The notes below the pieces were generated by a model. It did no database searches and was not told the DNA's origin. It saw only the letters and a list, made by a program, of their open reading frames with translations. DNA of 64,000 nt from Acinetobacter sp. WCHAc010034 (GTDB lineage Bacteria; Pseudomonadota; Gammaproteobacteria; Pseudomonadales; Moraxellaceae), in the NCBI RefSeq assembly GCF_001696615.3, contig NZ_CP032279.1:248001-312000 (forward strand). The letters run 5' to 3'. This document shows positions 1 to 64,000 of this stretch, piece by piece. The position numbers and the translations under genes were made by a program. Every line of letters starts with the position of its first letter. Positions within the stretch are counted from its first letter, which is position 1.

Positions 1-558
1 CGTTTTGGCTTTTTCATAGCGCGCATCCCAGCCTTCAACCTGGCGGCGGCAGTAGCCATCGCCCTTGCCCAGCTGTTCCAGCGCCGTACCCTGATACGGC
101 ACCTGATGCAGCTCAATCAGCTTGTCGATGACATTGATGCACAGCTCGCGCACCTGCGCTTCACTGAAATTCAAATTCTTCGGCAGATTGGCGCGCGGAA
201 TAATGCCTTCAACGCGCTTCATCACATAAAAATCGCAACCGATGACCGATTCATCCTGGCATAAGGCCACCATTTCCGGCAGCACCGGATAAAACGGCGC
301 AAGATTTTTCTGCACATTGTATTCACGCGCCATGTCATGTGCAGACTTGGCTTTTGTGCCTTTAGGCGGGCGGCGCAAGATTAAATCCGCATTTTCATAT
401 TTTAAGCGGTAAGTCCAGTTGGAAGCGCCGCCGGAATACTGAGTGACTTCTACCGGGCCTGAAAGCTCTTCACCCTGCTCAATCAGCCAATTTCCTACGG
501 CGCGGACATCTAATTCCTCGCCCTCGCGCACTGATCCGCCAATATCAATCACTGACAT
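1..558 (-). CDS. APH-fold phosphotransferase, 3'-truncated by window edge
   Basis: N-terminal 186 residues of an aminoglycoside-phosphotransferase (APH/choline-kinase fold) family protein. The gene starts at the ATG at 558, preceded by AGGAAG, and runs off the left edge. Visible are the nucleotide-loop region (SGGASNWTYRL, about residues 43-53), the ATP-lysine strand region (LILRRPPKGTKAKSAHDM) and the hinge-like VMKRVEGIIP. The catalytic HGD/DWE motifs lie outside the window. It follows the acyl-CoA dehydrogenase gene by 120 bp on the same strand. Proteins of this type paired or fused with such dehydrogenases (human ACAD10/11, Pseudomonas LvaA/LvaC) act on 4-hydroxyacyl-CoA. That substrate is inferred from family context; antibiotic modification is unlikely. 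Confidence 0.85.
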   Translation of the reverse strand, partial: MSVIDIGGSVREGEELDVRAVGNWLIEQGEELSGPVEVTQYSGGASNWTYRLKYENADLILRRPPKGTKAKSAHDMAREYNVQKNLAPFYPVLPEMVALCQDESVIGCDFYVMKRVEGIIPRANLPKNLNFSEAQVRELCINVIDKLIELHQVPYQGTALEQLGKGDGYCRRQVEGWDARYEKAKT

Positions 559-678
559 TTTATTTCTTCCTAAAACCCTGAATTTGTATTTTCTAAAAAA
601 GGCTTAATATGAATTCACTGCATCTTTTTCTTATAGCATGACTCCCGGTTTGAAGTCACGGCTATAAGATCGGCAGGA

Positions 679-1920
679 TTACTTTTTGCTGCGCGAGCTG
701 TAGCCGCGCTTTGCCAGCTCCAGCTTGGCAATCATGCCTTTATGCACTTCATCCGGGCCATCCGCCAAGCGCAGCGAGCGCGCCTGCGCAAAGAAGCCGG
801 TCAATGGCGTATCGCGCGATACGCCGGCGCCGCCGTGTATTTGAATCGCCATATCAACCACTTTTTCCAGTACGCTGGGCGCAACCACTTTAATTGCGGA
901 AATTTCGGTCAAGGCCGCCATATTGCCCAGCGTATCCATTTTATAGGCTGCATACAGCGTCAGTAAGCGCGCCTGATCAATCGCTACACGCGCTTCCGCA
1001 ACGCGCTCCAAGTTGCCGCCGAGTTTCAGAATTTCCTTGCCGAATGCAGTGCGGCTCATGCCGCGGTCAATCATCAGCTCCAATGATTTTTCCGCCGCGC
1101 CAATGCAGCGCATGCAGTGATGAATGCGCCCCGGCCCTAAGCGGCCCTGCGCAATTTCAAAGCCCTGGCCTGCGCCGCCGATAAAGCTGGAAACAGGCAC
1201 GCGCACATCAGTAAAGCTGATTTCGCCGTGGCCATGCGGCGCATCATAATCGCCAAAGACCGGCAGCATGCGTTCAATTTTCACCCCGGCAGCATCGGCA
1301 GGAACCAGAACCATAGAATGCTGATGATGGCGGTCTTTAGTTGCATCCGGCGTATGCGCCATGAAAATAATGATTTTTGCGTTTGGATCGCCCAGGCCCG
1401 ATGACCACCATTTGCGGCCATTCAGCACAATTTCACCGCCCTCAACAACCGCCGTGGCCTGCATATTGGTTGCGTCACTGGACGCCACCGCAGGCTCAGT
1501 CATGCAGAACACGGAACGGATCTTTCCTGCCAGCAAAGGCTGCAGCCACCGTGCTTTCTGCTGTTCTGAACCATAGCGCCATAAAACTTCCATATTGCCG
1601 CTGTCCGGCGCATTGCAGTTAAAGACTGTCGGCGCAATCAGGCTGCGTCCGGACAGTTCTGCAATATGCGCATATTCCTGCACCGACAGCCCTTGGCCCA
1701 GTTCAGCATCGGGCAGGAACATATTCCACAGTCCAGCGGCTTTGGCTTTGGCTTTCAAAACTTCCAGCTGCGCCGGCCACTGCCATTTAGTCCAGTCACC
1801 GCCCTGATTCAGCTCATGCACTTCATGCCAGAATGCTGTTTCAACAGGCTCGATTTCATCCCGAATAAATTTTTTAGTTCTTTCAATATAATCCTGCGCG
1901 CGCGCTGATAATTCAAACAT
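679..1920 (-). CDS. Acyl-CoA dehydrogenase, ACAD10/11-like
   Basis: Flavin-dependent acyl-CoA dehydrogenase of 413 residues, full length for the family. FAD/substrate motifs are present: FCMTEPAVASSDATN (about 140-154), the KWWSSG strand (about 174-179) and IQIHGGAGVSRDTPL near residue 370. The C-terminal active-site region reads LRLADGPDEVH rather than the usual YEGT segment. That ADGPDEVH signature is characteristic of the ACAD10/ACAD11 branch rather than of classical beta-oxidation dehydrogenases. It is the first gene of a probable two-gene unit with the APH-like kinase and is divergent from a LysR regulator across about 130 bp, which is the likely control region. Classification as dehydrogenase is secure; the 4-hydroxy/4-phospho-acyl-CoA substrate is inference. 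Confidence 0.92.
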   Translation of the reverse strand: MFELSARAQDYIERTKKFIRDEIEPVETAFWHEVHELNQGGDWTKWQWPAQLEVLKAKAKAAGLWNMFLPDAELGQGLSVQEYAHIAELSGRSLIAPTVFNCNAPDSGNMEVLWRYGSEQQKARWLQPLLAGKIRSVFCMTEPAVASSDATNMQATAVVEGGEIVLNGRKWWSSGLGDPNAKIIIFMAHTPDATKDRHHQHSMVLVPADAAGVKIERMLPVFGDYDAPHGHGEISFTDVRVPVSSFIGGAGQGFEIAQGRLGPGRIHHCMRCIGAAEKSLELMIDRGMSRTAFGKEILKLGGNLERVAEARVAIDQARLLTLYAAYKMDTLGNMAALTEISAIKVVAPSVLEKVVDMAIQIHGGAGVSRDTPLTGFFAQARSLRLADGPDEVHKGMIAKLELAKRGYSSRSKK

Positions 1921-2047
1921 GGCAGCTTCCTTTAAAATATTATGCTTTTTGAGCTTTACAGCAGCATAACCTGAAAACTACTATGAATAAAATGATTTTA
2001 CTCCATAGCAGATCATGCATAATATTCATAGAAAAAGCATTCTCGAT

Positions 2048-2932
2048 ATGCGCGCTTTCCACCGCATTGACATCAATTTATATCCGCTGTTTATTGCGGT
2101 ATTTGAGCAGCAGAATATTTCCAAAGCGGCGCAAATTCTGTGCATTACCCAGTCGGCCGCCAGCCATGCCCTGCAGCGCCTGCGGCAGCATTTGCAGGAT
2201 GACCTGTTTGTGCGCGCCGGCAGCAAAATGCTGCCGACGCCTTTTGCAGAACAGATTTACCCGGCCATTCAAAATGCGCTGGCGGCAATTCAAGGCATTT
2301 CCATGCAGAAGCAGTGCTTTGACCCCAGCATGGTGCAGAGCCTGAAAATTGCGGTGCATGATGAAATTGAACCGATTATTTTCCCCAAGCTGGTGGCGCA
2401 TTTTCAGCAGCTGGATTTGGCCATTCAGTTTTTCAGCATCAAGCTGGAGCGCAAAAGCATTGCGGCGGACTTGGCTGCCCAGCAGATTGATTTTGTGATT
2501 GATCTGGAGCAGAACTTCGGCGAAAAAATTCAGTTTCAGAAGCTGCTGCAAGACCAGTTTGCGGCCTGCACCCAGCAGAATCAGATGACTGAAGCCAGCT
2601 ATCTGTCCTCGCCGCATATTGGCGTGTCTTCGCGCCGCACTGGCGTATTGCTGGAAGACGTGCATCTTAACCGCAGGCAGCTGTCCCGGCAGATTTTCCT
2701 GCGCTGCCAGCACTATTCAACCGCCTTGCAGATTTTGGAACAGCAGCCGCAGGCGATTTTGACTATTCCGAAAAATATCTTGGCGCATTTGCAAATTCCT
2801 GAATGCCTGAAAATTTTTGAGGTGCCTGTAGAACTGCCGGAAATTAATATGGGGATGCATTGGCATAAGGATCTGCAGGAAAATCCGCGTCATCAATTTT
2901 TGCGGAGTGAAATTTTTAAAATTTTTGCTTAG
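2048..2932 (+). CDS. LysR-family transcriptional regulator
   Basis: Standard LysR layout. The N-terminal winged helix-turn-helix begins INLYPLFIAVFEQQNISKAA and contains the recognition segment ITQSAASHALQRLRQHL; an effector-binding domain of about 200 residues follows. The chosen ATG (2048, 294 residues) puts the helix-turn-helix at the usual distance from the N-terminus. An upstream in-frame ATG at 2015 would add 11 residues, and neither start has a strong ribosome-binding site. It is transcribed away from the acyl-CoA dehydrogenase and probably regulates that gene and itself; the inducer is unknown. Confidence 0.9.
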   Translation: MRAFHRIDINLYPLFIAVFEQQNISKAAQILCITQSAASHALQRLRQHLQDDLFVRAGSKMLPTPFAEQIYPAIQNALAAIQGISMQKQCFDPSMVQSLKIAVHDEIEPIIFPKLVAHFQQLDLAIQFFSIKLERKSIAADLAAQQIDFVIDLEQNFGEKIQFQKLLQDQFAACTQQNQMTEASYLSSPHIGVSSRRTGVLLEDVHLNRRQLSRQIFLRCQHYSTALQILEQQPQAILTIPKNILAHLQIPECLKIFEVPVELPEINMGMHWHKDLQENPRHQFLRSEIFKIFA

Positions 2933-3200
2933 GCTATTTTAAATGGGGTATAAATTTGCTTAGGCTATTTACAACAGGCACGGCGCAGCGGATCTGCGCC
3001 GGAAATCATCTTCAGCATCCGCAACTAGCCGCCTAATATTTCAGCAAAATATTGATTGTTCGATGTTTTTTAAGCCAACATTGGATCAATCCGCCGGATA
3101 TTTCAGCAGATTTCATTTACAATACAGCACATTCTAAGGTCTCCAACTTTTGCTGGATTTATTGGATACGGATCAATAAATTCAGCAGTCTTTTTTCTTT

Positions 3201-3755
3201 ATGCTTGCAAACCTATCTCCCGGCTGGCTGATTGCCTTAGGCATGGCGCTGTGCCTTGCTGCTTTATTTCTTCTCCGCAAAATTTATCTTTTTCTGGCCG
3301 AGCTGTTCACCCCCTTTAAAAAAGGCAAGTCATACTGGTGCCGCGTGATTGCGGTCAGTGACGGCGATACCCTCACCTGCTCGCGGCTGAACATCCGCCG
3401 TTCGCAAACCAAATTGCGCTTTGCCTATGTCGATGCGCCTGAATCTTCTCAGGCCTATGGCAAAGAGTCACAGCGCATGGTGCAGGCCATGGTGCATAAG
3501 AAGCTGGTTCGGGTCAAAATTACCGATGTCGACCGCTATGGCCGCTGCGTGGGGGTGATTTACCGCTACCGGCGCAATATGAATGAAGAAATGATCAAGC
3601 GCGGCGCGGCTTGGGTGTATGAGGAATATATCCGCGATAAAAAGCAGCTCAAGCATATGCTGGCCTTGCAGGAGCATGCCCGCAAGCATAAGAAAGGCTT
3701 ATGGAAAAGCGCAAAGCCTGTCCGGCCAAGCGTTTACCGCAAGCAGCGCAAATAA
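3201..3755 (+). CDS. Membrane-anchored thermonuclease (SNase-like) family protein
   Basis: 184 residues. An N-terminal hydrophobic segment (LIALGMALCLAALFLL, about 10-25) is followed by a staphylococcal-nuclease domain: VIAVSDGDTLTC (about 49-60), LRFAYVDAPESSQAYGKES, VKITDVDRYGRCVGVIY and GAAWVYEEYI. The arginine/aspartate/glutamate positions expected for Ca-dependent phosphodiesterase activity appear present. The anchor suggests a periplasm-facing or membrane-bound nuclease. It is monocistronic and followed by a strong terminator hairpin. Confidence 0.88.
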   Translation: MLANLSPGWLIALGMALCLAALFLLRKIYLFLAELFTPFKKGKSYWCRVIAVSDGDTLTCSRLNIRRSQTKLRFAYVDAPESSQAYGKESQRMVQAMVHKKLVRVKITDVDRYGRCVGVIYRYRRNMNEEMIKRGAAWVYEEYIRDKKQLKHMLALQEHARKHKKGLWKSAKPVRPSVYRKQRK

Positions 3756-3784
3756 AGCCTGCACGCGGCAATGCAATAAAAATG

Positions 3785-3815
3785 AATGAGCGCATCCAGA
3801 TGCGCTCATTTTTTA
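3785..3815 (+). terminator. Rho-independent terminator after the thermonuclease gene
   Basis: Perfect 11-bp stem (3785-3795 with 3800-3810), 4-nt loop, then a T run. It ends the nuclease transcript. Confidence 0.85.
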
Positions 3816-3921
3816 TGGCTTCTGCTTCGCTTTTAAAGTCAGAGTTTCATTAAAAAAACTGGTTTCAGCTAAATCTGAGTCTAGGCAATTTTCTCTAACA
3901 GTAAAGCGTACCGAAAAAATA

Positions 3922-3960
3922 TCAAAAAAAATGCCAGTCAATCGCTTAATTGACTGGCAT
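3922..3960 (-). terminator. Terminator of fba (minus strand)
   Basis: Perfect 12-bp inverted repeat (3931-3942 and 3949-3960) with a 6-nt loop, followed on the minus strand by a run of eight T. It lies 44 bp beyond the fba stop. Confidence 0.85.
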
Positions 3961-4004
3961 CGCACAGCTGATGCTGCTTTTCCGCAGCAATCATCTATGG
4001 CAGA

Positions 4005-5042
4005 TTATTTATAGCGTTCAACCATTTTCTCTAAAGAAATTGGGCGAATCTTGTCTGCGTTGCCCGCAGTGCCAAACGCTTCATAACGGTCAACACAGAT
4101 CTGCTTCATTGCATCAACAGTTTCAGAGAAGAATTTGCGCGGATCAAATTCGCTTGGCTTCTCAGCCATCATACGGCGCATTGCGCCAGTAGACGCTAAG
4201 CGCAAGTCTGTATCGATGTTGATTTTACGCACGCCGTGCTTAATCGCTTCAACCAGCTGCTCTACAGGCACACCGTAAGTTTCTTTGATGTCGCCGCCGT
4301 ACTGGTTGATGATTGCAAGCCATTCCTGAGGAACAGAGCTTGAACCGTGCATTACAAGGTGCGTATTTGGCAAGGCAGCATGAATTTCTTTAATGCGGTC
4401 AATGGCCAAAATGTCGCCTGTAGGCGGACGGGTAAACTTGTACGCGCCGTGTGAGGTGCCTACAGCAATCGCCAAAGCATCGACATTGGTGTCTGCAACA
4501 AATTGACGCGCTTCTTCAACAGAAGTCAAAAGCTGAGAATGGTCAAGCACGCCTTCTGCGCCTACGCCATCTTCTTCGCCCGCCATGCCGGTTTCAAGAC
4601 TACCCAGGCAGCCGATCTCGCCTTCTACAGAAACGCCGCATGCATGCGCCATTTGCACAGTGCGGCGGGTCACGTCAACGTTATATTCATAAGTTGTCGG
4701 CGTTTTGCCGTCTGCGCCTAATGAACCGTCCATCATTACAGATGAAAAGCCCAGTTGGATAGAGCGCTGGCATACATCCGGATCTGTACCGTGATCTTGA
4801 TGCATTACCACCGGAATATGTGGCCATTCTTCAATCGCAGCTAAAATAAGGTGACGCAAGAAAGGTGCGCCTGCATATTTGCGCGCGCCTGCAGAGGCTT
4901 GCACAATCACAGGTGAGTTTGTTGCATCTGCTGCAAGCATAATTGCGCGCATTTGTTCTAAGTTGTTTACGTTAAACGCTGGTACGCCGTAAGCATGTTC
5001 GCCGGCGTGATCCAAGAGCTGGCGCAATGAAATAAGAGCCAT
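4005..5042 (-). CDS. fba: Class II fructose-bisphosphate aldolase
   Basis: Cleaves fructose-1,6-bisphosphate to dihydroxyacetone phosphate and glyceraldehyde-3-phosphate in the cytosol, and runs in reverse for gluconeogenesis. 345 residues, typical of the larger class II (Calvin-cycle subtype) enzymes. Zinc and catalytic motifs are visible: VVMHQDHG (about 77-84), VEGEIGCLG (about 134-142), [11 protein letters not shown] (about 192-202), VMHGSSSVP (about 229-237) and [11 protein letters not shown] (about 273-283). The start at 5042 has GGGAGG at good spacing. pgk and a small lipoprotein gene lie upstream on the same strand, but each is followed by its own terminator, so co-transcription is only partial at best. 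Confidence 0.97.
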
Positions 5043-5115
5043 AATGTCCTCCCAGGTAATGCGACATATTCTACATGCTCAATGCTTTCAAATCAGCAGC
5101 AAAAAGCCCTTTTAT

Positions 5116-5141
5116 AAAAAAAATCCCTGCATTTGCAGGGA
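5116..5141 (-). terminator. Terminator of the small lipoprotein gene (minus strand)
   Basis: 7-bp GC-rich stem (5124-5130 with 5135-5141) with a 4-nt loop, followed on the minus strand by a run of T residues. It separates the lipoprotein gene from fba. Confidence 0.8.
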
Positions 5142-5164
5142 CTTTTAAAATAAAAACAACAAAC

Positions 5165-5440
5165 TCAGTGAGCTGCCGGCGCAGCCGCTGACGCTTCAGC
5201 ATCCGGTGTCGCTTCATCTGCAGGCGCATTGGCGATTTCTGCAGGCACATCAGTATTTTTTTCATCCAGTACTGGCTTGTCTAATGCATCAATTGCAGCC
5301 AGCTGTTCCGGCGTAACTTTCTCATCGGCAGCCGGTGCAGACGCTTCAGTTTCAGCTTTCGGCGCTTCTTCTTTTTTAGAACATGCTGTTAATGCCAAAG
5401 GCGCAATTAATAATGCTGCAAGTGCCAATTTAAGGTTCAT
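5165..5440 (-). CDS. Small lipoprotein, function unknown
   Basis: 91 residues with a lipoprotein signal peptide: MNLKLALAALLIAPLALTAC, lipobox LTAC and Cys at about residue 20. The mature part is short, rich in Ala, Glu and Lys, and low in complexity, with no recognisable enzymatic domain. It lies between pgk and fba and has its own downstream terminator. The role is unknown; it is probably an envelope lipoprotein. Confidence 0.8.
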   Translation of the reverse strand: MNLKLALAALLIAPLALTACSKKEEAPKAETEASAPAADEKVTPEQLAAIDALDKPVLDEKNTDVPAEIANAPADEATPDAEASAAAPAAH

Positions 5441-5544
5441 CAGGTTTTCCTACAGGTTGATGAGTAACTGCAGGGAATTTTATTGCAGATATATTTCATT
5501 TTAATGACTAAAAAATGAATCACTTAAATCTGATCTGCTATTTG

Positions 5545-5580
5545 CAAAAAAGAGAGGCTGATCTTAATCAGCCCCTCTTT
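5545..5580 (-). terminator. Terminator of pgk (minus strand)
   Basis: Inverted repeat 5551-5562 / 5567-5578 with one mismatch. On the minus strand it is followed by TTTTTT. It lies about 50 bp past the pgk stop. Confidence 0.8.
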
Positions 5581-5629
5581 GATTATCACGGTTTTTTCCG
5601 CAGGGTTTTCTGCCCACGCAGCGCTAGAA

Positions 5630-6817
5630 TTATGCGCGTTCCAGCAATACCGCAACTGCAGGCAATGTTTTGCCTTCTACGAACTCAAGGAAAGCGCCGC
5701 CGCCGGTAGAAATGTAGCCGATTTTGTCCGCAACTTCGTATTTATCAATCGCCGCTAAAGTGTCGCCGCCGCCCGCAATAGAGAAGCCTTCAGATTCAGC
5801 AATCGCTAAAGACAGAGTTTTTGTGCCTTCACCGAACTGGTCTACTTCAAATACGCCTACCGGGCCGTTCCAAAGAATAGTTTTTGAAGTTTTCAGAATG
5901 TCCGCAAACGCTTGCGCAGTTTCCGGGCCTACATCCAGAATCATGTCATTGTCCGCAACATCTTCAACCTTTTTCACCACAGCTTTGGCTGCAGCTAAAG
6001 AGCCCAGGAAGTCATCAAAATTGATTTCAGATGCATCTGCAACGACCACATCTGTCGGCAGCGGCACAGAAACTTTGGCAGCAATGGCTTTTGCCGTGTC
6101 AATCAGGTCGTGTTCGCACAGCGATTTGCCGACATTGAAGCCAGCCGCCGCCAGGAAAGTATTGGCAATGCCGCCGCCGACAATCAGCTGGTCGCAAATA
6201 TCAGACAGTGAAGTTAAAACGTCTAATTTAGTTGAAACTTTAGAGCCTGCAACAATCGCCACCATTGGCTTTTCAGGCGTTTGCAGCGCGCGGCCTAAAG
6301 CGTCCAATTCAGCCGCCAGCAGCGGGCCAGCAGCTGCAACCTGCGCCAAGCGCGCAACGCCTTCAGTTGAGGCTTCTGCGCGGTGCGCAGTGCCGAAAGC
6401 ATCCATTACGAATACATCGCAAAGCGCTGCGTATTTGGCTGCCAGTTCTGGGTTGTTTTTCTTTTCGCCGACATTGAAGCGGCAATTTTCCAGCAGTACA
6501 ACCTGGCCCGGCTGAACTTCAACGCCGTCCAAGTAGTCTGTAAATAATTTAACGTCTTGGCCCAAGGCCTCAGTCAGGTAAGCGGCCACCGGCGCCAATG
6601 ACTGTTCAGCTTTCGGCTCACCTTCAACAGGACGACCCAGGTGAGAATAAACCATGACCGCCGCGCCTTGTTCCAGGGCTGCTTTAATGGTCGGCAATGC
6701 CGCGCGCAGACGCGCATCGCTGGTAATCACACCGTTTTTAACAGGCACGTTCAAGTCTTCACGGATAAGAACGCGCTTGCCTGCTAAATCGAGGTCAGTC
6801 ATACGCTGAAAGTTCAT
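5630..6817 (-). CDS. pgk: Phosphoglycerate kinase
   Basis: Transfers phosphate between 1,3-bisphosphoglycerate and ADP in glycolysis. 395 residues, normal bacterial length. Family motifs: [11 protein letters not shown] (about 15-25), MVYSHLGRP (about 55-63), [25 protein letters not shown], the hinge [19 protein letters not shown], and the nucleotide-binding AGGGDT and STGGGAFLE. The start at 6817 is preceded by GAAGAGAG. Read with fba 0.6 kb downstream, this is the usual lower-glycolysis neighbourhood. Confidence 0.98.
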
Positions 6818-6954
6818 ATAGCTCTCTTCATTGATATCAAAACGCCAAGATTCTAAATGATTATGCAGAAAAAGGTTAGCTTCTTTTGCAGAAAAGGCAG
6901 CGAAAGCTAAACTTTTGCTATCATAGTAAAAAGCCCTCTAAAGACTCAGCGCTT

Positions 6955-7338
6955 ATGTCTATTCATCCTGATCCAAATATTAACCGTTTAAACGTTTTAG
7001 GCGAGCCTCTGGCCAGCTGCTGCTTTGACCCGATTACCGGGTATTTCCGCAACGGCTTTTGCCATACGTCCATGACTGATCTGGGTCAGCATACGGTGTG
7101 CGCGCAAATGACTTCCGAGTTTTTAAACTTTTCTCAAAAGACAGGCAATGATTTAATCACGCCGCTGCCGGAAGCCGGTTTTCCCGGCCTGCAGCCGGGC
7201 GATTTCTGGTGCATCTGCGTGACCCGCTGGGTGGAATCCTATCAGGCAGGCTTTGCCCCGCCTATTAAACTACAAGCATGTCATCAAGCCGTACTGTCTT
7301 ATGTGCCGCTTAATGTCCTTATGGAATATGCAGTGTGA
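6955..7338 (+). CDS. DUF2237 family protein
   Basis: 127 residues matching the DUF2237 pattern: NVLGEPLASCCFDPITGYFRNG, a middle TDLGQHTVCAQMT, LPGLQPGD-type and W(C)xCVxRWxE segments (DFWCICVTRWVES), ending in VLMEYAV. Several conserved cysteines suggest metal or redox involvement, but no activity is established for the family. The ATG at 6955 fits family length; the frame is open further upstream to 6886. Its stop overlaps the next start (TGATG), so it is translationally coupled to the Maf gene. Confidence 0.85.
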   Translation: MSIHPDPNINRLNVLGEPLASCCFDPITGYFRNGFCHTSMTDLGQHTVCAQMTSEFLNFSQKTGNDLITPLPEAGFPGLQPGDFWCICVTRWVESYQAGFAPPIKLQACHQAVLSYVPLNVLMEYAV

Positions 7339-7931
7339 TGAATACTCAAAAAATCATTTTGGCGTCCAGCAGTCAAACCCGCAGGGATTTAATGGACCGC
7401 CTGCGGGTTGATTACCTGTCTATTGTGCCGGATATTGATGAAACGCCGCGCGGCGAAAGCCATGCCGATGATCTGGCGAAACGCTTGGCCTTTGAAAAAG
7501 CCAAGTGCATTGCCGGGCAGCATCCCGATGCGATTGTGATTGGTTCAGACCAGGTGGCATGGCGTGAAGGCGCGCCGGATATCTTTATCGGCAAGCCGCT
7601 GAGCCCAGAAAAAGCCATTAAGCAGCTGCAGGCCAATTCGGACAAGATTGTCTATTTCAGTACGGCGCTCAGCGTGCAGCACGCAGCTTCCGGTTTTGAG
7701 CAGACGCTGGTGGAGCATTACAAGGTGAAATTCCGTAAGCTCAGCCTGCCGGAAATTGAACGCTATATTGAAATTGAGCAGCCGCTTCACTGCGCCGGCA
7801 GCTTTAAGTGTGAAAGCCTTGGCATCAGCCTGTTTGAAGAAATGAGCGGCCATGACCAAACTACGCTGATGGGCATGCCGATGATCAAGCTCTGCAGCAT
7901 TTTACGCGAGCTGAATGTATTGGTGCCTTAA
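7338..7931 (+). CDS. yceF: Maf-family nucleotide pyrophosphatase, YceF type
   Basis: 197 residues. Maf fold signature LASSSQTRRDLMDRL at the N-terminus, DETPRGES (about 35-42), the catalytic-site IGSDQVAW (about 73-80) and GKPLSPEKA. The C-terminal half, with LHCAGSFKCESLGISLFE and TLMGMPMIKLC, matches the E. coli YceF branch, which hydrolyses 7-methyl-GTP in a house-cleaning role. A GTG at 7335 is an alternative start; the ATG at 7338 is preferred, sharing one base with the upstream stop. A terminator follows. Confidence 0.92.
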   Translation: MNTQKIILASSSQTRRDLMDRLRVDYLSIVPDIDETPRGESHADDLAKRLAFEKAKCIAGQHPDAIVIGSDQVAWREGAPDIFIGKPLSPEKAIKQLQANSDKIVYFSTALSVQHAASGFEQTLVEHYKVKFRKLSLPEIERYIEIEQPLHCAGSFKCESLGISLFEEMSGHDQTTLMGMPMIKLCSILRELNVLVP

Positions 7932-7955
7932 TATATTGATTATTATTAAATTTTA

Positions 7956-7989
7956 AGCACGCACTGCCCGCGCAGTGTGTGCTTTTTTT
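7956..7989 (+). terminator. Terminator after the DUF2237-maf pair
   Basis: 11-bp stem with one G-T pair (7956-7966 / 7973-7983) and a following T run. Confidence 0.85.
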
Positions 7990-8171
7990 CACCTTGAAAT
8001 ATTTTTTGCAATTTGCTGCGCTTTTGCCGCCGTGAACGGAGCCTGAAAAGCGTAAAGCATGTTTAAATAATAAAATATTAATACAATTCAATTAGTTACA
8101 TTAAAAATAAAGCTTGCACCGCCCTACTGAAACGCTTATAAATAAGGCAAATTCAAGCCAAGGTTCGCAGC

Positions 8172-8963
8172 ATGCCTCTGATTTATGAAATGCAGGCTTT
8201 AACCTGGCGGGCGCGGTCAGCCCGCCAGCAGGACGCCATATTAGTTAACGGCAAAGTCATACAGCATGACGGACTGATCAGCCGGCATTGCCATGCCGCA
8301 GCCAATGCGCCTTGGTGCGCGGCTGTTGCGGACGGCGTCAGCAGCAGTCCAGGCGCTGAACAGGCTGCGCTGCTGCTTTTAAACAGTGTATTGCAGCAGG
8401 CTTCAGATTCAGCTCAGTCCATTAGTTTTCAAACGCTTCAGCAGCATTTAAGCCGCAGCTTGGCAAATAATGAAAAATACTATGGCGCAAGTACAACTTT
8501 GGCTTTAGTCAGCCACTCATCTCCACAGAATTTTGTGAATATTCAGCATTTAGGCGATAGCCGCGTGTACCTGTTCAGCAGCCATTCCCAGCAATGGCGC
8601 TGCTTGACGCGCGATCATAATTATTTGGAGCAATTGCGCCTGAATGGCGAGCTGCAGGCCGGTGAGCAGTACGCCACAATTTACAATGCCCTGCTGTACT
8701 ATTTTTGCGCTGACCCATTGCATGAAGTTCCAGAACTGGCTGCCTATGAAGAATATTTAACCCCGGACGATGCCCTGCTGCTCTGCACAGATGGCCTGCA
8801 TGATGTGATGGAATGTCATGAGTGGCCTGCGCTTCAAGCAGACATGGCGCTGAAGGAATGGCTGAAGATAGTGAAGCAGATGCTCGAAGAACGCAAAGCT
8901 TATGACAATGCCAGCATGGTGCTTGTCCGTTTAACCGAAGGAGAAAAACATGACGCCGAATAA
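8172..8963 (+). CDS. PP2C-family serine/threonine phosphatase
   Basis: 263 residues, a single PP2C/SpoIIE-type catalytic domain without membrane segments. Metal-binding and core motifs: AAVADGVSSSPGAEQA (about 50-65), a TLALVSHS strand, HLGDSRVYLF (about 125-134), LTRDHNYLEQLRLNGEL, LLLCTDGLHDVM (about 208-219) and the terminal DNASMVLVRL. The start is supported by AAGG eight bases upstream. It overlaps the next gene by 14 bp. No cognate Hanks-type kinase or FHA protein is in the window, so its substrate is unknown. Confidence 0.92.
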   Translation: MPLIYEMQALTWRARSARQQDAILVNGKVIQHDGLISRHCHAAANAPWCAAVADGVSSSPGAEQAALLLLNSVLQQASDSAQSISFQTLQQHLSRSLANNEKYYGASTTLALVSHSSPQNFVNIQHLGDSRVYLFSSHSQQWRCLTRDHNYLEQLRLNGELQAGEQYATIYNALLYYFCADPLHEVPELAAYEEYLTPDDALLLCTDGLHDVMECHEWPALQADMALKEWLKIVKQMLEERKAYDNASMVLVRLTEGEKHDAE

Positions 8964-9714
8964 TAAAGAACTGCTGCCGCAGGCAAAAATCTATCTGCAG
9001 CAGCTGGAGCATATTTCAGTTTCGGACTTGCAGCGTAAATTTTTGATTGGACATCAGCAGGCTTCCCTGCTGCTTGCGCAATTGATTGAAGACGGGGCTT
9101 GCGGGGAAACGTTTAAAGCCAATCTCGGCTATCCTGTGACAACAGCAGTATCTCAGACTGCGCCGTATGCAAAATTTGAACCTTGGATTGGCAGCAGGTA
9201 TTTAAGCAATAACCGCTTTGGATTGCGTGTTCTGGTGCTTGGAGAATCACATTACGGCGAAACATCCAAATTCCACCCGGACTTTACAACAGAAATTGTC
9301 CGCTGGCTGGCGCAGGATGAAAGGCATTCATTCTTTACCAAAACCTCTAAAGTGCTGCTTGGCTTAGATAAAACCAGTTATCTGGACAGCCGTACGCGGG
9401 GAGAAGTTTGGGAACACATCGCTTTTTATAATTACATTCCAGAATTTGTTTCGGAGAATCCAAGAGACAGGCCTACACCCGCCATGTGGGCTTCTGCAGA
9501 GCAGCCTTTTATTGAAACTGTGCAGCAGCTGGCGCCGCAAGTTATCTTGGTTCTTGGCAAAGCATTAAGCTCGCATCTTCCAAAACTTCCTGAGCATATC
9601 GACATCTGCTGCATTCAGCATCCGTCTACAGGTTTTTCTTATCAGCGCTGGAATCCCGTGTTTGCGCAAACGCTTCAGCGCGCGCAAATGAAAATGCAGA
9701 ATCCGGCGCTTTAA
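8950..9714 (+). CDS. FtsK-gamma-like winged helix fused to a UDG-like domain
   Basis: 254 residues. Residues about 5-55 (LQRKFLIGHQQASLLLAQL with the flanking helix) resemble the winged-helix gamma domain of FtsK, a DNA-binding module. Residues about 70-250 look like a uracil-DNA-glycosylase-superfamily fold: LRVLVLGESHYGE resembles the first active-site loop, VILVLGKALS the central strand, and CIQHPSTGFSYQRW the HPS-type second motif. The ATG at 8950, behind AAGGAGAA, overlaps the PP2C gene, implying translational coupling. Glycosylase activity is not demonstrated by sequence; many members of this branch are uncharacterised. Domain calls are by eye. Confidence 0.75.
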   Translation: MTPNNKELLPQAKIYLQQLEHISVSDLQRKFLIGHQQASLLLAQLIEDGACGETFKANLGYPVTTAVSQTAPYAKFEPWIGSRYLSNNRFGLRVLVLGESHYGETSKFHPDFTTEIVRWLAQDERHSFFTKTSKVLLGLDKTSYLDSRTRGEVWEHIAFYNYIPEFVSENPRDRPTPAMWASAEQPFIETVQQLAPQVILVLGKALSSHLPKLPEHIDICCIQHPSTGFSYQRWNPVFAQTLQRAQMKMQNPAL

Positions 9715-9771
9715 ATTGACCTAGGCAGATTAATCCGAAAGTTCCAAAGAGATTCCATCCAGATAAAGCCG

Positions 9772-9801
9772 GACAGGCCCATAATTTCCCATGAGCCTGT
9801 C
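9772..9801 (+). terminator. Possible terminator between the UDG-like gene and alkM
   Basis: 7-bp inverted repeat (GACAGGC / GCCTGTC) with partial extension and a weak T-rich tail on the plus strand, between two convergent genes. Confidence 0.45.
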
Positions 9802-9831
9802 TTTAAATCCAATGGCTTAAACTTTCCTGTA

Positions 9832-11031
9832 TTACTCCTCGCTTAGCCCGAATTTCTTAAAAATCCGGGCGCGGCGCTTAGGATGGATATTGGCTTTGCT
9901 TAAATCGCCTTGATAATGCTCAAACACCCGCCGGTCCATCATTTTAAACCACAGGGCTGGAATCAGTGCCGGAATCAGCATAGTCGCATAGCCGCTGGGC
10001 AGTTCCGGCGCTTCATCAAAATGGCGCAACGCCTGAAATGGCCGCGTCGGATAGGCATGATGGTCTGAATGGCGCTGCAGTTGATACAAAAACAGATTGG
10101 TCACAATATTGTTATTATTCCAGCTGTGTTCCGGCATGGTGCGCGCATAGCTGCCGTCCGCTTTCTGCCCGCGCTTTAAGCCATAGTGCTCAATATAATT
10201 GATAATTTCAAACAGGCTGATGCCATACAGCGCCTGCACCGCCAAATACGGCGCAGCCCGCTTGCCGAAAAGCTTCAGCATGCCGGCATGAAAGCCCGCG
10301 CTCATGGCCCAGCCATGAAACAGCTCATTTTCCCGGCTGAAGAATGACAGCCCTTTGCGCTTTAAGCGCTGCTGTTCAATTTCAACCGCGGACTTAATCC
10401 CGCCAAAAACCGTGCGCGGCCAGAACTCATAAAAAGTTTCACCCATTTTAGATGAAGCCGGATCTTCCGGCGTGGCGGCCCGCTTATGATGGCCATAAGG
10501 GTGCTCAATGCGGAAATGATTATAGGCCAGCGGCATCAGCGTGGCATGCGACCAGTAATGGTCTTTTTTATTCGGCCGGTGGCACAGCTCATGCGCAGTA
10601 TTTACCCCGACGCCATTAATCGCGCCCATGGAAATGCCCAGCAAAATCTGGTCTAACAATGACACCTCTTTGCGGCTCACCACATAGCCGGCAAAAACAT
10701 TGGCAGCCATCTGCAAAGGAATAAACAGCTTCACAATGCGGTCATAGTAAGGATCTTGCGCCAGCACCTTAATTTCATCATCTGTCGGATTGTTGTCATC
10801 TGCGCCAACCAGAGCATCAATGCCGGGAATAATCACATGCAGCAGCAGCGGGCCGCCTAAGGCAAAAGCTTTTTTGCTCATTTTCGGGCCAAAGTGATAG
10901 CCGGCCAGAATCCCCATGCCGATGACCGGCAGGCCCGGACTCAGCAGCCAGCCATAGCGCTTTTTATCCAGCTGGCGGCCGCTCTGCCTATTCTGCTGCA
11001 ATTCCGAACTGACTTTTACTGGTGCATTCAT
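9832..11031 (-). CDS. alkM: Alkane 1-monooxygenase (membrane di-iron)
   Basis: Oxidises the terminal methyl of n-alkanes to primary alcohols with rubredoxin as electron donor, in the inner membrane. The eight-histidine di-iron signature is complete: NTAHELCHR (about 142-150), EHPYGHHKRA (about 170-179) and LQRHSDHHAYP (about 313-323), plus NYIEHYGLKR. Several hydrophobic segments fit the six-helix AlkB topology. The ATG at 11031 (399 residues) is chosen over an upstream one at 11109, which would add a Cys-rich tail unlike the family. A divergent AraC-type gene follows the alkM/alkR arrangement of Acinetobacter baylyi. No rubredoxin gene is in the window. Confidence 0.95.
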   Translation of the reverse strand: MNAPVKVSSELQQNRQSGRQLDKKRYGWLLSPGLPVIGMGILAGYHFGPKMSKKAFALGGPLLLHVIIPGIDALVGADDNNPTDDEIKVLAQDPYYDRIVKLFIPLQMAANVFAGYVVSRKEVSLLDQILLGISMGAINGVGVNTAHELCHRPNKKDHYWSHATLMPLAYNHFRIEHPYGHHKRAATPEDPASSKMGETFYEFWPRTVFGGIKSAVEIEQQRLKRKGLSFFSRENELFHGWAMSAGFHAGMLKLFGKRAAPYLAVQALYGISLFEIINYIEHYGLKRGQKADGSYARTMPEHSWNNNNIVTNLFLYQLQRHSDHHAYPTRPFQALRHFDEAPELPSGYATMLIPALIPALWFKMMDRRVFEHYQGDLSKANIHPKRRARIFKKFGLSEE

Positions 11032-11224
11032 CTGCCTGTCTTCCCTATTTTTTTGTTCTATGCTTATATTTCTAGAAATGCGCATGCAGCAACAGTCGCA
11101 GCCGTCCAAAAAAACTATGCAAAAGTCTTTGGCTTATTTTGATATGAACTGACCTCAAAACACATAAACGGCTATGCTTGGATATGCGCATAGCCTGCAT
11201 GCAATCAAGATAGAACGATAAAAC

Positions 11225-12163
11225 ATGGATGCTTTAAGTAAAATTTTTGATGATATTCATTTAAACCAGTCTGAATATATCTATTTGCAAGCTAAAAATA
11301 ATTGGGCCTTTCACTATCATGAACAGGGCGCCATGATCGCCTACGCCATGATGCAGGGCCAGTGCCTGCTGCACGCGGGCGGGAAACAGATTGCGCTTGA
11401 AGCCGGCGACTTGATTTTAATTCCCTCAGGGCAAAATCATTTCTGCACCGCATCGCAGCACCCGGTTTTTAATCCAGTCTTGAACATCAGCCCGCTGTTC
11501 GATGAAAAGCGCCATAAAACTATCCAGCTGGAATCCGAGCAGTTTCCCCAACATGAAGCATGCCTGATTCTTGCTATCCGCGGCCATGTCGACAGCATTA
11601 TGGCCAAGCCGCTGTTTAATGCCCTGCCGGAATATATGCATATTCAGCATATTATGAGCAGCACCGCGCCGGAATGGCTGCAAATCGGCCTGCAGTTTTT
11701 AGCCGTCGAAGTGAATCAAATCCGCCCCGGGCGGGACAAAATCCTCGATCATCTGGTCAGCATTTTATTTATAGAATGCGTGCGCGACCATATTGCCCAG
11801 CTCAGCGATTCCAAAAACTGGCTGAATGCGCTGTCGCATCCTGAACTGTCAAATGCCTTGGCGGCCATTCACGGCCAGCCTGAACGCGCATGGACTGTGG
11901 AAAGCTTGGCTGAACAATGCTGCATGTCGCGCTCAAAGTTCGCCAACCTGTTTAGCCAAATGATTGGCGAACCGCCTCTGGCCTATCTGCAGCAGCACCG
12001 CCTGCGCCTGGCGCAGCAGCATTTGCGCCGCGGCCAGCTGTCTATTCAGCAGATTGCGCATAAAGTCGGCTATTCTTCCGAAACTGCTTTCAGCCAGACC
12101 TTCAAGCGCAGTTTTGAGCTCACGCCCAGCCAGTACCGCCAGCAGTTTCAGCGGAGCGCATAG
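11225..12163 (+). CDS. alkR: AraC-family regulator of alkane hydroxylase
   Basis: 312 residues. The N-terminal cupin-like sensing domain includes ALEAGDLILIPSGQNH (about 57-72). The C-terminal AraC DNA-binding domain has two helix-turn-helix motifs: VESLAEQCCMSRSKFANLF (about 225-243) and IQQIAHKVGYSSETAFSQTF (about 277-296), ending LTPSQYRQQF. It is divergent from alkM with about 190 bp between starts, the same layout as alkR/alkM of A. baylyi. AlkR there activates alkM in response to alkanes; by position and family this protein should do the same. Confidence 0.88.
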   Translation: MDALSKIFDDIHLNQSEYIYLQAKNNWAFHYHEQGAMIAYAMMQGQCLLHAGGKQIALEAGDLILIPSGQNHFCTASQHPVFNPVLNISPLFDEKRHKTIQLESEQFPQHEACLILAIRGHVDSIMAKPLFNALPEYMHIQHIMSSTAPEWLQIGLQFLAVEVNQIRPGRDKILDHLVSILFIECVRDHIAQLSDSKNWLNALSHPELSNALAAIHGQPERAWTVESLAEQCCMSRSKFANLFSQMIGEPPLAYLQQHRLRLAQQHLRRGQLSIQQIAHKVGYSSETAFSQTFKRSFELTPSQYRQQFQRSA

Positions 12164-12209
12164 CCTCTGCGCTCATTGTAAAGAGGCAGTTGAGCATGTC
12201 GTGGCAGCT

Positions 12210-13415
12210 TTAGGGCTGCGCTAAAATACTCAAAATGGCCTGAACCGGGTCTTCACTGTTGCCGGAAAGCAGCTGCTTATGCATGGTGATATGCTGCATG
12301 GCCTGAATCTGCGCCGTTTCCACATCCATCAGCTTTTCAATTTCAGCGGCCAGCTTTTCAGGCGTGGCGTCTTTCTGAATCAGCTCCTGAATCACTTTTT
12401 TGCCAGCAATAATATTCGGCAGCGAATAATACGGAATTTTGATTAAGAATTTCACCACATGATAGGTCAGCCAGTTCAGCTGGTAAAACGTCACCATCGG
12501 GCGGTGCAGCAGCATGGCCTCTAGGGTTGCCGTACCCGACGCCAGCGCAACAATATTTGAGGCATTCATCACCTGGCGGCCAATTTTAGATTCCGTGCCG
12601 GTGTTTTCCAGCAGCTGCACTTTGGCTTTAAATTCGGCCGGATATTTTTCCAGCAACGCTTCAATCTGCTGCTTGCGCGCATCGTTAATGGCCGGGATCA
12701 GATATACATATTCAGGATGCTTCTGCATCACAATATGCGCCGCCTCCAGCACCAAAGGCCCTAAGCGCTCAATTTCACCGCGCCGGCTGCCCGGCAGCAA
12801 GGCAATATGCTTTTGATTTTCGCTCAGCCCCAGTTCCGCTTTGGCTTCCGCAATCGGGTTCTGCAGCGGCAGCTGGCTGGCCAGCGGATGGCCAACAAAG
12901 GCAGCCGGCACATCCCATTTTTTATAAAAGGCTTTTTCAAACGGAAACAGGCACAGCACCAGATCAATGCTGGCTTTAATGCCATGCACGCGGCCTTGGC
13001 GCCACGCCCAGACCGAAGGGCTGACATACTGCACAGTTTTAACCGGCAGCTGTTTCTGCTTCAGGCTTTTCGACAAGCGCAGGTTGAAATCCGGCGCATC
13101 AATGCCGATAAACACATCGACAGGATTTTCAGTCCATCTGTCCAGCAAGCCGTCACGCACCGCAAATAATTTTTTAAGGTCTTTCAGCACTTCAACAATG
13201 CCCATCACCGAAAGAATATCCATCGGATAATAGCTTTTAAAGCCTTCCGCAATCATTTGCGGGCCGCCAATGCCTTCAAATTCAGCATCAATGCCTTGCT
13301 CACGGAAACAGCGGATCAGCTTGGCGCCCAAGGTATCGCCCGATACTTCACCCACAACGATTCCAATTTTAAGCTTCCGGTTTTGCAAGTTTTTATCCTC
13401 ATGACGCTGGTGCAT
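12210..13415 (-). CDS. lpxB: Lipid-A-disaccharide synthase
   Basis: Condenses UDP-2,3-diacylglucosamine with lipid X to the lipid A disaccharide phosphate at the cytoplasmic membrane face. 401 residues, GT19 family: IGIVVGEVSGDTLGAKLI (about 18-35), FIGIDAPDFNLRLSK, YVSPSVWAWRQGR (about 130-142), FVGHPLASQ and LLPGSRRGEIERL (about 206-218). The start at 13415 is conventional. A TTG at 13388 sits 7 bases behind GAGGAT and may be the real start, which would remove a 9-residue charged leader. It lies alone, away from the lpxD-fabZ-lpxA cluster. Confidence 0.95.
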   Translation of the reverse strand: MHQRHEDKNLQNRKLKIGIVVGEVSGDTLGAKLIRCFREQGIDAEFEGIGGPQMIAEGFKSYYPMDILSVMGIVEVLKDLKKLFAVRDGLLDRWTENPVDVFIGIDAPDFNLRLSKSLKQKQLPVKTVQYVSPSVWAWRQGRVHGIKASIDLVLCLFPFEKAFYKKWDVPAAFVGHPLASQLPLQNPIAEAKAELGLSENQKHIALLPGSRRGEIERLGPLVLEAAHIVMQKHPEYVYLIPAINDARKQQIEALLEKYPAEFKAKVQLLENTGTESKIGRQVMNASNIVALASGTATLEAMLLHRPMVTFYQLNWLTYHVVKFLIKIPYYSLPNIIAGKKVIQELIQKDATPEKLAAEIEKLMDVETAQIQAMQHITMHKQLLSGNSEDPVQAILSILAQP

Positions 13416-13726
13416 TTTAAGCTTGCGCGCATTTTAACATAGTCCATTCCGTTTGAATGTCTCAGCGCTAAGCTTTTGAAAACGGGCAACCTGCTATTGC
13501 GAAATCCTGCATGATCAAGCGCATCTCCGCTATTTTTAATGGAGCCACGCCTGCAGGCCAATCGATTCAGCTGCGCCTGAACAGCCTGTGCTGAATTCCA
13601 TTCCTGAGCGCAATGCGTACTTTAAGCGTGCAGGCAGCGGCGTTGATGCCCCGCCGCGCTTTATCTTTTTTTAGAATAAGCAAATCAACAATCAAGACAA
13701 CGGCTTATATTAAAAAGTCATAACAT
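13416..13726. other. Intergenic region, divergent lpxB / TSUP genes
   Basis: 311 bp without a supported gene. It must hold promoters for both flanking genes; I see no hairpin or repeat that stands out. Confidence 0.5.
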
Positions 13727-14665
13727 ATGCACGTTTCTGATATTTGGCATATCTCCATGTTTGGTCCTTTCGAATTTATTATGGCCGGTGTTTTGGTCGG
13801 CTTCTGCGTCGGCATTACCGGTGTCGGCGGCGGCTCACTGATGACGCCAATTCTGATCAGCCTATTCAGAATTGAACCGCATATCGCGATTGGCACCGAC
13901 TTGCTGTATGCCGCTATTTCAAAATTCTGCGGCTCTTTAGTGCATGCCAAAAAAATGAATATTGTCTGGCCCATTGTGATTTGGCTGGCTGCCGGCAGCA
14001 TTCCCGCATCCTTTGCGACGCACTGGGTGCTGGACAACTATTTAAGCCAGTCGGCAAATTACAAAATGGTCTTAACCATGGTGCTGGGCTTCATGCTTAC
14101 GCTGACGGGCATTTCAATCATGTTCCGCGCGCAAATTGAAGCGCTGTTTAATAAAATCCGCAGCAAAGACGTGCTGGAAGACTATTCTTTAGATTATGAA
14201 AAAGAAAGCCTGCAGACCAAGTCCAAGCGCGCCTATATTATTCTGATGGGCATTATCCTGGGCGTATTTGTAACGCTGTCTTCCGTCGGCGCAGGCGCAT
14301 TCGGCATTATGGCGCTGGTGCTGATGTTCCCGAACCTGCCGATGATCCGGATTATCGGCTCTGACGTGGTGCATGCCGTACTGCTGACTTTTGTCGCGGG
14401 CATGGGCCATATGACTTCAGGCAATGTGGACTTCCATTTGCTGGGCTGGCTGCTGTGCGGCTCCATTCCGGCCATTATCATCGGCACGCTCATCAGTTCC
14501 CGCCTGCCGGAAAAACTGATCCGCAAGATACTCGGCATTACCCTGTTTGCCTTAGGCCTGAATTTCATGATCAACCCGATCAAGGCCAAACCTGCAGCAA
14601 AACCGGCGGCAGCCTATGTGCTGCCCGGCGCTGCGGTTTCAGCAGATAAAAGCGTGAATGTGTAA
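13727..14665 (+). CDS. TSUP-family (TauE/SafE-like) membrane permease
   Basis: 312 residues with about eight hydrophobic segments in two related halves, as in the 4-toluene sulfonate uptake permease family. Half 1 starts FIMAGVLVGFCVGITGVGGGSLMTP and half 2 has ILGVFVTLSSVGAGAFGIMAL; each carries the glycine-rich loop typical of TSUP. A cytoplasmic linker around residues 135-165 is charged. Such proteins export or import sulfite, sulfoacetate or other small anions; the substrate here cannot be read from sequence. Apparently monocistronic. Confidence 0.9.
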   Translation: MHVSDIWHISMFGPFEFIMAGVLVGFCVGITGVGGGSLMTPILISLFRIEPHIAIGTDLLYAAISKFCGSLVHAKKMNIVWPIVIWLAAGSIPASFATHWVLDNYLSQSANYKMVLTMVLGFMLTLTGISIMFRAQIEALFNKIRSKDVLEDYSLDYEKESLQTKSKRAYIILMGIILGVFVTLSSVGAGAFGIMALVLMFPNLPMIRIIGSDVVHAVLLTFVAGMGHMTSGNVDFHLLGWLLCGSIPAIIIGTLISSRLPEKLIRKILGITLFALGLNFMINPIKAKPAAKPAAAYVLPGAAVSADKSVNV

Positions 14666-14721
14666 ATTTTCCATACGATTCATCACTTTTTTTTCACCGA
14701 ATTATTGATCTTTTTTATAAC

Positions 14722-14737
14722 AATGCAGTACTGCATT
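14722..14737. promoter_or_regulatory. 16-bp perfect palindrome upstream of DAHP synthase
   Basis: AATGCAGTACTGCATT is a perfect palindrome about 55 bp before the DAHP synthase start, just upstream of a TTATAT -10-like sequence. It is a possible operator; the regulator is unknown. Confidence 0.4.
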
Positions 14738-14791
14738 CATGTTATATTCGGGCGATGAAACAACCTTTTGTATGAACAACCAGTGACGGCA

Positions 14792-15883
14792 ATGAATACA
14801 CAACAGTCAAACCCAATTACTCAATCAGATATCGATGATGTGAATGTGAAAAGCATTCTGCCCCTTGTAACGCCAGCAGAGCTCAAAAAAGAATTGCCTT
14901 TGACTGAAAATGTCTATCAAACGGTCTTAAAGGGCCGCGAAACCGTCCGCAATATTCTGGACGGCAAAGACAAGCGCTTATTCATTGTCATTGGCCCATG
15001 CTCTATTCATGACACCGTAGCAGCGCATGAGTATGCAGACCGCTTAAAAGTGCTCAGCGACAAAATTAAAGATTCAATTTATGTGGTCATGCGGGTTTAT
15101 TTTGAAAAACCGCGCACCACAGTGGGCTGGAAAGGCCTGATCAACGACCCAGACATGAATGATTCATTCAATATTGAAAAAGGCCTGCGCATTGGCCGCC
15201 AGCTGCTGCTTGAACTGAATGAAAAGGGCTTGCCTTGCGCAACTGAAGCGCTGGACCCGAACTCGCCGCAGTACTATCAAGATCTGATTTCATGGTCTGC
15301 AATTGGCGCGCGCACAACAGAAAGCCAGACGCACCGTGAAATGTCTTCCGGCCTGTCTTCGCCTGTCGGCTTCAAGAACGGCACAGACGGCGGTTTAACT
15401 GTAGCGACCAATGCCATGCAGTCCGTTAAGCATGGCCACAGCTTTTTAGGCTTGAATGATCAGGGCCAGGTCTCTGTTATTCATACCAGCGGCAACCCTT
15501 ATGCGCACGTTGTGCTGCGCGGTGGCAACGGCAAGCCGAACTATGATGCAGGCTCAGTCGCGGAAGCGGAAATGGCGCTGGCAAAAGCCAAAGTCAGCGG
15601 CAAAATCATGATTGACACCAGCCATGCCAACTCCAACAAAGACCCGTACCTGCAGCCGCTGGTGCTGAAAAACATTACCGAGCAGATTTTAGACGGCAAT
15701 AAATCCATTGTCGGCCTGATGGTGGAAAGCCATCTGAAAGGCGGCCGCCAGGACATTCCTGCCGACCTCAACGATCTGGAATACGGCAAATCCGTCACAG
15801 ACGGCTGCATCGACTGGGAAACCACCGAAAAAGCCCTGCTGGACATGCATGAGGCGCTTAAGGACGTCCTGCCAAACCGTTAA
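14792..15883 (+). CDS. 3-deoxy-7-phosphoheptulonate synthase (class I DAHP synthase)
   Basis: First step of the shikimate pathway: phosphoenolpyruvate plus erythrose-4-phosphate gives DAHP. Full-length E. coli AroF/G/H-type enzyme of 363 residues from the ATG at 14792; a TTG at 14768 would add 8. Motifs: LFIVIGPCSIHD, MRVYFEKPRTTVGWKGLINDP, SWSAIGARTTESQ, SGLSSPVGFKNGTDG, IMIDTSHANSNKDP and MVESHLKGGRQD. The feedback-sensing isozyme type (Phe, Tyr or Trp) cannot be assigned by eye. A palindrome precedes it and a terminator follows. aroC of the same pathway lies at 21.5 kb. Confidence 0.96.
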   Translation: MNTQQSNPITQSDIDDVNVKSILPLVTPAELKKELPLTENVYQTVLKGRETVRNILDGKDKRLFIVIGPCSIHDTVAAHEYADRLKVLSDKIKDSIYVVMRVYFEKPRTTVGWKGLINDPDMNDSFNIEKGLRIGRQLLLELNEKGLPCATEALDPNSPQYYQDLISWSAIGARTTESQTHREMSSGLSSPVGFKNGTDGGLTVATNAMQSVKHGHSFLGLNDQGQVSVIHTSGNPYAHVVLRGGNGKPNYDAGSVAEAEMALAKAKVSGKIMIDTSHANSNKDPYLQPLVLKNITEQILDGNKSIVGLMVESHLKGGRQDIPADLNDLEYGKSVTDGCIDWETTEKALLDMHEALKDVLPNR

Positions 15884-15890
15884 GAACTGC

Positions 15891-15918
15891 AAAACGCCAT
15901 CGTCAAGATGGCGTTTTT
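15891..15918 (+). terminator. Terminator of the DAHP synthase gene
   Basis: 8-bp stem (15894-15901 / 15907-15914) and T run directly after the stop codon. Confidence 0.85.
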
Positions 15919-15959
15919 ACTTTATAGTTGCTGTATGACTTGAAAGCAAAAATAACGTT

Positions 15960-16484
15960 ATGAATGATATTGAAAATGGCTTAAGCCAGATTGAAAACTT
16001 CCAGTTTATTCATGAACACTTGTTTACATCTGGACAGCCATCTGCTGAACAGCTGCAGCTGATTAAAGAATACGGCGTAACCACAGTGATCAATTTGGCG
16101 CTGACGGATGCCGGCAACCATTTGAACAATGAAGACCGGATTTGCCTAGAACTGGGCCTGAACTATATTCAGCTGCCTATTTCATGGGACATGCCTTCCG
16201 ATGAGCAATGCCTGCTCGCCTTAGACATGATTGACCATTTGGTGCAGGAACAGATGGTTTGGGTGCATTGCTGCAAAAACTTCCGCGCCAGCAGCCTGAT
16301 GTATTTATACCGCCAGTATTATATGAATGCCGAACTTCCGGCTGCGCAGGATTTAATGCATCAGGTGTGGGAGCCGAATGAAACCTGGACGGGGCTGATC
16401 CACGCCGTTTCACTGCAGCTCCAGGGACGCAAATCCACTCAGGAGCTGCAACTGTCCTTAATCAATCCGGATCATTTTGCATGA
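15960..16484 (+). CDS. Protein-tyrosine-phosphatase-like protein
   Basis: 174 residues with the fold pattern of small bacterial dual-specificity-like phosphatases: [25 protein letters not shown] (about 22-46), [15 protein letters not shown], and the P-loop [17 protein letters not shown] (about 98-114). The loop has Cys-X4-Arg rather than the classical Cys-X5-Arg, so the invariant spacing is not met from the first Cys, and activity should not be assumed. The gene end overlaps ispF tail to tail by 13 bp. Substrate and pathway unknown. Confidence 0.8.
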
Positions 16485-16960
16485 GCAATCAGCACCGTCG
16501 CCATTGAGAGAATGCCTTCCTGACGGCCAGTAAAGCCCAGCTGTTCAGTCGTCGTCGCTTTCACGCTGATTTGCGTAACTTCCACATCCAGCACATCCGC
16601 AATGCTTTGGCGCATTTCCAGATTGTGCTTCGCCAGTTTTGGGCGTTCGCAGGCCACGGTAATATCGGCATTATTCAGCACATAGCCGCGGTCTAAAATC
16701 AGCTGATAAACATGCTTCAGCAAAACTTTGCTGTCTGCGCCCTTAAAGTTCGGGTCTGTATCCGGGAAATGCTGTCCAATGTCACCTAAAGCCAATGCCC
16801 CCAGCAGCGCATCGCACAGCGCATGCAGGACAACATCGCCGTCCGAATGCGCTTTTAAGCCATGCGTATGCGGAATTTTAACGCCGGCCAGCGTTACAAA
16901 GTCCCCTTCTTCAAAAGCATGTACATCCAGTCCTTGACCGATTCTAATTTGTGCAGCCAC
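16472..16960 (-). CDS. ispF: 2-C-methyl-D-erythritol 2,4-cyclodiphosphate synthase
   Basis: Fifth enzyme of the non-mevalonate isoprenoid pathway, forming MEcPP from CDP-ME 2-phosphate. 162 residues, normal length. The metal site is visible in [11 protein letters not shown] (Asp and His about residues 10-12), with [21 protein letters not shown] (about 34-54), [12 protein letters not shown] and [17 protein letters not shown]. It is not next to ispD here. The 3' end overlaps the convergent phosphatase-like gene by 13 bp. Confidence 0.97.
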
Positions 16961-17060
16961 GGCATTCTTCCTTCAGAAATAAACGATTGAAATCTTGTAT
17001 TCACGCTTTCTATTTCGCTATAGTTAGGGCAAGCGCAACATAGTGAAAGTATAAGCGATC

Positions 17061-17711
17061 ATGCTGTTGAAAACCGATATAAATATCATCAAAACCCTTG
17101 CATTTGGCTTAGGCATTGGCTATTTGTGCGCCAATACGGCGCATGCGGAAGCAATCAGCTGCGCTGCAGCCGGCAGCGCTTCCCTTCACAAAATTTGCTC
17201 GGCTGAGTTTGCAGAGCAGCGCAAGCATCTGGACAACCTTTACCTTACCGCGCTTTTGGTAACGGATGCGCCCGCCCGCATTGTGCAGGATACGCAGCAA
17301 ATGTGGGTGCAGCGCCTGCGTCAGTGCAAAAGCATGGGCTGCTTTAAGCAGCAGCTTGATCTGCGCGCGGATGACCTGAATATTTTTGTATCTTTAAACC
17401 AAAGCCTGACGCAGCATTATCTGAAATTTGAAAATGGCCGTTTTGCCCAGCCGCAGGTGCATATGAAAGTGCATCAGCTGAGCAAAGACCGGATTAAGAT
17501 TGAAGGCTTGGCCTACCGCAGCCCGAATAACCGTGCAGAAGTGCAGGCCATCCCGTTCCTGGCCTATACTACGCCGGATCAAAAAAGCCAGATTACGGAC
17601 AATGAACACAGCTGCAAATACCAGTTCAGCTACAGCAAGGCGCTGCTTGCAGTAAAAACTTCGCAAAAAGGCTGCGGCCGCTTTGCCGGAATTTACCGCT
17701 TATACGACTAG
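17061..17711 (+). CDS. Secreted protein with LprI-like N-terminal region
   Basis: 216 residues with a signal peptide ending near ANTAHAEA (about residue 29). The mature N-terminus has the Cys pattern and LHKICSAEFAEQRKHLDNLY helix typical of lysozyme-inhibitor LprI-like (DUF1311) domains, with a second Cys pair in RQCKSMGCFKQQLDLR. The C-terminal half, with three further Cys or charged strands, is not recognised. Probably periplasmic; function not established. The start has only a weak ribosome-binding site. Confidence 0.75.
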   Translation: MLLKTDINIIKTLAFGLGIGYLCANTAHAEAISCAAAGSASLHKICSAEFAEQRKHLDNLYLTALLVTDAPARIVQDTQQMWVQRLRQCKSMGCFKQQLDLRADDLNIFVSLNQSLTQHYLKFENGRFAQPQVHMKVHQLSKDRIKIEGLAYRSPNNRAEVQAIPFLAYTTPDQKSQITDNEHSCKYQFSYSKALLAVKTSQKGCGRFAGIYRLYD

Positions 17712-17750
17712 CAGGCGCTGCCCGCCCATTTTTTCACAGGAAAATAATGC

Positions 17751-18113
17751 ATGAATGGTCAGCAAATCACAGAAACTGCTGAAGCGGCGGCGATGCATTT
17801 GATGGGTGCGGAATGCTCACAGCCTTTCGGCCCCGGGGTGGATGTCTACAAGGCCTTTGAAAAAGTTTTCCTGCTCTGCTCGCAGCATCAAGACCGGCAG
17901 ATTGTGACCTTAAAATGCGCGCCGGAAAACTCGATTATGCTCCGGGACATTTATCCCAGCATCAAACCCGGCTACCACATGAATAAAAAGCACTGGATCA
18001 GCATTTATCCCGGTGACGAAATTCATGCCGATTTAGTGAAGAATTTAGTCGAAGATTCCTATGACTTAATCCTCAAGACAATTCCGAAAAAGAAAAAAAT
18101 ATCTTCCGGCTGA
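17751..18113 (+). CDS. MmcQ/YjbR family protein
   Basis: 120 residues matching the MmcQ/YjbR (double-wing DNA-binding fold) family: PFGPGVDVYKAFEKVFLLC (about 25-43), VTLKCAPENSIMLRDIYPSIKPGYHMNKKHW-type core and IHADLVKNLVEDSYDLIL near the end. Members are small cytosolic proteins of unknown biological role. It sits 37 bp after the LprI-like gene and could share its transcript. Confidence 0.85.
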   Translation: MNGQQITETAEAAAMHLMGAECSQPFGPGVDVYKAFEKVFLLCSQHQDRQIVTLKCAPENSIMLRDIYPSIKPGYHMNKKHWISIYPGDEIHADLVKNLVEDSYDLILKTIPKKKKISSG

Positions 18114-18228
18114 TGCGCTCAGGCTTCCAGCTACAACCAATGCAAACCGCAGCAATTGATCAAAGTGCATGCTAAGCCCATGAAAACACACTGCAGAATT
18201 CATAGGCTTTGCGCAAGGCTGAAGCGCT

Positions 18229-19473
18229 TTATACCGGATGGCTTTGCGCAACCTGCTGGCTGATCATGGCGGCTGTGGCGGCTGACAGCGTCCAGCCCAA
18301 ATGGCCATGCCCGGTATTGTAAAATACCCTTTCCCGCTTGCCGCGATCCACCCTCGGCATCATATCCGGCATCATTGGCCTTAAGCCGGCCCAAGGCACC
18401 ACAAACTCAGTAGAAAGCTCAAAATTTTTATTCACCCAGTCGGTTAAAGGCTGTATGCGGTCAGAACGGATATCGCGGTTATAGCCATTGAATTCAGCCG
18501 TTCCTGCAACCCGCAGCCGGCCGGCGCCCAGCCGGGAGGTAACAATTTTAGCGCTTTCATCCAGCAGGCTGACCCACGGCGCATGCGCTTGGCTGGCATC
18601 ATCTTTCAGCTCAACGGTAATAGAATAGCCTTTAACCGGATAGATATTCACCCGGTCGCCCAGCATTTCCGCCAGCTGATAGCTGCCGACTCCGCCGCAG
18701 ACCACAATTGCATCCGCATTCAGCATTTCAACCGTATCTGCCGGTTTGTCCATATTTTCTTCACTGGGCTTCAGCAGGATTCTGACGCCTTTGTCATCCA
18801 GCTGAACTGAAGAGGCCTCCATGCCAAACCGATAAGTCACGCCCAGCTTTTCAGTGACAGCAGCCAAGCCCGAACTGAATTTATGAATATCGCCAGTCGC
18901 ATCCCCCGGGCAGTAAAAGCCGCCGTAATAATCGCCGGTTAGGCTCGGCTCAATGGATTTTATTTCTGCATTGCTTACCGCATGGCGCTCTAAGCCGCCT
19001 TCGCGCAGCAGCTCATTGACGCGGACTGCCACCTCGTAATCTGCCTGCGTATGGTAAAAGTGCAGAATGCCGCGCTTTTCCAAATCAAACTGAATCTGTT
19101 CTTTTTCCGCAATTTCAAACAGGCGCTGGCGGGCCAGCAAAGCCATTCTGACGGTTTCCCGGGTATTGGTTTTATAGTGCTTAATATTGCCCATAAATTC
19201 GAGCAGCCATGCATATTTATGCACGCTGAAGCTCGGGTTCAGCAGCAAGGGCGCGGATTTCTGCGCCATCCATTTTATGCCTTTCAGCACCGTCGCTTTC
19301 TGGTTCCAGACTTCCGCATTGCAGGCGGACAGCTGCCCGCCATTGGCGAAAGACGTTTCCATCGCAGGATATAAATGCCTGTCGACCACAGTCACTTGAT
19401 AGCCCAGCAGGCTCAGCTCATAAGCTGTTGTCACCCCGGTTATGCCTGCACCGATCACTGCAATATGACACAT
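18229..19473 (-). CDS. dadA: D-amino-acid dehydrogenase (DadA-type FAD enzyme)
   Basis: FAD-dependent DAO-family dehydrogenase that oxidatively deaminates D-amino acids and feeds electrons to the respiratory chain. 414 residues. Motifs: N-terminal dinucleotide fold IAVIGAGITGVTTAYELSL, ETSFANGGQLSACNAEVW (about 41-58), GILHFYHTQADYE, GGFYCPGDATGDIHKF, VVCGGVGSYQLAE and terminal YNTGHGHLGWTLSAATA. The ATG at 19473 lies 6 bases after AAGGGG; an in-frame GTG at 19479 is less likely. The 5' leader carries a tandem glycine riboswitch, so the physiological substrate may include glycine or a glycine-linked amino acid (inference). Confidence 0.92.
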   Translation of the reverse strand: MCHIAVIGAGITGVTTAYELSLLGYQVTVVDRHLYPAMETSFANGGQLSACNAEVWNQKATVLKGIKWMAQKSAPLLLNPSFSVHKYAWLLEFMGNIKHYKTNTRETVRMALLARQRLFEIAEKEQIQFDLEKRGILHFYHTQADYEVAVRVNELLREGGLERHAVSNAEIKSIEPSLTGDYYGGFYCPGDATGDIHKFSSGLAAVTEKLGVTYRFGMEASSVQLDDKGVRILLKPSEENMDKPADTVEMLNADAIVVCGGVGSYQLAEMLGDRVNIYPVKGYSITVELKDDASQAHAPWVSLLDESAKIVTSRLGAGRLRVAGTAEFNGYNRDIRSDRIQPLTDWVNKNFELSTEFVVPWAGLRPMMPDMMPRVDRGKRERVFYNTGHGHLGWTLSAATAAMISQQVAQSHPV

Positions 19474-19513
19474 ACGCACCCCTTAAAATGCAAAGCATTT
19501 CAAATCATGATGT

Positions 19514-19710
19514 GCCTCATCTGTCGGGGTACCTGAGAGCTTCAATTGAAATCAGAAACTATTCTGACCAACCTTCCCCCTTCGGTGAGCATCATTTTGC
19601 AGACGCTTCTCTCCAGAATGTTTGAATTATTGCAGTCCTTTTGCCTGAGAGTTTCCTGAGGCTTTGCTCCTTCGGCGAGCGCATGATACGCTTCTCTCCT
19701 GCAATAATTG
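19514..19710 (-). promoter_or_regulatory. Tandem glycine riboswitch upstream of dadA
   Basis: Two consecutive glycine (gcvT-type) aptamers on the minus strand. The upstream aptamer (about 19625-19709) has GGAGAGAAGCG, CGCCGAAGGAGCAA and ACTCTCAGGCAAAAGGAC, closed by a P1 stem of about 11 bp. The second (about 19514-19622) has GGAGAGAAGCG, CACCGAAGGGGGAAG and CTCTCAGGTACCCCGACAG. The linker is short, as in classical cooperative tandem switches. No intrinsic terminator lies between the second aptamer and the start codon. The dadA Shine-Dalgarno region (GGGGT, 19478-19482) is complementary to ACCCC in the 3' strand of aptamer II (19526-19530). Control is therefore probably translational. Confidence 0.93.
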
Positions 19711-19887
19711 CTTTAGATACTATGAGCAATTTTTGTTCCATCTTCTAGCATTATTTTTATAAATATTGTGCTTATTTTATAGCCGTGATGAACAGGATGC
19801 TTAAGCACTGCAGCCTGCATCACTTATGCATGGCTGCAAAAAAGCATAAAATAGCGCCGTTATCATCTGCAATCTAAGCGCCCATAT

Positions 19888-20661
19888 ATGCATGCCTACA
19901 CGCTGGCCGATTTTTCCGGCACCATTCTGAAGCATTCGCTGGATGAACTTACTCAGTCCGAGCTGTTGCTGACTTGCAAGGTGGGAAATCTGCAAAGCTT
20001 CTATACGCCTTTCGATGCCGTCAACACAGGGGCCAAGGTCGTTCTCGCCGGCATCTGCCCCGGCCAAGCGCAGTGGCGCAATGCGCTGAAGTCCGCGCAG
20101 GAAGGCTTGAAGCAGGGTTTGCCGGCGGATGCGGTTTTACGGCAAGCCAAAGCAGCAGGCGCGTTCAGCGGCCCAATCCGCGCAAATTTAGTGAAAATTT
20201 TAGACCATATTGGCCTGCAGCATAAATTGGGCATTCCAAGCGCGCAGGCGCTGTTTGATGAGCAGCAAGCGCTGGTGCATATGACCTCCGTGCTAAGGCA
20301 GTGCATTTTGGTCAAAGGGAAAAACTATGCCGGCTCCGCGCCCAGCATGCTGAGAAATGAATTTCTGAAACAGCATATAGAAGCTTATTTTCTGCCGGAA
20401 ATCGCGCAGTTGGCCAGCACTGTTTACATTCCCTTTGGCCAGAGCGTGACTGAAGTGCTGTATTTCCTGTCTAGCTTAGGCTATTTAAGGCCAGAACAGA
20501 TTCTGGACGGCTTTCCGCATCCTTCCGGCGCCAATGCTGAACGCATTAAGTATTTTCTGGGTGAGAAAAATGCCTCAGAGCTGTCCGCCGCCACAAATCC
20601 CGTGCTGATTGATCAGGCTAAGCTGCAGCTTTTGGCTAAAATCAAGGCGCTGAATTTTTAG
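19888..20661 (+). CDS. Uracil-DNA-glycosylase-superfamily protein
   Basis: 257 residues. VVLAGICPGQAQW (about 51-63) corresponds to the first UDG-superfamily motif and FPHPSGANAERIKYFLG (about 211-227) to the second, with VYIPFGQSVTEVLYFL as the central strand. The classical catalytic Asp/Asn of motif A is replaced by CPGQ, so activity on uracil is uncertain. It stands alone downstream of the riboswitch-dadA promoter region and is transcribed the other way. Annotated homologues are usually just 'uracil-DNA glycosylase family'. Confidence 0.75.
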   Translation: MHAYTLADFSGTILKHSLDELTQSELLLTCKVGNLQSFYTPFDAVNTGAKVVLAGICPGQAQWRNALKSAQEGLKQGLPADAVLRQAKAAGAFSGPIRANLVKILDHIGLQHKLGIPSAQALFDEQQALVHMTSVLRQCILVKGKNYAGSAPSMLRNEFLKQHIEAYFLPEIAQLASTVYIPFGQSVTEVLYFLSSLGYLRPEQILDGFPHPSGANAERIKYFLGEKNASELSAATNPVLIDQAKLQLLAKIKALNF

Positions 20662-20796
20662 GAATGCAGCGGCAAAGCCGTCATTGACTCAAATTTTCTG
20701 AATAATTTTTTGAATAACTTCCTGAACAATCTGCAAGGCGGAGCCGGCTGATTTGGCTGCAGCCCGCCAGAATCTCAGTGCAGTTCAGGCAATACA

Positions 20797-21348
20797 TCAG
20801 GCTTCGGCAAAGCCCTGTATTCCCCGCTCTTTCTGCAAATGCACTAAATGCAGAGCCAGCAAAGGCTGGCCGACATTGGCATTGACAGGATAATCTGCAG
20901 TTTTCTGCGTTTGAACATAGCCGCAGCGCTGATAAAATGCGATCAGTTCAGTTCTGACATTCAGCACATGCATCTCTAAAATCTGAATCGCTTGATGATT
21001 CTGCTGAATATATGCTTCCGCAAATGTCAGCAGCTTGCGTCCTAAACCGGCATTCTGCGCCTTGGGGTCAACACCGAATGTGCCGATTTCTGCCGATGCT
21101 GAATTAAAAGTTAAGCCGATGCAGCCCTGCAATTCAGAAGCATCCGCCTGCTCATGCTCCAGCAGCCAAAGTTCAAAATCCGGCTGCGCCAAAGCCTGCT
21201 GCAATTGATTCAAGTCAATGCGCTGACCTGCCACAATACCCTCTTCATTGGTCCAGCTCTTTGCGCCGCCGCTTCGGTAAGCCCGATTGATCAGGCTGAC
21301 TAAACACAGCAGATCATCCTGGCGCGCCAGCCTGAATTTCAGCTTCAT
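20797..21348 (-). CDS. GNAT-family N-acetyltransferase
   Basis: 183 residues with the GNAT core: N-terminal LVSLINRAYRSGG, central strands GCIGLTFNSASAEIGTFGVDP, the acetyl-CoA pyrophosphate loop AQNAGLGRKLLTFAEAYI (about 108-125) and the C-terminal LIAFYQRCGYV. Substrate unknown. The start at 21348 is preceded by an AGGAGAAC-like sequence. Monocistronic. Confidence 0.88.
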   Translation of the reverse strand: MKLKFRLARQDDLLCLVSLINRAYRSGGAKSWTNEEGIVAGQRIDLNQLQQALAQPDFELWLLEHEQADASELQGCIGLTFNSASAEIGTFGVDPKAQNAGLGRKLLTFAEAYIQQNHQAIQILEMHVLNVRTELIAFYQRCGYVQTQKTADYPVNANVGQPLLALHLVHLQKERGIQGFAEA

Positions 21349-21420
21349 ATCCTGTTCTCCTTTTTTCTTAATCCTGTTCTTATACAGCTAATCTAAAATA
21401 CTGATTTAAAACAAGGCAAA

Positions 21421-21451
21421 TAAAAAAAGCCGGACATACAGCCCGGCTTTT
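21421..21451 (-). terminator. Terminator of aroC (minus strand)
   Basis: GC-rich stem AGCCGG/CCGGCT (21428-21433 with 21443-21448), flanked by an A run that gives a T run on the minus strand, just beyond the aroC stop. Confidence 0.75.
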
Positions 21452-21464
21452 CAATCAGAACTTT

Positions 21465-22559
21465 TTACTTCGGCTCAATGGGCGCAAATGGCGCAACAAC
21501 ATCGGCATTCTGCGCGCGGTGGCGCATGAAGTGATCCATCAGAACTATCGCCAGCATCGCTTCAGCAATTGGCGCTGCGCGCACGCCCACGCAAGGGTCA
21601 TGGCGGCCCTTGGTCAATACGTCTGTATCTTCACGGTTGATGTTGATGGTTTTGCCCGGTGTCGTAATCGATGCAGTCGGTTTCAGCGCAATTGCAACGC
21701 GGATGGTTTGGCCTGAAGAAATCCCGCCTAAGATGCCGCCGGCATGGTTGGCCAAGAAGCCGTCAGTCGTCAGCTCATCGCGCGTTTCATGGCCGAATTG
21801 GCCTGCAACAGCAAAACCGTCGCCAATTTCAACGCCTTTTACCGCATTGATGGACATCATGGCATGCGCAATATCGGCATCCAGGCGGTCAAAGACCGGC
21901 TCACCCCAGCCCACAGGAATATTATCCGCCAGAATTTCCAGTTTTGCGCCACAGCTGGTGCCCTGTTCACGCAGTGAAGTCACTAACGCTTCAAAACGCG
22001 GCACAGCATCGGCATCGCCGCAGAAAAATGGATTATTCGGCACTTCATTCCAGTCCAGCTTCTCCGCTTTTTCAGTGCCAATTTGCGTGACATGGCCGCG
22101 GATTGCAATACCGAACTTTTCCGCCAAATACTTTTTCGCAATTGCGCCGGCTGCTACACGCATCGCGGTTTCGCGCGCGCTGGAACGGCCGCCGCCGCGG
22201 TAGTCTCGGAAACCGTACTTTTGCGTATAGGTATAATCCGCATGGCCGGGGCGGAAAGTCTGCGCAATATTGCCGTAATCTTTCGACTTCTGGTCTGTAT
22301 TGCGGATCAGCAGGCCAATTGGCGTACCGGTGGTTTTGCCTTCAAATACCCCGGAAATGATTTCCACTTCATCCGGTTCTTTGCGCTGCGTCGCAAACTT
22401 CGATGTGCCCGGCTTGCGGCGGTCTAAGTCTGCCTGCAGGTCTTCTGCGCTCAGTGCAAGGCCGGGAGGAACGCCATCCACAATCGCCATTAAGCCTGCG
22501 CCATGAGATTCACCGCAGGTCGTTACACGGAAAAGCTGCCCTATACTGTTACCGGCCAT
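21465..22559 (-). CDS. aroC: Chorismate synthase
   Basis: Last step of the shikimate pathway: EPSP to chorismate, requiring reduced FMN. 364 residues. Family signatures: [19 protein letters not shown] (about 7-25), [40 protein letters not shown] (about 120-139), and [13 protein letters not shown] with [17 protein letters not shown] in the C-terminal third. Thirteen bases separate it from prmB upstream, so the two form an operon. This prmB-aroC order is common in gammaproteobacteria. Confidence 0.98.
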
Positions 22560-22572
22560 GCTCAGCGGCTCC

Positions 22573-23583
22573 TTATGCTTGAACAGATTGAATGAATAAA
22601 TCGTGGAATTTGCGGCACTGCGCTGCAGTTAAAGCAAAGATGCCTGTGCCGCCTTTCTGGAACTGCAGCCAGTAGAAATCAACGGTATTGAAGTTCTGCT
22701 TCATCGCCCATTCCGAGTTGCCGACTTCAATCACAATCAGGCCGTCTTCAGTTAAGTAGTCCGCAGCCTGCGCCAGCATTTTGCGCACAAGGTCCAGGCC
22801 GTCTTGGCCCGCAGCCAGCGCCAGTTCCGGCTCATGGTGGAATTCTTCCGGCAAATCCGCCATGTCTTCCGCATCCACATACGGCGGATTCGACACGATC
22901 AAGTCATATTGATTTTCGGCAGGGATTTTGGCAAACAGGTCAGATTCAAGCAAAGCCACCTGATACTGCTTATTATGATGTTCCGCATTGATAGAAGCCA
23001 CTTCCAGCGCTTCTTTGGAAATATCCGTAGCATCCACTTCAGAGTCCGGGAATGCATAAGCCAAAGCAATGGCGATGCAGCCTGAACCGGTGCACATGTC
23101 TAAAATGCGCTGCGGTGTTTTTGGATTCGGGTTTTCCGGCAAATTGTTGGCCGCTTCGCGCGCCTGGCCATTTTCATCCAGACAGTACGGCGCGAAACGG
23201 TTTTCAATCAATTCGGCAATCGGTGAACGCGGAATCAGCACGCGCTCATCAACATAAAACGGCTTGCCGAAGAAATAAGCCAAATTCAGCAAATAAGAGG
23301 TTGGAACTTTTTCATTGATGCGACGCGCCAGCAAAGCAAGAAATTCTGCAGCTTCGCTTGGCAGAACTTTGGCATCTAAAATTTCTGAATCGGCATTCCA
23401 GTCCAAAGACAGGGTCTGCAGCACCAGTGCAGAACTTTCAGCAAAATAATCTTCTGTGCCTTGACCTAAGTGTGCATCGTATTGACGTAATGCTGAAACA
23501 CCGAAACGGATAAAATCGCGGATGGTAGTTAAATTTTCAGCGGCTTCCTGCAAATGCTCAGGGCTAATAGTCGGTCGATCCAC
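22573..23583 (-). CDS. prmB: 50S ribosomal protein L3 glutamine methyltransferase
   Basis: N5-glutamine methyltransferase of the HemK/PrmB class that methylates ribosomal protein L3. 336 residues. The AdoMet-binding motif [17 protein letters not shown], the acidic [14 protein letters not shown], and the diagnostic catalytic NPPY in [16 protein letters not shown] are all present. The N-terminal helical region ([20 protein letters not shown]) and the [19 protein letters not shown] segment fit PrmB rather than PrmC. First gene of a unit with aroC. Confidence 0.95.
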
Positions 23584-23673
23584 TTAAGGCGTCTCCAAGG
23601 TCATATTTTTAAAACGCCTTATGATACCTTAGTTTTCATGGTTTTTTTACGCTTTCATGCCGATAAAGGGCAA

Positions 23674-24054
23674 TTATTCAAAAGCTGAAGTTTTCTTTTC
23701 ATAATAGCCTGCACGCTCTGAAGTCATGCCTAAAACGCATTTGGCCTGGCGGATCGCGACATGCACTGAATTGCTGTTAAAATAGCAGACCTTATTCATC
23801 CGGCCTTCCCAAAGCCTGTGCTGGGTTTTATAATTTTCTTCATAAGGGCCCGCATTCTTCAGGTATTTTTTGTAATATTTTTCCAGATCCTCATTCTGAA
23901 TTTTCAATTCTTTTTTAAGGCATTTTTGAATCACATCTGTATTGCCATAAGTGGCATTCATGCACTGCCGGTATTCTTTAGAAAGTCCGCCAGCTGAAGC
24001 ATGTCCAGCGCCAGCAGCAGCCAAGCAAAATAAAATCGGCTTTAACAGTTTCAT
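23674..24054 (-). CDS. Small secreted LprI-like (DUF1311-type) protein
   Basis: 126 residues from the ATG at 24054 (AAGGGG at good spacing; the frame is open upstream to 24126). A signal peptide ends near AGHASAGG. The mature part contains YRQCMNATYGNTDVIQKCLKKEL and NEDLEKYYKKYL, the Cys-spaced helical pattern of LprI-like domains, with a further Cys pair downstream. Probably periplasmic. Role unknown; the family name comes from a mycobacterial lysozyme inhibitor. Confidence 0.72.
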   Translation of the reverse strand: MKLLKPILFCLAAAGAGHASAGGLSKEYRQCMNATYGNTDVIQKCLKKELKIQNEDLEKYYKKYLKNAGPYEENYKTQHRLWEGRMNKVCYFNSNSVHVAIRQAKCVLGMTSERAGYYEKKTSAFE

Positions 24055-24255
24055 ACAATCCCCTTGCCTCAGAAGCGGCAAAATCCCATATAAGCTATTG
24101 TTGTGTTTTACAGAATAGTACAGCAATCATATGCAGAATCCTATAATGGAAAACTGGAATTTAGCGCACAGCCTGAATTTTGCGCCGGCATTGAAATCAG
24201 GCGGCCTGCCCCAATCTTATCCAGCTCATTGCCCGCTACTTTCCAGTTTGAATTT

Positions 24256-24558
24256 ATGAGCTATAAACACAATAATTTGATGGCTATGCGCAACAGCTAT
24301 TGGAATGATCTGAACCCCACAGCCGTTAAAGAAAAACTGTATTTTCAGCAGATGCTGGTGGATAACGGCATTTTTGAAAGCGCCACGGCAGAAGACGCCA
24401 AGCATCTGTTTTTCAGCCTGCCCAGCATTATCATTGTCAAAGGCTATGCGCATGGCTTCATGCACGCGTCTGTGCAGGTCTTAATCTGCCAGCATATACA
24501 GGCCAACAAGCAGCTTTTGCAGCAGAAAACCGAGATGAAAATTAAATTCAACCTGTAG
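24256..24558 (+). CDS. Hypothetical protein
   Basis: 100 residues from the ATG at 24256 (MSYKHNNLMAMRNSYWNDLN). The frame is open upstream to 24103, but that region overlaps the divergent promoter area and reads as low quality. No signal peptide, and a mixed alpha/beta composition with a hydrophobic strand LPSIIIVKGYAHGFMHASV. I do not recognise a domain. Codon use resembles the neighbours, which supports a real gene. Confidence 0.55.
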   Translation: MSYKHNNLMAMRNSYWNDLNPTAVKEKLYFQQMLVDNGIFESATAEDAKHLFFSLPSIIIVKGYAHGFMHASVQVLICQHIQANKQLLQQKTEMKIKFNL

Positions 24559-24716
24559 CCGGCCCCGGCTGCATCAAGCGCCGCCGCATTTCAGCCTGAG
24601 CGCTGCATAACTTTACTGGTTATTCAGCATGTTGAACTTTTTTAATACGCGCAGACACGGTAAGATTCGCTACAATGAATTATTCTGCTATTTGCTGATT
24701 AAAGGATTTAGTTTAC

Positions 24717-26090
24717 ATGTCAGATCAGAACGATAAGCTTAAACAACTGAAAACTTCTTCTATGGATCGACGCTTATCGATTGCAAAAGCATCTTTACTT
24801 GCAGGAACGCGCTGGGCGGCTTCAAATGCGACAACTATTTTTTCCAGCGAGGAAGAAAAAGAACGCAAACGCAAAAAAGCCATGAAAGAGCAGGCCGACT
24901 ATTTAGTTGCCGAAATTGGCAAGCTGAAAGGCTCAATTGTAAAGATTGGTCAAATGATGGCACTGTATGGCGAACACTTTTTACCGGAAGAAATCACGCA
25001 GGCCTTAAATACGCTGAACAACCAGACCGTGGCTTTGGCGTGGCCGGCAATTAAAGAGCAGCTGCAGGCGCAGCTGGGCGCAAAACTCAATGATCTGACC
25101 ATTGACCATGAACCTTTAGGCACCGCATCCTTAGCGCAAGTGCACCGCGCGACCCGCAAATCTGACGGCCTGGAAATTGTATTGAAAATTCAATACCCGG
25201 GCGTGGCGGATGCCATAGATTCAGATATGAATCTGTTCAGAAACATGCTGAAACTGACCCGCATGGTGCCGCAAACCCGCGAATTCGACCAGTGGTTTGA
25301 TGAAGTCCGCGAGATGATGCACCGCGAAGTGAATTATCAAATTGAGGCTGAAACCACCCGCCGCTTCGCTTCACGCTTAAAAACCGATCCGCGCTACATC
25401 GTACCGCAGATTGTTGATGATTACTGCACCGACCAAGTGCTGTGCATGACCTTTGAACGCGGCGTGCCGATCAACAGCCCGGTCATGCTGTCTTTGCCGC
25501 AAGAACGCCGCAATGCCTTGGGCGAAGCATCACTGGAAATTGCTGTGCGTGAGCTGTTTGAATGGGGCGAAATGCAGACAGACCCGAATTTCGGCAATTA
25601 CCTGGTCCGCTTGGGCAACGGTGCAGAGATTCACGATAAAATCGTGCTGCTGGACTTTGGCGCCATCCGCCAGTTTGACCAGCACCTGCTCAATGTTGCA
25701 CGCAACTTAATCTTTGCCGGCTACAACCACAGCGCAGAGGAAATGGTGGCTGCCATGACCGGCTACGATTTCTTTGACTCCATTCCGCAAAGCATTAAGC
25801 CCGACATGGCTAAGGTGTTTTTGCTGGCAACTGAAGCCTTCAGCAGCCTAAGCAACAACCCTGACCTGCCTGCCGGCGTGATGGATGAGCACAACCGCTA
25901 TGACTGGAAAAAAAGCCTGCTGCATAGCCGCGTCATGCAGCAGACCTCCAAATCAATGGCGTCCCGCTATTTCAGCGTTCCGCCAAAAGAGTTCATGTTC
26001 ATCAGCCGGAAATTCATCGGCGCCTATACATTCATGACCGTCATTGAAGCCAAAACAAATGTCAGAAAAATGATTCAGCAGTACCGCTAA
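24717..26090 (+). CDS. ABC1/UbiB-family atypical kinase
   Basis: 457 residues of the ABC1 (AarF/UbiB/ADCK) family. The diagnostic KxGQ helix is in SIVKIGQMMALYGEHFLPEE (about 75-95). Then come the Ala-rich loop and nucleotide lysine in GTASLAQVHRATRKSDGLEIVLKIQYPG (about 133-160), EVNYQIEAETTRRFA, the catalytic-loop equivalent QTDPNFGNYLV and the DFG-equivalent LLDFGAIRQFD. The catalytic loop differs from the common TDPHPGN. Family members support ubiquinone or other lipid metabolism as ATPases; the specific partner here is unknown. No C-terminal transmembrane pair like that of UbiB is evident. Confidence 0.88.
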   Translation: MSDQNDKLKQLKTSSMDRRLSIAKASLLAGTRWAASNATTIFSSEEEKERKRKKAMKEQADYLVAEIGKLKGSIVKIGQMMALYGEHFLPEEITQALNTLNNQTVALAWPAIKEQLQAQLGAKLNDLTIDHEPLGTASLAQVHRATRKSDGLEIVLKIQYPGVADAIDSDMNLFRNMLKLTRMVPQTREFDQWFDEVREMMHREVNYQIEAETTRRFASRLKTDPRYIVPQIVDDYCTDQVLCMTFERGVPINSPVMLSLPQERRNALGEASLEIAVRELFEWGEMQTDPNFGNYLVRLGNGAEIHDKIVLLDFGAIRQFDQHLLNVARNLIFAGYNHSAEEMVAAMTGYDFFDSIPQSIKPDMAKVFLLATEAFSSLSNNPDLPAGVMDEHNRYDWKKSLLHSRVMQQTSKSMASRYFSVPPKEFMFISRKFIGAYTFMTVIEAKTNVRKMIQQYR

Positions 26091-26100
26091 GCCTTTGCAA

Positions 26101-26132
26101 GGCCTGAATGGCTTTGGTCATTCAGGTCAATT
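26101..26132 (+). terminator. Possible terminator after the ABC1 kinase gene
   Basis: 8-bp stem CCTGAATG / CATTCAGG (26103-26110 with 26119-26126) followed by a weak T-containing tail. Modest evidence. Confidence 0.45.
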
Positions 26133-26313
26133 TCCGTTTGATCCCCTGCAGATATTCAATTTTTATTTCATTTCAAATCAACTGATTAATTAGAAAAATA
26201 GAAGCCCTTCCGCCGTTTATCTTTGACAATCAATCATGTCAGTTTCGACATGGTTTTTTGCCATTCCGCGTGTCAGCATAAAAACAGGAAAAGACACCAA
26301 CGGAAAAACAAAA

Positions 26314-27609
26314 ATGACCAACATGGTAAATAAGGCGCAAGGATTCGGGCTGTCGCTGCTGACCAAAATTGCAGGCAGCGAGGTGCTGGATCAGCTGAAA
26401 CTGCGAAAATTTGTCGAAAAGTCGCTGTATCAAAGCTCAAAGGCCGGGTTTAAAACCTTAAGCCAGAGCCAGAAAGCCTTTAAATTCAATAAAAACCTGC
26501 ATAAGCAGCGCTTAGCCAATCAGTCAAAATCACTGCTTGATTTAAGCCTGACTCCAGAGCAGCAAATGACCTGCAATGCAATGGATAAATTCGCCGCGGA
26601 AGTCCTTTACCCGCTGGCGCATCGGGCAGATCAGGAGGAAAAGTTCCCTGCCGAACTGCAGCAGTACAGCGCAGACCTAGGCCTGAACCTGTATGCGCTG
26701 CCTGAAGCCTTAGGCGGCGCGGCCAGCGAAAAAAACATCATCAGCAATATCTTAATTGCAGAGCGCTTGGCGCAGGGAGATTTCAGCCTGACCGCCGGCC
26801 TGCTTTCAACATTCAGCGTGATTAATGCCCTTAGCCAATGGGGTTCTGAAGCGGTTCAGGCGAAATACCTGTCAAGCTTTGCAGAAGATGCAGAGATTCA
26901 GGCCAGCTTTGCCGTGCTGGAAGCCAGCGCCGCATTCAATCCTTTCCAGCTTAAAACCCGGGCCATTGAGCGCCAAGGCAAATACGCCATTAGCGGTGAA
27001 AAAACCTTGGTGATTCTAGGCGAATCCGCCGACCTGCTGCTGGTTTCGGCTGAACTGAATGGCCAGCCCGATGTATTTGCCGTGACCCGGGACAGCAGCA
27101 TCACCCTAAGAAAAACACCGGCAATGGGGCTGAAAGCCGCCGAAACGGTGACGCTGCATTTCAATAACACCCCAGCCGAACGCTTGGGCGATGATGATTT
27201 CAGCTACACCGCATTTGTAGATTTGGGCAATTTAATGTGGTGCGCCATGGCAGCCGGCGCCTGTGAAGCGGTTAAAAAATACTGCATTCAGTACGCCAAC
27301 GAGCGCACCGCCTTTGGCGAGCCGATTTCACACCGCCAAAGCATTGCTTTCATGATTGCCGACATGGCGATTGAAATTGAGGCGATGCGCATGCTGGTGC
27401 TGAATGCCTCCAGCCTTGCAGAAGCTGGGCAGCCTTTTCACCGTGAAGCCTATTTAGCGCGCCTGCTCTGCGCAGAGAAATCCATGAAAATCGGCACAGA
27501 TGGCGTCCAGATTTTAGGCGGCCACGGCTTTACCAAAGAGCACCCTGTTGAGCGCTGGTACCGCGACTTGCGGGCCACGGCAATCATGCACTCCGGCCTG
27601 CATGCTTAA
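26314..27609 (+). CDS. Acyl-CoA dehydrogenase family protein lacking usual C-terminal active-site segment
   Basis: 431 residues from the ATG at 26314; an upstream frame-open ATG at 26236 would add 26. ACAD fold: N-terminal helical domain, beta-domain ASFAVLEASAAFNPFQLKTRA in place of the usual T-E-P strand, and C-terminal helices NERTAFGEPISHRQSIAFMIADMAIEIEAMRML. Near the end GGHGFTKEHPVERWYRDLRA is followed only by TAIMHSGLHA and a stop. The usual Y/F-EGT catalytic-Glu segment and last helix are missing. It is followed 34 bp later by a second ACAD that keeps FEGT, so the two may form a heteromer (inference). Confidence 0.85.
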   Translation: MTNMVNKAQGFGLSLLTKIAGSEVLDQLKLRKFVEKSLYQSSKAGFKTLSQSQKAFKFNKNLHKQRLANQSKSLLDLSLTPEQQMTCNAMDKFAAEVLYPLAHRADQEEKFPAELQQYSADLGLNLYALPEALGGAASEKNIISNILIAERLAQGDFSLTAGLLSTFSVINALSQWGSEAVQAKYLSSFAEDAEIQASFAVLEASAAFNPFQLKTRAIERQGKYAISGEKTLVILGESADLLLVSAELNGQPDVFAVTRDSSITLRKTPAMGLKAAETVTLHFNNTPAERLGDDDFSYTAFVDLGNLMWCAMAAGACEAVKKYCIQYANERTAFGEPISHRQSIAFMIADMAIEIEAMRMLVLNASSLAEAGQPFHREAYLARLLCAEKSMKIGTDGVQILGGHGFTKEHPVERWYRDLRATAIMHSGLHA

Positions 27610-27643
27610 ATAAGCCCTATAAGGATTAAAAAAGGAAAATAAT

Positions 27644-28843
27644 ATGAATCTGCAAAATCCTAAAAAATTCAGAATGCTGATTGATCAGGCCCATGAAGTC
27701 GCCTTGAATGTGCTGCGCCCGATTTCACGCAAATATGATAAAGCTGAGCATGCCTATCCCAAAGAACTGGACATGCTCTCCTCACTGGTCGACGGCATGA
27801 ACGAAAGCGGTGACGGCATGAATGCTGGCGCTGCCGTAAATAAGCGCGGCGGCGCTGACAGCGCCAACAAAAATGGCGTCAATATGTCTACAGCGCTCAG
27901 CATCGTTGAAATGTGCTATGGCGATACCGGGCTGCTGCTGAGCATGCCGCGGCAAGGGCTGGGCAATTCCGCAATTGCCGCTGTGGCCAATGATGAACAG
28001 CTGGAACGCTTCAAAGGCATATGGGCAGCAATGGCCATTACCGAACCCGGCTGCGGTTTAGATTCTGCAGCCATCCGCACGGCCGCAGTCAAGGACGGCG
28101 ATGACTATATTCTCAATGGCGAGAAGATCTTTGTGACTTCCGGCGAACGCGCCGATGCTATAGTTGTTTGGGCAAGCCTGGATAAAAAGTCAGGGCGCGC
28201 AGCCATTAAATCCTTTGTCGTTCCCAAAGGCACCGCAGGCATGAAAGTAGAGCGCCTTGAACATAAATTAGGGGTTAAAGCTTCAGATACTGCAGCCATC
28301 AGCTTGATTGACTGCCGTGTTCCGGCGGCCAACCTGCTCGGCAATGCTGAAATCGACCCGGCAAAAAGCTTTGCCGGCGTCATGGAAACTTTTGACAATA
28401 CGCGCCCGCTTGTCGCTGCGATGGCTGTCGGCTGCGCCAAAGCCTCCTTAGAGCGCATTAAGGAAATTTTTAAGGATGAACTGGATGCCAGCTATGCAAC
28501 ACCCTATCTGCAAGCCTCCAATATCGCCGCGCAGATCTACCGCTTAGAAGCTGAATGGGAAGCCGCGCGCCTGCTCATGCTGAAAGCCGCATGGATGGCG
28601 GACAATAAGCAGCCAAACTCGCGCGAAGCCTCAATTGCCAAAGCCAAAGCCGGCCGGGTAGGCAATGAAATTACGCTAAAGTGCGTCGAGCTGGCGGCAG
28701 CCGTTGGCTATAATGAAGATGAGTTGCTGGAAAAATGGGCGCGGGATTCTAAAATCCTGGATATCTTTGAAGGCACCCAGCAGATTCAGCAGCTGATTAT
28801 TGCGCGGCGCGAATTAGGAAAATCATCCAGCGAATTGAAATAG
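27644..28843 (+). CDS. Acyl-CoA dehydrogenase
   Basis: 399 residues. AMAITEPGCGLDSAAIRTAA (about 129-148) and YILNGEKIFVTSGERAD form the FAD/substrate strand region. NTRPLVAAMAVGCAKASLERI is the start of the C-terminal helical bundle, and LDIFEGTQQIQQLIIARREL carries the catalytic Glu and flavin-contacting tail. A 30-residue Gly/Asn-rich insertion near residues 50-80 (GMNESGDGMNAGAAVNKRGG) is noticeable. It is preceded 34 bp upstream by the companion ACAD and by an AAAGGAAAAT ribosome-binding site. Substrate chain length is not readable from sequence. Confidence 0.92.
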   Translation: MNLQNPKKFRMLIDQAHEVALNVLRPISRKYDKAEHAYPKELDMLSSLVDGMNESGDGMNAGAAVNKRGGADSANKNGVNMSTALSIVEMCYGDTGLLLSMPRQGLGNSAIAAVANDEQLERFKGIWAAMAITEPGCGLDSAAIRTAAVKDGDDYILNGEKIFVTSGERADAIVVWASLDKKSGRAAIKSFVVPKGTAGMKVERLEHKLGVKASDTAAISLIDCRVPAANLLGNAEIDPAKSFAGVMETFDNTRPLVAAMAVGCAKASLERIKEIFKDELDASYATPYLQASNIAAQIYRLEAEWEAARLLMLKAAWMADNKQPNSREASIAKAKAGRVGNEITLKCVELAAAVGYNEDELLEKWARDSKILDIFEGTQQIQQLIIARRELGKSSSELK

Positions 28844-28946
28844 CGCCTGCTTCAGCAGAACAATAGCTGGATAAGCCTTAGATTTTCATGAAAAACCGTA
28901 ATATAACAGTTCTTCTCTTGTTGCTCTATGATGGCTGCCCCTGACT

Positions 28947-29435
28947 ATGTACCGTATCCGCCCTATCCAGATTTCTGACAACCCTCAAATTGCGCAGATT
29001 ATCCGTGACGTTTCCAAAGAGTTTGGCTTAGCACCTGAATCCGGCTTTGCCGTTGCGGATCCGGTCTTAGATCACCTGTACAGCGTTTACAGTCAGCCTA
29101 ATGCGCAATATTGGGTCATTGAAAATGCTCATGGTCAGATTTTCGGCGGCGCCGGCATTGCCCCGCTGCAAGGCGATGCGGGCATCCTGGAAGTTCAGAA
29201 AATGTATTTCCTGACTGAGATTCGCGGTTTAGGATTTGCCAAGCAGATTTTGGCGCATGCTTTTGCATTCGCGAAGCAGCATCATTTTAACAGCTGCTAT
29301 TTAGAAACCACGGCCAGTTTATGGCAAGCAGTAAAGCTTTATGAAAAATTAGGCTTTGAGCATTTGCATGCGCCTAAAGGCAATACAGGCCACAGCCATG
29401 CCTGTAAAATATGGATGCTAAAACATATCAACTGA
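28947..29435 (+). CDS. GNAT-family N-acetyltransferase
   Basis: 162 residues with a clear GNAT fold: IRPIQISDNPQIAQIIRDV at the N-terminus, FGGAGIAPLQGDAGILEVQKMYFLTEIRGLGFAKQIL (strand 4 and acetyl-CoA loop, about 70-106) and the C-terminal AVKLYEKLGFEHL. Substrate unknown. About 100 bp after the acyl-CoA dehydrogenase, and probably separately transcribed. Confidence 0.88.
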   Translation: MYRIRPIQISDNPQIAQIIRDVSKEFGLAPESGFAVADPVLDHLYSVYSQPNAQYWVIENAHGQIFGGAGIAPLQGDAGILEVQKMYFLTEIRGLGFAKQILAHAFAFAKQHHFNSCYLETTASLWQAVKLYEKLGFEHLHAPKGNTGHSHACKIWMLKHIN

Positions 29436-29779
29436 ATTATGGCAATCCGCCAAAAAACAACCCTCAGTTGAAGAGATTGATTGCAGCCCTTCTAAACAGT
29501 AAAAATTGTTCGGCAATAATCCATTCATCGGAACACAGGAATACTAAATTTGACCTTGGAAAAGAAGATGCTGGCGGAAGATGCTGAATGAATGCCGCGC
29601 ATGGAGCCTCAAACTGAAGAATTCAATTATTAAAATTAGAGCCTTCAATTCTGGACAAAAAATCCATGATATTAACAAATTCACAGCATTACACAGCCGG
29701 CGCATCCTTGACGGCAGCACATAGGCTGAATAGTATTTTCAGCATAAATAATTAGGCTATAGACAATATTTTATTGATT
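29436..29779. other. Intergenic region without a supported gene
   Basis: 344 bp, moderately AT-rich. I see no open frame with a credible start, no strong hairpin and no repeat. It should include the promoter of the lytic transglycosylase lipoprotein gene. Confidence 0.4.
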
Positions 29780-30352
29780 ATGAAGCATTTCTCACAAATC
29801 CAAGCTCGGTGGGCCGATTCAAAACTATTCACTTTAAAATCGGCCTTGATTGCAACAGCAGCAATCGCATTCACAGGCTGCTCATCGCTGGGCGGCGGCT
29901 CTATTGAAAAGCGTTCCGCAAAACTATCTTCAGGCATTCAAAAGGCTTATGCGGTTGAACCGAATACTGCCAATCGCGTTTCACCAATGATTATTCAAAG
30001 CGCAGAACGCTATGACTTAGACCCGCTGCTTGTGGCTGCGGTTATTCGCCAAGAATCCAGTTACCGTCCGCGTGTTACATCTCCGGCTGGCGCAGTTGGC
30101 CTTACTCAAATTATTCCTCGATATTGGCAGCAAACATGCCCTGGAGATTTATTTGATGAAAATACCAATATTCAATGCGGCAGCTATATTATCTCAAAAT
30201 ATAAAAATACTGCTGGCGAACTGCCAAAAGCATTGGCCTACTATAATGTCGGGCCAACAGGCTACAATACTGACCACAAGATGAAAAAACAGGGCAAACG
30301 ATATGCTAAACAAGTCAAGCAGCATCAGAAACTCTTGAAAAAAGCTTTATAA
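29780..30352 (+). CDS. Lytic transglycosylase (SLT) lipoprotein
   Basis: 190 residues. An N-terminal hydrophobic stretch with lipobox AFTGCSS (Cys about residue 34) predicts a lipid-anchored envelope protein. The SLT/goose-lysozyme-like domain has AERYDLDPLLVAAVIRQESSYRPR (catalytic Glu in RQESSY), VTSPAGAVGLTQIIP, NIQCGSYIISKYK and LPKALAYYNVGPTGYN. It cleaves the glycan backbone of peptidoglycan. The ATG at 29780 is used; the frame opens from a TTG six bases earlier. No terminator is seen immediately after it. Confidence 0.9.
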   Translation: MKHFSQIQARWADSKLFTLKSALIATAAIAFTGCSSLGGGSIEKRSAKLSSGIQKAYAVEPNTANRVSPMIIQSAERYDLDPLLVAAVIRQESSYRPRVTSPAGAVGLTQIIPRYWQQTCPGDLFDENTNIQCGSYIISKYKNTAGELPKALAYYNVGPTGYNTDHKMKKQGKRYAKQVKQHQKLLKKAL

Positions 30353-30523
30353 AATGCTGAATCTGCTTCATCTTCATGAATTAAGAAAGAAAAAATCAAG
30401 GGTATTCGCTTACCTTTTATCTATACTTGAAATATATATTGGTTGGAATATAAGCTTAAAGTAACAGCTGTAGGCTTTGCCCACTTCCGGGATGCCCTTT
30501 TCTTTTCTATTTTTTTTATGCAT

Positions 30524-30558
30524 AAAAAAACCCCCTCCGATTTTATCGGAGGGGGTTT
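30524..30558 (-). terminator. Terminator of the rRNA operon (minus strand)
   Basis: Perfect 10-bp GC-rich stem (30531-30540 with 30546-30555), 5-nt loop, and TTTTTTT on the minus strand. It lies 10 bp beyond the 5S rRNA. Confidence 0.93.
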
Positions 30559-30567
30559 TGAATAATG

Positions 30568-30682
30568 AGCTGGCGATGACTTACTCTCACATGGGTAACC
30601 CCACACTACCATCAGCGCAAAGAGGTTTCACTTCTGAGTTCGGGAAGGGATCAGGTGGTTCACTCTCGCTATTGTCGCCAGC
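30568..30682 (-). rRNA. rrf: 5S ribosomal RNA
   Basis: 115 nt on the minus strand beginning GCTGGCGACAATAGCGAG and ending with the complementary GTCATCGCCAGCT, with the conserved CCCGAACTCAGAAGTGAAAC loop region inside. Last gene of the rRNA operon. Confidence 0.97.
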
Positions 30683-30879
30683 ACAACTGTTATGGATACT
30701 CGCTTGGTCTTATCTGTTCACTTTTCAGTGCATGCCAAGGTTTTTTCCAAATGAGTTATTAACAGGTATATCTGAGTTTATGCAATTTGTTCAATTTTAC
30801 TTAGCTTTTCAACTAAATCAAGTTTGATCGTTTGATTTCGAATCAATTGATGCTTCGTATACAACTGCTTGGGCGTTGT

Positions 30880-33775
<2,896 letters not shown>

Positions 33776-34138
33776 ACAACCCCAAACAGTCGCTAATACT
33801 TACAAGTAGTATTTCGCGTCGCAAACTTAATTGCCACAGTTAGAGTTTCGTGAACTTAATCACTGTACAGCTTCAATTAGATTCATATACCAAAACGCTT
33901 GATTCAGTTAATTTCGCTAGTAACTCATTTCATTCAGCATTAACAATTGCTTGTTAAGCTGGCTAAAACGAGTATGAACAAATTATTTCAACTCAAATAT
34001 ATTCTGTTAATGATTCACTGCATCCTCGTCGGACTGCAGTCAACTGTGATAAATCACAGAACTTAATAAACTAAAATCAAATGATCTTATTTACTAAATT
34101 CTATAATCTAACTTCTCAGCTTAATCACTCTAAAGTGA
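33776..34138 (-). other. Internal transcribed spacer, tRNA-Ala to 23S
   Basis: 363-bp AT-rich spacer of the rRNA operon. It carries the 5' half of the 23S processing stem at its 23S-proximal end and no further tRNA or open frame that I can support. Confidence 0.7.
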
Positions 34139-34214
34139 TGGTGGAGACTAGGAGAGTCGAACTCCTGACCTCCTGCGTGCAAAGCAGGCGCTCTACCAAC
34201 TAAGCTAAGTCCCC
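34139..34214 (-). tRNA. tRNA-Ala (anticodon TGC)
   Basis: 76 nt including encoded CCA. The cloverleaf is evident: acceptor GGGGACT, anticodon loop with TGC in CTTTGCACG, and T-loop GTTCGACTC. In the 16S-23S spacer. Confidence 0.97.
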
Positions 34215-34264
34215 AGCTTATCATAAGGCCAATGTTTCTGATTCTCTGTTTCAGTTTGCAGATT

Positions 34265-34341
<77 letters not shown>

Positions 34342-34355
34342 TCAGATACATCGTC

Positions 34356-34371
34356 ATGAAGAACAACTTGT
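34356..34371 (-). repeat. 16S pre-rRNA processing stem, 3' half
   Basis: Sixteen bases exactly complementary to 36078-36093 on the far side of the 16S gene. This pairing is the expected RNase III stalk of the precursor. Confidence 0.8.
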
Positions 34372-34402
34372 TGTGGATTCTTACCGATCGTCAATCTTTC
34401 GT

Positions 34403-35940
<1,538 letters not shown>

Positions 35941-36184
35941 AAAATCAATAGTGCTTTATTCAAAACACCAAATCTGGCTCATCAATTTTCTGACATTAAT
36001 TTCTCAAATAAACTTCGAGTAATTTCTACCATCAATCAATGAAAATTATTTCGATCGATCAACCGGTAAAAACCCACACAAGTTGTTCTTCATATTCTCT
36101 TAATGATCTATCTGCGCCTCATCAGCAACAGATTCAACACATAAAACTTAACGTTTTGTTCCGCTTACCGTGTTGATGTGGGCT
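35941..36184 (-). other. rRNA operon leader
   Basis: Transcribed leader between the promoter and 16S. It includes the 5' half of the 16S processing stem (36078-36093) and no open frame that I can support. Confidence 0.7.
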
Positions 36185-36212
36185 ATTCTATACATTTTAA
36201 AAACAAGCGCAA
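36185..36212 (-). promoter_or_regulatory. Probable rRNA operon promoter
   Basis: Minus-strand TTGCGC (36207-36212) and TAGAAT (36185-36190) separated by exactly 16 bp, followed by a GC-rich discriminator (AGCCC) as expected for stringently controlled rrn promoters. Confidence 0.7.
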
Positions 36213-36351
36213 CCCCTTTTCTAAATTAATTTAGAAAAACCAGCTTACTCGTATATTTTTTAATCCAAGAAGTTATTTTTAGCGCAAAAAACAGCTTTTG
36301 CATAGCTTTTTTACACATTCACACACTTTCGCGCTTCTCAAAAAATCCTCA

Positions 36352-36376
36352 AAAAAAGGCCAGCGACTGCCGGCCT
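36352..36376 (-). terminator. Terminator of the DUF2057 gene (minus strand)
   Basis: AAGGCCGGC / GCTGGCCTT-type stem with one mismatch, followed on the minus strand by TTTTTT. Confidence 0.7.
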
Positions 36377-36411
36377 TGGAACTTTCATGCTTTTAAGCAT
36401 GCTTTAAAGTG

Positions 36412-37047
36412 CTAATTCGCCTGTTCTGCAAGCCATGACATAAATTTTTGACGCTCCTGCTTTGATGATTTTTGCCAAAGCTGAACCAGCTGCTGATCCG
36501 CAGTCCCAGTTCCTGACACAAAAGCCGCCTGTGCATAAACAGGCGCAGGCTGGTTTGCAGGCGCAGCTGTCTTGGTTTTAGTTAAATCGACAGATGAACT
36601 GCCAAAAGCACCTGTACTGAACCATGTTTTCTGCTCCGCCTTTGCGCCGGCCTGCTTTACCAGCAGCCGCTTTTGCTGATCATAAAGCCCAATAATTGGC
36701 TGATCTTTATATTTCTGGGCAGCATCAAAATCTTTTGGTGCATCAATCAGCGCCAAGCGGTAATTTTCGCCATCTTTCAATACCGGTGTTTTTACAGTCA
36801 CAATGCCTGATCTTAAAATATCATGTGAATTATCGGCATGCTGAAAGAATTCCGTATAACGGACGCTGATTGCATTTTCACCGGCATCAAGCTTGTATTG
36901 CTGATTTGAGCGCAATAGCCCTGCACTGACTTCCTGATCATTGACAGCGACAATTTTGATTTCTTCCGGAGCCGTTACGGTAACTGCTGAAAAAGCAGCG
37001 CTGCTGACCATCATTGCCGCAATTGCCGCAGTTAATCTTAAAGCCAT
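36412..37047 (-). CDS. DUF2057 (YccT-like) secreted protein
   Basis: 211 residues with a signal peptide cleaved after SSAAFSA (about residue 20). The mature region, VTAPEEIKIVAVNDQEVSAGLLRSN with LDAGENAISVRYTEFF and YRLALIDAPKDFDAAQKY, matches the DUF2057/YccT family of periplasmic proteins of unclear function. An Ala/Pro-rich C-terminal tail ends in a helix. It lies between the rRNA promoter region and its own upstream control region; the gene is transcribed toward the rRNA operon. Confidence 0.85.
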   Translation of the reverse strand: MALRLTAAIAAMMVSSAAFSAVTVTAPEEIKIVAVNDQEVSAGLLRSNQQYKLDAGENAISVRYTEFFQHADNSHDILRSGIVTVKTPVLKDGENYRLALIDAPKDFDAAQKYKDQPIIGLYDQQKRLLVKQAGAKAEQKTWFSTGAFGSSSVDLTKTKTAAPANQPAPVYAQAAFVSGTGTADQQLVQLWQKSSKQERQKFMSWLAEQAN

Positions 37048-37181
37048 TTAGATTACTCTTATCGATTGTTAAAGTTTCATTGCACTATGCAATGCATTAA
37101 TGACAATTTTATGACAAGCTGATTTTGAATAGCTTTATTCAGCGCACCCGCTAGCAGCGTAACGACTTCATGCCTTATGCA

Positions 37182-37209
37182 GAAGAGGGCGCATTATGGC
37201 GCCCTCTTC
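37182..37209 (-). terminator. Strong hairpin downstream of the nitroreductase-like gene
   Basis: Perfect 11-bp GC-rich inverted repeat (37182-37192 / 37199-37209) with a 6-nt loop, 26 bp beyond the stop. It lacks a good T run, so it may be a 3' stabilising or attenuating hairpin rather than a full terminator. Confidence 0.55.
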
Positions 37210-37235
37210 AAACCCACTGTAAAATCTATGCGCAA

Positions 37236-37829
37236 TTAATTGAAGCTTTTGAAGCGCTCGGAATCCGCCATAAATGTTTTCTCTCCCGCCGGCGCCTCGA
37301 TAGAACCAAACACCAGTTGCGCGCGCAGTTTCCAGTGTGCAGGAATGTCAAAAGCCTGCGCAGTTTCCGCATCAATAACTGGATTATAGTGCTGCAAAGA
37401 CGCGCCGATGCTTTTTTCAGCCAGCGCTGTCCATACGGCGAACTGCGCAATGCCTGTTGAATGCTCAGACCAAGCAGGGAAATGGTCTGCATATAAAGTA
37501 AATTGCTCCTGCAGCGCTTTGACTACATCCTGATCTTCATAAAACAAAGCAGTGCCGTAGCCGGCTTCAAAACTGCTGATCTTCGCATCGGTATTGGCAA
37601 AAGCTTCTGCAGGAACAAGCTTGCGCAAGGCTTCACGGACTATATTCCAAAACTTGACATGTGATGCGCCATATAAAGTGACCACGCGTGAAGTTTGCGA
37701 GTTGAATGCTGAAGGGCTGAAGCGGACCGCTTCCTGAATGGTTTGCTCAATTGAACTTTGATCAAGCTTTACGTTTCTGCCAATGGCATAAATGGTGCGG
37801 CGCTGCTTAATTTGATCTAAAAATGACAT
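37236..37829 (-). CDS. Nitroreductase-family oxidoreductase (paralogue B)
   Basis: 197 residues from the ATG at 37829 behind AGAGG; the frame is open upstream to 38063 but that part is not protein-like. FMN-dependent nitroreductase fold: IKQRRTIYAIGRNV, VRFSPSAFNSQTSRVVTLYG (about 36-55), FYEDQDVVKALQ, TGIAQFAVWTALAEKSIGASLQHYNP and LRAQLVFGSIEAP. It resembles the E. coli YfhC/HBN1-like branch. Close paralogue of the gene just upstream (37999-38685). Physiological substrate unknown. Confidence 0.88.
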   Translation of the reverse strand: MSFLDQIKQRRTIYAIGRNVKLDQSSIEQTIQEAVRFSPSAFNSQTSRVVTLYGASHVKFWNIVREALRKLVPAEAFANTDAKISSFEAGYGTALFYEDQDVVKALQEQFTLYADHFPAWSEHSTGIAQFAVWTALAEKSIGASLQHYNPVIDAETAQAFDIPAHWKLRAQLVFGSIEAPAGEKTFMADSERFKSFN

Positions 37830-37962
37830 ATCAGAACCTCTTTTTGTTTTCAGCCAGATGAGTGTGATGAAATCATCATATGCTATTTTTCCGCCGCCCA
37901 CACGGCCAAAACCACGACATTGTGTTTTATTTATAGAACAATCGTTTAAAACCAGCAAGCAT

Positions 37963-37984
37963 AAAAAACGGCATTTTAATGCCG
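37963..37984 (-). terminator. Terminator between the two nitroreductase paralogues
   Basis: 6-7-bp stem CGGCAT/ATGCCG followed on the minus strand by TTTTTT, just past the stop of the upstream paralogue. Confidence 0.7.
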
Positions 37985-37998
37985 CTTGTTGATGCTGA

Positions 37999-38685
37999 TT
38001 AAGCATATATTCTGAACCGGTCCTGATCTTCCGGCTCTTCTTTTTCCTGCACAGGGCCTTCAATAGAACCGAAGACCAGCTGCGCCCTCATCAGCCAGCT
38101 TTTCTCAATGCCGAAATAGTCAGCGACCGCTGTGTCAACCGCAGGATTATAATGCTGCAGGGAAGCGCCCAAGCCGGAATCTGCCAGCGAAGTCCAAGCC
38201 GCAAACTGCGCCATGCCCGAAGTTTGTTCAGACCATACCGGGAAATCCGCCGCGCTGAACGGCACCTGTTTCTGAAGTTTATGAATGACGTCCTGATCCT
38301 CATAAAACAGCACCGTGCCAAAAGCATGAGCGCATTGATCAATCTTCATTTCCACGCCTTCAAAAACCGCGATGGGCACATTTCTTTTCTGTATGTCTTT
38401 TACAATGTCCCAAAAGTGCTGATGCGACTCGCCGAACAGCACCACAATGCGCGTACTTTGCGAGTTATAGGCCGACGGGCAGCTGCGCACTGATTCCTGA
38501 ATCAGCTCGGCAATATAGGCCTGGCTGTAATGAACTTTTTTCCCCAATTCATAAATGCTGCGGCGCTTTTTCAGCTGATCGACAAAGGTGATCTCAAACG
38601 GCGCATCCGCCTGCTTTTTTTTAAATTTGAAATCTTTGGTCAAATCCGCAGTCAGAACATGACCAATCTTATTTAATAACGCCAC
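37999..38685 (-). CDS. Nitroreductase-family oxidoreductase (paralogue A)
   Basis: 228 residues. Same domain as its downstream neighbour: LKKRRSIYELGKKV, VRSCPSAYNSQSTRIVVLFG, FYEDQDVIHKLQKQ, SGMAQFAAWTSLADSGLGASLQHYNP, MRAQLVFGSIEGP. A 30-residue Lys-rich N-terminal extension (ADLTKDFKFKKKQADAPFE) and an acidic C-terminus are lacking in paralogue B. The pair probably arose by tandem duplication. A terminator hairpin lies between them, so they need not be co-expressed. Confidence 0.88.
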   Translation of the reverse strand: MALLNKIGHVLTADLTKDFKFKKKQADAPFEITFVDQLKKRRSIYELGKKVHYSQAYIAELIQESVRSCPSAYNSQSTRIVVLFGESHQHFWDIVKDIQKRNVPIAVFEGVEMKIDQCAHAFGTVLFYEDQDVIHKLQKQVPFSAADFPVWSEQTSGMAQFAAWTSLADSGLGASLQHYNPAVDTAVADYFGIEKSWLMRAQLVFGSIEGPVQEKEEPEDQDRFRIYA

Positions 38686-38811
38686 AACAGATTCCCTAAA
38701 GCCAACACTGGCTAAAACAGCAAATAATTTTCCTTATTCTAATCAACTTAAAGCAGGGCGTCTGAACTGTTAAGTTTTTACATGACGGTTTTTAAATCAA
38801 CCAATTGGCCT

Positions 38812-38843
38812 AAAAACAACAAACTCCGCACTTGGCGGAGTTT
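38812..38843 (-). terminator. Terminator of ftsY (minus strand)
   Basis: Perfect 9-bp stem AAACTCCGC/GCGGAGTTT (38821-38829 with 38835-38843), with a T-rich minus-strand tail. Confidence 0.75.
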
Positions 38844-38860
38844 GTGTGAGTTGTCACGCA

Positions 38861-39967
38861 CTATTGCTTTTCAGTCTCAAACAGCGCTGCGACAAATGAC
38901 TTTGCAGAGAATGGGCGCAAGTCATCAATTTTTTCACCCACGCCGATAAAGCGGATCGGCACATGGGTGCGGCTGGCAATATTGAACAGCACGCCGCCTT
39001 TGGCCGTGCCGTCCAGCTTGGTAATGGTGATGCCGGTCAGGCCAACCGCCTCATCAAATACTTCGACCTGATTGATTGCATTTTGGCCGGTTCCTGCATC
39101 AACCACCAGCATCACTTCATGCGGCGCGGTTGCATCAATTTTCTGCATCACGCGCTTCACTTTGGTCAGCTCCTGCATCAGGTTGCTCTTGTTATGCAGG
39201 CGGCCTGCCGTATCCGCGATCAAGACATCTACGCCTTTGGCGCGGGCGCTTTCAAAAGCATCAAAAATAACCGATGCGCTGTCTGCGCCATGGCCCTGCG
39301 CAACCACCGCAATATTGTTGCGCTCACCCCAAATCTGCAGCTGCTCTGTGGCCGCCGCGCGGAAAGTGTCGCCGGCAGCCAGCATGACTTTCTTGCCTTC
39401 GCCCTGCAGGCGTTTGGCCAGCTTGCCAATGGTTGTGGTTTTGCCCACGCCGTTCACGCCCACTACTAAAATCACATAAGGGTTTTTGTTCGGGTCAATA
39501 TGCAGGGGCTTAACCCGCGGCGCCAGCAGCGCAACCAGCTCTTCCTGAAGCGCTTTATACAGCGAATGCGAGTAAATTAAGTCGCCGCGCGCAGTGCGCT
39601 CGGTCAAATTCGCAATAATGGTTTTAGTCGCCTCTACACCGATATCGGCAACCAGAAGCTGCTCTTCGACTTCTTCCAGCAATTCATCATCAATTTCTTT
39701 ACCGCCGATGAGGATATTCACCATGCCGTCAGTAAAGTTTCTGCGGGTTTTAGTCAGCCCGTCTTTCATTCGCCCGAAGAAACCGCCTTTAGATGGAGCT
39801 TCTTCCGGCTGCGCTTCTGATGCTACAGGCTCAGGAACCGCAGTTTGCTCTTTTGGAGCGTCCACTATTGGCACATTTACCGCAGGTAAGCTCGGTAATG
39901 TGACATCATCATCTCCGATATCAGCATCAATCAAAAAATTATTCTGCCCATTAGATTGCTGTTGCAT
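38861..39967 (-). CDS. ftsY: Signal recognition particle receptor FtsY
   Basis: SRP receptor GTPase that docks ribosome-nascent-chain complexes at the inner membrane. 368 residues from the ATG at 39967, with AAGGA at 7-base spacing; an upstream in-frame ATG at 39988 is less likely. An acidic A region (about 1-65) is followed by the NG domain: [18 protein letters not shown] (G1), [33 protein letters not shown] (G3), [12 protein letters not shown] (G4) and [13 protein letters not shown] (G5). No ftsE/ftsX neighbours here. Divergent from the M16 peptidase pair. Confidence 0.97.
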
Positions 39968-40147
39968 GCCGAATCCTTTGAAAAGCATTGCGTTAAAAAA
40001 TGCGATTCTAGCACAAGTTCTTTATTTTTGGCTTTGCCGGATTGCGCCAAGCGTCAGCGCGCCAAAAAAACAGCTGACTGCGCTTGCGTTCACCCCGCAG
40101 TTTCTTAAGAATAGTGCTGAATACCTGCACTATGCTTTGCATTTGGA

Positions 40148-41532
40148 ATGCCTGTGTCCACAACTAAAATTCAGCCGCCTTCATTTTCAAGAGCGATAAA
40201 ACAGCGCATTTTGCCTGCGGGCGTAATCATATTAAGCATCATCAGTTCATTTGCCCATGCGGAAGCGCGCGCCACCTTTGAAACCACGCTTGCAAACGGC
40301 TTAAAGGTGATTATCCGCGAAGATCACCGTTCGCCCATGGTGATGACGCAAATCTGGTACAAAGTCGGCAGCAGCGATGAATCCGGCAATATTTTAGGCA
40401 TTTCCCATGTGCTGGAGCACATGATGTTCAAAGGCACCAGCAAGGTGCCTAATAATGAATTCACCCGCCTCAGCCGCATTTACGGCGGCAGCGTCAACGC
40501 TTCTACCTACACCAATTACACCAGCTATTATCAGCTGTATCCTAAAGCCTATTTTCCGCTGGCGCTGGAACTGGAAGCCGACCGCATGAGCAATCTGCTG
40601 CTGCGCCAGCAGGACTTTGCGCCGGAAATTAAGGTGGTGATGGAAGAGCGCCGGCTGCGCACCGATGACAGCCCGCGCACGCTGGCATTTGAGCGCTTCA
40701 AATGGATGGCTTACCCGACCAGCCCTTACCGCCAGCCGGTAGTTGGCTATATGAAGAACCTGCAAAACATTCAGCTGCCCGATCTGCAGAAATGGTACAA
40801 GGACTGGTATGCGCCGAATAACGCAGTTTTGGTAATTGCCGGAGATGTCGACACAGCCACCGCGCTGCTTCAGGTGCAGAAATACTTTGGCGATGTACCT
40901 GCCAGAAAGACTCCGCCACGCAATGATGTTCTGGAATTTGAGCGCATCGGCTACCGACATATGGAAATCAGCTCAGCGGTGCAGGTGCCAAACCTGTACA
41001 TGGCGTGGAATGCGCCCTCCCTCGCCACAGCTGAAAATCCGCAAGACGCGTATGCGCTGAACACTATCCGCAGCCTGCTGGACAGCGGCATTTCTTCGCG
41101 CCTGCAAGACCGCCTGGTGCGCCAAAAGCAGATCATTACCGCCTTAAGCGTGTCTTATGACCCGTACAGCCGCGGCGGCAGCTTATTCAGCATTTCCGCC
41201 TTGCCGGCTGAAGGCATTTCAATGCAGGCGGCGCAGCAGGCCATTCAGGCGGAAATTGACCTGCTAAAACTGAACTGATTGAGCCGCAGGAAGCTGCGCG
41301 CATTTCCGCCAAGTTTATTTCCGGCCTGATTTACAGTCAGGACGATATTGCCGGACAGGCCAGAATGATCGGCAATCTTGAGGTCAACGGCCTGAGCCAC
41401 CGCCTGATGGACGAACTGCCAAAACGCTATGAAAATGTCAGCCCGCAGGATATTCAGCGCGCCGCCAAGGCTTATTTTGTCAAAGACAATTTAAGCACGC
41501 TCTATCTTTCACCTGAAGCGCCAGCAAAATAA
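40148..41532 (+). pseudogene. M16 zinc peptidase, frameshifted near the 3' end
   Basis: The first frame (40148-41278, 376 residues) encodes a signal sequence and an M16A peptidase with zinc motif ISHVLEHMMFKGTSK (HxxEH) and the distal Glu in LELEADRM. It stops prematurely after EIDLLKLN. The -1 frame continues from the A run at 41266-41269 as TELIEPQEAARISAKFISGL... through YFVKDNLSTLYLSPEAPAK, stopping at 41532, which gives about 461 residues, normal for the family. One extra A would restore the frame. So this is a real frameshift, a sequencing or assembly error, or less likely recoding. The full-length stop overlaps the ATG of the next gene. Confidence 0.85.
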
Positions 41533-43142
41533 TGGATGGCTCTATGCAGAAAATTCCAGCTGTACTTTTTATTGCAGCAGCGCTGGCATGCGCTCCGGCC
41601 AGTTTTGCAGAGCAAGCTGACAGCTATTTAAGCGCCGAACCCGATATCAATGACAGGCCTAGCCAGCTCCAGTCCATTCCGTTGCTGCAGAGCCTGAGAA
41701 ATATCAATCAGCAGCAGGACTACCGCCCGCCTGATGTGCATGACCTGAAAAACCGCTATGGCGTGCGCACGCTGTTTGTTGAGGCGCAGGACTTGCCGAT
41801 GGTGGATATCCAGCTGACGTTCAATGCCGGCTCTGCGCGCGATCAGGAAATTGGCGCAGGCTTATACGGCCTTGCCAATACGGCGGCCAAACTGATGGAT
41901 GAAGGCACAGAAAAATACAGCGCCAATCAGATTGCCGGCGCGTTTGAACAGGCCGGCGCGCAGTTCAGCCTGCAGGCGCACAGGGATATGTTTATTGTCC
42001 GGCTGCGGGTGCTGTCCGACCCGCAAAAGCTTAAGCCCGCCATAACCATGATGATGGAAGTGCTGAACCATGCCTCCTTCAAAAACAGCAGCATCAATAT
42101 GGCGCTCAGCAACACTCAGGTCGGGCAAAAACAGCTGAAAGAAAACCCCGGCAGCTTAATGAGCATCCGCTTTTACCGTGCAGTCTACGGCAGTCATCCT
42201 TATGCGCAGCCGGTCACCGGAACCAACGGCAGCCTGAAAAAAATCACCTCAGAGCATCTTAAGCAGTTCCGCGACAAGTTTATTGTGGCGCAGAATATGA
42301 ATATCGCCATCACCGGAAAGCTTTCCGCCAAAGAAGCCAGCGCGCTGGCAGAGCGCATTGCCGGCCAGTTAAAGCAGGGTAAAAAAGCCCAGCCTTTGGC
42401 CAGCCCGCAAGCCAAAACAGCGCTGAATATTATTGCCATGCCTTACCATTCCGCGCAGGCGCATGTGATGTTCGGGCAGCTGGGCACGACCCGCAATGAC
42501 CCTGACCGTCTGGCGCTTGAAGTCGCCAACCGCATGTTTGGCGGCAGCAGCTTCAACTCCGTGCTGATGCAGGAATTGCGCGTCAAGCGCGGCTATACCT
42601 ATGGCGCGTACAGCGCTTTCTCCTTCAGCCAGGCGCCGGGCATTTTCAATTTCAGCTATTCCACCCGCCAAGACCAGCTGATGGACAGCATTAAGGTCGC
42701 GCATAAAGCGCTTGCAGACTTTGTGCAAAAGCCGATTGACCGCGGGCAACTGGAAGAAACCAAAGCTGGCATGCTGCGCGCCTATCCAAACACCTACAGC
42801 AGCAACGCGGCAACCAATGCGCAATTAGGCCTGCTGGGCTTTTACAATCACCCAGCAGACTATTTAGCGCAGTACCCGCAGCGCCTGGAAAAAATCACAG
42901 CTGAAGATGTGCAAAATGCCGTGCGCAGGCACCTGCATCCAGATCAAATGACGCTGGTTGTGGTCAGCACGGCATTGGACAAAGCCGGCTTGGAAGCTAT
43001 TTTGCAGGATAATCTGCGGGCTGAACCCGGCAATCCAGCGGATCCGGCATCAGGCGCTGCGCCGCTTAAGACTGCTCCTCAGTCCACGCCGGAAGCTGAT
43101 GCGCCCGCGCAGCCTCAAAATGATAGGCCTGCATCAATTTAA
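41532..43142 (+). CDS. M16-family peptidase-like protein, non-catalytic partner
   Basis: 536 residues, exported (signal region KIPAVLFIAAALACAPASFA). M16 fold: MVDIQLTFNAGSARDQEIGAGLYGLANTAAKLMDEGTEKYSANQIA. The position of HxxEH is occupied by LYGLANTAAKL, so it cannot bind zinc. C-terminal M16 half: ANRMFGGSSFNSVLMQELRVKRGYTYGAYS, with the R/Y pair typical of the non-catalytic subunit. A Pro/Ala-rich tail ends the protein. Such pairs (catalytic plus inactive M16) work as heterodimers. The ATG at 41532 overlaps the upstream stop (TAATG); an ATG at 41544 is an alternative start. The 3' end overlaps a small convergent gene. Confidence 0.9.
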   Translation: MDGSMQKIPAVLFIAAALACAPASFAEQADSYLSAEPDINDRPSQLQSIPLLQSLRNINQQQDYRPPDVHDLKNRYGVRTLFVEAQDLPMVDIQLTFNAGSARDQEIGAGLYGLANTAAKLMDEGTEKYSANQIAGAFEQAGAQFSLQAHRDMFIVRLRVLSDPQKLKPAITMMMEVLNHASFKNSSINMALSNTQVGQKQLKENPGSLMSIRFYRAVYGSHPYAQPVTGTNGSLKKITSEHLKQFRDKFIVAQNMNIAITGKLSAKEASALAERIAGQLKQGKKAQPLASPQAKTALNIIAMPYHSAQAHVMFGQLGTTRNDPDRLALEVANRMFGGSSFNSVLMQELRVKRGYTYGAYSAFSFSQAPGIFNFSYSTRQDQLMDSIKVAHKALADFVQKPIDRGQLEETKAGMLRAYPNTYSSNAATNAQLGLLGFYNHPADYLAQYPQRLEKITAEDVQNAVRRHLHPDQMTLVVVSTALDKAGLEAILQDNLRAEPGNPADPASGAAPLKTAPQSTPEADAPAQPQNDRPASI

Positions 43143-43389
43143 GGTATTGGCCCGTGCTGACTTCAGGCTGACGGCTCAGCAAAATTGCAAGATCCTGCGA
43201 CTCAGGACAGTTCTGCTGTTCGGAAATTTCCAGCACAGCATGAAACTGCTGAACAGATATCGGGCGCTTTAGGGCAATAAATGCAAAGCTAATAATGAGC
43301 AGGATGATCAGGCTTGCCAAGAGATTGTAAAGCTGCTCCAGCTTTACTTTGGATTTGATTTGAAGAATTTTTTCTAAGCCAATAGACAT
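43066..43389 (-). CDS. Hypothetical single-pass membrane protein
   Basis: 107 residues with one clear transmembrane segment (LYNLLASLIILLIISFAFIAL, about 20-40) and a C-terminal soluble part containing EISEQQNCPESQDLAILLSRQPEVS. No recognised domain. The start at 43389 follows GAGGT. The 3' end overlaps the M16 gene by 77 bp tail to tail, somewhat long, which lowers confidence slightly. Confidence 0.6.
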   Translation of the reverse strand: MSIGLEKILQIKSKVKLEQLYNLLASLIILLIISFAFIALKRPISVQQFHAVLEISEQQNCPESQDLAILLSRQPEVSTGQYLKLMQAYHFEAARAHQLPAWTEEQS

Positions 43390-43505
43390 ACACTACCTCG
43401 AATTCAAAGTAGTGTATGACTGCTATTCAAGAAGTTCAAGTCAGGCTGCTTAATTCTCATGCACTCCGCCGTCCACGCGGCTGCGCTGCCTGAAAAGCGC
43501 TTTGG

Positions 43506-43865
43506 CTAACGCATCGCGCTTTGAATCACGGCAAAATATAAAATCATAGCGATAATCGCCAAGACCAGAAACACCGCAAAAACGCTTACACCGCCTTCCG
43601 CATCCGCAGGATGCAGATCGTCTTCATCGGCTGTGCGGAGCAGCTCTCCATTGTACATTTCGTAAAATTTTTCACGCTGCGCCTCATTCAGCTCACGGGT
43701 GAAATCATAAACCCGCTTGCGCTGCGCTAGACCGAAATCACCCAAATGAATTTCCTGATGAAAAATCGCCTCATCCAGATTTTGGCGGTGCAAATGCGCC
43801 AGCGCCACAATCTGATCTGCCGTAGGAGGCATATCAAAGTTCAAACCATCCAGAGTTCTTGTCAT
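43506..43865 (-). CDS. Hypothetical C-tail-anchored membrane protein
   Basis: 119 residues from the ATG at 43865 with AAGGAG upstream; the frame opens at 43889. The soluble helical N-terminal part (ADQIVALAHLHRQNLDEAIFHQEIHLG, DFTRELNEAQREKFYEMYNGEL) is followed by an acidic linker and a C-terminal transmembrane helix (VFAVFLVLAIIAMILYFAVI). The topology is tail-anchored with a cytosolic domain. Function unknown; the strong ribosome-binding site supports a real gene. Confidence 0.72.
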   Translation of the reverse strand: MTRTLDGLNFDMPPTADQIVALAHLHRQNLDEAIFHQEIHLGDFGLAQRKRVYDFTRELNEAQREKFYEMYNGELLRTADEDDLHPADAEGGVSVFAVFLVLAIIAMILYFAVIQSAMR

Positions 43866-44100
43866 AATATTTCTCCTTCCTGTTAACATATTCTTATCTA
43901 AATATATTAATCAAAATTTTATCTGATCATTGTTTAATCATGTAAACTGCGTTTTATGGACAAACCTTTTAAATTTATGTTGACATTTCAACTTATTTGT
44001 AATATTACTTTAACAATACCTAACTAATATTAGTTATTGATAGGTCGAAATAGGCACCTGTCCGATGTGATCATAATTAGAATAAGGAGTTTAATTTAAT

Positions 44101-44334
44101 ATGATGCAGCAAATCTCTCAGCATGACTTAGAACATGTATATGCAAATGCAGTAAATACCATTCAATCTCAAATGAACTTTGTAGACGCGGTAAAAGAAT
44201 TGGAAGAAGCGGCGCGCGCAGGCCACGGCAAAGCGGCGATGTTTCTTGCAGAACTGTATTATCAAGGCTTCCGTGTAGAGCGGGACTCATATAAAGCGCA
44301 GTACTGGCAGAAAATGGCCACAATGCAAGCATAA
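44101..44334 (+). CDS. Small Sel1-repeat protein
   Basis: 77 residues with one to one-and-a-half Sel1/TPR-like helical repeats: FVDAVKELEEAARAGHGKAAMFLAELYYQGFRVERDSYKAQYWQKMA. A strong AAGGAG lies upstream. Cytosolic, with no signal peptide. Sel1 repeats mediate protein contacts; the partner is unknown. A terminator follows the stop. Confidence 0.8.
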   Translation: MMQQISQHDLEHVYANAVNTIQSQMNFVDAVKELEEAARAGHGKAAMFLAELYYQGFRVERDSYKAQYWQKMATMQA

Positions 44335-44337
44335 GCA

Positions 44338-44361
44338 AACGTCACCTAGGTGGCGTTTTTT
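44338..44361 (+). terminator. Terminator of the Sel1-repeat gene
   Basis: Short stem ACGTCACC / GGTGGCGT (one G-T pair) and six T. Confidence 0.8.
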
Positions 44362-44472
44362 AATGCCTGCAGATTCAGCATAAATATTTACTTACGATTT
44401 TCTGCAAAGCTTACACAGTAATTTAACCTGAGTTTTTTAAAATAGAGAAAACGATAGCAGCGAATAGACACA

Positions 44473-44847
44473 ATGTCACAAATTAATCATTTTCAGCCTA
44501 TCTCCAAAGATCTTTTCTTTAAGATTAATATTTTAAAAACAATGATGTACTGCGGTGTTCTATGGGGCCTGTACCATGATGGCTGGGCCATGACCAAAGA
44601 CGGAGATGATTTTGTGTTTCCATTTTGGCTCAATGGCCTGCAGGCGCATAAATACGCCAAAAAGCACTGGCCCAGCTACACACCGAAAAGAATCACCCCT
44701 AAAGATTTTGAAACCGCGCTGCTGCCGACCTTAACGCGCTTAAAGGTGACGCCGGCGCTCTGCAACTCCAGCAACCAGAAACTGAAACTGACCACCCTGC
44801 AAATGCGCCATTTCTTTTTCTCCGCGCCAAAACTGCGCTATGCATAA
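44473..44847 (+). CDS. DUF2750-like protein
   Basis: 124 residues. The pattern VLWGLYHDGWAMTKDGDDFVFPFWLNGLQAHKYAKKHWPSYTPKRITPKDFETALLPTL matches the small DUF2750 family (immunity/SUKH-like size, function unknown). Cytosolic. Upstream of the CBS-domain gene but with its own spacing of about 110 bp. Confidence 0.75.
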   Translation: MSQINHFQPISKDLFFKINILKTMMYCGVLWGLYHDGWAMTKDGDDFVFPFWLNGLQAHKYAKKHWPSYTPKRITPKDFETALLPTLTRLKVTPALCNSSNQKLKLTTLQMRHFFFSAPKLRYA

Positions 44848-44955
44848 AGATTATGGAGTTTATAAATAGCTAAAAATAGTGAACGCCGCAGTATTTGCTT
44901 TTTTTACAATTCACGCTAATTTAAAACAAATAATAACTTTAAGGGACAGACGAAA

Positions 44956-45387
44956 ATGACCACCGTTGCTCAAGTATTACAGGACAAACCGCAGCAAGCC
45001 GTATATACCATTGCGCCGGATGCAACGGTATTGGAAGCGATCTCCCTGATGGCGGAAAAAGGCATAGGCGCCCTGATTGTGACGCAGGAAGATGCAGTTG
45101 TTGGGATTCTGTCCGAGCGCGACTACACGCGCAAAGTTGCGCTGATGGAGCGCTCTTCTTTCAGCACAACAGTCAATGAAATTATGACCGCAAAAGTGCT
45201 GACCATCACCCGCTCAGCCACTGTTGAAGACTGTCTGGAACTGATGACAGACAAGCATTTGCGCCATCTGCCTATTGTTGAAAAGAACAAGCTGATTGGC
45301 CTAATCTCTATTGGCGACTTAGTCAAAGCCGCCATGGAAGACCAGAAGAAGCTGATTGACCAGCTGCAGCAGTATATTTCCGGATGA
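44956..45387 (+). CDS. Tandem CBS-domain protein
   Basis: 143 residues composed of two CBS motifs: the first about 10-70 (ATVLEAISLMAEKGIGALIVTQEDAVVGILSERDYTRK), the second about 76-135 (TRSATVEDCLELMTDKHLRHLPIVEKNKLIGLISIGDLVKA). The Bateman pair usually binds adenine nucleotides and senses energy state. As a stand-alone protein the output is unknown. AAGGG precedes the start and a terminator follows. Confidence 0.93.
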   Translation: MTTVAQVLQDKPQQAVYTIAPDATVLEAISLMAEKGIGALIVTQEDAVVGILSERDYTRKVALMERSSFSTTVNEIMTAKVLTITRSATVEDCLELMTDKHLRHLPIVEKNKLIGLISIGDLVKAAMEDQKKLIDQLQQYISG

Positions 45388-45394
45388 TGCTTTC

Positions 45395-45424
45395 AGCCCT
45401 TTACATCGCTAAAGGGCTTTAATT
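45395..45424 (+). terminator. Terminator of the CBS-domain gene
   Basis: Perfect 8-bp stem AGCCCTTT/AAAGGGCT (45395-45402 with 45411-45418) and a short T run. Confidence 0.8.
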
Positions 45425-45503
45425 TATACACAAAATCCACAATGTAATGACAATGAAATTGCTTTTGCATTCCAGCTTCAACTCATTTACAGCATCAAAG
45501 CCG

Positions 45504-45571
45504 TATAGCGCAAATCACTAATAGCCAGCTCGCAAAAAAATCCCAGCAGAACGCTGGGATTTTCCTAAACG
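45504..45571. repeat. 68-bp direct repeat, copy A (contains terminator hairpin)
   Basis: Aligns without gaps to 47144-47211 with 60 of 68 positions identical. It includes an A7 run and a stem-loop (TCCCAGC...GCTGGGA) that would terminate leftward transcription. The two copies flank the IS110 element and its immediate surroundings. Confidence 0.85.
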
Positions 45572-45639
45572 ACTCCGCAAAAAGAACCTTAACTTCCAGC
45601 CTCCTAGGCCTTTGAGCAATATAAACTTCGGATACGCGA

Positions 45640-45740
45640 GTGCGGCATGGATGCCGCACGTTGCCCATCCTTGCGCTGCATTTTAAAGCAGTGCTTAAAA
45701 CTGGCTCAGGACGCCGTGTATGGGCAACAAAAGACTTTTG
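45640..45740. other. Densely palindromic left flank of the insertion sequence
   Basis: Three perfect inverted repeats in 100 bp: GTGCGGCAT/ATGCCGCAC (45640-45648, 45651-45659), GTTGCCCAT/ATGGGCAAC (45660-45668, 45720-45728) enclosing a further stem, and CAAAAG/CTTTTG (45728-45733, 45735-45740). It looks like a repetitive extragenic palindromic element or a structured RNA. It lies outside the inferred IS left end. Confidence 0.55.
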
Positions 45741-45759
45741 CTACTTGTATCTTAACTCA

Positions 45760-45925
45760 CATAGTGATTAGCTCTCACTATACGCAAACAGCAGAGTTTG
45801 GTTGTTTACTAAAACTTAAAGTTTGACCCAAAGATAAAACCTGCTGTTTGCCCTGACCGCCTGCACAACTCTGGACGGTAACTAAGCACCTCGATGCTGG
45901 ATTCGCAAGAAAAGACGGCGGTTAT
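45760..45925 (+). ncRNA. Candidate IS110 bridge RNA
   Basis: Noncoding segment between the IS left end and the transposase with the three-part architecture known for IS621 bridge RNA. There is a 5' stem-loop (45761-45767 with 45775-45781, perfect 7 bp), a 68-nt stem-loop closed by a perfect 11-bp stem (45784-45794 with 45841-45851), and a 69-nt stem-loop closed by 7 bp with one wobble (45855-45861 with 45917-45923). The loop of the second holds UUUACU and CCCAAAG as target-guide candidates; the loop of the third holds GACGGUAACU and GCAAG as donor-guide candidates. Identification is by structure and guide matches; expression is untested. Confidence 0.72.
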
Positions 45926-45964
45926 GCTGAAAAAAATAATTGAATAAATAAGGCAGGTAAGATT

Positions 45965-46954
45965 ATGTTTTATCTCGGTATTGATGTTGCCAAAGCTAAA
46001 ATTGACTGCTGTCTGATTTTAGAAGATTCTGCAGGCAAAAAGAAAACCAAAACCTTTCCGAATACGCCCAAAGGCTTTGAGCAGCTTCAGGCCTGGCTGA
46101 ATCATCATGCTGCAGGCCCTGCGCAGACCATCGCCTTAATGGAAGCCACTTCTGTCTATCATGAACGCTTGGCTGGATATTTATTTGATGCAGGCTGTCG
46201 AGTCTGTGTGGCGAATCCCGCCAGAGCCCGGTATTTTGCTCAGAGCATGTCCAGGCTGAATAAGACAGACAAAGCTGACAGTGAAGTTCTGGCCCGGTTT
46301 GCGATGACTGCTGATCTGCATTTTTGGCAGCCTCTGCCCGGACATATTCAACTGCTGAACGCTTTGCTGGATCGAAGGGCTGTGCTTGGTGAAGATCTGC
46401 AGCGTGAAGAAAACCGTCTGGAAAAAGCGGAGTCTGCCTTCACGATAGAACCGGTACTTCAGTCAACCCATAAGAATATTAAGCAGTTAAGCAGGCACAT
46501 TCAGGATCTCGACCGGCAGATTGATGGCCACATTGATCAGAATCCTGATTTAAAAAATGACAAGGCGCTGCTCAGCAGTATTCCGGCCATTGCAGACCGG
46601 ACAAGTTTATTAATGCTCAGCTTCTTGCGCAGCCATGCTTTTGAAAGGGCAAGCCAGGCGGCCGCCTTTGCCGGCCTGGTGCCCATTCAAAGGCAGTCGG
46701 GCAGCTCCATTCACGGCAGGAGCCGCCTATCCAAAGCCGGCTCTTCGAAAATACGCGCCGGCTTATATATGGCGGCCATTGTCGCAACCCGGCATAATCC
46801 CCACATAAAGGGGATGAATGACAGGCTGCTGGCCAATGGCAAAACCAAGATGATGGCGGTTGGCGCTGCGATGAGGAAGCTGATTCATCTGTGTTATGGC
46901 GTACTCAAGCACCAGCGGCCTTATCAGGAGAATTATTGCGCAAATTCTCAATAA
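45965..46954 (+). CDS. IS110-family transposase (bridge recombinase)
   Basis: 329 residues. The N-terminal RuvC-like DEDD domain has Asp7 (YLGIDVAKAK), Glu60 (IALMEATSVY) and Asp102/Asp105 (NKTDKADSEVLA). A helical linker (about 135-200) leads to the C-terminal Tnp20 domain: LLSSIPAIADRTSLLM, AFAGLVPIQRQSGSSIHGRSRLSKAGSSKIRAGLYMAA, with the nucleophilic serine expected in the SGSS segment (about 245-248). All catalytic residues are present, so the protein looks active. The start follows an AGGCAGGTAAG sequence. This family cuts at both ends via a Ser-linked intermediate guided by a bridge RNA. Confidence 0.95.
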   Translation: MFYLGIDVAKAKIDCCLILEDSAGKKKTKTFPNTPKGFEQLQAWLNHHAAGPAQTIALMEATSVYHERLAGYLFDAGCRVCVANPARARYFAQSMSRLNKTDKADSEVLARFAMTADLHFWQPLPGHIQLLNALLDRRAVLGEDLQREENRLEKAESAFTIEPVLQSTHKNIKQLSRHIQDLDRQIDGHIDQNPDLKNDKALLSSIPAIADRTSLLMLSFLRSHAFERASQAAAFAGLVPIQRQSGSSIHGRSRLSKAGSSKIRAGLYMAAIVATRHNPHIKGMNDRLLANGKTKMMAVGAAMRKLIHLCYGVLKHQRPYQENYCANSQ

Positions 46955-47143
46955 TCCTCTTGACGCCTGAGACGGTATCTTTGGGGCTTTCCAAAGTAAG
47001 ATCTTGCCTGCGCAAAGGCATTGAAACTTTTAAAGCAAAAATGAGGCAGTGCAAGCATCATCGTTAAAATTGCCGAAATAGTTAACTCGACTAAAATCCA
47101 GAGCAATCATATTTTATGCGCAATACAGACTTTAGCATTTAGC

Positions 47144-47211
47144 TATAGCGCAAATCATCAATAACCCACCCGCAAAAAAATCCCAGCGGAACGCCGGGAT
47201 TTTCCTAAACG
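47144..47211. repeat. 68-bp direct repeat, copy B (trpB terminator)
   Basis: Same length as copy A at 45504-45571, with 8 substitutions and no gaps. On the minus strand its hairpin (47181-47188 / 47192-47199) and T7 run terminate trpB. Confidence 0.85.
47174..47204 (-). terminator. Terminator of trpB (minus strand)
   Basis: 8-bp GC-rich stem with one wobble or mismatch, and a T7 run on the minus strand, 26 bp past the trpB stop. Lies inside repeat copy B. Confidence 0.8.
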
Positions 47212-47229
47212 CTTAAAGCGCTTGCAGAT

Positions 47230-48438
47230 TTAGTTCAGGCCCAGTTTGGCTGCCACATAATCCGCATCCTTATCGCCGCGGCCAGAAACATTCACCACAA
47301 CTTTAACGTCTTTTGAAAGTTTCGGTGCTTCGCGCAATGCCCATGCCACCGCATGCGAGCTTTCCAGCGCCGGCACAATCCCTTCCACACGCGACAAGGT
47401 CATGAAGGCATCCAGACATTCCTGATCGGTTGCCGTAGTGTATTCCACACGGCCTAAATCCTTCAATAAGCTGTGCTGCGGGCCTACCCCCGGATAGTCC
47501 AGGCCGGAAGCAATTGAATGCACCGGCAAAGGCTCGCCCTGCTCATCTTCCAGCACATAGCAGGCCATGCCGTGAATTTGGCTAGGCTTGCCCAAAGTCA
47601 GCGTTGCAGAATGCATATCTGTATCCAGGCCATGCCCGGCAGGCTCAACGCCAATCAGCTTCACATCCGCATCATTTAAAAAGGCCGTAAATGCGCCCAG
47701 CGCATTTGAACCGCCGCCGACGCAGGCCACCACATAGTCCGGATTGGCGCCAAAGCGCGCATTGGCCTGAACTTTAATTTCATCGCCAATAATCGCCTGA
47801 AAATCCCGCACCATCATTGGGAATGGATGCGGGCCAACCACTGAACCGATGGCGTAGATAAAGTTTTGCGGATCTTTCAGGTATTCTTCAAAGGCGCTGT
47901 CTACCGCATCCTTCAAGGTGGCCGTGCCGCGGGTGACTGCTATCAGCTTTGCACCCAGGATTTTCATTTTTACGACGTTAGGATGCTCTTTTTCAATATC
48001 CACCTGGCCCATATGAATTTCACACGGAATGCCCACCAAAGCGCAGGCAGTCGCCAAGGCCACGCCATGCTGGCCCGCGCCGGTTTCCGCAATAACCTTG
48101 GTTTTACCCATGTACTTTGCCAGCAAAGCCTCGCCCAGGCAGTGATTGATTTTATGCGCACCCGTGTGGTTCAAGTCTTCACGCTTTAAATAGATTTGCG
48201 CGCCGCCCAGCTGCTCAGACAAACGCTTTGCATAAAACAGCGGGCTTGGACGGCCGACATAGTTCGCAAACAGATCTTTCAGCTCATTTTGAAATTCCGC
48301 CGTGTGGCGGATCTGCTCATAAGCCGTGTTAATGTCATCCATCGCCTGCTTTAAATCCGGCGGAATAAATTGGCCGCCATAGGCGCCAAAAAAGCCTTCT
48401 TCATTGGGCAATGCAATGCCATTAATCTGATGATCCAT
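47230..48438 (-). CDS. trpB: Tryptophan synthase beta chain
   Basis: Condenses indole and serine to tryptophan; PLP enzyme. 402 residues. The PLP-lysine motif [21 protein letters not shown] (about 85-105), [11 protein letters not shown] (about 118-128), the phosphate-binding [10 protein letters not shown] (about 237-246), GVGPQHSLL and the C-terminal [10 protein letters not shown] are intact. trpA does not follow it here: the downstream side ends in a terminator and then the IS110 region. Its upstream neighbour is a VWA-domain gene 50 bp away, so transcription may start within or before that gene. Confidence 0.98.
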
Positions 48439-48488
48439 TTTTATCCCCTTGCTGAAATTAACGCCGCCTAATATAGCGCATATCGTTT

Positions 48489-49676
48489 TTAGCGCGCTAA
48501 ATATTTAGTCATATCCTCAATGCCTTTTAAGGTCATTGGGAACATATGATTTTCAAAAATCTGCTTAATCAAGCCAATGCTGTGCGTGTAGTGCCAATAG
48601 CTTTCTTCTTCAGGATTCAGCCACGCGGTTTTATCAAAATGCTGGCGCAAGCGCTGCAGCCAAACCTGCCCGGATTCATCATTCATATATTCGACCGAAC
48701 CGCCCACAGAACTGACTTCATACGGCGCCATGCTGGCATCGCCGACCACAATTACGCGGTAGTCCCGCCCGTAGGTATTGAACAGATCCCATGTATTCAT
48801 GCGGGTATTGGAGCGACGGATATTGTCTTTCCAAACATAGTCATACAGGCAGTTATGGAAATAAAAATATTCCAGGGTTTTAAACTCGGTCTTGGCCGCG
48901 CTGAACAGCTTTTCGCACTGGGCGATATGCGAATCCATTGAACCGCCGACATCAAACAGCATCAAGACTTTAATGCGGTTGCGCCGTTCCGGCACCAGCT
49001 GCACATCCAGAATGCCCTGCTTGGCCGTTTCGCGGATGGTGCCGTCGATATCCAGCTCCTCGGCGGCGCCTTGGCGCGCAAATTTGCGCAAGCGGCGCAG
49101 CGCCATTTGCATCTGGCGGCTGCCCAGAATCTGATCATCATCCAGATTGCGGTATTGGCGCTGTTCCCAGACTTTAACGGCAGATTTTTTCCGCCCCGGC
49201 CCGCCAATGCGCACACCTTCAGGATGGTCGCCATAGGCGCCGAACGGCGATGTGCCGCCGGTGCCGATCATGCGGTTGCCGCCCTGATGCTTTTTATGCT
49301 GTTCGCGCAGGCGCTCTTCCAGCATTTTCATCAGCTCTTCCAGCGAACCGGCTTTTTTCAGCTCTTCGCGCTGCTCCGGCGTCAGGTGCTTTTCCAGCAG
49401 CTCTAAATCAAACCAGTCTTTCGGCAGCTTATGCACCTGATTCAGCAACTCATCCAAATCAAAGGTGGAAATCCCGTCAAAATAATCCTTCATGGCGCGG
49501 TCAAATTTGTCAAAGTAACGCTCATCCTTGACCATGACTGTTTTTGCCAGCTGATAGAACTCATCCTGATCTGCAAAAACCAAACCCGCCGCAACAGCCT
49601 CATTGAGATCAATCAGTTCACGCGTAGAGACGGGTACGCCGTATTTTCTTAAGGTATAAAACAGCCGCACAAACAT
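48489..49676 (-). CDS. CoxE-like VWA-domain protein
   Basis: 395 residues of the CoxE-like von Willebrand factor A family. The N-terminal helical half is charged ([32 protein letters not shown]); the C-terminal VWA domain has the metal-ion-dependent adhesion site [19 protein letters not shown] (DxGxS, about 238-256) and a distal [11 protein letters not shown]. MoxR AAA+ ATPases and such proteins act together in metal insertion or complex maturation. The MoxR gene is close by (50391-51242) but is separated by a small secreted-protein gene. The target complex is unknown. Confidence 0.9.
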
Positions 49677-49877
49677 AGGCGAATAAAGTCCAATAAAAAT
49701 TTAATATTTAGGAGGTCAATTCCAGCATGATTGCATGATCTTGTTATTTCATCTGCAACCGTCTAATGCCTTTTCGCGGTTCCCATTATGGAAAAATGAA
49801 CCCTGCAAGTAAAGCCAAAAGCATTTACTCAAAGTTCATCTCCAGTTTAATTAGGGGTAAAAATACTTAATTCAAAC

Positions 49878-50321
49878 TCAATCCGGCATACAGGGATAAT
49901 CTGTATCCTTAAGCGTTTGCTTGAGTAATTCATATTGCGCTTTAAACGCTTTAGCTTCCTGCTGCAATTTCTCTATCGGCACAGATTTGCTAAAGCCTTG
50001 AGCCTTCCTGTAGCGCAAAAAATTCTCAAAGTTTGCGATAACGAAATTGTAGTACTTAAGTTCATGCTGCTTTGAAAGGCATTCCTTTTGCTGGATGGCT
50101 TGCTGAGCGGCAGGATGCTCCATGTGTTCCTTCAATTTTTCTTCAAGTTGATATCTTGCCACTTGCGCCCAATAGCCATCCTGCAGGATTTGAGTATGCA
50201 TTTGCTCAAAGGCCTGTTCATCCATTGCATAGCTTGATGTGCAGATGCACAGCAAGGAAGAAAAGAAACTTAACGGCATTCTCTTGGCGCTATGTTTTAA
50301 TCGAAACAGCTTAAACACCAT
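49878..50321 (-). CDS. Hypothetical secreted helical protein
   Basis: 147 residues from the ATG at 50321 (AGGGAAG upstream); the frame opens at 50342. A signal peptide ends near CICTSSYA. The mature part is helical and charged, with two or three Cys: QAIQQKECLSKQHELKYYNFVIANFENFLRYRK and LKDTDYPCMPD. No domain recognised. It lies between moxR and the VWA gene on the same strand. Confidence 0.65.
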   Translation of the reverse strand: MVFKLFRLKHSAKRMPLSFFSSLLCICTSSYAMDEQAFEQMHTQILQDGYWAQVARYQLEEKLKEHMEHPAAQQAIQQKECLSKQHELKYYNFVIANFENFLRYRKAQGFSKSVPIEKLQQEAKAFKAQYELLKQTLKDTDYPCMPD

Positions 50322-50390
50322 GATGTCTTCCCTATTTTGCACTCGACAAAATAAAAGCCGGGCAAACCGGCTTTTACAAATTTATCTGGA

Positions 50391-51242
50391 TCAGCGGCGT
50401 GACATAAAGGCCAGGCGCTCCAGCAGCTGCACATCCTGCTCATTCTTAATCAGCGCGCCGTACAGCGGCGGAATAGACTTGGATTTATCGGTATTGCGCA
50501 GAATATCTTCAGGCATATCATCCGCCATCAGCAGGCTCAGCCAGTCAATCAGCTCGGAAGTTGACGGCGGCTTTTTCAGGCCCGGGATCTGACGCAGCTT
50601 AAAGAACACCTGCAGCGCTTCCGACACCAGCGATGCGGAAATATTCTCGAAATGCACATCGATAATTTCACGCATGGTCGCTTCATTCGGGAATTCAATA
50701 TAATGGAAGAAGCAGCGGCGCAGGAAGGCATCCGGCAGCTCTTTCTCATTATTTGAGGTAATGATCACAATCGGGCGCTGCACCGCAGTAACGGTTTCAC
50801 CGGTTTCATACACATAGAACGACATTTTGTCGAGTTCATGCAGCAAGTCGTTTGGAAATTCAATATCCGCCTTATCAATCTCATCAATCAATAAAACGCA
50901 GCGCTCTTCACTGCTGAATGCTTCCCACAATTTACCCGGCTTAATGTAGTTTTTAATGTCATATACCCGGTCATCGCCCAGCTGGCTGTCGCGCAGGCGC
51001 GAAACGGCATCGTACTCATACAGGCCCTGCTGCGCCTTAGTGGTGGACTTGATGTGCCAGGTAATCAGCTTCAGGCCCAAACTTTGCGCGACCTGCTCGG
51101 CCAGCAGCGTTTTACCTGTACCCGGCTCGCCCTTAACCAGAAGCGGCTTCTGCAGGCTGCGGGCCGCCTTTACGGCAAGCTTTAAACTATCAGTCGCAAT
51201 GTACTGATCTGTACCAGAAAATTGTTGAGCATCGGCAGACAT
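50391..51242 (-). CDS. MoxR-family AAA+ ATPase
   Basis: 283 residues. Walker A in PLLVKGEPGTGKTLLAEQVA (about 33-52), Walker B in RCVLLIDEIDKADIEFPNDLLHEL (about 113-136), sensor 1 in VIITSNNEKELPDAFLRRC (about 163-181) with the arginine finger. These ATPases act as chaperones or metal-insertion factors with VWA-domain partners, here presumably the CoxE-like protein downstream. The start at 51242 is 21 bp after the preceding gene, so it shares an operon with the YcgL and small membrane-protein genes. Confidence 0.93.
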   Translation of the reverse strand: MSADAQQFSGTDQYIATDSLKLAVKAARSLQKPLLVKGEPGTGKTLLAEQVAQSLGLKLITWHIKSTTKAQQGLYEYDAVSRLRDSQLGDDRVYDIKNYIKPGKLWEAFSSEERCVLLIDEIDKADIEFPNDLLHELDKMSFYVYETGETVTAVQRPIVIITSNNEKELPDAFLRRCFFHYIEFPNEATMREIIDVHFENISASLVSEALQVFFKLRQIPGLKKPPSTSELIDWLSLLMADDMPEDILRNTDKSKSIPPLYGALIKNEQDVQLLERLAFMSRR

Positions 51243-51263
51243 ATGAAACCTTATTTTTCTACT

Positions 51264-51647
51264 TTAAAGTGGTGAGCTTTTTTTGCTGACTGAAATCTGA
51301 GTTTTGTTTGCAGTGTATTTTGACCAGAAGTAGCCAAGGACTAAACCAATGCCGGTCACAAATAAAATTAAGGATAAATTCAGCCAGACCAGCGGCTGGT
51401 CTTTGGTCAGCATGCCAAACAGCATGCCAAAGATGGCCGGCGCGATAGAAGCATTGGCGCCTTCGGAAACTGTCGGGGTCAGCAAAACCGCAAACACGAC
51501 AATCCATGAAATGCCGCCAGCCGGCTTAGGCAGGCGCTTTGCAACCGCATACCAGCACGCCAGAATAATCAGGCTTCCCGCAAGATAAACCGTGATTGCA
51601 ATGCTATCTTCAGGAATTGAGTCCAATACAGCCCATAAACTATTCAT
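51264..51647 (-). CDS. Hypothetical small inner-membrane protein
   Basis: 127 residues with about three to four hydrophobic helices: ITVYLAGSLIILACWYAVA, WIVVFAVLLTPTV, APAIFGMLFGML and LNLSLILFVTGIGLVLGYF. The C-terminal tail is polar and Lys/Ser-rich. No family recognised. Spacing of 21 bp on each side places it in the ycgL-moxR operon, so it may assist the MoxR-VWA system (inference). Confidence 0.78.
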   Translation of the reverse strand: MNSLWAVLDSIPEDSIAITVYLAGSLIILACWYAVAKRLPKPAGGISWIVVFAVLLTPTVSEGANASIAPAIFGMLFGMLTKDQPLVWLNLSLILFVTGIGLVLGYFWSKYTANKTQISVSKKSSPL

Positions 51648-51668
51648 TCCGCAACTCCTGAATGGATC

Positions 51669-51977
51669 TTATGCACCGCGCAGGCCTTCCGGCGCCACGG
51701 CATTAGGATTGATCAGGCCTTCTGGAGGCATTTGCAGGAAAAAGCCTTTGGTCTGAATTGAATCAATAACATGCATTACATTTGCGCGCGCCAGCTTGCG
51801 CGCTTCTGTTAATTCCAAGTGCATTACAAACGCTGCGCGGCCGAACGCTGCGCGGACAGGCTCTGACAGAACATCTAAAGGATTGAATTCTTCAGCTTCA
51901 TTTTCATTGGCGGCAGGACGGGCAACATAAAGATACATTTCATCTTTTTTGCTCGATTTGTAGATAGAACAATGCAT
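51669..51977 (-). CDS. YcgL domain-containing protein
   Basis: 102 residues beginning [20 protein letters not shown], the signature of the YcgL family (E. coli YcgL). The family has a small alpha/beta fold and no settled function. It lies next to rnd, as in many gammaproteobacteria. First gene of the run leading to the MoxR ATPase. Confidence 0.88.
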
Positions 51978-52106
51978 TTTGAATCAGTACTCATAAAACT
52001 CAAGGCAAAGCATACATCAAAAAAAAGACAGATACATTAGCGATGATTAACGCATCAGTCGTGAATTGGTATAAATGCTAAATCTTTAAGCAATTTTGAG
52101 CAGATT

Positions 52107-53252
52107 TTATTCCATCACTTTCATTTGCTTAGACAGGTAAGACTCATCTGAATGCAGCACATCAATCAGCGGCTTGGTCAGCATGTCATAGCGCCAGCCC
52201 AGCAGATAGCCCGGCAAGTCCTGCTCATCATTATGGAACACCACATGCTGATACAGCGCACTCAGCCACTTCTTGCGCATCAGCACTTCTTTCGGCACGG
52301 CGGTTTCTTCTGAGATATTCTGAATGACCGCTTCGACCCGGTCAGCAATTTCGCTGGATGAATGGCGGATTGGGCGCGCCATGCGCAGCGGCCAGTCTGC
52401 CTGCTGTTCAGGCAGGTACTTCAGCAGATCCAGAATGGTTTTGCCATGCTCGCGCACAATATTCGGACGGATGCCTTTAACTGCGCTGAGCTGGAAATGA
52501 TTGCGCGGATTTTTTTCCACCAGATCCTGCATGGTGGCATTTTTCAGGATAAAGCTGCGCGGCTGATTCAAAGCCTTCACCATTTGCTCGCGCCATACCG
52601 CCAGCTGCTGCAGCTGCATCAGCTGCCTGCGTGAATTGCGGTAATTACCGACGTCCTGATACAGCATGGAAACCGGCGTTTCTTCGCCAATTTCCTGCGT
52701 TAAATTGCGGCAGTCTTCCAGCACGCAGTCCAGCAGGCGCTTGGCGCTCAATTCCGCTTTGACTTTATCGGACAGCTGCATTAAATAATGCACATCGTTG
52801 GCTGCATACATCAGCTGTTCCGGCGTTAACGGGCGCGCCAGCCAGTCTGAACGGGTCTGGTCTTTTTCAATATCAACATCCAGCATGCTTTTTAAGGCGT
52901 TCTGGTAGCTGACCTGCAGGCCATGCCCTAAGAATGACATGCCGACCTGGGTGTCAAATACGTTTTCCAGAGTTTTATGCTGCGCATAATGATAGATTAA
53001 ATCGATATCTTCACTGCAGGCATGAAAGACATTCTGCTGCGCCTTAAACAGCCTGTTCCAGAAATCCGTCAGATCCAGCGCGGCGCCGTCCAGCAAATAC
53101 ACCTGTTCATTCACATTGATCTGGAATACGCCTAATTTCGGCCACAGGGTATCGACCTTGATGAACTCGGTATCCAGTCCGTAAACGGGACTTTGATCCA
53201 TAAGGCTGAGTACGTTTTGCAAGTCTTGCTGATGATGAATAAATTGGTACAT
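52107..53252 (-). CDS. rnd: Ribonuclease D
   Basis: 3'-5' exoribonuclease that trims tRNA precursors and other structured RNAs. 381 residues. DEDDy exonuclease motifs: PVYGLDTEFIKVDTLWPKLG (Asp/Glu, about 22-41), NVFHACSEDIDLIYHYA (about 72-88) and LMYAANDVHYLMQL (Asp/Tyr, about 147-160). A C-terminal HRDC-type helical domain follows (LQQLAVWREQMVKALNQPRSFILKN). The start at 53252 is standard. Confidence 0.96.
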   Translation of the reverse strand: MYQFIHHQQDLQNVLSLMDQSPVYGLDTEFIKVDTLWPKLGVFQINVNEQVYLLDGAALDLTDFWNRLFKAQQNVFHACSEDIDLIYHYAQHKTLENVFDTQVGMSFLGHGLQVSYQNALKSMLDVDIEKDQTRSDWLARPLTPEQLMYAANDVHYLMQLSDKVKAELSAKRLLDCVLEDCRNLTQEIGEETPVSMLYQDVGNYRNSRRQLMQLQQLAVWREQMVKALNQPRSFILKNATMQDLVEKNPRNHFQLSAVKGIRPNIVREHGKTILDLLKYLPEQQADWPLRMARPIRHSSSEIADRVEAVIQNISEETAVPKEVLMRKKWLSALYQHVVFHNDEQDLPGYLLGWRYDMLTKPLIDVLHSDESYLSKQMKVME

Positions 53253-53377
53253 AACTGCGGAGTCAATAGCTAGATGCTCTTTCCGCTATATTAACCGATA
53301 TATAATAATTATCGATAAAAAATTAAGTATATTCACTATATATTTTCGATTATAGTTATATTTCAAGCTAAAAAATG

Positions 53378-53410
53378 CTTTTACTAATATATAAAAACTA
53401 TTAGTAAAAG
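53378..53410 (-). terminator. Terminator of recR (minus strand)
   Basis: Perfect 12-bp AT-rich stem (53378-53389 with 53399-53410) followed by a T run on the minus strand. Confidence 0.8.
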
Positions 53411-53429
53411 ATTCTTCATAATTCAACGG

Positions 53430-54026
53430 CTACTTCATGCGCATGCGGTTATGTACCGCCTGGCTTAAGGTATGGCTGTCGACATATTCAAGTTCGCCGC
53501 CTTGCGGCACGCCTTGCGCAATCCGCGTCATATGCACCGGCAAATGCTTAGCCGCTTCAACAATATAATGCGCAGTCGCCTGCCCCTCTACTGTTGCATT
53601 GGTGGCTAAAATCACTTCTTTCACGGCGCCGTCCGACAGGCGCTGCAGCAGGTACGGAATGCCGATTTCATCCGGGCCAATCCCGTCCAAAGGCGACAGA
53701 TGGCCGCCCAGGACATGGTATTTGCCTCGGAAGCTGCCGCTTTGCTCTATCGCCATGACATCTGCCGGAGATTCAACCAGGCACAGAATCTGCTCATCGC
53801 GCTCATGCGACAGGCAAATATTGCAGACTTCATCTTCAGTCAAAGAATGGCAAATAGAGCATTCATGAATATAGCTGACGGCTTCATTCAGCGCATGCGC
53901 CAAACCGGCCGCACCCTGCTTGTTTTTCATGATTAAGTGCAGCGCCATGCGCTGGGCCGATTTTGGCCCAACGCTTGGCAAAATGCGCAATGCCTGAACA
54001 AGCTGATCAAAACGATCACTAAACAT
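53430..54026 (-). CDS. recR: Recombination mediator RecR
   Basis: RecFOR-pathway protein that loads RecA at gaps. 198 residues: N-terminal helix-hairpin-helix LRILPSVGPKSAQRMALHL (about 12-30), a Cys4 zinc finger CSICHSLTEDEVCNIC (about 56-71) and a Toprim domain ILCLVESPADVMAIEQSGSFRGKYHVLGG. Thirteen bases separate it from ybaB upstream; this ybaB-recR pairing is conserved. dnaX is not upstream here; metZ is. Confidence 0.97.
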   Translation of the reverse strand: MFSDRFDQLVQALRILPSVGPKSAQRMALHLIMKNKQGAAGLAHALNEAVSYIHECSICHSLTEDEVCNICLSHERDEQILCLVESPADVMAIEQSGSFRGKYHVLGGHLSPLDGIGPDEIGIPYLLQRLSDGAVKEVILATNATVEGQATAHYIVEAAKHLPVHMTRIAQGVPQGGELEYVDSHTLSQAVHNRMRMK

Positions 54027-54039
54027 GCACTGCTGTTCC

Positions 54040-54369
54040 TTAGAATAAGCCTGAAAGGCCCGGCGGCAAGCCCATGCCGGAGTTGGCAGCTTTCATGCGC
54101 TCTTCAGAAACAGCTTCCGCTTGACGCGCTGCGTCATTCATGGCAGCCGCAATCAGGTCTTCAATCATTTCCGCATCGTCCTGCAACAGTTCAGGATTGA
54201 TTTCAATGCGCTTGACGACATTGCGGCAAGTCATGGTGACTTTAACCAAGCCGCCGCCAGCTTCAGCATGGACTTCTGTCTGCGCCAGCTCTTCTTTGGC
54301 TTTTTTAACGTTGCCTTCCATATCTTTCTGCATGCGCTGCGCTTGCTGCATCAACATGTTGATGTTCAT
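54040..54369 (-). CDS. ybaB: YbaB/EbfC family nucleoid-associated protein
   Basis: 109 residues beginning [28 protein letters not shown], the N-terminal amphipathic helix of YbaB/EbfC proteins. These dimerise in a tweezer shape and bind DNA without strong specificity. Co-transcribed with recR. Confidence 0.95.
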
Positions 54370-54402
54370 AAAAATCTCCGAACAAAAATTTTTTAAATTA
54401 AA

Positions 54403-55590
54403 TTAGATGAGGTCTAAACCGCGAGAAAGATCGCGGATAATATCATCAATATCTTCCAAACCGACAGATACGCGAATTAAGCCTTCGCAAATGCCTGCCG
54501 CCTGTTTTGCTTCCGCTGAAAGCTTGCCGTGCGTTGTGGTCGCAGGATGGGTGATGGTGGATTTTGCATCGCCCAAGTTGCCGGTAATTGAAATGAACTG
54601 CGTATGATCGACCACTTTCCAGGCGCCTTCACGGCCGCCTTTCACTACAAATGACACGATGCCGCCAAAACCGCTTTGCTGTTTGGCCGCCAGTTCATGG
54701 CCGGCATGCTCCGGCAAGCCAGCGTAATAAACTTTTTCCACTTTGTCATGCGCATTTAGAAATTCCGCAAGCTTTTGCGCGCCTTCGGAATGCGCCCGCA
54801 TGCGCAAGCGCAGCGTTTCCAAGCCTTTCAGGAATACCCATGCGTTGAATGGGCTCATAGATGGGCCGGTGGTGCGCACATAGCCGAAAACTTCTTCCAG
54901 CAGCTTGTGGCTTCCGACCACGGCGCCGCCCAAAGCTCGCCCTTGGCCATCCAGATATTTAGTTGCTGAGTAAACCACCAAATCTGCGCCGAATTTGATT
55001 GGCTGCTGCAGCGCCGGCGTGCAGAAGCTGTTGTCAATCGCCAGCAGCGCATCATTGGCATGGGCAATATCCGCCAAGGCCTGAACATCCGCAACTTCCG
55101 CCAGCGGGTTGGATGGCGATTCCACAAACAGCAGCCGGGTTTCAGGCTTAACCGCATTTTGCCATGCGGCCAAGTCAGTCAAATCGACAAAATCGACCGC
55201 TACGCCAAATTTAGCCACATATTTTTCAAATAAAGACACCGTAGAGCCGAAGACTGCGCGTGAACACACCACATGATCGCCAGTTTTCAGGAATGACATC
55301 GCCACTGCCATAATGGCCGCCATGCCGGAGCTGGTTGCAACTGCGCGCTCCGCGCTTTCCAGCGCCGCCAGGCGTTTTTCAAACATCGCCACGGTCGGAT
55401 TGGTAAAGCGCGAATAGATATTACCAGCTTCCTGACCGGAAAATTTCGCCGCGGCTTCCGCTGCATTTGCATAGACAAATGAAGAGGTGAGGTAGATCGG
55501 CTCAGCATGCTCACCTTCAAAGCTGCGTGTATGGCCAGTGCGGATCGCTAAAGTATCCGGCTGGTATTCTATATCGTCTTGGCGGCTCAT
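54403..55590 (-). CDS. metZ: O-succinylhomoserine sulfhydrylase
   Basis: PLP-dependent Cys/Met-metabolism enzyme converting O-succinylhomoserine and sulfide to homocysteine. 395 residues from the ATG at 55590; a start two codons upstream is possible. Motifs: IYLTSSFVYANAAEAA, NIYSRFTNPTVAMFEKRLAALE (about 58-79), SSGMAAIMA (about 87-95), the PLP lysine in LVVYSATKYLDGQGRALGG (about 200-218), and TTTHGKLSAE. MetZ rather than MetB/MetC is preferred from overall similarity and the direct-sulfhydrylation pathway used by Acinetobacter and Pseudomonas. Confidence 0.9.
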   Translation of the reverse strand: MSRQDDIEYQPDTLAIRTGHTRSFEGEHAEPIYLTSSFVYANAAEAAAKFSGQEAGNIYSRFTNPTVAMFEKRLAALESAERAVATSSGMAAIMAVAMSFLKTGDHVVCSRAVFGSTVSLFEKYVAKFGVAVDFVDLTDLAAWQNAVKPETRLLFVESPSNPLAEVADVQALADIAHANDALLAIDNSFCTPALQQPIKFGADLVVYSATKYLDGQGRALGGAVVGSHKLLEEVFGYVRTTGPSMSPFNAWVFLKGLETLRLRMRAHSEGAQKLAEFLNAHDKVEKVYYAGLPEHAGHELAAKQQSGFGGIVSFVVKGGREGAWKVVDHTQFISITGNLGDAKSTITHPATTTHGKLSAEAKQAAGICEGLIRVSVGLEDIDDIIRDLSRGLDLI

Positions 55591-55730
55591 CAGCATTACC
55601 CAGTCCTAAGACTGCCTTCTGTTAATAATTGCAAACATTTTGAGCGTCTATGCTATTTCAGGTCAAGGCATAATAAGCGAATATTGCTTAGACTTCGATC
55701 AATCCTGCAAGGGCATAGGCCAATAAAAAC

Positions 55731-56825
55731 ATGCACCCTCTGAAAAATAGACTTTTAAAACAGCAAAAGAAACTGAAGCACCTCTCTGCGCGCGTGTTTA
55801 ACACCAAGTCCATGATCCTTTCGCAATCCAATCCCTATGAAGTGATTGAAGAATACAAGCACTGTAAAATCCGCTTCTATGCTTCGCCTGACAGAAAATA
55901 CCAAGAGCCTTTGGTTTTTGTGGCGCCGCTGGCCATCAATATGGCGATTTATGACCTGTACCCTTACCGCTCTCTGGTCAAGCATTTCCAGCACAGCGGC
56001 TTTGATGTGTACCTGCTGGAATGGACCAGGCTGAATTACCGTGACCGCTTCCTGAACTTCATGTCATTTATTGATGATGCCCTGCCGCACTGCATTGATG
56101 CAGTCTGCCGCCATGCGCAAAGCCAGTATGTTTCACTGCACGGCTGGAGCATGGCCGGCGTTTTTGTCACCCTTTACACCGCCATGCATCAGCCGGAACA
56201 CGTTAAAAACCTGATGGTTTTAGGCTGCCCGATTGACAGCTATGCGTCCGGGCGAATCGGCAAGCTGTTTCAGGGCATTAACCGGCTGGTCTCGCGCAAT
56301 CAGACGGTGCAGAAAACCCTTTACAGCGGCCAAATTCCCAAGCACCTGATCCATACATCCGGCATGCTCAATGCGCTGGGCTTTAAAATGCTCGATCCGC
56401 AGGGCTGGCTGAACAGCCAGAAAAAACTGCTGCTGAACCTGTCCAATACGCAGACCGTTTACGAGCACGCCACCATGGGCAGCTTTCTGAACAATATGAT
56501 TGATTACCCCGGCGGCATCAATCAGGACATGGTGCTGAACGTCTGGCTGCAAAATCCGCTGAAAACAGGCATTATTCAATTAGAAGATAAGCTTATCGAA
56601 TTAAAAAATATCAGCTGCTCCCTGTTTATTGGCGCAGGCTCCAGCGATCAGATTGTGACAGCGGCAGCAGCATCACCCTTAGGCGGATTGACAAGCAGCC
56701 AGGATGTCACGTTTACTCTGATCCCCGGCGGCCATTTGGGCTTAATGTCCAGCCAGAAAAGCGCCAATATTTTTTGGCCAAAGCTGACCGCATGGCTGGA
56801 ACAAAGGTCGACGCCATTAAACTAA
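55731..56825 (+). CDS. PhaC-like alpha/beta-hydrolase with Ser nucleophile
   Basis: 364 residues resembling class III PHA-synthase/PhaC-domain hydrolases: PLVFVAPLAINMAIYDLYPYRSLVKHFQHSGFDVYLLEW (about 61-99) and nucleophile elbow VSLHGWSMAGVFVTLY (about 128-143). The elbow is GWSMAG, so Ser occupies the position that is Cys in true PHA synthases. A C-terminal TLIPGGHLGLMSS carries the catalytic His. It may be an esterase/depolymerase or acyltransferase rather than a PHA polymerase. It is 32 bp upstream of a beta-hydroxyacid dehydrogenase gene. Confidence 0.82.
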   Translation: MHPLKNRLLKQQKKLKHLSARVFNTKSMILSQSNPYEVIEEYKHCKIRFYASPDRKYQEPLVFVAPLAINMAIYDLYPYRSLVKHFQHSGFDVYLLEWTRLNYRDRFLNFMSFIDDALPHCIDAVCRHAQSQYVSLHGWSMAGVFVTLYTAMHQPEHVKNLMVLGCPIDSYASGRIGKLFQGINRLVSRNQTVQKTLYSGQIPKHLIHTSGMLNALGFKMLDPQGWLNSQKKLLLNLSNTQTVYEHATMGSFLNNMIDYPGGINQDMVLNVWLQNPLKTGIIQLEDKLIELKNISCSLFIGAGSSDQIVTAAAASPLGGLTSSQDVTFTLIPGGHLGLMSSQKSANIFWPKLTAWLEQRSTPLN

Positions 56826-56857
56826 TCAAATTAACTGCAAATCATTAGGGTTTTATC

Positions 56858-57730
56858 ATGATTCAATCCGCTGCATTCATCGGCTTAGGCGCAATGGGCT
56901 ACCGCATGGCCGCGCATTTGCCGAAGCGCTTTGACACCGTATATGTCTGGAACCGCAATTTCAGCAAGGCCGAACAGCATGCAGCTGAATACGGCACGCA
57001 AGCGGCAGAACTGAATCAGGCTGTGCAGGCCGATGTGATTTTTTCATGCCTGCCGACCAGCGCCGATGTGGAAGCGCTGATTGAAAATCTTGCAATTAAA
57101 CCCGGCGCGATTTGGATAGACTGCACCAGCGGCGTGCCGGAAACGGCGCAAAAGCTGGCGCAGGCGCTGAAAGCGAAAAATGTCGACTTCCTGGATGCGC
57201 CGGTCAGCGGCCAAACCATAGGTGCGGAAACCGCAACGCTGACCTTCATGATTGGCGGCGATGCGCAGGCTTTTGAACGCGCCCTGCCGGCTGTGCAGGT
57301 GCTGGGCAAGCTGATTAAGCATGTCGGCGAATCCGGCGCAGGATTTGCCGTTAAAGCAGTCAACAATATGCTCATGGCAGTCAATCTTTGCGCGGCGGCA
57401 GAAGGCTTTACCGCGCTGAAAGCGCATGGGGTGAATTTAAATGAAGCGCTGGACTGCATCAACGCCTCCAGCGGCAAAAGCAATGCCACAGAAACCATAC
57501 TGCCGCAGCGCGTCATGAACCGCTCATTTCCGCTCACCTTTGCCCTGCCGCTGCTGGCCAAAGACACCGGCATTGCGGTCGATTTAGTCCGCCAAGCCAG
57601 GCTTTCGGCGCCGGTTATTGCCTTAACCCAAAGCCTGATTCAGGCCGCCAGCGACACCGCAGCGCCAAACAGTGACTTTTCCAGCGCTGTAAAAATGTAT
57701 GAAACATGGAGTAAACTTACAATCGAGTAA
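56858..57730 (+). CDS. NAD(P)-dependent beta-hydroxyacid dehydrogenase family
   Basis: 290 residues of the 3-hydroxyisobutyrate/tartronate-semialdehyde dehydrogenase family. The dinucleotide fold AAFIGLGAMGYRMAAHL (about 4-20), substrate motif VDFLDAPVSGQTIGAETATLTFMIGG (about 109-134), the catalytic-lysine helix GAGFAVKAVNNMLMAVNL (about 163-180), and the C-terminal LPLLAKDTGIAVDLVR are all visible. Probably co-transcribed with the upstream PhaC-like gene. The exact hydroxyacid is unknown. Confidence 0.9.
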   Translation: MIQSAAFIGLGAMGYRMAAHLPKRFDTVYVWNRNFSKAEQHAAEYGTQAAELNQAVQADVIFSCLPTSADVEALIENLAIKPGAIWIDCTSGVPETAQKLAQALKAKNVDFLDAPVSGQTIGAETATLTFMIGGDAQAFERALPAVQVLGKLIKHVGESGAGFAVKAVNNMLMAVNLCAAAEGFTALKAHGVNLNEALDCINASSGKSNATETILPQRVMNRSFPLTFALPLLAKDTGIAVDLVRQARLSAPVIALTQSLIQAASDTAAPNSDFSSAVKMYETWSKLTIE

Positions 57731-57815
57731 TAACTCACCATTGAATAATCATAATGAAACCTAATATTGTGATGATATAGTAATACATACTGTTACAAAT
57801 ACAGAGGAAACTCTC

Positions 57816-58085
57816 ATGAACAAATTTACTGTTGCAGCTCTCATGAGTGCAGTGGCTTTCATCGGGGCTTCTACAGCAGCTTCCGCTTCTGAACAGGAAT
57901 GCCAAAAGCTGAAAAATGACCATGATGTCATTTATGCATCTAAAGGCTTCTGTTTTAAAGATCCTGAAGCGAAGGCTAAATTCGGCAATGAAAATTGCTA
58001 TACAACCAAGCCTAAATTTTCGGAAAAAGAACAGCAGCGTCTTGACGCCATCAAGGAACGTCAGAAAGAATTGAACTGTAAATAA
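57816..58085 (+). CDS. Secreted YARHG-domain protein
   Basis: 89 residues: a signal peptide (MNKFTVAALMSAVAFIGASTAASA) followed by a single YARHG-type domain containing YASKGFCFKDPEAKAKFGNENCYTTKPKFSEKE. The family is named for this motif and is found in envelope proteins, with a role not established. Strong AGAGGAA ribosome-binding site. Confidence 0.85.
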   Translation: MNKFTVAALMSAVAFIGASTAASASEQECQKLKNDHDVIYASKGFCFKDPEAKAKFGNENCYTTKPKFSEKEQQRLDAIKERQKELNCK

Positions 58086-58117
58086 TTACATATCAATTAC
58101 GCTTAAGGAATTCAGCC

Positions 58118-58540
58118 ATGGCTTACGATGATCAAAATATTTTTGCAAGAATTTTACGCGGTGAACTTCCGGCAATTAAAGTCTATGAAGATGACCAAGT
58201 GCTTGCATTTATGGACATTATGCCTCAGGCAGAAGGCCATGCGCTGGTCATCCCCAAAACACAGGCTGTAACGCTGCTGGACTTGCCGCCTGAAGACGCA
58301 GCCTACACCATTCAAATTGTGCAGAAGGTCGCTCAGGCGATTGAAACCGCACTAAGCGCCAAAGGCATTGTGCTGATGCAGCTGTCAGGCGCATCTGCAG
58401 GCCAGACCGTGCCGCATGTGCATTTTCACCTGATTCCGAGTTCGGTGCATGAACTGGGCAGGCATGCTGCGCAAATGGGCGATCAGGACAAAATTAAAGC
58501 GCAGGCTGAAAAAATCAAGGCTGTCCTTGCAGAATTGTAA
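58118..58540 (+). CDS. HIT-family nucleotide hydrolase
   Basis: 140 residues. IFARILRGELPAIKVYEDD at the start, LAFMDIMPQAEGHALVIPK (about 27-45), and the histidine-triad TVPHVHFHLIPS (about 95-106; H-phi-H-phi-H-phi-phi). Members hydrolyse nucleoside phosphoramidates and dinucleotides. An AAGGAA site precedes the start. A terminator follows. Confidence 0.94.
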   Translation: MAYDDQNIFARILRGELPAIKVYEDDQVLAFMDIMPQAEGHALVIPKTQAVTLLDLPPEDAAYTIQIVQKVAQAIETALSAKGIVLMQLSGASAGQTVPHVHFHLIPSSVHELGRHAAQMGDQDKIKAQAEKIKAVLAEL

Positions 58541-58895
58541 AATCTTCACGTTTTTGCAGCTGTTTCAAATGGAGCTTCGGCTCCATTTTTTTGCGCCGCC
58601 GATTTTCACAGATGCGCCGGAATGAATATGAGCGCTGCATGGCCGCCGCGTGACAGCCGCATAAAAGACCGCTTTATTTTACGCCAAGCATTTGTTTATC
58701 AAGACATTCTCAGCAAATACACTTTGACATAATTCTAATAACACCCTGATTAACTTTAATATTTCTGAAATATTTTCTTAATGGAACTGACTTATTTGTA
58801 ATGAATACTTAGCGCCATTAGATAGCGAAATTATTTTTAGCCAAGCTACTGATAAAACGTATTGATAAGACGAAAAGTCTTTACTGGAGCTTCAA
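58541..58895. other. Intergenic region upstream of the porin gene
   Basis: 355 bp. The first 50 bp hold the HIT terminator; the remainder is AT-rich and must contain the porin promoter and leader. No open frame or repeat is supported. Confidence 0.5.
58568..58592 (+). terminator. Terminator of the HIT-family gene
   Basis: Perfect stem AATGGAGC/GCTCCATT (58568-58575 with 58580-58587) closed by a TTCG tetraloop and followed by a T run. Confidence 0.9.
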
Positions 58896-60002
58896 ATGAA
58901 AAAAACTCTATGTGCATTAGCAATCGGGGCAACTATTCTTACACCGGTAATGGCATCTGCAGCTGATGTCAAAATCTACGGCCGTGCACACGTTTCTTTA
59001 GATTATTTAGATGATGGCAAAGACTATAACGAAGTTGGCCTTTCATCTAACTCTTCTCGCTTAGGCTTCAAAGTTGACCAAAAAATTAATGATGACTTGA
59101 ATGTTTTTGCGCAAATTGAGCAGGAAATTAACTTTGCCAGCGGCAGTGCTGATTCTAAAGGGGTGGACTTTTCTACACGCGATACCTTTGTTGGCTTAAA
59201 AAGCGACACTTACGGCCAGGCGCGTGCCGGCCGTTTTGACAGCCCATTCAAAGCTGCCCGCGGCCCAATCAACTTCTTCGGCGACATGGTCGGTGATGTG
59301 CGCAACGTAACCCGCGTTGGCGACATGAAATTTGATGAACGCAATGACAACACCATCGAATATAAATCGCCAAAATTTGGCGGCGGTTTCAATGTTTTAG
59401 CGGCAATGTCTATGCATAAAGGCACTGACATTCCAAAAGATGCAACCGGCAACGGCCAAAAAGACAATAAAGCGTATGACCTAGCCTTAACGTATAAAGC
59501 AGGCCCAATTGATTTAGCCGCTGCATATGAAAAATATGAAGACAACGCAGCCAATACAACAACATCCGCCGGCACTCCGCCTGTAGCTGTAGATTCAAGC
59601 CGAGATGCATTCCGTATTGCAGGCGCCTACAAAATTACAGAAGAGTTCAACTTAGGCGCAATGTATCAGATCGCACAGTTTGATAATTCAAGCCGAAATC
59701 TTGATGCGCAAGTTTTCGGTGTGGCAGGTGAATACAAGATCACGCCTAAAACTGCTGTACGCGGCGAGTACTTCTACCGCGATTCAGATGCAACTGATGC
59801 CAATGCCAGCTTAATCGGCGTAGGCGTAGAGCATAAGCTGGACAGCACCCTGCGTGTTTACGGCAACTTAGCGACTGTACTGAACGACAAGAATGTAGAT
59901 ATTACTCCTTGGAAAGAAGGCCGCAGCTTCGGCAATGGCGTTAAAGGCGCTAAAGATGAGAACTCAACAGCCCTGTCTTTAGGCTTGCGCTACGATTTCT
60001 AA
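58896..60002 (+). CDS. Gram-negative porin (outer-membrane beta-barrel)
   Basis: 368 residues. The signal peptide MKKTLCALAIGATILTPVMASAA is cleaved before DVKIYGRAHVSLDYLDDG. Regular beta strands with alternating aromatic/Gly residues, a loop-3-like region (FDSPFKAARGPINFFGDMVGD, about 109-129) and a terminal RYDF ending in Phe mark a 16-strand trimeric porin. Such proteins admit small hydrophilic solutes and can affect antibiotic entry. AGGAG-like GGAGCTTCAA precedes the start; a strong palindromic terminator follows. Confidence 0.93.
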   Translation: MKKTLCALAIGATILTPVMASAADVKIYGRAHVSLDYLDDGKDYNEVGLSSNSSRLGFKVDQKINDDLNVFAQIEQEINFASGSADSKGVDFSTRDTFVGLKSDTYGQARAGRFDSPFKAARGPINFFGDMVGDVRNVTRVGDMKFDERNDNTIEYKSPKFGGGFNVLAAMSMHKGTDIPKDATGNGQKDNKAYDLALTYKAGPIDLAAAYEKYEDNAANTTTSAGTPPVAVDSSRDAFRIAGAYKITEEFNLGAMYQIAQFDNSSRNLDAQVFGVAGEYKITPKTAVRGEYFYRDSDATDANASLIGVGVEHKLDSTLRVYGNLATVLNDKNVDITPWKEGRSFGNGVKGAKDENSTALSLGLRYDF

Positions 60003-60017
60003 GTCAAAATTCCACAC

Positions 60018-60051
60018 AAAAAAAAGAACATGCATGCATGTTCTTTTTTTT
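60018..60051 (+). terminator. Palindromic terminator of the porin gene
   Basis: Near-perfect inverted repeat around AGAACATGCATGCATGTTCT flanked by A8 and T8, so it could terminate in both directions. Confidence 0.9.
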
Positions 60052-60436
60052 GTTTCCGCGCTATAGTTTGAGTGTTTTTTAAACAAATAAGCCACACCTG
60101 CCTTTTCGCTTCGCCCGCCTGAGCGCGCAGGTTAAGAATATTTAAACATTAATTCCAATTGTTTTAGTCTGCTTTAAAATGTAAACCCAACTATTTTAAT
60201 CAGATTAAAAACACCGTAAATATAACTAATTTAGTCAGAATAATTTTATATAAATACAAGCGTTTTACTCTACTTTAAAATAAGTATTATTAGTATAATT
60301 TTTAACTTTTATTGATTTTAAGTTATTGTATTAAAACAATATAATAATATATTTTTATTTTAACTGTTTACCCTATTTATTTTTCGTTAACTTTTGTTAA
60401 TAATAGGCATTGAGTTTAAATAATAGGCTTATCACT
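60052..60436. other. AT-rich control region of the cyd operon
   Basis: About 385 bp between the porin terminator and cydP, with extremely AT-rich stretches (60160-60400). It should contain the cyd promoter. I could not find a convincing FNR/ArcA-type site by eye and assert none. Confidence 0.5.
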
Positions 60437-60628
60437 ATGAGCTTAGTCCCCAAAGATTTTAACCGTCGTGCTGTCAGAGAAATAACGGCTATTTTAATAA
60501 TTAAAGTCATTATTTTACTGACCATCAAAAACATCTGGTTTGATGCCCCTACGATACCTAAAGATTTTGACAATCAAGTTGCCGAGCGCATAGCCGGCAG
60601 TCCTTCCCAAATCAAGGAGACACGTTGA
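60437..60628 (+). CDS. cydP: Cytochrome oxidase small subunit CydP
   Basis: 63 residues. One transmembrane helix ([20 protein letters not shown]) preceded by RRAVRE, as in CydP proteins at the head of bd-oxidase operons. An in-frame TTG at 60410 would add 9 residues; the ATG at 60437 is preferred. Its stop (TGA) overlaps the cydA ATG (TGATG), so the two are translationally coupled. Confidence 0.8.
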
Positions 60629-62214
60629 TGATTTCAGAAAGCGTGGTCGATTTGTCGCGGTTCCAATTTGCGATGACCGCGATGTATCACTTTATATTCG
60701 TTCCACTGACTCTAGGTATGGCTTTCCTTCTTGCCATCATGGAAACCACGTATGTGATTTCCGGCAAAGAAATTTACAAAGACATGACTAAATTCTGGGG
60801 CAAACTCTTCGGTATTAACTTCGCGTTAGGCGTAACTACCGGCTTAACCATGGAATTCCAGTTCGGCACCAACTGGGCTTATTATTCACACTATGTGGGT
60901 GATATTTTCGGCGCGCCGCTGGCCATTGAAGGCCTCATGGCGTTCTTCCTCGAATCAACATTTATCGGCCTATTCTTTTTTGGCTGGGACCGCCTGACCA
61001 AAGTGCAGCATTTGGCTGTAACCTGGCTGGTTGCCCTCGGCTCAAACATGTCAGCCCTGTGGATTCTGGTGGCAAACGGATGGATGCAAAACCCGGTCGG
61101 TTCAGCATTCAACTATGAAACCATGCGTATGGAGCTTGTAGACTTTGGAGCGCTGATTTTCAACCCTGTCGCTCAGGTGAAGTTTGTACATACCGTTTCA
61201 GCAGGCTATGTCACTGGCGCCATTTTCGTTCTGGCGATTTCCAGCTACTACATGCTGAAAAAACGCGATCTGCCTTTTGCCCGCCGCTCTTTTGCCATTG
61301 CAGCCGTTTTTGGCCTAGCGTCCACACTTTCAGTGATTCTGCTGGGTGATGAGTCAGGCTATGAAATTGGCGATGTGCAAAAAACTAAGCTGGCTGCGAT
61401 TGAAGCTGAATGGGATACACACCCTGCTCCAGCGCCGTTCACTTTGTTTGGCATTCCAAATAAAGAAACCATGACGACGGACTATGCGGTAAAAATTCCA
61501 TATGTCATGGGCATTATTGCGACACGCTCAACGACTAAAGAAGTTACAGGCATCAAAGACCTTTTAGTTCAGCATGAAGACCGCATCCGCAACGGCATGG
61601 TTGCATACTCTCAGCTAGAGAAACTCCGCGCAGGCGACACATCTCCTGAACTGAAAGCAGCATTTGCAGAGTCGCAAAAAGACTTAGGCTACGGCTTGCT
61701 GCTGAAGAAATACACGCCAAATGTTGTAGACGCTTCTGACGCGCAAATTAAAGCTGCCGCTAAAGACACTATTCCGCATGTGCCAAGCTTATTCTGGGCA
61801 TTCCGCGCAATGGTTGCTTCAGGCTTCTTAATGCTGCTGCTGTTCGCTTTAGCCACTTTTGCGGTTGCCAAGCGCAATGCGGAAAACAAGCCTTGGCTAT
61901 TGAAGTTTGCATTATTCGGCCTGCCGCTTCCTTGGATTGCTGCGCAAACTGGCTGGTATGTTGCAGAAGTTGGCCGTCAGCCTTGGACTATCGGTGAAGT
62001 GCTTCCAACACATCTGTCCACATCTTCTCTCAGCACTGGCGATGTCTGGGGCTCAATCATTGCCTTGGCATCGTTCTACACTGTGCTGCTGATCATTGAA
62101 ATGTACTTAATGATTAAATTCTCGCGCCTTGGCCCAAGTTCGCTTCACACTGGCAAATACCACTTTGAAAAACTTGAAGCTGCCAACAAGGCAAATGAGG
62201 AGGCTCAAGCATGA
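60628..62214 (+). CDS. cydA: Cytochrome bd ubiquinol oxidase subunit I
   Basis: Heme-bearing subunit of the high-affinity bd oxidase. 528 residues. The heme ligand His is in [19 protein letters not shown] (about 17-35) and the second ligand in [13 protein letters not shown] (about 185-197). [20 protein letters not shown] starts a long quinol-binding Q loop continuing through [15 protein letters not shown]. This is the E. coli bd-I (L-type) pattern, not the short Q loop of cyanide-insensitive [16 protein letters not shown] lies near the end. AAGGAG upstream; coupled to cydP and overlapping cydB (ATGA). Confidence 0.97.
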
Positions 62215-63356
62215 TTGAATATGAACTGCTCAAAATAATCTGGTGGGTGCTGGTTGGCGTGCTGCTGATTGGCTTTGCCCTCACCGACGGCTTCGATATG
62301 GGCTCTATGGCGCTCATGCCATTTGTAGGCAAAAGCGATGAAGAACGCCGCGCCGCAATCAACACGATTGCGCCGCACTGGGACGGCAACCAAGTCTGGT
62401 TCATTACCGCCGGCGGCGCGCTGTTCGCTGCCTGGCCGATGGTTTATGCAACGGCTTTCTCCGGCATGTACTGGGCGTTGCTCCTCGTGCTCTTCGCCCT
62501 GTTCCTCAGACCGGTCGGTTTTGACTACCGCTCCAAACTTGAGAACACCAAATGGCGCAACTCTTGGGATTGGGGCCTGTGCATCGGCGGCGCAGTGCCA
62601 GCGCTGGTTTTTGGTGTAGCATTCGGCAATATGTTCCTTGGCGTGCCATTCCAGCTGGATGAAACTGTGCGCTCTACCTACACAGGCAGCTTCTTTGCCC
62701 TGCTGAACCCATTTGCCTTAGTCTGCGGTCTGGTCAGCTTGTCTATGCTGGCAGCACACGGCGGCGCATGGCTGATGCTGCGTACAGACGGCGACCTGCG
62801 CGCCCGCTCTGCAAAAGCGACGCAAATCATGGGCATTGTATTCTTAGTTTGCTTCCTGCTGGCTGGCGCTTGGCTGTACTTCGGCAATATCCAAGGCTAT
62901 ACGCTTGCGCAGCCATTTGACACCAACGCTGTTGCCAACCCGCTGGCGAAGCAGGTGATTACAGATGCAAACCCAGGCTGGATGAACAACTACAGTATTT
63001 ACCCAATCACCATGATTGCGCCGATTATGGCTATCTTAGGCGCATTGATTGTGATTGCAGCTGCAGGCAAAGCCAAAGCAGGCTTAAGCTTCCTAGGCAC
63101 TTCACTTGCGGTAACAGGCGCAATCTTAACTGCCGGTTTCTCACTGTTCCCATTCCTCATGCCTTCAAGCACTAACCCAACGGTCAGCTTGACCATGTGG
63201 GATGCTGTAGCCAGTAAAAACTCGCTCACTGTAATGACAGTTGCAGCCTGCATCTTTGTTCCGCTCATTTTGTGCTATACCACTTGGTGCTACTACAAAA
63301 TGTGGGGCGTTGTTACTAAGAAACACATCCAAGAGAATTCGCATAGCCTTTACTGA
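62211..63356 (+). CDS. cydB: Cytochrome bd ubiquinol oxidase subunit II
   Basis: 381 residues with about eight to nine transmembrane helices. Conserved N-terminal segment [38 protein letters not shown] (about 11-48), [20 protein letters not shown] (about 58-77), and [18 protein letters not shown] near the C-terminus. Its start overlaps the cydA stop by 4 bp; cydX follows within 25 bp. Together with CydA and CydX it forms the oxidase that couples quinol oxidation to oxygen reduction. Confidence 0.97.
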
Positions 63357-63379
63357 GGCTATGCACAGGAGAGTAAATT

Positions 63380-63481
63380 ATGTGGTATTTTGCATGGATT
63401 CTCGGCATTTTGATGGCTTGCTTTGCAGGTGTGCTGAGTGCACTTTATATAGAGCATCACCAAGATCTTGATGAGGAATAA
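63380..63481 (+). CDS. cydX: Cytochrome bd small subunit CydX
   Basis: 33 residues: MWYFAWILGILMACFAGVLS... ending HHQDLDEE. The MWYFAWxLG start, single transmembrane helix and acidic tail are diagnostic of CydX, the small subunit that stabilises the heme pair. AGGAGAG precedes the ATG by 6 bases. Position between cydB and ybgE matches E. coli. Confidence 0.95.
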   Translation: MWYFAWILGILMACFAGVLSALYIEHHQDLDEE

Positions 63482-63484
63482 GCC

Positions 63485-63781
63485 ATGACTGAGGCAGCAA
63501 TGACAACAGAGGAAAAAAAGCCGAATAAACTCGCAATGGCCATTTCGTTTCTGCTGGCATTGCCACTTGCAGCGGTACTTCTCTTGCATCCGGCAGCCAT
63601 GCTGGATGCCAACGGTGAATACAGCCACCGCGCCATGATGTACATTATGATTGGCATTTCCGGCGGCTTTATTCACGGCATTGGATTCATTCCAAGGTTC
63701 TGGCTGTGGAAATGGCTGTTCAGCCCTTATCTGGCTTGGCCATTAATGCTCTGGGGCTATTACACTTGGTTCCTTGCCTAA
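63485..63781 (+). CDS. ybgE: Cyd operon protein YbgE
   Basis: 98 residues with three hydrophobic helices (LAMAISFLLALPLAAVLLL, AMMYIMIGISGGFIHGIGF, FSPYLAWPLMLWGYYTWFL), matching the YbgE family encoded at the end of cyd operons. Function unsettled. The start is 3 bp past cydX. Confidence 0.88.
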   Translation: MTEAAMTTEEKKPNKLAMAISFLLALPLAAVLLLHPAAMLDANGEYSHRAMMYIMIGISGGFIHGIGFIPRFWLWKWLFSPYLAWPLMLWGYYTWFLA

Positions 63782-63819
63782 AATATCAAAGGCCCTCGCA
63801 AGAGGGCCTTTGATATTTT
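63781..63819. terminator. Bidirectional terminator after the cyd operon
   Basis: Perfect 17-bp stem (63781-63797 with 63802-63818), GCAA loop. AT-rich outer pairs supply T tails in both directions. Confidence 0.92.
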
Positions 63820-63896
63820 AGCGCCAAATTGCGCATTCAAAAAATTCAGACCGTTTATGAATACCTTGTAATCGCTAAATTAGACATCTGGCTGCA

Positions 63897-63927
63897 AAAG
63901 ACGGCCTTCGGACTCAGGCCATCTTTT
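63897..63927 (-). terminator. Probable terminator of a leftward gene at the right edge
   Basis: 12-bp stem with one mismatch (63897-63908 / 63916-63927), with T4 on the minus strand, 10 bp past a possible minus-strand stop. Confidence 0.55.
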
Positions 63928-63936
63928 GCACTGTGG

Positions 63937-64000
63937 CTATTTCAGCTCAGCCAGCAGCTTGAGATTTTTCGGCTTCAAATAAGACAGCATCAAGCTCTGA
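63937..64000 (-). CDS. Possible C-terminus of a leftward gene, cut by window edge
   Basis: The minus strand reads ...SLMLSYLKPKNLKLLAELK and stops (TAG) at 63937, with a hairpin terminator just after. Only about 21 codons are visible, so the reading frame is provisional and no product can be named. Confidence 0.35.
   Translation of the reverse strand, partial: QSLMLSYLKPKNLKLLAELK

Follow-up and report, generated by a model that had tools for sequence, protein, structure and literature searches.

The window, by which we mean the whole stretch of 64,000 nucleotides analysed, contains at 45744-46980 on the forward strand an intact insertion sequence of the IS110 group that runs from core CT (45744-45745) to core CT (46979-46980). 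It carries one gene for an IS110-family recombinase of 329 amino acids (45965-46954, forward strand), and it interrupts a chromosomal repeat whose left arm (45623-45745) and right arm (46979-47056) are both read on the forward strand, with outer limits that are approximate. The noncoding DNA is distributed unevenly, with 221 bases ahead of the ATG at 45965, counted from 45744, and 26 bases past the stop codon. A long noncoding region 5' of the gene and a short one 3' is the layout of the IS110 group. The IS1111 group was considered and rejected, since only 26 bases lie 3' of the gene and the RNA region lies 5'. Inside the element (45744-46980) there are 22 inverted pairs of at least 8 nt, and none of these repeats links both termini, which fits the IS110 group.

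The recombinase scores above the cut-off for both Pfam PF01548 (DEDD_Tnp_IS110) and PF02371 (Transposase_20), and it is matched by NCBIfam NF033542, 'IS110 family RNA-guided transposase'. By sequence its nearest solved proteins are ISCro4 (E 5.1e-60) and IS621 (E 7.5e-59), and no other solved relatives were found. In the alignment to these two proteins, the RuvC-like DEDD residues are D7, E60, D102 and D105 and the Tnp serine is S245; they align with D11, E60, D102, D105 and S241 of IS621 (the numbering of the solved IS621 chain runs two higher than these residue names), which excerpts of PMC11208158 describe as essential. The first-pass annotation had called an intact DEDD/Ser transposase, and the 329-aa frame with all five IS621 catalytic residues bears this out. 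Among the relatives, a single internal TGA had marked several genes as broken, a reading that we rejected: in L022, L023, L024 and L050, the ones translated, it is the natural stop at codon 325. One further relative, L088, does contain two additional stops, and some 1.2 kb of other DNA separates its left end from the rest.

The ends at 45744 and 46980 had originally been derived from the guide matches themselves. Seven other full copies in the same genome, 96-97% identical to the window copy, have identical ends, so that the comparison of termini, set beforehand, came out in agreement for all seven; the right end reads GACGGTAT-CT in all eight full copies. In other genomes, the DNA match spans bases 1 to 1237 exactly at no fewer than eight places in five genomes of the genus, with unrelated flanks; the matches to more distant relatives are fragmented, and here too the outermost positions are 1 and 1237. 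As for the empty junction predicted earlier, TTTTGCTA-CT-TTGGGGCTTT, it was found one base off, as TTTTGCTA-CT-TTGGGTCTTT, at 2826940+ in the same genome; the empty sites used here are other copies of the repeat in this genome, rather than the window locus in another strain. Given the eight same-genome copies, the 16 uninterrupted targets and the differing flanks of the relatives, the circularity between guides and ends is removed. The eight copies, 96-100% identical including the window copy itself, lie in eight places and interrupt the repeat at one and the same point. Since the other copies diverge from the window copy by 3-4%, they make no case for recent movement.

Among 175 genomes of the genus, which include the window genome, DNA similarity of some length was seen in 28, and 18 contain a protein hit at E <= 1e-60. 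The DNA scan scored no more than two candidates per genome, which makes its copy numbers minimum values. Relatives were also present in 24 phage records, all distant and below 60% identity, and three plasmid records carry an 84% identical copy annotated as an IS110 family transposase. One truncated copy in the window genome (L009 / L087, G000:C13:1264462-1264975) consists of the 3' part of the element, followed by CTTTGGGTC and then by short tandem repeats.

The noncoding left end folds on the forward strand into a 5' stem-loop of 7 bp (45761-45781), a target-binding stem-loop (45784-45851) and a donor-binding stem-loop (45854-45924), which recovers the three stem-loops 5' of the transposase, in an IS621-like layout, where they had been placed by reading the sequence. 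The fold of 45758-45935 has a minimum free energy of -48.4 kcal/mol against a shuffle mean of -37.2 (z -2.9), and one of 200 shuffles was as good. For comparison among relatives, we aligned 21 distinct sequences, L031 being omitted since the RNA is repeated in its left flank. The stems are paired in 87.0% of cells, against 35.5-47.0% when partners were slid by 1-3 columns, a comparison in which the structure is the centroid of the fold of the window's own RNA, one of the aligned sequences, and which therefore somewhat favours it. Changes on both sides were seen at 26 of 51 pairs, whereas 500 shuffles gave a mean of 11.8 and none as high a count. They fall at 5 of 7 pairs in the 5' stem-loop, at 10 of 18 in the outer and 3 of 5 in the inner helix of the target-binding stem-loop, and at 4 of 8 in helix 4, 3 of 6 in helix 6 and 1 of 7 in helix 5 of the donor-binding stem-loop; covariation support is weak for helix 5, the inner donor-loop helix, and for the innermost target-loop pairs. 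Further standard pair types numbered 42 against a shuffle mean of 38.4, with 41 of 500 shuffles as high, which is not clearly above expectation. A search of 45000-47500 against Rfam at E <= 1 returned no bridge RNA family, and its sole match, to a CRISPR-repeat family (46993-47027; 20.3 bits, cut-off 39), lies outside the element.

Both predicted guides of the donor loop fit the ends of the element. The left donor guide GGACGGTAACT (45873-45883, forward strand) matches the right end GACGGTATCT (46971-46980), with the 9 of 10 positions that the first-pass annotation had counted, and the right donor guide TTCGCAAG (45902-45909, forward strand) would pair with the left end CTTGT. The GCAAG/CTTGT pairing, also proposed earlier, contains one wobble; ACAAG, the exact complement of CTTGT, is present in 18 of 22 distinct RNA regions, and the four exceptions all come from the window genome. 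Guides and ends are both nearly invariant among the relatives used.

In the target loop, the right guide GACCCAAAG (45825-45833, forward strand) is complementary to CTTTGGG(TC), and the CCCAAAG read earlier is indeed the exact complement of the right flank CTTTGGG. The left guide GTTGTTTACT (45801-45810, forward strand) presents a more mixed picture: the guide and the left flank share an unbroken TACT as claimed, but the match is otherwise poor, with an edit distance of 2 over 7 non-core bases. The sister sites L002 and L004, at which TTGTTTACT stands to the left of the element, fit this guide better than the flank of the window copy does.

We then compared guides with flanks across relatives, both being readable for 36 of 42 elements; the six rows left out are L067, L068 and L080 (left end unrecognised), L088 and L027 (no guide read) and L082 (right end outside the stretch read). 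Core included, the right guides match their own flanks at 6.54 of 9 positions against 4.60 when permuted (24 distinct pairs), and the left guides at 7.13 of 10 against 4.79 (23 distinct pairs); with the core removed, the right guides score 4.54 of 7 (permuted 2.60) and the left guides 5.39 of 8 (permuted 3.05). None of 20000 permutations was as high for either side, with or without the core, in a set of pairs that includes many related sequences, a left guide misread from unrelated sequence (L079) and the type-B left guide shifted by one base. With hand-chosen representatives and these two left guides corrected, the true pairing outscores every other permutation, of 40320 for eight right guides and of 5040 for seven left guides from five lineages. 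The reverse complements of the right guides, as found at their own right flanks, are CTTTGGG, CTCTTTCA, CTCAAACC, CTCAGGT, CTTTCGGA, CTAAAAAGC, CTACAAT and CTAACATC. The element's own guide class is the best or joint best ungapped match in 33 of 36 elements, the exceptions being the window copy (L001), L008 and L072. Right guides fit less well in a group of 18 copies that is 55% identical to the window copy, where 1 to 5 of the 7 non-core bases agree with the flank and L034 has just 1; in L034 and L061 of this group, the guide GAATG instead of GAGTG goes with the flank CAATG instead of CAGTG. Since relatives share the same ends in different flanks and their guides change together with those flanks, the observed matches go beyond chance. 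The comparison thus supports a target loop that would pair with the target and that co-varies with the flanks across lineages, with L001, L008, L072 and the 55%-identical group as noted exceptions.

The target itself is one stem of a repeat, about 180 bases long and dispersed in the genome, that has several conserved hairpins, and insertion of the element breaks the outer part of this stem. The first-pass annotation had read the insertion site from the guides, and the element does sit at the matching flanks, but the dispersed hairpin repeat had been missed, as had the better fit of the left guide at some sister sites and the co-variation of guides with targets among relatives. Its arms at the window locus have the same sequence as at other copies and empty sites, and the right arm starts with the hairpin CTTTGGGGCTTTCCAAAG. 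Searched in the window genome with up to 2 mismatches, the hairpin pattern gave 24 sites, eight occupied and 16 empty, and the reversed control pattern gave no match under the same conditions. At 15 of the 16 empty sites the flanks share a single CT at their junction, compared with one CT at each end of the element, and the sixteenth reads TT. The 3-4 bases outside CTTTGG are complementary across the stem in 14 of the 16 and not in the other two, and the stem bases at this position vary by site (TTA, CGA, CTC, CTA, CCA, TCA and TTC). As seen in the two arms in the window and in the 16 empty sites among L121-L144, some copies of the repeat contain an internal insert of about 32 bases, and by eye the outer flanks are of two kinds. 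Across the genus, the 18-base hairpin is found with at most 1 mismatch in 19 of 175 genomes, with 23 matches in the window genome; G156 has 36, G075 has two and 16 others have one each, the single matches being candidate repeat copies only; the reversed control gave one match in the 175 genomes, in G100.

The occupied and empty sites of the window genome also differ at the bases that the left guide would contact. Seven of the own-genome copies carry the left guide GTTGTTTACT, and all seven sit at TA-CT sites, compared with 4 of the 16 empty sites (Fisher one-sided p = 0.0013, or p = 0.0019 without the one empty site that lacks CT), a comparison chosen post hoc after the data had been seen. The eighth copy, L008 (G000:C13:3270499-3271841), which is 96% identical overall to the window copy, carries the left target guide GTTGCTCCT and has one donor-guide base changed (GGACAGTAACT). 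Its site is of the TTC-CT type. TTGCTC, the six bases of its guide outside the core, has an exact match at an empty CTC-CT site (1198826-). Against its own left flank, the L008 guide matches at only 3 of 8 positions without gaps; with gaps, this flank lies at distance 1 from its own guide and 2 from the main guide. The left flank of the window copy conversely lies, with gaps, at distance 2 from its own guide and 1 from the L008-type guide, and so its left match is weaker than its right one. By the ungapped score, neither of these two copies is best suited to its own site.

Taken together, we consider it about 95% probable that this is an autonomous IS110 element guided by a bridge RNA into a dispersed hairpin repeat. 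This reading is directly supported, as far as sequence comparison reaches, by the ends, the uninterrupted targets, the RNA covariation, the co-change of guides and targets and the conserved catalytic residues; expression and length of the RNA, complex formation, the circle, the chemistry and present activity are extrapolated from IS621. By that analogy, the noncoding left end would make a bridge RNA of about 165-180 nt, to which the recombinase would bind. The donor loop would pair with the joined ends of a circular intermediate (GACGGTAT-CT from the right, CT-TGTATC from the left) and the target loop with chromosomal TTGTTTA-CT-TTGGG(T/G)C. Strand exchange at the CT core, dependent on the serine and the DEDD residues, would then insert the element with nothing lost. 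As the target lies in one stem of a dispersed multi-hairpin repeat, the element would spread among copies of the repeat.

Some of these observations might be explained without guided insertion. Homologous recombination or duplication of occupied repeats could have placed the eight copies, which would then simply have inherited their guide matches. The repeats are mutually homologous, so gene conversion between them is possible, and the other copies are 96-97% identical to the window copy, with none identical; yet the repeat-arm bases and outer flanks vary among the eight, the site subtype tracks the guide in the seven main-guide copies, and relatives sit in flanks unrelated to the repeat that nevertheless match their own guides, all of which makes this explanation very unlikely. 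The structured left end might also serve purely as a cis-acting leader or small RNA that regulates the transposase, given that regulatory small RNAs are reported for the REP-targeting ISPpu9 (in the part of PMC8450116 consulted). Such a role leaves unexplained both the co-change of loop and flank and the fit between donor loop and element ends, and we regard it as highly improbable in this exclusive form.

Lowest of all we rate recognition of the hairpin repeat by the recombinase protein, with the RNA playing no part in specificity, to which we give almost no credence. In its favour, the target is palindromic and conserved, as protein-binding sites commonly are. Against this, the A- and B-type recombinases, 83-87% identical to that of the window, use unrelated targets that match their altered RNA loops, and the specificity of IS621 is set by its RNA, as excerpts of PMC11208160 describe.

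RNA-guided insertion by an IS110 element remains our preferred reading, and among its closest known parallels is IS621 of E. coli. As portrayed in the portions of PMC11208160 consulted, IS621 likewise has its RNA 5' of the gene, with a 5' stem-loop followed by the target and then the donor loop, a left guide that pairs with the bottom strand, a right guide that pairs with the top strand, and a CT core. It also shares the DEDD and serine residues and targets chromosomal REP repeats (PMC11208160; structures in PMC11208158 and 8wt6, again in part). Guides, target and host are different, and the right target guide matches 7 bases in the window copy compared with 4 bp in IS621 (7 with the extended guide) in the same partial account. 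ISCro4 (9t56) is the top sequence match among solved structures, a likeness that comes from the protein alone. The seekRNA systems ISEc21, ISEc11 and ISXne4 also take a guide RNA from a noncoding end, but four of the five elements in that study are of IS1111 type with the RNA region 3' of the gene, unlike the window element; the passages available from it further report natural reprogramming between the related elements ISEc11 and ISXne4, and REP targeting by ISPa11 (PMC11187229). Insertion into dispersed extragenic palindromes is likewise described for ISPpu9, ISPpu10, ISPa11 and ISPsy8 (excerpts of PMC1525189). In contrast to their REP targets, the window target is a larger multi-hairpin repeat, and only 3 of the 175 genus genomes have its 18-base hairpin, with at most 1 mismatch, in more than one place.

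RNA-guided insertion, described in 2024, REP-type targets, the action of an RNA in trans in an engineered assay and natural reprogramming are therefore already published, as the sections consulted of PMC11208160, PMC11187229 and PMC1525189 attest. The word Acinetobacter is absent from the main texts of PMC11208160 and PMC11187229, whose supplements may list this element or a near relative. The genome offers a natural experiment, with eight occupied and 16 empty targets whose subtypes differ at guide-contacting bases, which permits direct scoring of mismatch tolerance and site choice by the bridge RNA. Moreover, recombinases of 83-87% identity to that of the window use two further unrelated targets and those of 46-57% identity use others, which provides ready-made pairs of guide and target.

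Two relatives depart from the general pattern and suggest trans use and self-targeting, both testable. L072 (G110:C6; also L146) carries the guide of type B, and its ends resemble those of L028 as far as the core. Of the 15 non-core bases of its site, however, 13 match the type-A guide and 5 the type-B guide, and the type-A element L022 lies in the same genome. L031 (G149:C9, about 1869149) directly follows the left part of another copy, which is cut exactly at the CT of the left target guide and lacks its first few bases. From these we tentatively propose, as a possibility that we consider rather doubtful, that specificity can be changed or shared in nature by routes other than guide mutation: a bridge RNA acting in trans (L072), and left-guide DNA used as a target and followed by recombination (L031), with one case each. 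If the trans reading were true, L072 would be a natural instance of what excerpts of PMC11208160 report for an expressed bridge RNA in an engineered assay. L072 may instead have been produced by homologous recombination, an origin that needs, at either end, a crossover inside a run of about 10-11 identical bases. By eye, L072 also adjoins open-frame pieces that resemble a broken transposase gene.
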